From a virus: a DNA stretch of 20,130 nucleotides. Under the pieces are notes generated by a model. That model was not told where the DNA came from, ran no database searches, and saw only the letters and a list, made by a program, of their open reading frames with translations. Made by a program: the position numbers and the translations under genes. The stretch spans positions 1 through 20,130 of the IMG/VR virus record IMGVR_UViG_3300020411_000112. One strand, 5' to 3'. Positions 1 to 20,130 of the stretch are shown one piece after another. How positions within the stretch are numbered: the first letter of the stretch is position 1; every line of letters begins with the position of its first letter.

Positions 1-884
1 AAACTCAGATAATAATCATCATTCATAGGACCATCGGTCTCATCAATATATAACATAGAAGTCTGGCGAGTAATATCTCTCCAATCGTGGTCATATGAAA
101 TATATTCTGCCTCTTCATCACCACCAGTTCCACGCCATTGTTCAGGAAATGACGGTCTGACATTCTTCTCATACGCCTCATTCAATGCGAGATTCTTCTC
201 TTTATTATTGGCGAAGTATTTACCAACAACGGCAGGTTGAAATGGTAACATGAACTCATCGTATTCACCTTCAATGAAATGTGCAAATGTCTTATACTTA
301 CTAATCACACTAATGTCATGCATCTTGGCGACTAACTCATCGTGTTCACCATAGTTGTGTTGAAAGAAATATGGCATAATTGTGGTTTCTTCTGTATCTG
401 TCCAATCAACAGGGAAATTAAGAGTTGCCCAATTGTTATCTCTTATCGCCTGTGCATCTTCATCGGCGATTGGATATGATGTATGTTCTGGTTCACCTCT
501 ATCTGGTAATGAACTGAATAATATAGAATGTGATACACCTCTTGGTATGACTTTACAATCAATATACATTGTTTTGTCTTTCTCACCAAATCGTGTGTTC
601 TTGAATACATGGCGAATCGCAAATGATGGATGTGGTAAGTCATCGCAACCTTCCACTGGCATTATCATATATGGTGAATTCGCATTTTCATCTTCATACC
701 ACCCACCAGCGGCGTCTATGAAATCTTGTTTATCGTAATCACTGAATATCACGAATCTGCATAACTGCATACCCTCGTGCATAATTAATCGTTGTTTATC
801 TAAATGTAGTTTTAATCTCACTACATCGGCAGGTGTTCTCTTTGGGTCACCTTTCATACATGTTGTTGCAATATTAAATGCCAT
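1..884 (-). CDS. Unrecognised phage protein, C-terminus cut by the window edge
   Basis: The frame is open from an ATG at 884 down to base 1 with no stop, giving about 294 residues, so the 3' end lies outside the window. The protein starts MAFNIATTCMKGDPKRTPAD, is rich in acidic and aromatic residues, and shows no signal peptide, membrane segment or catalytic motif that I recognise. The start is well supported: GGAG at 897..894 lies 9 bases before the ATG, and a T4-type late promoter match lies at 930..923. The gene is separated from the oxygenase gene upstream by about 70 bases, one of the longest gaps in the window, so it may be transcribed separately and late. A virion or host-interaction role would fit late expression, but that is inference only. 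Confidence 0.8.
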   Translation of the reverse strand, partial: MAFNIATTCMKGDPKRTPADVVRLKLHLDKQRLIMHEGMQLCRFVIFSDYDKQDFIDAAGGWYEDENANSPYMIMPVEGCDDLPHPSFAIRHVFKNTRFGEKDKTMYIDCKVIPRGVSHSILFSSLPDRGEPEHTSYPIADEDAQAIRDNNWATLNFPVDWTDTEETTIMPYFFQHNYGEHDELVAKMHDISVISKYKTFAHFIEGEYDEFMLPFQPAVVGKYFANNKEKNLALNEAYEKNVRPSFPEQWRGTGGDEEAEYISYDHDWRDITRQTSMLYIDETDGPMNDDYYLS

Positions 885-922
885 TCTTTACTTCTCCATT
901 ATAAAGTTCATTATTATATTAT

Positions 923-930
923 AATTTATA
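923..930 (-). promoter_or_regulatory. Candidate T4-type late promoter (-10 element)
   Basis: On the minus strand this octamer reads TATAAATT, seven of eight matches to the T4 late consensus TATAAATA. It lies in a real intergenic gap. With T4 geometry, transcription would start near 917 and give a leader of about 33 bases that holds the GGAG ribosome site of the gene starting at 884. The surroundings are very AT-rich, so a chance match is possible. Confidence 0.45.
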
Positions 931-953
931 TAGTCGTTTTCTACAAGTGGTTT

Positions 954-1577
954 TTATATACAATTTATCCATCCTGTAATTACATACTTCACATTACTCA
1001 ATGGTGGATTACCTCTATGAGTATGTGTGAAACCTGCTGGCCATACTACAAATGTATTTCTAACAGGTTTAATTCTTTTTGATTGATATAGAAATTCAGT
1101 TTCACCACCCTCATCTACATCATTCAGATATACCATAAATGCGAGTAATGTCATTCTATCTTTAATCATAGCAGAATGTTCACAATGCCAATTATGATAA
1201 CCTTCTGTCATTCGTGTCTTCTGCATCTTCATCTGACCGACATACAGTTCATTATATAGACCAGTTTCTATGAGTGGATATTCTTCTAACCATGAATCTA
1301 ATATTTCATTATTGATTATATCATTTATCTCTTGCATTGGTCCATGCACCATTGGGTCTAATGATGTATAGAATATAGAATTGTCGGCACGAAGATGTTT
1401 ATGTGAACCACTATGACCAATTCTTCTCTTTGACACTAGACCTCTATTCTCTAAATCATCAAATTCACGGATACAATCATCTACTATTCTATCTTCAAAA
1501 CAGTTTGGTATGGTCAATATATGGTCACCATGGTCATGCCACTTATATTCAAATCTTTTATCTTGTTCGTTAGTCAT
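954..1577 (-). CDS. 2OG-Fe(II) oxygenase, prolyl 4-hydroxylase-like
   Basis: Predicted 207-aa 2-oxoglutarate and Fe(II)-dependent oxygenase. The C-terminal half has the double-stranded beta-helix pattern: WHCEH (His131, Glu133), then GGETEF, then THTHRGNP (probable metal His187) and VKYVITGW with Lys197 in the place where prolyl 4-hydroxylases bind 2-oxoglutarate. The metal motif is HxE rather than the usual HxD, which some members tolerate; the substrate is unknown. I chose the ATG at 1577 because it overlaps the stop of the 35-aa gene upstream (ATGACTAA), a typical coupled arrangement. An in-frame TTG at 1604 would add nine residues but has no better ribosome site. It is the last of four oxygenase-like genes in a row. 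Confidence 0.82.
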   Translation of the reverse strand: MTNEQDKRFEYKWHDHGDHILTIPNCFEDRIVDDCIREFDDLENRGLVSKRRIGHSGSHKHLRADNSIFYTSLDPMVHGPMQEINDIINNEILDSWLEEYPLIETGLYNELYVGQMKMQKTRMTEGYHNWHCEHSAMIKDRMTLLAFMVYLNDVDEGGETEFLYQSKRIKPVRNTFVVWPAGFTHTHRGNPPLSNVKYVITGWINCI

Positions 1578-1677
1578 TTCTTCTAATACCAAAATCTCTT
1601 TCAATGTCTTCTACACTTTCGGTGCATAAGAGATACAAACCCCAAACAATCATTCCAACAAAAAATACTATTTCCAT
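1570..1677 (-). CDS. Small single-pass membrane peptide, 35 aa
   Basis: A short gene between two oxygenase genes. It encodes a 35-aa peptide with one hydrophobic segment (about residues 3-17, IVFFVGMIVWGLYLL) followed by a charged tail ending GIRRND. The ATG at 1677 lies one base after the upstream stop (TAATATG), with GGGAG 11 bases before it inside the upstream gene. Its stop overlaps the next ATG. Both junctions look like translational coupling, which argues that the peptide is made. The likely place is the inner membrane with the N-terminus in or near the bilayer. I recognise no family. It could merely be a linker frame that keeps ribosomes moving between the oxygenase genes. Confidence 0.62.
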   Translation of the reverse strand: MEIVFFVGMIVWGLYLLCTESVEDIERDFGIRRND

Positions 1678-1678
1678 A

Positions 1679-2374
1679 TTACTCATTTCTCCCAAACCAT
1701 ATTAACAGAACATATCGTTCACCTTGATATATGGGTTCTACACCATGCCATGTTCGTGTTGAGTTATTGAAAAATGTCATTGTGCCTGTTCTCTTTGGCA
1801 CTTGACACCCTTGAACATTCAATTGACCACCATGAAAGTCATCATTCAATTGCATAATACATGTTCCGAAATCAGTTGATTCTGCCTCATCTCTATGAAA
1901 AGGGAAAAAGGAATCTTGTTTGTAATGAACAATCTGCATATATGTGATTCTTTCAAAATCTGGATGATTTTGTGGTATTTGACTTCCCACTATGTTTAGT
2001 ATTTTCTTATACTCTGGTGAATTGTGGGCGATAGTCATATGGTCTTTATTATAACCTGCCTTATACTTATATGATAGATTGAACTTCTGCACCGTTTCAG
2101 ATGGTGTTATGTCGTGTTCATTCTCTATAGTGACATCATCAAATGGTGCGTTCTGATGTATTTCAATGATGTCTTGACAACCCTCATCGGTTATTATTCT
2201 AGGTAATATTATGATAATGTCGTTTTCTAATTCAACAGTTTCATCATCTGCCCTAGGCCAATTTGGTTCTGATAAATGGTCATCATTAGGGTCTAGATTA
2301 GGTTCTTCGTGTTTGTCTATTACTACATCATCAAATGCGATTGGATTACCTATCTTGAATTTTGTTTCTAACAT
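1679..2374 (-). CDS. 2OG-Fe(II) oxygenase, canonical HxD...H...R
   Basis: Predicted 231-aa 2-oxoglutarate/Fe(II)-dependent dioxygenase. The catalytic set is complete: FHRDE (His160, Asp162), then WHGVEP (His210) and GERYVLLIW, where Arg220 should bind the 2-oxoglutarate carboxylate. The N-terminal 60 residues are acidic and low in recognisable structure. The start was set at the ATG at 2374, residue 17 of the longest frame, because AAGGA sits 8 bases before it and the upstream stop (TAA at 2379..2377) is immediately ahead. Of the six oxygenase-like proteins here this has one of the clearest active sites. The substrate cannot be told from sequence; protein, nucleic acid or small-molecule hydroxylation are all open. 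Confidence 0.87.
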   Translation of the reverse strand: MLETKFKIGNPIAFDDVVIDKHEEPNLDPNDDHLSEPNWPRADDETVELENDIIIILPRIITDEGCQDIIEIHQNAPFDDVTIENEHDITPSETVQKFNLSYKYKAGYNKDHMTIAHNSPEYKKILNIVGSQIPQNHPDFERITYMQIVHYKQDSFFPFHRDEAESTDFGTCIMQLNDDFHGGQLNVQGCQVPKRTGTMTFFNNSTRTWHGVEPIYQGERYVLLIWFGRNE

Positions 2375-2376
2375 AA

Positions 2377-3063
2377 TTAATTTCCTTCTGGATGGAAGAA
2401 TGTCACCTGTGTGAATCTCCAATTGTCTTTGTATTTATTGTAATCATCAATATATGCTCCATGCATACGATTACCTGGAAATATCACACAACGATTAAAT
2501 TTGTGTGGTATTATTCTTTCTATAGTAAATCTGTCTTCAACAGGATAGAGTAAACTCATATTCTCATCGTTAGTAATCCATTCACCATCATATACGGCAG
2601 TTCCACCACTTTCTTCTATATCGAGATATACTAACATGTTAAGTGTTGAACATTCGTCTGGCGTATCTAGTGAACTATCTATATGTGGATAGTGTTGCAT
2701 CTTCTTATCAAACTCTGTAATAGTTTGAAAACAGTTGAACTCATATAGGCGTGACCAATCATATTCACCTTTCCACCAATATCGTCTGCATACATCTAAC
2801 AGTCTTTGATGTTCATTCTCATATAATCTTGTTGGATGACCAACCTTATCAACTATTCTACAATCATAGTAATCAACACCATTGCGTGTATCAGATTCAG
2901 GATTATATTTCCACATTGGATATTGTCTGTTAGTGATATGTTCATATAACATATCTGCATTTTCATAGAAGTCATCTATAGTCAATGCAAATCCATCAAA
3001 CTCTGCATTGTCAAATGATGACCTCATTTTATATAATTCATCTAATACAACTACTCTATTCAT
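2377..3063 (-). CDS. 2OG-Fe(II) oxygenase-like protein, possibly DUF6445-type
   Basis: A 228-aa protein with a probable double-stranded beta-helix core. Metal and cosubstrate residues can be placed: HYPHIDSS (His127, Asp129), a core strand STLNMLVYLD followed by GGTAVYDG, then GNRMHGAY (His201) and WRFTQVTFF with Arg216. The pattern recalls the DUF6445 group of phage and bacterial oxygenase-like proteins, though I could not test this. The ATG at 3063 overlaps the upstream stop by 8 bases, and GGAG lies 9 bases before it within the upstream gene, so translation is probably coupled. The substrate is unknown. Confidence 0.78.
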   Translation of the reverse strand: MNRVVVLDELYKMRSSFDNAEFDGFALTIDDFYENADMLYEHITNRQYPMWKYNPESDTRNGVDYYDCRIVDKVGHPTRLYENEHQRLLDVCRRYWWKGEYDWSRLYEFNCFQTITEFDKKMQHYPHIDSSLDTPDECSTLNMLVYLDIEESGGTAVYDGEWITNDENMSLLYPVEDRFTIERIIPHKFNRCVIFPGNRMHGAYIDDYNKYKDNWRFTQVTFFHPEGN

Positions 3064-3799
3064 GTTCTAATACTCCATAATCAAATGGCGAACCGTGATG
3101 ATATGAACCTAAATCTTCTGAATGTTGTAAATTGAATGAAATTGATATTCTTTCGTAGTTTTCTCGTAAGTCACCCTTTGGTACAGTATGTAATAGGTAC
3201 GATGGCCACAATAAGAAGTCACCATTTTTAGGGAAGAATTCCAAATCTGTCATTCCACCTGGCGTGCCTTGACCTTCCATTTGTTCATTGTATTTCATTC
3301 TATCATCACTGGCGCCATGTCCAAATATAGAACTCATATTTGGGTTAAAAAACTTAATTGGTTCGGCGACAGAGGTAGACACATAGTATGTGCCTGATAA
3401 TCTAGATTTAACATGATTGTGTGTTTCATGTTGATGTTTCTCATTATAGACATTAACCCATGCAAACAGGTGTATGTTATGTCTGTTCAATCCTTTGGTT
3501 GGGAATAACCACATATCTCTAAGAAATGCGACATATGAATCCTTCAATTGATTAGCGAATGACTCAAACCAAGGTTGATTGTGTGTTTCTTCTCTTAAAT
3601 CATCAAAGAAATATGTTGTGTATTCCATTGTTGCATTACCTTTATCACATTTCGCAACAACATCTCTACAGTGTTGTGCAATTTCGTTGTGTGGTAGGTT
3701 TAGTTTACCTTGGAATATAGGTGTTGGGAACATCTGATGATATTCCCCTTTGCATGGTGCATATGTATTCTTTTGATTATTAACCTGAATCGGTTTCAT
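3056..3799 (-). CDS. Putative 2OG-Fe(II) oxygenase, 2OG-FeII_Oxy_5-like
   Basis: A 247-aa protein that matches the layout of the PF13759/TIGR02466 family of putative 2-oxoglutarate/Fe(II) oxygenases. Diagnostic stretches are HETHNHVKSRLSGTYYVS (His127, His129), FFPKNGDFLLWPS, LLHTVP (His204) and YERISISFNL (Arg217). The first metal motif is HxH instead of HxD, as I recall for this family. The N-terminal MFPTPIFQGKL motif is also typical, where the family often begins with a phrase about a pair of prolines before a beta strand. It overlaps the lipoprotein gene upstream by 20 bases. The ribosome site before the ATG is weak (GACGAAGA). The substrate is unknown. The HNH letters do not indicate a nuclease. 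Confidence 0.82.
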   Translation of the reverse strand: MKPIQVNNQKNTYAPCKGEYHQMFPTPIFQGKLNLPHNEIAQHCRDVVAKCDKGNATMEYTTYFFDDLREETHNQPWFESFANQLKDSYVAFLRDMWLFPTKGLNRHNIHLFAWVNVYNEKHQHETHNHVKSRLSGTYYVSTSVAEPIKFFNPNMSSIFGHGASDDRMKYNEQMEGQGTPGGMTDLEFFPKNGDFLLWPSYLLHTVPKGDLRENYERISISFNLQHSEDLGSYHHGSPFDYGVLEHE

Positions 3800-4325
3800 T
3801 CTTCGTCACTTTCGCACCCACGCCTTCTTCTCCATTAGGCATGGTTACATTTCTATAATATACTATTACTTCGCCCATTTGTTTGATGTATCGTTTGAGT
3901 TCTTGCATATCTTCTGCCATGACTTTATAGTCACCGATAGTAGTTGCAACAAATACGACTTCACCATTATTCATATCTTTCATGTCATCTAGAAATCTAT
4001 CTAGATATGTGTATCCTTCTGGCCATTCAGGATTCTCTCTGTCTTCTAAATTACATGTCTTTGGTCTTTTAAGTTGTTCTACACCATTCTCATCAAACTT
4101 CTTTGGTTCAAATGAGATAGATTTCTTACATGGATTGGCGATTCTCGCCTCTGATACTACATACCATTTTGGTGCAGTGAGTTCCACTGGTCGTGGTAAG
4201 TTAGGTTGCATTATATCAATTTGAATAGGTTTAGAAACAACCTCTATTTTCTTCTCACCTAATAATGAACAACCACTAATCGTTGTTATCAGGATTGCTG
4301 AGATTAAAAAGTTTCTCAGTGTCAT
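3780..4325 (-). CDS. Outer-membrane lipoprotein, probable o-spanin (Rz1-like)
   Basis: A 181-aa predicted lipoprotein. The N-terminus MTLRNFLISAILITTISGC is a signal peptide ending in a lipobox (ISG-Cys19), so the mature protein should be lipidated and sorted to the outer membrane. The C-terminal part, with an MQELKRYIKQMGEVIVYYRN stretch, resembles lipoproteins I recall next to coiled-coil membrane proteins in T4-like phages. The start is the ATG at 4325: GGAGG lies 9 bases before it, whereas the TTG at 4331 is too close to that site. The gene begins inside the preceding coiled-coil membrane protein gene (50-base overlap), the classic Rz/Rz1 arrangement. It is longer than typical Rz1, so the spanin role is probable, not proven. 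Confidence 0.72.
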   Translation of the reverse strand: MTLRNFLISAILITTISGCSLLGEKKIEVVSKPIQIDIMQPNLPRPVELTAPKWYVVSEARIANPCKKSISFEPKKFDENGVEQLKRPKTCNLEDRENPEWPEGYTYLDRFLDDMKDMNNGEVVFVATTIGDYKVMAEDMQELKRYIKQMGEVIVYYRNVTMPNGEEGVGAKVTKNETDSG

Positions 4326-4659
4326 CTTCAATTCCCTCCATTACTTCTTCGCTACCATTATTGAACCTGTTTTCAACTAAACCAGGTTTCTTGGTTGCAA
4401 GTAAATCTACATTGTGCCTTGAAAATATCGCAAGGTATTCTGCCTTCTCTTTTTCGATTAATGCCATCTCACGACTCATGTTCATCAAGGATTCACCTTG
4501 TTTCTCATATTGTTCTTTCATGATGGCCATAGTTTGTTTCTGTTCCTCTACGGCAGCTTCGAGTTTGATGTTGTTTTCGGTTAATGTCTGATTCTGATTA
4601 TACAGAAAGAAACATAGTAAACCGGCAGCAACTAATAAACCCATTGTTAATTGATTCAT
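4276..4659 (-). CDS. Inner-membrane coiled-coil protein, probable i-spanin (Rz-like)
   Basis: A 127-aa protein with one N-terminal membrane helix (about residues 4-20, LTMGLLVAAGLLCFFLY) and a long charged helical region after it (about 24-85, likely coiled coil), followed by KKPGLVENRFN and an acidic tail. This N-in, C-out layout is that of inner-membrane spanins, which span the periplasm and pair with an outer-membrane lipoprotein to fuse the two membranes at the end of lysis. The KPGL(I/V)E-R-N stretch recalls similar proteins in other T4-like phages. GGAG stands 5 bases before the ATG at 4659. The downstream lipoprotein gene starts within this gene in another frame. No holin or endolysin is recognisable in the window. 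Confidence 0.75.
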   Translation of the reverse strand: MNQLTMGLLVAAGLLCFFLYNQNQTLTENNIKLEAAVEEQKQTMAIMKEQYEKQGESLMNMSREMALIEKEKAEYLAIFSRHNVDLLATKKPGLVENRFNNGSEEVMEGIEDDTEKLFNLSNPDNND

Positions 4660-4668
4660 AGTTTCTCC

Positions 4669-4749
4669 CTAGAAGATGGTCACTATAAGTGCAACGAATA
4701 TGCAAATCATTATTAAAATTTCTTCTTCGTTAAATCTCTTCGGTGCCAT
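4669..4749 (-). CDS. Membrane micropeptide, 26 aa, just upstream of the spanin pair
   Basis: A 26-aa frame reading MAPKRFNEEEILIMICIFV and ending ALIVTIF. Residues 11-26 form one hydrophobic segment that reaches the very C-terminus, behind a charged N-terminus. GAGG lies 6 bases before the ATG at 4749, and the start overlaps the end of the preceding gene by 20 bases. The next gene starts 9 bases after the stop. Tiny membrane peptides are frequent in T4-like phages. The position beside the probable spanins makes a lysis-related role possible, but no known holin or pinholin motif is seen. Confidence 0.58.
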   Translation of the reverse strand: MAPKRFNEEEILIMICIFVALIVTIF

Positions 4750-4987
4750 CGTAATCCTCTATAATAAAGTTCAGACCACCTGAACTTCTATACTCTACGA
4801 CTTTATTATCTTCATTTCTGAACTTTAGATGTTTCTCTTTCTGAGTAATAAGTTTCTTGGCGATGAATACTCTATCGTCTGCATCACCATAAACACTATT
4901 GAAAGATACAGTTATTTTATATCTCGTGGTAAAAAAAGATTTTACCCACCTGTAGATATACTTAACCCATCGTTTTATTTTGTCCAT
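4730..4987 (-). CDS. Conserved T4-like phage protein of unknown function, 85 aa
   Basis: An 85-aa protein. The first 20 residues are basic and aromatic (MDKIKRWVKYIYRWVKSFF), possibly an amphipathic helix lying on the membrane. The rest, RYKITVSFNSVYGDADDRVF then HLKFRNEDNKVVEYRSSGG, looks like a small beta-rich domain. It recalls short hypothetical proteins of T4-like cyanophages, from memory only. There is no clear Shine-Dalgarno before the ATG at 4987; the leader reads CTAAATATAGAT. Its end overlaps the 26-aa membrane peptide gene. Confidence 0.72.
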   Translation of the reverse strand: MDKIKRWVKYIYRWVKSFFTTRYKITVSFNSVYGDADDRVFIAKKLITQKEKHLKFRNEDNKVVEYRSSGGLNFIIEDYDGTEEI

Positions 4988-4995
4988 ATCTATAT

Positions 4996-5505
4996 TTAGT
5001 CGTTATTTCTAAGAGATTTAAGGGCATTAATGGTATTCTTCGCACTAGTGTGTAAGATACCAATACCACCTGCCTCTTCCCATGCCTTGATGTTTTTAGG
5101 TCTATCATCAATTAACACGGAACCAGGATAGGCGTATCCTGCCTTTTGTGTCCCTGTAAATGTGCAATTCACTACTACACTAGGGTCTACATATCTCTTA
5201 ATCCATTCGTTCTTGTCAAAAACTACTAGTTCTCTGTTGACATGACCGGCGGCAGTTAATATCTCCCACGGTGTTTCACAATGTCTAACATATGCAAGTA
5301 AATCATACATATCTACCATCGGTGGTAGATTTCTGAATAATCTCTTATTTGTCAATTCTTCTTTTGCATTATCGTAAGTAGTTCTTCCTGCCTCATCACT
5401 TGTTAATGGTTCACCCAAATATTCAGGCGCCTCAATACCACGCAAAAAGTCTGCAAGAACTCCGTCCATATCGATAAAAATTCTTTTTACTTTTCCTTTC
5501 ATCAT
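4996..5505 (-). CDS. HAD-superfamily phosphatase, probable 5'(3')-deoxyribonucleotidase
   Basis: About 169 aa with the HAD phosphatase motifs in order: FIDMDGVLADF (nucleophile Asp12 and Asp14), LTAAGH (motif II Thr84), a Lys near 121, and VLIDDRPKNIKAWEEAGG (Asp133/Asp134, motif IV). Length and motif style fit the NT5C-like 5'(3')-deoxyribonucleotidases (PF06941), which remove phosphate from deoxynucleoside monophosphates. That would suit a phage that also encodes ribonucleotide reductase, perhaps to trim or recycle nucleotide pools. The start is uncertain. ATGs at 5505 and 5502 precede the core directly but lack a ribosome site, while an in-frame TTG at 5541 overlaps the upstream gene and has GAG about 8 bases before it. 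The catalytic core is unaffected. Confidence 0.82.
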   Translation of the reverse strand: MMKGKVKRIFIDMDGVLADFLRGIEAPEYLGEPLTSDEAGRTTYDNAKEELTNKRLFRNLPPMVDMYDLLAYVRHCETPWEILTAAGHVNRELVVFDKNEWIKRYVDPSVVVNCTFTGTQKAGYAYPGSVLIDDRPKNIKAWEEAGGIGILHTSAKNTINALKSLRNND

Positions 5506-5524
5506 GGTTGGATTATCGCATTTT

Positions 5525-5836
5525 TTAGGGGTTATTGTCAAGTGTTTTCTCTAGTAAATATGCCTCAGTTTCATCCATAATTTCACCCCTTAAAAACTGT
5601 TTGGCATGCACCATTTCGTGTGCGAGAGTGATATATCTCTCTTTGTTAAGTCTTACATATATGTTGAGATATGTGCGTTTTCCAAGGATTCGTGGGTGTT
5701 CTATGATACCCATTTGTGAGAATGATGGCGGTAATCGTTTAATATCTATTATTGCATTATAACCATCAATTCCAAGTTTCTTGGAATAATCTACTGCCTT
5801 GTTCAAAAGGTCTTTATTGTTGCAATAAATCTCCAT
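5525..5836 (-). CDS. Small HExxH protein, putative zinc metallopeptidase
   Basis: A 103-aa protein whose C-terminal half has ITLAHEMVHAKQF, an HExxH zinc motif (His73, Glu74, His77), followed by DETEAYLLE in which Glu89 or Glu91 could be the third ligand. This order is typical of gluzincin-like minimal metallopeptidases. The N-terminal half contains short strands (NAIIDIKRL, TYLNIYVRL) expected for the sheet next to the active-site helix. The protein is short for a full protease and could be a Zn-binding regulator instead. No signal peptide, so it should act in the cytoplasm. There is no visible Shine-Dalgarno before the ATG at 5836 (leader AGTATATT). Confidence 0.7.
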   Translation of the reverse strand: MEIYCNNKDLLNKAVDYSKKLGIDGYNAIIDIKRLPPSFSQMGIIEHPRILGKRTYLNIYVRLNKERYITLAHEMVHAKQFLRGEIMDETEAYLLEKTLDNNP

Positions 5837-5853
5837 AATATACTATCATGATG

Positions 5854-6015
5854 TTAATCTTCTAGGTCTTCATACCAAAAGTCATCAATCGTTTCGCCAG
5901 TGAAGATACATTTCTTTGGTTTGTAGTCTTCAATGTCTAAACCATCTTCTACTATCACTTCAACTTCTGTATCAAGTTCTTCACAATAATAGACTAGTCT
6001 AATTCCGTCTGCCAC
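5854..6015 (-). CDS. Small acidic unknown protein, 53 aa, GTG start
   Basis: The start is placed at GTG 6015 because AGGAG lies 7 bases before it and the upstream stop (TAA at 6020..6018) is just ahead. A longer reading from TTG 6063 would run 46 bases into the upstream gene without a ribosome site. The resulting 53-aa protein begins (V/M)ADGIRLVYYCEELDTEVE and ends WYEDLED. It is strongly acidic, with two cysteines set in strands (YYCEE, KKCIFTG), and looks like a small beta-rich domain. I recognise no family. Confidence 0.66.
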   Translation of the reverse strand: MADGIRLVYYCEELDTEVEVIVEDGLDIEDYKPKKCIFTGETIDDFWYEDLED

Positions 6016-6017
6016 TT

Positions 6018-6266
6018 TTATTCTCCTGTGTCGAGTTTCTTTTCGCCGATAATCTCTTCCCAAAAATTATCGAATGATTTTACTTTACCGTTGATTTTGC
6101 CATATGGTAATTCCCTTTCTGGTTTAAAATCATCTTGGTATTGTATGTATATTCTCTTTTCTTCTATCTCATCACTATCATGGTCAATAGTGTTCATGAT
6201 ATGTTTGTATCTGTCACACAAGGCGTCATGAAATTTCTCTGCTGGTAAATATAGATGAACCTTCAT
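6018..6266 (-). CDS. Unknown small protein, 82 aa
   Basis: An 82-aa protein starting MKVHLYLPAEKF, with mixed charge and conserved-looking aromatic residues (IYIQYQDDF, FDNFWEEII). The ATG at 6266 overlaps the glutaredoxin stop as ATGA, and GGA lies 7 bases before it. A TTG four codons earlier would be a poorer start. No motif or family is recognised. The overlap suggests co-translation with the glutaredoxin gene. Confidence 0.66.
   Translation of the reverse strand: MKVHLYLPAEKFHDALCDRYKHIMNTIDHDSDEIEEKRIYIQYQDDFKPERELPYGKINGKVKSFDNFWEEIIGEKKLDTGE
6023..6027 (-). promoter_or_regulatory. Shine-Dalgarno that decides a GTG start
   Basis: AGGAG on the minus strand, 7 bases before GTG 6015. It overlaps the last codons of the preceding gene and is the main reason for shortening the downstream gene to 53 aa. 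Confidence 0.65.
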
Positions 6267-6499
6267 TTCTCGTTCCAATCAGTCATATGCCATGCGTGTA
6301 ATTGGTCAAACCCACCAATGGATTCACCATCAACTTTAATCTGTGGAAATGTTCTTGCAGTTGGAAACAGTTCTAACAGTTCTTCTCTAGTAAAATCTTC
6401 ATCTAACTGTTTGTAGGTGTATTCATAACCATTCTGTTCACATAATGCCTTTGCCCTATCACAATAAGGACACATTGGTTTTCCATATATCTCAATCAT
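6263..6499 (-). CDS. nrdC: Glutaredoxin (NrdC-like)
   Basis: A 78-aa thioredoxin-fold protein with the glutaredoxin active site PMCPYCDRAK (Cys9 and Cys12, the T4 and E. coli CPYC type), the cis-proline stretch TFPQIKVDG, and GGFDQL for glutathione binding. Length fits a single-domain glutaredoxin. It reduces disulfides at the expense of glutathione, and in T4-type phages it supplies electrons to ribonucleotide reductase. The phage NrdA carries a C-terminal CxxC pair that would be its substrate. The ATG at 6499 overlaps the stop of the 51-aa basic gene (ATGA), with AGGA 8 bases upstream. The symbol follows T4 usage. Confidence 0.92.
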   Translation of the reverse strand: MIEIYGKPMCPYCDRAKALCEQNGYEYTYKQLDEDFTREELLELFPTARTFPQIKVDGESIGGFDQLHAWHMTDWNEK

Positions 6500-6651
6500 C
6501 TGCCTTGTCCTCTATATTTCTTGTGCGATGCCTTTTTTGATTTGTTCATCGTTTTAGTTGAAATCTTAACTCTTCTTCCTCGACCACCTTGACCTTGTGA
6601 AGAACTTTTTCTACTCTGCTCTCTTAATCTTGCAAATCCTGCCTTTCTCAT
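6496..6651 (-). CDS. Very basic small protein, 51 aa
   Basis: A 51-aa frame, MRKAGFARLREQSRKSSSQ... ending HKKYRGQGR, filling the gap between the glutaredoxin and a membrane protein gene. About a third of the residues are Lys or Arg, with Gly and Ser in between, acidic residues almost absent, and no hydrophobic core. It is likely disordered and could bind nucleic acid or ribosomes. Its stop overlaps the glutaredoxin ATG. No Shine-Dalgarno precedes the ATG. Instead a perfect TATAAATA stands 7 bases upstream, so a transcript from it would be almost leaderless. I know no family. The overlap and lack of any other gene here support it being real. Confidence 0.66.
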   Translation of the reverse strand: MRKAGFARLREQSRKSSSQGQGGRGRRVKISTKTMNKSKKASHKKYRGQGR

Positions 6652-6657
6652 AATTTT

Positions 6658-6665
6658 TATTTATA
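6658..6665 (-). promoter_or_regulatory. Exact T4 late promoter octamer
   Basis: TATAAATA on the minus strand, identical to the T4 late consensus, lying across the stop codon of the 70-aa gene upstream. T4 geometry places the transcript start at about 6652, one base before the ATG of the 51-aa basic protein. It could supply the basic protein, glutaredoxin and genes beyond at late times. Chance is possible in DNA this AT-rich. Confidence 0.5.
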
Positions 6666-6873
6666 GTTTAACTGCCAACAATGTTAATATCGCCAACATA
6701 ATAAAGTTAGCCATTAACATCAATAATCCAAGTATCGTGTGATACCAAATCCATCTTGTCTTGTATGCGTTTTCAATTGTTAAATCGGCAGGGTCAGGCG
6801 ACTTCTCTGCCTGTTCTTTGACTAACTCGTCTTCTTCCTTACTGCCCCATAGTATGTGATACCATTTCTTCAT
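6661..6873 (-). CDS. Small membrane protein next to nrdB, 70 aa
   Basis: A 70-aa protein with an N-terminal MKKWYHILWGSKEEDELV, a charged middle, and a hydrophobic C-terminal stretch from about residue 43 to 68 (WYHTILGLLMLMANFIML then AILTLL), enough for one long or two tight membrane helices. It follows nrdB after 8 bases, with GAGAAG three bases before the ATG. I recall small proteins with a similar start close to ribonucleotide reductase genes in T4-like marine phages, but no function is known to me. Confidence 0.75.
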   Translation of the reverse strand: MKKWYHILWGSKEEDELVKEQAEKSPDPADLTIENAYKTRWIWYHTILGLLMLMANFIMLAILTLLAVKL

Positions 6874-6881
6874 ATTCTTCT

Positions 6882-7979
6882 CTATAATTTAAAGTCTTTA
6901 AATGTGTCATCACTGACATCCTGTTTAATACCACCGATGACATAAGACTCTATTTCTGTCTCCTGTGGTGCGTTTTGTAATCCTCTACTATTTAACCAGT
7001 GTCTAGTCCACGGTAAAGGATTGTTTGCAGAGGATACATCGTATATTGGGTCAAGACCAATCATTCTCAATCTCTTATTTGCGATATACTCTACATATTT
7101 GTTTAATAATGGCACTGATAAACCTATCATAGAACCATCTTTAAATAAAAATTCTGCCCAATCTTTCTCTTGTTCTACTGCATCTTCATACATTTTATAT
7201 ACTTCTTGTTCACAATCTTTCATGACTTTTAACATCATCTTGTCTTTCTCATGATTCTTATAACATTTCAATATATGTTGTGATACTGCAAGATGTTGTG
7301 CCTCATCTCTGGCGATGAATGATATAATCTTTGCACTTCCTTCCATTAGTTTGAGTTCACCAAATGCGAAACTACAGGCGAATGATACAAAGAATCTAAT
7401 ACCCTCTAATATGTTTACTGATATGAGTGCGAGGTATAATGCCTTGTATAACTCGTAGTCATCTACTTTCAACCCTAACAGTCTTCTACGACCTAATTCT
7501 ATGAATTGGTCATATTTCTCTGTAACCATTTCTGCCCTCTTGATGATTGCATCTTCATCTAGTATCGTATCAAAAATATCACTTGGGTCTGCATAGACAT
7601 TCTTAATGATATGTGTATAAGACCTACTGTGTATGGTCTCCATGAAGTCCCAAGTGATGATACAAGACTCTAGTTCAGGCAAAGTGACAAACGGTAAGAA
7701 TGCTATGGATGGCGCTCTGCCTTGAACCGAGTCGAGTAAAGTTTGATACCTCAGGTTTGAGGTAAATATGTGTTTTTGTGCATCATTCAATGATGCGTAA
7801 TCGTTTCTATCTTTCTGTAAAGATACTTCTTCTGGTCTCCAGAAATAACCTAATTGTGTTTGTGTTAGTTTATCAAATATAGGATATTTGAATTCATCAA
7901 ATCGTTGAGTGTTTAACTCTTCACCGAAGAATAATTTGTTTTTTGTAAAATCTACTTTTTTCTTATTAAATACTGTCAT
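6882..7979 (-). CDS. nrdB: Ribonucleoside-diphosphate reductase, small (beta) subunit, class Ia
   Basis: The 365-aa radical-carrying subunit that, with NrdA, makes deoxyribonucleotides from ribonucleoside diphosphates. All di-iron ligands can be read: Asp83, Glu114 and His117 (FMETIHSRSY), Glu192 (NILEGIRFF), Glu226 and His229 (RDEAQH). The radical tyrosine is Tyr121, with the same E-x2-H-x3-Y spacing as E. coli R2, so this is a classical tyrosyl-radical enzyme and not a Tyr-less class Ic form. The C-terminal tail VSDDTFKDFKL is the peptide that docks into NrdA. AGGA lies before the ATG at 7979, which overlaps the upstream oxygenase gene by 14 bases. Two oxygenase-like genes separate it from nrdA. 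Confidence 0.97.
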   Translation of the reverse strand: MTVFNKKKVDFTKNKLFFGEELNTQRFDEFKYPIFDKLTQTQLGYFWRPEEVSLQKDRNDYASLNDAQKHIFTSNLRYQTLLDSVQGRAPSIAFLPFVTLPELESCIITWDFMETIHSRSYTHIIKNVYADPSDIFDTILDEDAIIKRAEMVTEKYDQFIELGRRRLLGLKVDDYELYKALYLALISVNILEGIRFFVSFACSFAFGELKLMEGSAKIISFIARDEAQHLAVSQHILKCYKNHEKDKMMLKVMKDCEQEVYKMYEDAVEQEKDWAEFLFKDGSMIGLSVPLLNKYVEYIANKRLRMIGLDPIYDVSSANNPLPWTRHWLNSRGLQNAPQETEIESYVIGGIKQDVSDDTFKDFKL

Positions 7980-8580
7980 TATTTTTCCTAAATTCTATAA
8001 CACGAACATCACTATTCGGAAATCTTTCTCCTGAATTATATATCTCTTCTATACTTTCGTCATCTATCCACACATCCATCGCCATACTGATTCTCGGTTC
8101 TGGAAATAATTGAGATGGAACTGAATGTTCCATTAGATTTGAACATATATGAATCTCACCAATCTCATTATGAATATAACCTGTATCTTCATATCTTGTT
8201 CCAGTCGTTGTATTACCTGATAAGAATATGTTGATTGCATATGAAGGAGAATCCTCTGGCTCACCATGTCTATGTGGCGCCAATCTTTCTTCTTGTCTTA
8301 ATATATTCATCCAACATTGTATTGCAATGCGTGTGGTGTCTGCAAAATCAGGCAATTCAAATAGTCGTTGTGGTATATTCAAACTCTCAACTTTTGGATG
8401 AGATAACCAATTATAAACCATATGTTGTCCTGTAAGTCCTGTGTATGCAGTCCAATCTCTGTATGGGTTATCAATTTCCATAACTCTTCGTTCATCATTT
8501 ATGGCGAGTATTGATAGTTTTGCACATTCTACAGGCGAAAGAAACTCTTTATAATGTGTATGATGATTCTTATCTATCAT
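7966..8580 (-). CDS. Double-stranded beta-helix oxygenase-like protein between nrdA and nrdB
   Basis: A 204-aa protein that looks like a 2-oxoglutarate/Fe(II) oxygenase or cupin-type fold. Candidate metal ligands are LAPHRHGEPE (His103 and His105, HxH type), with strand SYAINIFLSGN after them, then GEIHICSNLMEHSVP (His152) and PRISMAMDVW with Arg163 in the cosubstrate position. The HxH motif is not the classical HxD, so activity is less certain than for its neighbour. The ATG at 8580 overlaps the stop of the preceding oxygenase gene (ATGA), and its own stop lies inside the start of nrdB. It should therefore be co-expressed with the reductase. Confidence 0.72.
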   Translation of the reverse strand: MIDKNHHTHYKEFLSPVECAKLSILAINDERRVMEIDNPYRDWTAYTGLTGQHMVYNWLSHPKVESLNIPQRLFELPDFADTTRIAIQCWMNILRQEERLAPHRHGEPEDSPSYAINIFLSGNTTTGTRYEDTGYIHNEIGEIHICSNLMEHSVPSQLFPEPRISMAMDVWIDDESIEEIYNSGERFPNSDVRVIEFRKNNDSI

Positions 8581-9509
8581 GTTCTCTTCTCAACCAATTC
8601 AAAATGGTCATAGTAATTCACTAGTTCACCATAATTACTTTTATAATACTCTTGACTAAACTCTTCCATGAATTTCTTCTTCTCTGTTTTATCTTCGTCT
8701 TTCACCCAACGATTAGTTCTTCCATCTAAATCTAATGCCATAGATGCAGTTGCAGTAGGCACATCATGATTTCTTCCTGTATGAAAACCATCTATATCCT
8801 CCATTCTTGAATCTGCATTAAAGAAATGAACAAATATGTGATATGACTCATCACCTAATAGATAATCTCTCCAATGTGGTATATTCGGTCCTTGATATAA
8901 TAATATATCTCCTGGTTCTAATGAAACTGACTTGCACCCATGTCTGGTCCTCTCTCGTTGGGTCAAGTCTTGCGTTTCATTTTTGACTATCTCTGCACTT
9001 ACACCTGCATAGTTCTTATCATTTCTTAACCATATCTTCCATGGTGTATTATCATCTGTTTGATAATCTAAACAAAGTGTTGCACTTATCTCACATGATG
9101 GTCTATCAGTGTGTGAACCAAGATATGCACCTCTCTCATACTTTCTAGTATATGAATATGTTTCTCTCAAATCCATATCAATATAATCTTTCAGTTTGTT
9201 ATGAATATATCCATGAAGTGCGATACCCCATGGTGTGCAATACCCACCTTTTGATTTGCCTATTGATTCTTCTGGATTTTTATATGTGATGTCTTTAACT
9301 TCTCGTTCTGTATATGCACCACCGAACTGTTCATCAGCACGCCACATATCAAGTGCCATTTCTATGATGTCTTCTGGTATGAAATTTCTTATAACGACAT
9401 ATCTGTCTTTCATTAAAGACCATGTCATCTCATTAGTGCGACCTGATACAGATTGTCCTTTTGTTTTTATTCTATAATTTACCGTCTTATCTTCAAATCG
9501 CACAGGCAT
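8577..9509 (-). CDS. 2OG-Fe(II) oxygenase downstream of nrdA
   Basis: A 310-aa predicted oxygenase, the largest of the six in the window. The metal site is YLGSHTDRPSCEISATLCLD (His133, Asp135), with SLEPGDILLYQGPNIPHWRD (His212) further on and a closing strand SYHIFVHFF. A C-terminal extension of about 90 residues holds GRNHDVPTATASM and a charged helical tail. The ATG at 9509 was chosen over one 20 codons earlier because GAGGA lies 8 bases before it, inside the end of nrdA; the two genes overlap by 17 bases. The canonical HxD motif suggests an active enzyme. The substrate is unknown. Confidence 0.82.
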   Translation of the reverse strand: MPVRFEDKTVNYRIKTKGQSVSGRTNEMTWSLMKDRYVVIRNFIPEDIIEMALDMWRADEQFGGAYTEREVKDITYKNPEESIGKSKGGYCTPWGIALHGYIHNKLKDYIDMDLRETYSYTRKYERGAYLGSHTDRPSCEISATLCLDYQTDDNTPWKIWLRNDKNYAGVSAEIVKNETQDLTQRERTRHGCKSVSLEPGDILLYQGPNIPHWRDYLLGDESYHIFVHFFNADSRMEDIDGFHTGRNHDVPTATASMALDLDGRTNRWVKDEDKTEKKKFMEEFSQEYYKSNYGELVNYYDHFELVEKRT

Positions 9510-11787
9510 CGCAATCTTCCTCACTATCGGAATCAAAAGGGTCAGTTGGTAATGACTCTTCCATAACATCTTCTACTTTACCATCCATTGTGTTCTGGTA
9601 ATATGATGTCTTCCATCCATACTTATAGGTGTTCAACAAATCTCTTGCCATAATAGAGACCGGAACTTCATTATTATCATAATTCTCGGGATTGTATGAC
9701 CAGTTACCACTAATCCCTTGGTCGAAGAACTTCTGCATAACTGCAACAATATTGATATAACCTGTATTATCTGGCATATCCCATAATAGAGTATATGCAG
9801 ATTTAAGGTGTGAGTATTGAGGCACTATTTGTTTCAGTGTTCCTTTCTTACTCTTCTTAACTGATAGATAATCTCTTGGTGGTTCAATACCATTTGTTGC
9901 ATTAGATGTCACACTTGATGACTCACTAGGCATTTGTGCAGTGAGTGTAGAGTGTCTTAACCCATGTGTTAATATCTCTGCTCTTAAATTCTCCCAATCC
10001 ATCTTATATTTTGGTTTTACTATATCATCTACATCTTTCTTGTAAGTGTCTATCGGTAATATGCCTTGTGCATACTTTGTTCTATCAAAATAGTCACATT
10101 TACCTTTCTCCTTAGCAATTTCATTACTTGATTTGAGTAGATAGTATTGAAACTTTTCGGTGAGTTCATGGACGAGATTCCATGCGTTCTGGTCACCATA
10201 TTTGACTCTGTTTTTCGCAAGATAGTGTGCAAGTCCAATATATCCAATACCAAGACTTCTTCTTGCGAGAGTGGACATTTCGGCAGCTGCAACTGGATAT
10301 TCTTGATAGTCTATCAACTCTTCAAGACCTCTAACTGCAAGGTCACAAATCTCTTCTAATTCTTCTTCTTTAACAACACCAACATTGATTGCACTTAATA
10401 TACATAAGGCAATCTCCCCACCATGGTCATCAATATGTTGGATAGGTTCTGTTGGTAATGTTATCTCTTGACAAAGATTACTCATATTAATCTTGTCTGT
10501 AAATGAACTATGACTGTTGCAATGGTCAATGTTCATTATATAGATACGGCCAGTCTCCGCTCTTTCTTTGAGTAAATCTGTTATCAGTTCTCTTGCACTA
10601 ACTTTCTTTTTAGGTATTGAGTATGCATTTTCAAACTTCTCATACATCTCATCAAACTCTGGCGTACCAAATGCCTCATATAAACCTGGCACATCATGTG
10701 GAGAGAATAAAGTTATTTCACCATCAGATAAAAATCTCTTATAAAATAACTCTGATAACTGTATAGAATAATCTAACTTTCTTACTCTATTATCTTCTGT
10801 TCCTTTATTGTTCTTTAAGACAATAATGTCTTCTATTTCTTGGTGCCAAATAGGAAAATGAACTGTTGCACTGCCACCTCTTACACCATTTTGGGTGCAA
10901 CACCTTACAGTTGACTCAAATTTCTTCAAGAAGGGGATAACTCCTGTGTGTTGCACTTCCCCACCTCTTATTTTTGAACCTAAACCTCTAACTCTTCCTG
11001 CATTGATACCAATGCCTGCTCTTTGGGCGACATATCTACCAATCGCCATATCACTAGAAAATAATGAATCTAATGTATCATCACTATCTACTAAAACACA
11101 ACTCGCAAACTGTTTTAATGGTGTTCTCACACCTGCCATAATAGGCGTAGGTATGTTTATCTTGAATGTCGATGATGCGTTGTAGTATTTTTGAATATAT
11201 GATAATCTTTTCTCTTTATCATAATTCTGAAACAGTGTCATTGCAATTAACATATACATGAATTGCGGTGTTTCAAACATTGTTCCGGTTGACCTATCTT
11301 GTATCAGATACTTATCTACTACTTGTTGTAGGCCTGCATATGTAAATTCGAAATCTCTACTATGCCTTAGATATGAGTTAAGTTTCTTTAACTCTTTGTC
11401 TGAGTATTTATCTCTTAAATCTGTTGAATAAAGACCTTTCTCTATATTTCTTTCTATTAAGTCTTTGAGTGGTGGATATATCTCACTATCTTTCCACTTT
11501 GTATTGAATACTTGTTTCTGTATCGCAAACAATAATAATCTAGATGCGACATACTGATAATTTGGTGATTCTAGAGATATTAAGTCACTGGCTGACTTGA
11601 TTAGAATTTTCTGTATCTCTTGTGTTGTTATGCCATCATAAAATTGAAGACCACTGTTCATTTCTACTAATGATTCAGAAACACCTGTTATACCACGACA
11701 GGCCTTTTCGACCATTCTATGAATCTTATCTAAATTTATCTCTACTTTTGTACCATCTGTTTTAATGACCTTTATTTCTGAATTCAT
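9493..11787 (-). CDS. nrdA: Ribonucleoside-diphosphate reductase, large (alpha) subunit, class Ia
   Basis: The 764-aa catalytic subunit, full length compared with 761 aa in E. coli. An N-terminal ATP-cone (about residues 5-95) implies dATP/ATP activity control. Active-site residues are all present: Cys230 and Cys462 as the redox pair, and NLCQE with Asn437, Cys439 and Glu441, the thiyl-radical site at E. coli numbering. Tyr729-Tyr730 (TSYYQN) continue the radical path to NrdB. The C-terminus DSEEDCDACAI carries Cys759 and Cys762, a CxxC shuttle for glutaredoxin. The ATG overlaps the primase stop (ATGA); GGAG lies 11 bases upstream. No intron, intein or split is seen. Confidence 0.97.
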   Translation of the reverse strand: MNSEIKVIKTDGTKVEINLDKIHRMVEKACRGITGVSESLVEMNSGLQFYDGITTQEIQKILIKSASDLISLESPNYQYVASRLLLFAIQKQVFNTKWKDSEIYPPLKDLIERNIEKGLYSTDLRDKYSDKELKKLNSYLRHSRDFEFTYAGLQQVVDKYLIQDRSTGTMFETPQFMYMLIAMTLFQNYDKEKRLSYIQKYYNASSTFKINIPTPIMAGVRTPLKQFASCVLVDSDDTLDSLFSSDMAIGRYVAQRAGIGINAGRVRGLGSKIRGGEVQHTGVIPFLKKFESTVRCCTQNGVRGGSATVHFPIWHQEIEDIIVLKNNKGTEDNRVRKLDYSIQLSELFYKRFLSDGEITLFSPHDVPGLYEAFGTPEFDEMYEKFENAYSIPKKKVSARELITDLLKERAETGRIYIMNIDHCNSHSSFTDKINMSNLCQEITLPTEPIQHIDDHGGEIALCILSAINVGVVKEEELEEICDLAVRGLEELIDYQEYPVAAAEMSTLARRSLGIGYIGLAHYLAKNRVKYGDQNAWNLVHELTEKFQYYLLKSSNEIAKEKGKCDYFDRTKYAQGILPIDTYKKDVDDIVKPKYKMDWENLRAEILTHGLRHSTLTAQMPSESSSVTSNATNGIEPPRDYLSVKKSKKGTLKQIVPQYSHLKSAYTLLWDMPDNTGYINIVAVMQKFFDQGISGNWSYNPENYDNNEVPVSIMARDLLNTYKYGWKTSYYQNTMDGKVEDVMEESLPTDPFDSDSEEDCDACAI

Positions 11788-12845
11788 GTTTTCTTATACT
11801 CCATCAATTGTAATTTTGCTGAGAGACCGTAAACAGTATTACGATTGATGATTTCAACAACTTCACTTTCACTCAAACCACCCATTATCATATCATTAAT
11901 ATCTTTATACTCAGTTATGCGTTTATCATTCCAAATGCAGACACGATATCCGAGGTCAATGACCTCTTCCATCTTTTTGATTATTTGTTTGTTTCTTGGT
12001 TCGTTATCATAAATGAGTATTGCGTTGTCTTTTATATCTTCTGGTATCTTTTTAAAATCACTACCTGCCACTGCGATACCGTTAGGTAGGAATAAACTAT
12101 CTATGGGTCCCTCGGTAACATATATAGTTTTCGTTCTGTCCACATTATTCAAATTGAAGATGAGTGGAATATCATCTCGGAATCTCATAGTTAAGTATCG
12201 TAGTGGTGAATCATTAATTGCACGACCAGATACTCCGACCAATTCCCCATTCTCATTGTAGAATGGCAATACAATCCTAGGGTCATTACCTAGAACTCTA
12301 TCAGCATACTTCGATGATAAAAGATGTAGTGTTTGTGCTTGTGGTACAAACCATAAGTCTTTCATTGCATACTCTGGCACCTTTCTATCAAGCAGATATT
12401 GGCGTGCCTCAGATTTCTCAACAACAGGAAATGCGATTGCTCTTAAACTGTTGTTCTTCTCTAAACCGGAAAGTTTATCTTCTGACTGACTTCCATTTTT
12501 ATTTAGAATATCTGCTCGTGGAGTGAACTTAAATTTATCGCTTGATGGCATTTTTCTTTTGGGTTTATGTCCTTGTTCTGACAAATACTCTTTCAGATAT
12601 TCTCTATGAATCTGTGGAAAGTTCTCTTTAAGAAAATTTACGCTTGATGTCGTCTTTCCACAGTTATGACATTTGTATATGAACGATTGTTCTTTTACAA
12701 AATGATAACCTCTAGACTTGTAAACATTCTTTTGCGAATCACCGCAATAGGGACATCTATGATTTAGTGTATTTTCATTGACCCATTTGGAACGGTCCAA
12801 ATTTGCCATAACCATAGATAAGTATTTTCTTTCCAACCATAACAT
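11784..12845 (-). CDS. 61: DNA primase, T4 gp61-like
   Basis: A 353-aa primase that should make RNA primers for lagging-strand synthesis with the phage helicase. The N-terminal zinc ribbon is RCPYCGDS (Cys31, Cys34) and YKCHNCGK (Cys59, Cys62). A TOPRIM core follows: IYVTEGPIDSLFL with catalytic Glu245, AILIYDNEPRN with the metal acidic residues around Asp280 and Glu282, and EYKDINDMI with Asp315 and Asp318. Length is close to T4 gp61 (342 aa). There is no helicase domain, unlike T7 gp4. The start at 12845 has GGAG only 3 bases ahead, so ATGs at 12815 or 12809 are possible but would remove only a short N-terminus. The gene number follows T4. Confidence 0.92.
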   Translation of the reverse strand: MLWLERKYLSMVMANLDRSKWVNENTLNHRCPYCGDSQKNVYKSRGYHFVKEQSFIYKCHNCGKTTSSVNFLKENFPQIHREYLKEYLSEQGHKPKRKMPSSDKFKFTPRADILNKNGSQSEDKLSGLEKNNSLRAIAFPVVEKSEARQYLLDRKVPEYAMKDLWFVPQAQTLHLLSSKYADRVLGNDPRIVLPFYNENGELVGVSGRAINDSPLRYLTMRFRDDIPLIFNLNNVDRTKTIYVTEGPIDSLFLPNGIAVAGSDFKKIPEDIKDNAILIYDNEPRNKQIIKKMEEVIDLGYRVCIWNDKRITEYKDINDMIMGGLSESEVVEIINRNTVYGLSAKLQLMEYKKT

Positions 12846-12879
12846 TGTCTCCTATTATACAGTAATTGGCGTAGAAATA

Positions 12880-14061
12880 CTAGGTGGTTTTATTGACTTT
12901 TGGTACCTTATTTTTGGGCACTTGAATGACATATCTATTCTCTACAACCTTTGGTTTGTCCTCCTCAATCTTACGAACAATCAACCCTGTTGAAGTAATC
13001 AATAATAACACCGCAAGTGGGTCAAACACGAAAATGAGCGCAAAAATCACCCACCTAACAGCGTTGTCAAGATACTTGACAGACTCCTCTTGACCATATA
13101 TTACTTCTGCAACATACTTGATTGGGCCAATCTCCGCTTCAAATCCTAAGATTTCTTGTTCATATACAAATCTCTCATCTTTAAGAACTTGTATCTCATC
13201 ATAGATACTATCTATTTCTGTATTGTATTCGTCTGTTTTAACCAGTATATCATCAATATTGCCTGTTGACAAGTCTTGTAATCTGTTTATTTCTGCATTT
13301 GCACCATCTATGGTGTCTTGTGCCTGTTGTCTATATTTGTCGATATTATCTTGTTGTTCTTTAATATCGTTTCTAATCTGTTCTCTTTGTTCTGATTGTG
13401 ATTGGAATAACGCATCTGCTTGTGCAACATAGTCTATAATCTCAACATCTGCACTCTGGAAGACGCCTCCTTCGTCTGTAGTGATGGTTTCCACACCCTT
13501 ACTGCGTAGTTCATTAACTGCATCATCTAGGGCAGTTAATTGATTTCTTAATGCATTTATCTGTCCTTGTGCATAGTCTATATCACCTTGCACCCTATCC
13601 CATGCACCATCTCTTATCTCTATTTGTGCATTAACTGAATCAGTGACATCTAATCCACCATCAGATAAGTCTGTTATCCTACCCTCTATGAGTTCTATCT
13701 GATTCTCTTTTCTTTCTATAGTTGTGTCTAATCGTGCAACTTCTGATTGTGCTATACCAGTTGCATATGATGTATCTGATGATGCCTTGGCGAGATAACC
13801 AAATATACCTAGTGATGTAATCAACATCAATACTACTACTGATGCAGTGAGATAGTATTTCATGTAATTCAGTTTATCCCAAAACAAATGGAGATAAGCT
13901 GCAGTCACTATTTTACCAAACTCTAATACTCCTGTCATTATGATAACACCAAGAGCTGCACCTGCAAAAATAGTTGCAAGTCCTATAACTGAAAAATATG
14001 CCGCTATACCTGCTATTGCGAGAGAGGTACCTAGGGCTAGGTAGTTTAAAAAGTTTTTCAT
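12880..14061 (-). CDS. Multi-pass membrane protein with long coiled coil, unknown function
   Basis: A 393-aa protein with three hydrophobic segments near the N-terminus (about 5-28, 29-58 and 70-91), a central helical region of some 230 residues rich in Glu, Gln, Asp and Arg (for example QREQIRNDIKEQQDNI), and a C-terminal membrane helix at about 335-362 containing FVFDPLAVLLLI. A basic tail ends VPKNKVPKVNKTT. The layout recalls DUF4407-type and similar phage membrane proteins seen in T4-like marine phages, from memory. The coiled coil would sit between the membrane helices and could span the periplasm or scaffold a complex on the cytoplasmic face. The ATG at 14061 has no clear Shine-Dalgarno. 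Confidence 0.8.
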   Translation of the reverse strand: MKNFLNYLALGTSLAIAGIAAYFSVIGLATIFAGAALGVIIMTGVLEFGKIVTAAYLHLFWDKLNYMKYYLTASVVVLMLITSLGIFGYLAKASSDTSYATGIAQSEVARLDTTIERKENQIELIEGRITDLSDGGLDVTDSVNAQIEIRDGAWDRVQGDIDYAQGQINALRNQLTALDDAVNELRSKGVETITTDEGGVFQSADVEIIDYVAQADALFQSQSEQREQIRNDIKEQQDNIDKYRQQAQDTIDGANAEINRLQDLSTGNIDDILVKTDEYNTEIDSIYDEIQVLKDERFVYEQEILGFEAEIGPIKYVAEVIYGQEESVKYLDNAVRWVIFALIFVFDPLAVLLLITSTGLIVRKIEEDKPKVVENRYVIQVPKNKVPKVNKTT

Positions 14062-14064
14062 AAA

Positions 14065-15894
14065 TTACTTTATATCGTATCTTTTAAGAATTCTAGTCCA
14101 AAGTGCCTTTGAATCTCTTTCATTCTTTTTCTGATACTTGTTTCTTCTAACTAAAGGTGTATCAGTTGATACTGCAACACCTGTAGAATTCACTGGCGCA
14201 TCTTCTTTTATGTCGTCTTTTATATATTTTATTAATTCGTCTGCGAGTTTTATGCCTGCCTTATAGTCACTTGGATAATGTAGTCCTGCTTGAACCCTAC
14301 CCCATGCACATATATCAGCGGCATCTCTTAAATTTTCTTTGTGTTCTGGATGTTTCTTTGCATAATAATTTGCAACAACATATGCTTGAACTGAATGACC
14401 AGATGGATATGCTGGTGTGTTTGCAGTTCCTGTTTTGAATTTGTTTAACTTCATCTTATATTTTTCTGCAAGTTGATATGGTCTAGGTCTGTTAAACATA
14501 TTCTTATAATGTCTTGATATTGGTGTGCATTGGTCTTTGATATATTCCATCTCTTCTTCATCATATTCTATACCTGACTCATCCATGTATTCTTTTATAT
14601 AATACATCGCATCTTCATCACAATTGATGTATTGTCTTTTAACTTCATCTGATGCATTATCTGTTTCATCTATAACTTGTGTTAGTTCTTTCTTAGTCTG
14701 ACCTGAACTGTTAGTTGGTGGTGGGTCTAACTTGATAGAGTCCCAACCCTCATCAAATATCTTTATCTTTTTATACTTTGCCTTCTTTAATTCATCTTTA
14801 GGTGCAAAATCTAATGTATCTAAATTTACAATGTTCTCTATGAAAAGGTTTGATTCACTCTTTAGACCTAGTTTCTTATCTACTGCCTTGGCACCCTTTT
14901 CTACTGCACCACCCATTGTTTCAGCCCAATCAAGCATTTTCTGTTTGACTTTCTTACCTTGTTCAGTCTGACCTGCACTCTGTAATCCTGAATATGTCAA
15001 TGCAAGTGCTAAACCTGTTGCACCACCCATCCAGATTGGTAACCCACCAGTGGCGAGACCTGCACTCAATAGACCTATGCCTTTTATGCCATCAGGTGTG
15101 GCGATTAGTTCTCTAAAACCTGCCTCTCCCATAAACGCTTGAGGAATTATCGTAAGGTCAAAATCTGATTCTATATCACCCGAGAATGACATTCTTAACC
15201 ATTGGCCGATTGCAAGTCCTGATACTGCAACAGCACTCATTGTCGCAAGTGCCTTATTCTTTTTCATAAACTCATCAACTTTGATGATACCCTTTTCTAA
15301 TTGTTGGAATGCAGGTGTGTCATGAATGGCAGCGGCACCAACTTTAAGTGATTTGCCTACTGTTCTTAATGTTCCCATTATAACTCTTGATGATGCAGAT
15401 ATAGAACCACCTATTGCCTTGACTGTATTATAGACTGATGGTTGTTTAAATGCAGTTGCGATAGTTTCAACATCTACACCTATTGCATCTCTTACACTTT
15501 GAACATGTTGTTTTAAATCTGCAACTGTATCTGGTAATTCATCACCAATGTTATCGTCTTTTACATCTGATTCAGGTTCTGATGTGTCTTTCTTCTTATC
15601 AGCGTATTTCTTATTAAAAGCTCTGTCACTATCTGTGTCTAAGGGGGAATCTTTTGAAGTAGGTTCAGAATCACCTTTCTTCATTTTTGATAGACTTTTC
15701 TTTAACTCTTTTGTTTTTTCTGAATCTGGATGTGCCTTAATATATGCCTGTTGTTTTTCAGGCGACATATCAAAGAACCATTTGTCTTTCTGTTGGGCGT
15801 CTTCGAGTAATATCTCTTCACATACTAAATCAATGGTATCACACCATTTTCTATAGTCTTCATCTATGTGATATAATACTTCTTCAATAAACAT
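14065..15894 (-). CDS. Large fusion protein with C-terminal PAP2-type phosphatase domain
   Basis: A 609-aa protein. The C-terminal domain (about 420-560) has the three PAP2 phosphatase motifs: KNMFNRPRP (Lys464, Arg471, Pro472), YPSGHS (residues 497-500 PSGH) and GRVQAGLHYPSD (Arg533, His539, Asp543). These form the vanadate-type active site that removes phosphate from lipids, nucleotides or other small esters. The N-terminal 400 residues are unlike known PAP2 enzymes: SPEKQQAYIKAHPDS at 44-58, a phrase I know from phage virion proteins, a charged linker, and glycine/alanine-rich hydrophobic segments at about 215-232 and 272-306. A basic tail follows the phosphatase. The gene overlaps the upstream one by 11 bases. 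It may be virion-borne or membrane-bound. Confidence 0.84.
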   Translation of the reverse strand: MFIEEVLYHIDEDYRKWCDTIDLVCEEILLEDAQQKDKWFFDMSPEKQQAYIKAHPDSEKTKELKKSLSKMKKGDSEPTSKDSPLDTDSDRAFNKKYADKKKDTSEPESDVKDDNIGDELPDTVADLKQHVQSVRDAIGVDVETIATAFKQPSVYNTVKAIGGSISASSRVIMGTLRTVGKSLKVGAAAIHDTPAFQQLEKGIIKVDEFMKKNKALATMSAVAVSGLAIGQWLRMSFSGDIESDFDLTIIPQAFMGEAGFRELIATPDGIKGIGLLSAGLATGGLPIWMGGATGLALALTYSGLQSAGQTEQGKKVKQKMLDWAETMGGAVEKGAKAVDKKLGLKSESNLFIENIVNLDTLDFAPKDELKKAKYKKIKIFDEGWDSIKLDPPPTNSSGQTKKELTQVIDETDNASDEVKRQYINCDEDAMYYIKEYMDESGIEYDEEEMEYIKDQCTPISRHYKNMFNRPRPYQLAEKYKMKLNKFKTGTANTPAYPSGHSVQAYVVANYYAKKHPEHKENLRDAADICAWGRVQAGLHYPSDYKAGIKLADELIKYIKDDIKEDAPVNSTGVAVSTDTPLVRRNKYQKKNERDSKALWTRILKRYDIK

Positions 15895-16513
15895 CTTCTG
15901 CTGTAAATAGGATTCTATCTTCTCCTATTTTTCCTTCATATATGAGAATACCATAACCTATACTATTTTCTTTAATATCAGTCACAAGTTGTTTCTCTTT
16001 GTAAGTTTTGATTTCTCCAGCCTCATCGAAGTTTTGTTTAATTCTTGTTCTTAAATAATACTCACCATTTCTTGCTCTACGACCACACAATTTACCAACT
16101 TCTGTTGCTTCAGATAACATATCTGGTTCAAAAGTTTCATTGTCTTTTAATAATTTATAGAAGTCTTCAAACAATTGTTCTGTTTGTTCTGCATCTAATT
16201 TAGATTGTTCTTTTAATAATGCGAGTGCAACAGCATATGAGGCAAATGCAGTTTTACCAAATGGCACCATTCTAATTAGTTTCTTTAGATTGAATACTAA
16301 TCTATGTAAAGGTGTAAGAGAGTTCTTCTCTTCTTTAGTCTTAGGGTTATTTGGTAATAGTTCATTTTTGTTTTTTGGGTTAGGTAAAAACTTAATTCTC
16401 TTACCATTACTATCAATGAACCCAAATTTATACGCAGGCATCTTTTTGAAATCTGTTGTTAATAATTTCAAAATCCTGAATACGATTAAACTGTCTATTA
16501 CTCTTCCGACCAT
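15884..16513 (-). CDS. Conserved T4-like phage protein, possibly structural
   Basis: A 209-aa protein. The N-terminus DSLIVFRILKLLTTDFKKMP followed by AYKFGFIDSNGK resembles a protein repeatedly seen in T4-like phages (SLIVFR.LKLL and LHRLVFNLK phrases), which I recall but whose function I do not know. The first 20 residues are hydrophobic and could contact the membrane or another protein. The middle (TPLHRLVFNLKKLI, FGKTAFASYAVALALLK) is helical. The ATG at 16513 lacks a Shine-Dalgarno; a late promoter match stands 6 bases before it. Met25 is a possible later start, but the conserved phrase before it favours the longer form. Confidence 0.75.
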   Translation of the reverse strand: MVGRVIDSLIVFRILKLLTTDFKKMPAYKFGFIDSNGKRIKFLPNPKNKNELLPNNPKTKEEKNSLTPLHRLVFNLKKLIRMVPFGKTAFASYAVALALLKEQSKLDAEQTEQLFEDFYKLLKDNETFEPDMLSEATEVGKLCGRRARNGEYYLRTRIKQNFDEAGEIKTYKEKQLVTDIKENSIGYGILIYEGKIGEDRILFTAEDVY

Positions 16514-16518
16514 AATAC

Positions 16519-16526
16519 TATTTATG
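16519..16526 (-). promoter_or_regulatory. Candidate T4-type late promoter, leaderless geometry
   Basis: CATAAATA on the minus strand, seven of eight matches to the T4 late consensus, in the 25-base gap before the gene at 16513. T4 spacing puts the transcript start on or next to the A of that ATG, which has no ribosome site. Confidence 0.42.
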
Positions 16527-16538
16527 CAATTTGAATGA

Positions 16539-16910
16539 CTATAAATCTCTTAGTCGTGTTGCAAGTTTCTCATCTATGGGATAATCTATCAACCAACCCT
16601 CTTCTATTAGACCAAGATATAATAACATTGTCTTAATAGATGACCAGTGTTGTTCGTCTTTGATTTTGAATTCTAACATTCTCATGCATGGTTTATACCC
16701 AAATACATTGAATAAACATATGATATGATTCAACATGAGGCGTTCCCTCATCTCACCATTCTCATGATAACGATGAAGTAATCGTTTTAGATAACGAAAC
16801 CTACGCAAGTCTTCATTAAAGTCCTCAATGTCTTCGCATTGTGGGTCATCGTAATGCTTTTGTGCGTATGCGTTAAAATTCTTTGCTGTGATTTTGTCAA
16901 AAAGACCCAT
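16539..16910 (-). CDS. Conserved T4-like phage protein of unknown function, 123 aa
   Basis: A 123-aa protein starting MGLFDKITAKNFNAYAQKHY. It is mostly helical, with a basic arginine-rich helix (LRRFRYLKRLLHRYHENG), then LNHIICLFNVFG, and WSSIKTMLLYLGLIEE in the C-terminal half. I recall close relatives being common in pelagic T4-like phages, where they are annotated only as hypothetical. No catalytic motif is visible. It could be a small DNA- or protein-binding factor. The ATG at 16910 has no Shine-Dalgarno and follows a very strong RNA hairpin (16925..16964) by 14 bases, so it may be controlled by that structure. Confidence 0.76.
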   Translation of the reverse strand: MGLFDKITAKNFNAYAQKHYDDPQCEDIEDFNEDLRRFRYLKRLLHRYHENGEMRERLMLNHIICLFNVFGYKPCMRMLEFKIKDEQHWSSIKTMLLYLGLIEEGWLIDYPIDEKLATRLRDL

Positions 16911-16924
16911 AATATAAATTGTGT

Positions 16925-16964
16925 TTAGTTAAGTTCACTAAGATATTTAGTGAACTCTAACTAA
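16925..16964 (-). terminator. Strong intergenic hairpin, terminator or RNA-processing site
   Basis: Between the stop of the 142-aa gene and the next start, the RNA can fold into a 10-bp perfect inner stem (AGTTCACTAA with TTAGTGAACT) around a 5-base loop. Past a single bulged base, 7 more pairs follow (TTAGTTA with TAACTAA), about 17 bp in all. No long U-run follows (AAACACAATTTATATT), so a classical intrinsic terminator is less sure than a stabilising, processing or attenuating structure. Confidence 0.68.
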
Positions 16965-16969
16965 CTGGA

Positions 16970-17398
16970 TTAGACTAAAGAACCGTAAACTTTGAACGAA
17001 CCAGATTCTAGTTGTTCGTATTTTACTTTTAAAGATACAATCTTTTCTTCTTTGTCTAGTTGGTCAATCGGTGTATCTACTGATTTACCAATAGTTTCAC
17101 CATGCAAAGAGAATGATAAGTCTAGTTCACCTGAACCTTCCATCTCTTCTTCTTGCACTTCACCATGACCTTCTACTGAGTTCACTTTATGTAATCCAAG
17201 TAATGATAACTTTGATTCCATTTGTGCGATAGCAGCGTGAGGATTCATGAATTCTGAAACTGCGGTGTGACCTAGAATTGCGTTGATTTTATTCTTTACA
17301 ATTGGGTCTTCTATATCATAAGGGATATGAGTAGAAGACAGGCCTGCACCTGAGAATCCATCTAAGTCTTCGTTGATATATTCTAAAAATGATTTCAT
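16970..17398 (-). CDS. Probable virion-associated protein, 142 aa
   Basis: A 142-aa protein starting MKSFLEYINEDLDGFSGAGL, the sort of short N-terminal helix that many T4-type head and neck proteins carry before a prohead-protease site. The rest holds a helical part (PHAAIAQMESKLSLLGLHKV), an acidic stretch (GEVQEEEMEGSGELDLSFSL) and a beta-rich end. AGGA stands 7 bases before the ATG, within the stop region of the preceding structural gene. It is the last gene before the strong hairpin, so it closes the small structural group. The exact role is unknown. Confidence 0.7.
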   Translation of the reverse strand: MKSFLEYINEDLDGFSGAGLSSTHIPYDIEDPIVKNKINAILGHTAVSEFMNPHAAIAQMESKLSLLGLHKVNSVEGHGEVQEEEMEGSGELDLSFSLHGETIGKSVDTPIDQLDKEEKIVSLKVKYEQLESGSFKVYGSLV

Positions 17399-17402
17399 TG
17401 TT

Positions 17403-17669
17403 TTATCCTAATTGTGCAACACCAACACCTTTAACTTCGGCGTGAGCGGCAAAAATTTCATCAGAGGCATCTTTAACAACAACTTCTGTTGCACTTGCCT
17501 TCAATGTAAATGTTCCTATTAGAGAAGCACCACTGGTCTCGACTGATACTAATCTATCAGTCGTTCCAGTATTCACTAGTCTGACTGCTGTAGCACTACC
17601 AAAATTCGAACCATTGCCCGAACTTGTTCCACAAGCAGCTTCAGAACCTAATACTTTAATCTTACTCAT
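17403..17669 (-). CDS. Small beta-rich virion protein, 88 aa
   Basis: An 88-aa protein starting MSKIKVLGSEAACGTSSGNG, followed by ATAVRLVNTGTTDRLVSVET, SLIGTFTLKASATEVV and a closing EIFAAHAEVKGVGVAQLG. It is rich in Thr, Ser, Gly and Val and looks like a small all-beta domain. Proteins of this build, with the VRLVNTGTT phrase and the FAA...GV ending, are known to me as small structural or decoration-like proteins of T4-like cyanophages and pelagiphages. AGGGG lies 8 bases before the ATG. Its two neighbours with good ribosome sites suggest strong expression of all three. Confidence 0.76.
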   Translation of the reverse strand: MSKIKVLGSEAACGTSSGNGSNFGSATAVRLVNTGTTDRLVSVETSGASLIGTFTLKASATEVVVKDASDEIFAAHAEVKGVGVAQLG

Positions 17670-17684
17670 AACTATAATCCCCTA

Positions 17685-18257
17685 TTATGCAGTGACAGTG
17701 ATTGAACCAGCGGCAGTACCTATAGCACCACTATTAGTGATAGTAGCATTAGTATTAGTGCCCTTATCTTTAATAGTTCCTGAGTTCAAGTTCATTGCAT
17801 TAGCGCCTATAGTTAATACATCGTCTGCGTTTGTAGCGGCGTTGCCAGCAGCAATTGCAAGTGTAAATACAAGTTCGTTAGTTCCTGTTCCAGATGCGTA
17901 AGGTAAGTTATGTGGGCCTCTTCCTGAACCACTTCCTTGGTTACCATTGGTAACTGCAAGGTAAGGTGTACCACCAGAAGTATCAACAGTGACTTGTTCG
18001 TTGAATCTTGCTCTTACTGATAAACTAAATCCATCAGATTTGTCAGCAGCAGTAGTAATCCACTCGATTTCAGTAATGTCAGCAGCACCAATCCCTGTTG
18101 CCAAGGACTTGATTGCAACTAAAACTTCATCAGTCGCACCAGTTTTTGGGTTTTCTTGAACCCAACCACTAGCAGTTGCATATACTTCTTTCTTCTTTGC
18201 ATCGGTTAACCATTTAGGTTTAGATTCGTCTGAATCTGATATTCCCCATAATGCCAT
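17685..18257 (-). CDS. Structural protein with bacterial Ig-like (SwmB-type) region
   Basis: A 190-aa protein. It begins MALWGISDSDESKPKWLTDA, an opening shared by small structural proteins of T4-like marine phages, from memory. Residues about 60-175 have the marks of SwmB-type Ig-like repeats found in bacterial surface adhesins: VRARFNEQVTVDTSGGTPYL, a turn, LPYASGTGTNELVFTLAIAAG, then AMNLNSGTIKDKGTNTNATI. Such domains are extended beta-sandwiches that often display on surfaces and can bind carbohydrate. A virion surface or decoration role is the natural reading. Composition is very rich in Thr, Ala, Gly and Asn. The start has AGGAG 6-7 bases upstream and is likely strongly translated. Confidence 0.76.
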   Translation of the reverse strand: MALWGISDSDESKPKWLTDAKKKEVYATASGWVQENPKTGATDEVLVAIKSLATGIGAADITEIEWITTAADKSDGFSLSVRARFNEQVTVDTSGGTPYLAVTNGNQGSGSGRGPHNLPYASGTGTNELVFTLAIAAGNAATNADDVLTIGANAMNLNSGTIKDKGTNTNATITNSGAIGTAAGSITVTA

Positions 18258-18270
18258 TTTTCTCTCCTAA

Positions 18271-18867
18271 TTATCTCGCAACTTTCAATATCGCATTGAA
18301 TGTCTTACTGAAAGTATTTTTATCTTTTTGTAATAGTTGTAAGTATTTAGTTCTTTGAGGCGCTCTAATTGACATTAAAGCGTCATGAACTTTTACTGCA
18401 TCCTTCTGTTTGACCTTGATTTTCTTCATGTCATCAGTTCTGACATCACCATCTTTGGTCACATCTTTAAACTTACGAAGTTGCATCAACATATTGGCAT
18501 CAGGTCTGTTTTGCACACCTTTTGCCTTTGATTGTAATGCATCTAAAGCTCTTTGAAAGACTTCATCTTCTTGTGCTTCAGAATACTTACCCTTGGCCAT
18601 CGTAGCAATTTTATCTAATTTGGCCTTTAAGTCGGTCTCGTTCTTTGACTGTGCCACAGCACGAGCGACTTTCTTATTGCCTGCATCTGACATCATGCCA
18701 AAGTCAGCAATCTTTTCCATAATTCTGTTAACCGGACCTACCTTTTCTTGTGAATCGGTAATAGTCTTCTTAACATAACCAAGTTTCTTTAATTTCTCTT
18801 TAAAAACTTTAAACCTTGCATCGGTTGTTAATAGTTTTTCAATTCTTGTCTTTGTTTCTGGTTTCAT
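18271..18867 (-). CDS. Basic helical protein, probable virion or head-assembly component
   Basis: A 198-aa protein that is strongly basic and almost wholly alpha-helical, starting MKPETKTRIEKLLTTDARFK. Lysine-rich helices repeat through the chain (LKAKLDKIATMAKGKYSEAQ, DDMKKIKVKQKDAVKVHDAL). There is no signal peptide, membrane helix or enzyme motif. Its place between a long charged protein and the small structural genes suggests an internal head or core role, but that is inference. The ATG overlaps the upstream stop as TAATG, with AAAGG 9 bases ahead. No family recognised. Confidence 0.68.
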   Translation of the reverse strand: MKPETKTRIEKLLTTDARFKVFKEKLKKLGYVKKTITDSQEKVGPVNRIMEKIADFGMMSDAGNKKVARAVAQSKNETDLKAKLDKIATMAKGKYSEAQEDEVFQRALDALQSKAKGVQNRPDANMLMQLRKFKDVTKDGDVRTDDMKKIKVKQKDAVKVHDALMSIRAPQRTKYLQLLQKDKNTFSKTFNAILKVAR

Positions 18868-20130
18868 TACTTTAAACCTTTAGTCAACATCTTGTCTATC
18901 TGTGGTGTTGACATATCTTTTTCTGTTGGGTCTCCATATCTTGATTTACCAATGACTATTCTTAAAAAGTCATTTACTGCCTTCTTAGCACCCTTAATTC
19001 TTACATGTTTATGCATTACAGCAGATTTTAAACCCATTCTTCTAGCTGCCTTTGCAATTTCCATGCCGTGATAACCTTGTTGTTGACCACTGTTGATTTG
19101 GTTTCTAGGGTCTACAGTGATGTTTGCAACTTCTTCATTGACTATCATATCTCTGTAAGAATTCATAAGATTATCTTCTCTTTTCACTGCATACTTCTGA
19201 TTAATCTTATCAATTTGTTTTTTGATTCCTTTATATGCAGGTGAACCATATGGTAAATCCATTGCCTTGTTGTAGAGTGTCAACAGTTGAACTCTTACTT
19301 TTTCAGGCATGTTTGTATTCATCTCATCGATAGCATCTTCAAAAACTTTTTTCTTTGGTCTAGGTTTTGATGAATAATAATCTTTAAGGAAGTTCTTTGC
19401 AGCTGCCAAAGGTATTTTAAAATCTCTTGCAAGTTCTTTTGCAGTCGCACCTTGTTGAATGTCTATGAGTAAATCACTCATTCTACTTTCTGCAATTACA
19501 TCTGTAAATTTCGGTGAATATGAATCTTTAATTCCTTTTGCTTTTCTGATGGCGTCTTTAATGTCTTGAACTTTGTCATTTTGCCTCATCGCCATATCTT
19601 CTTGTCTATCTGCTTTATCATCATAACCATCAGCAGCTCTGTCATCTGGATTTCTTTCTCTGACTTCATCTGCCTTTTCTCTGTAATTCATGGCAGCTTC
19701 ATCGTGTCTATCTCTTTGTTTTCTAGCAAATTCTAATTTTTTCTGTAATGCTTCTACTTTACTTTCACCTGCTTTCTTTTTCTTCCAATCTGCAACTCTG
19801 GCATCTCTATTAGAATCTCTTTCAGTGCTTTTGTAACCATAACCTGTTAATGGTTGTTCAACCATTGTTCTATAGGCATCAAATACACTTTCTTGAACTT
19901 TGACTAGTTTCTCTCTCTTTCTCTTTATCTTACCTTTGCCTTTCCACCTTTTCATCATCTTGTCAAATAAACCTTCTTGCATTTCTGATTCATTTATTCC
20001 TGCTGAACTTCTTTCGTCATCATCCATACCAGAAACCCATGAACCTGGAGCATGTGTTATTTTAAAATTATTTACTTTAACACCCCAATCTTTTAGGAAT
20101 TTAACTACTGGTTCTCTTGCATCTCCAACT
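18867..20130 (-). CDS. Long charged protein, N-terminus cut by the window edge
   Basis: The frame stays open past a possible ATG at 20027 to the end of the window, and the extra 34 codons read like protein (EPVVKFLKDWGVKVNNFKIT, then HAPGSWVSG), so the true start probably lies beyond the edge. At least 420 residues are visible. The middle is extremely rich in Lys, Arg, Asp and Glu and helical (KVEALQKKLEFARKQRDRHD, DDKADRQEDMAMRQNDKV). Around residue 195 of the ATG form, ATAKELARDFKIPLAAAKNF looks like a helix-turn-helix. The C-terminal part has ARRMGLKSAVMHKHVRIKGA and ends with a basic tail. A virion or DNA-packaging link is plausible; no family recognised. Confidence 0.75.
   Translation of the reverse strand, partial: VGDAREPVVKFLKDWGVKVNNFKITHAPGSWVSGMDDDERSSAGINESEMQEGLFDKMMKRWKGKGKIKRKREKLVKVQESVFDAYRTMVEQPLTGYGYKSTERDSNRDARVADWKKKKAGESKVEALQKKLEFARKQRDRHDEAAMNYREKADEVRERNPDDRAADGYDDKADRQEDMAMRQNDKVQDIKDAIRKAKGIKDSYSPKFTDVIAESRMSDLLIDIQQGATAKELARDFKIPLAAAKNFLKDYYSSKPRPKKKVFEDAIDEMNTNMPEKVRVQLLTLYNKAMDLPYGSPAYKGIKKQIDKINQKYAVKREDNLMNSYRDMIVNEEVANITVDPRNQINSGQQQGYHGMEIAKAARRMGLKSAVMHKHVRIKGAKKAVNDFLRIVIGKSRYGDPTEKDMSTPQIDKMLTKGLK

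Follow-up and report, generated by a model that had tools for sequence, protein, structure and literature searches.

Neighbouring, conserved and divergent oxygenase-like genes in a marine T4-like phage

The window analyzed here is the entire 20,130-bp virus record (IMGVR_UViG_3300020411_000112), which belongs to an uncultured T4-like marine phage and encodes primase, nrdA, nrdB, glutaredoxin-like and spanin genes on its minus strand. Four intact open reading frames (ORFs) lie on the same strand at 954-3799 and are read in the order P4-P3-P2-P1. The original prediction described these as four oxygenase-like genes carrying HxE with Lys, HxD with Arg, HxD with Arg, and HxH, and this description is confirmed by the ORFs, the Pfam matches and the residues themselves. 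Directly upstream of P4 is an Rz/Rz1-like spanin pair (3780..4659, minus strand) that overlaps it by 20 nt. On the other side, P1 is followed by a conserved protein, P0 (3..884, minus strand), which runs off the window end, matches nothing in Pfam, PHROG or NCBIfam, and comes after P1 in those related contigs that extend to it. Promoter-like sites were no commoner than in shuffles, so transcription starts cannot be placed. Among named phages, the NrdB of the window is nearest to those of HTVC008M (68.7 percent) and Mosig (67.2 percent), both SAR11 phages, with cyanophages following, a ranking that points to SAR11 as the probable host.

P4 (3056..3799, minus strand; 247 aa) is assigned to the PF13759 (2OG-FeII_Oxy_5), TIGR02466 and phrog_81 oxygenases, with a score of 63.5 bits against PF13759, above the curated cut-off, and with TIGR02466 passed too. 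Its HxH..H..R site (H127-x-H129, H204, R217) is invariant in the 15 sequences aligned, and the HxH is retained down to about 20 percent identity. The solved relatives in the PDB are 2rg4 (1e-10) and 3bvc, PF13759/TIGR02466 members that were deposited as uncharacterised proteins and with which P4 could be aligned over most of its length, HxH included. The P3 gene (2377..3063, minus strand; 228 aa) overlaps that of P4 by 8 nt, and its product falls in DUF6445 and in phrog_1644, which bears a 'minor coat protein' label. P3 scored 36.0 bits against DUF6445 (cut-off 24) and a sub-threshold 21.4 bits against PF13640. We nonetheless assign it as oxygenase-like because 12 of 12 members of the P3 family match DUF6445 and, more weakly, PF13640, and because its HxD..H..R pattern (H127-x-D129, H201, R216) is invariant in the 13 sequences aligned. 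A profile search of the PDB with P3 gave chance matches only, with no solved relative; an AlphaFold model built on a 12-row alignment was unusable (pLDDT 32.9), and a literature search on DUF6445 found nothing on point.

The most likely start of P2 is the ATG at 2374 and not the TTG at 2422 of the ORF call, which would leave a gap of 2 nt between P3 and P2. The resulting protein (1679..2374, minus strand; 231 aa; HxD..H..R) is a PF13640 / phrog_2297-like oxygenase (PHROGs 2297/61), scoring 49.1 bits against PF13640, above the cut-off, and weakly, at 15.4 bits, against the AlkB-type PF13532. Its site residues, H160-x-D162, H210 and R220, are invariant in aligned relatives, and a PDB search returned prolyl 4-hydroxylases at 3e-5. 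P1 (954..1577, minus strand; 207 aa; WHxE..THxHRGNP..K) most likely begins at the ATG at 1577, not at the TTG at 1604 of the ORF call. It is a P4H-like PF13640 / phrog_61 oxygenase with 45.3 bits against PF13640 (cut-off 27), and its profile found prolyl 4-hydroxylases in the PDB at 2e-9. Bacterial prolyl 4-hydroxylases (3itq, 5hv0, and 4j25/4iw3 from Pseudomonas putida) are related by sequence or by fold to P1, P2 and the P6 protein discussed below. Compared with their HxD..H..K site, P1, which is of low identity to them, has HxE in place of HxD but retains the H and K, and its own residues (H131-x-E133, H187, K197) are invariant in aligned relatives. This HxE is an old trait, since the near cyanophage relatives of P1 share it (WHCE, YHCE, VHCE).

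The 101 nt from the P2 stop to the P1 ATG are filled by a 35-codon ORF (1570..1677, minus strand; MEIVFFVGMIVWGLYLLCTES...), in which one membrane segment was recognized by eye and whose stop overlaps the P1 start. P4 to P1 are therefore not strictly consecutive. The proposal that all four genes are joined by overlaps or near-zero gaps holds for P4/P3 and P3/P2, but not for P2/P1, where in several relatives whole genes intervene. If a marine T4-like tandem oxygenase array is defined as at least four neighbouring divergent oxygenase genes, the window contains one, with the 35-codon ORF intervening.

P1, P2 and P4 matched curated Fe(II)/2OG superfamily models above cut-off, and the metal ligands and basic 2OG residue (HxD/E/H..H..R/K) are invariant in the alignments of all four proteins, and the sites are intact. 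The canonical HxD is found only in P2 and P3; HxH and HxE depart from this triad, and the cofactors ascribed to them are putative. Judging from what is known of these families, most of the four are very probably active hydroxylases, with Fe(II)/2OG binding and hydroxylation to be expected of them. Our overall reading, whose lineage and function are taken up below, is that of a tandem array of hydroxylases dependent on Fe(II) and 2-oxoglutarate, set within a single operon-like run of genes in a pelagic T4-like phage; taken as a whole, it seems to us only a little short of an even call.

The four proteins had been predicted to represent separate families and not the products of recent duplication, and our comparisons agree. 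Profile-profile similarity among P1-P4 was weak or absent, as it was between P1 and P6. In a PF13640 tree, P1 was nested in a clade of cyanophage genes (supports 99/97 and 96/87), away from P2, which grouped weakly with phrog_2297. Together, these two results rule out recent duplication of P1-P4. The pattern fits recruitment from a shared marine-phage pool, and recruitment of oxygenases from such a pool has been published for cyanophages (PMC9602691).

Upstream in the same gene run as P4-P1, between nrdA and nrdB, lie two further genes, P6 and P5. P6 (8577..9509, minus strand) is situated between nrdA and P5; its ORF opens at 9569 and its likely start is the ATG at 9509. It has an HxD..H pattern and belongs to phrog_2954, which carries a 'ferrochelatase' label. 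While a PDB sequence search with P6 gave no match to anything, its AlphaFold model, of moderate confidence (pLDDT 62.5, pTM 0.67), had 599 PDB matches at E<=0.001, and among the matches listed nearly all were 2OG oxygenases. The PDB entries that Foldseek ranked best were the prolyl 4-hydroxylase of P. putida (1e-8) and human PHD2. As modeled, P6 is a double-stranded beta-helix that folds like a prolyl hydroxylase. A ferrochelatase identity for P6 was rejected, as it has no Pfam ferrochelatase match and its fold matches are 2OG oxygenases. The same label is attached to HTVC008M gp068 and Mosig 00059, both with an HKD motif. In seasonal pelagiphages, 'ferrochelatase' genes (phrog2954) are reported to co-occur with those for 2OG oxygenases (phrog61) (PMC11561400); as P6 of phrog_2954 is 2OG oxygenase-like, that co-occurrence may count two branches of one superfamily. 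P5 (7966..8580, minus strand; 204 aa; HRH..H..R) is a putative oxygenase, phrog_2696/phrog_81-like, that scores 19.5 bits against PF13759, below the cut-off, and is missing in many relatives. Both genes, like the precedent in cultured marine T4-like phages, had been overlooked in the original prediction.

The gene order is by no means confined to the window. P4-P3-P2 occur in identical order in each of the 17 distinct related IMG/VR contigs of sufficient length, and P1 comes next in every one of the 15 that reach far enough. Scanning viral contigs with P2 as the query found no relative, and the P2 relatives were obtained via the P3 and P4 loci. In the most distant contig, L025, P1, P2 and P4 are about 24-41 percent identical to their window counterparts and P3 65 percent; P2 is frameshifted in this contig, reflecting either decay or a sequencing error. 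For close pairs, dN/dS is 0.03-0.36 across P1-P4, which indicates purifying selection on each of the four. A small Zn-ribbon-like protein adjoins P2 in many relatives (in L002 it is fused to P2), and in some a gene of phrog_274 that shows HxD..H..R is inserted between P2 and P1. Despite its 'DNA endonuclease V' label, this insert is probably a further oxygenase. Two near-complete relatives, G001 at 140 kb and G002 at 153 kb, have about 12 oxygenase genes each. Clustering of these genes exceeds chance, because a run of at least four has p ~0.002 when about 12 oxygenases are placed by simulation in a 166-ORF genome (that of G001), and because all related contigs share the order. The array in the window, though genuine and conserved, is an arrangement of a kind already known. 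It could well represent a local form, inherited vertically, of the oxygenase arrays of marine T4-like phages, which is part of the overall reading that we rate just below even.

With regard to function, we tentatively favor side-chain hydroxylation of virion proteins, a possibility that still falls somewhat short of probable. The substrates would be virion proteins that the phage itself makes, above all tail-fibre or receptor-binding proteins, and hydroxylation would fall on the side chains of residues such as Pro, Asn, Asp, Lys or Arg. The enzymes would work in parallel on different residues, not necessarily sequentially, and the neighbouring GT8 of relatives could possibly glycosylate the hydroxylated proteins. 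Three relatives (G001, G002 and G003) encode proline-octad repeat proteins (SPxTYxHR, EPNIRNxQ, PYPYIANAQ) in the tail region, and in G001 and G002 two more oxygenases and a GT8-like gene lie within a few kb of them. In the cultured phage S-SCSM1, the short tail fibre encoded right downstream of the array has an RQP/RAP-rich insert. It is on account of these octad proteins near oxygenases and GT8, and of the S-SCSM1 insert, that tail or receptor-binding proteins appear the most plausible substrates. The repeats themselves are not a general substrate, since proline-octad proteins were searched for and not found in HTVC008M, Mosig, S-RIM50 and ACG-2014b, all of which have arrays. A tblastn search of cultured phages with a proline-repeat protein gave one marginal low-complexity match only, and a literature search on hydroxyproline in phage virions found nothing on point. 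A narrower scheme, in which arrayed prolyl/aspartyl-type hydroxylases and GT8 modify the octad repeat proteins of the tail-fibre region in a maturation like that of hydroxyproline glycoproteins, is in our view highly unlikely; if true, such a system would yield virions with an extensin-like hydroxylated, possibly glycosylated fibre. Our results speak neither for nor against enzymes that act in sequence on one substrate, and the permuted or partly replaced gene sets of other phages are explained no worse by a pool of hydroxylases working in parallel than by an ordered pathway.

Other explanations place the targets elsewhere or dispense with a joint function. The oxygenases might be often-exchanged cargo that piles up in permissive gaps, in line with the differing composition and order of arrays among lineages, the extra oxygenase-like genes inserted in some relatives and the presence of the P3 family elsewhere without an array. 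We think this rather unlikely, given that order and sites persist in this lineage across large divergence, that purifying selection acts on all four genes and that the same four families are found together in S-RIM50. It is also conceivable, if unlikely, that the enzymes hydroxylate host translation or metabolism proteins (such as EF-Tu or ribosomal proteins) and so steer the host in infection. The nearest solved relatives of P1 and P2 are bacterial P4H, and the best structural matches of P6 include the Pseudomonas putida prolyl 4-hydroxylase that was solved with EF-Tu; however, a substrate is not deducible from fold similarity, about 12 divergent enzymes per genome would hardly be required for one conserved target, and arrays mostly adjoin virion genes.

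The position of the array near primase and nrdA/nrdB would suit enzymes that modify nucleic acid, hydroxylating or demethylating bases in the manner of AlkB or TET/JBP, or that act on tRNA. The weak AlkB-type match of P2, a sub-threshold Tet_JBP match to the P2 of G002 (21.4 bits; cut-off 34.9) and the Zn-ribbon-like protein beside or fused to P2 point the same way. Set against this, P4H-type proteins are the best matches, none of the three relatives G001-G003 has a Tet_JBP match above the cut-off, and no homologue of PF00303 (thymidylate synthase / base hydroxymethylase) was found in them, which makes nucleic acid a quite unlikely target. We regard as improbable to much the same degree that small molecules or surface sugars are modified, or that the host 2-oxoglutarate pool is lowered. 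For cyanophage oxygenases, effects on host nitrogen signalling through 2OG (Sullivan et al. 2010, PMC3037559) or on host metabolism (PMC9602691) have been proposed, and the equivalent site of HTVC008M, after nrdB, holds a glycosyltransferase and other glycan-type genes. The NtcA/2OG logic, however, is a cyanobacterial proposal, whereas the nearest cultured relatives of the window infect SAR11, and a single metabolite can be consumed without many divergent enzymes.

As many as 24 oxygenase genes occur in a single genome among marine T4-like phages (PMC9602691), an old annotation puzzle of oxygenases with no known substrate. The puzzle is advanced here by divergent families side by side with intact sites, by the placing of a 'ferrochelatase' family member in the superfamily and by candidate repeat substrates, and it becomes testable in existing isolates, HTVC008M and S-RIM50 among them.

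Cultured phages of SAR11 and of marine cyanobacteria already have rows of four to six such predicted genes. HTVC008M has five in tandem, gp068-gp072 (PHROG 2954, 61, 81, 81, 61), with HxE, HxH and HxD motifs that include one HxE and two HxH members. Unlike the window array, this one lies between baseplate and neck genes and not after nrdB and spanins; it has no phrog_1644 member, and its order differs. A six-gene array in Mosig (00055-00060) sits beside neck and tail-fibre genes, and ACG-2014b has an array of such oxygenase genes at gp021-026. S-SCSM1, with 24 2OG-Fe(II) genes in its genome (PMC9602691), carries the tandem gp132-gp129, in which phrog_81 occurs twice and phrog_1644 once and gp131 matches no family, followed by tail fibres gp128 and gp127. 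As for recurrence of the order in cultured marine T4-like phages, S-RIM50 gp221-gp218 (phrog_81, 61, 2297, 1644) does bring the four families of the window together in tandem, but in permuted order; this array adjoins tail-fibre genes, and its protein identity to the window is low (26 percent for P3). In S-CAM9, S-SCSM2R and Sf-CH8 the P3 family is present, but the site has no row of four such genes. Arrays in isolates are thus mostly found beside neck, baseplate or tail-fibre genes, whereas that of the window adjoins spanins and nrdAB, not tail genes, and differs from them in its place, its order and its fixed quartet.

P6, the gene between nrdA and P5 (window 8577-9569), matches phrog_2954, a family named ferrochelatase, but it has an HxD..H site, and its AlphaFold model matches prolyl hydroxylases; the ferrochelatase name looks mistaken for P6 as a member of this family. 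The label may also have a bearing on auxiliary metabolic gene counts in the literature. Similarly, the names 'DNA endonuclease (V)' and 'minor coat protein' are attached to proteins of PHROG families 274, 2297 and 1644 that have an HxD..H..R site; members of phrog_2297 also score over the PF13640 cut-off. These names are probably wrong ones, carried over by transfer.

In many relatives the phrog_2297-like P2 is adjoined by a small Zn-ribbon-like protein, CSQC..VWC..CSH (L014 11382-11564; L003 12156-12377), which in L002 is fused to the P2 C-terminus; none was found in the window. P2 of the most distant related contig (L025 10686-11530) contains a frameshift, which may reflect either decay or sequencing error. 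A conserved protein, P0 (window 3-884), comes after P1 wherever a related contig extends to it, and has no Pfam, PHROG or NCBIfam match. Elsewhere in the window, a 609-aa protein (14065-15894) carries at its C-terminus a PAP2 phosphatase domain, which scores 31.4 bits against a cut-off of 27.2.

In two near-complete relatives, G001 (L041 10434-15625; L042 3010-5700) and G002 (L034 2773-4843), tail-fibre-region proteins are made up of proline-containing octad units (SPxTYxHR, EPNIRNxQ, PYPYIANAQ); in one of them the C-terminus is Hint-like as judged by eye. Oxygenases and a GT8-like gene lie close to these proteins. In the cultured Synechococcus phage S-SCSM1, the short tail fibre gp127 (L028 18880-20145), encoded a short way downstream of an oxygenase array, has a long, strongly basic, RQP/RAP-rich insert.
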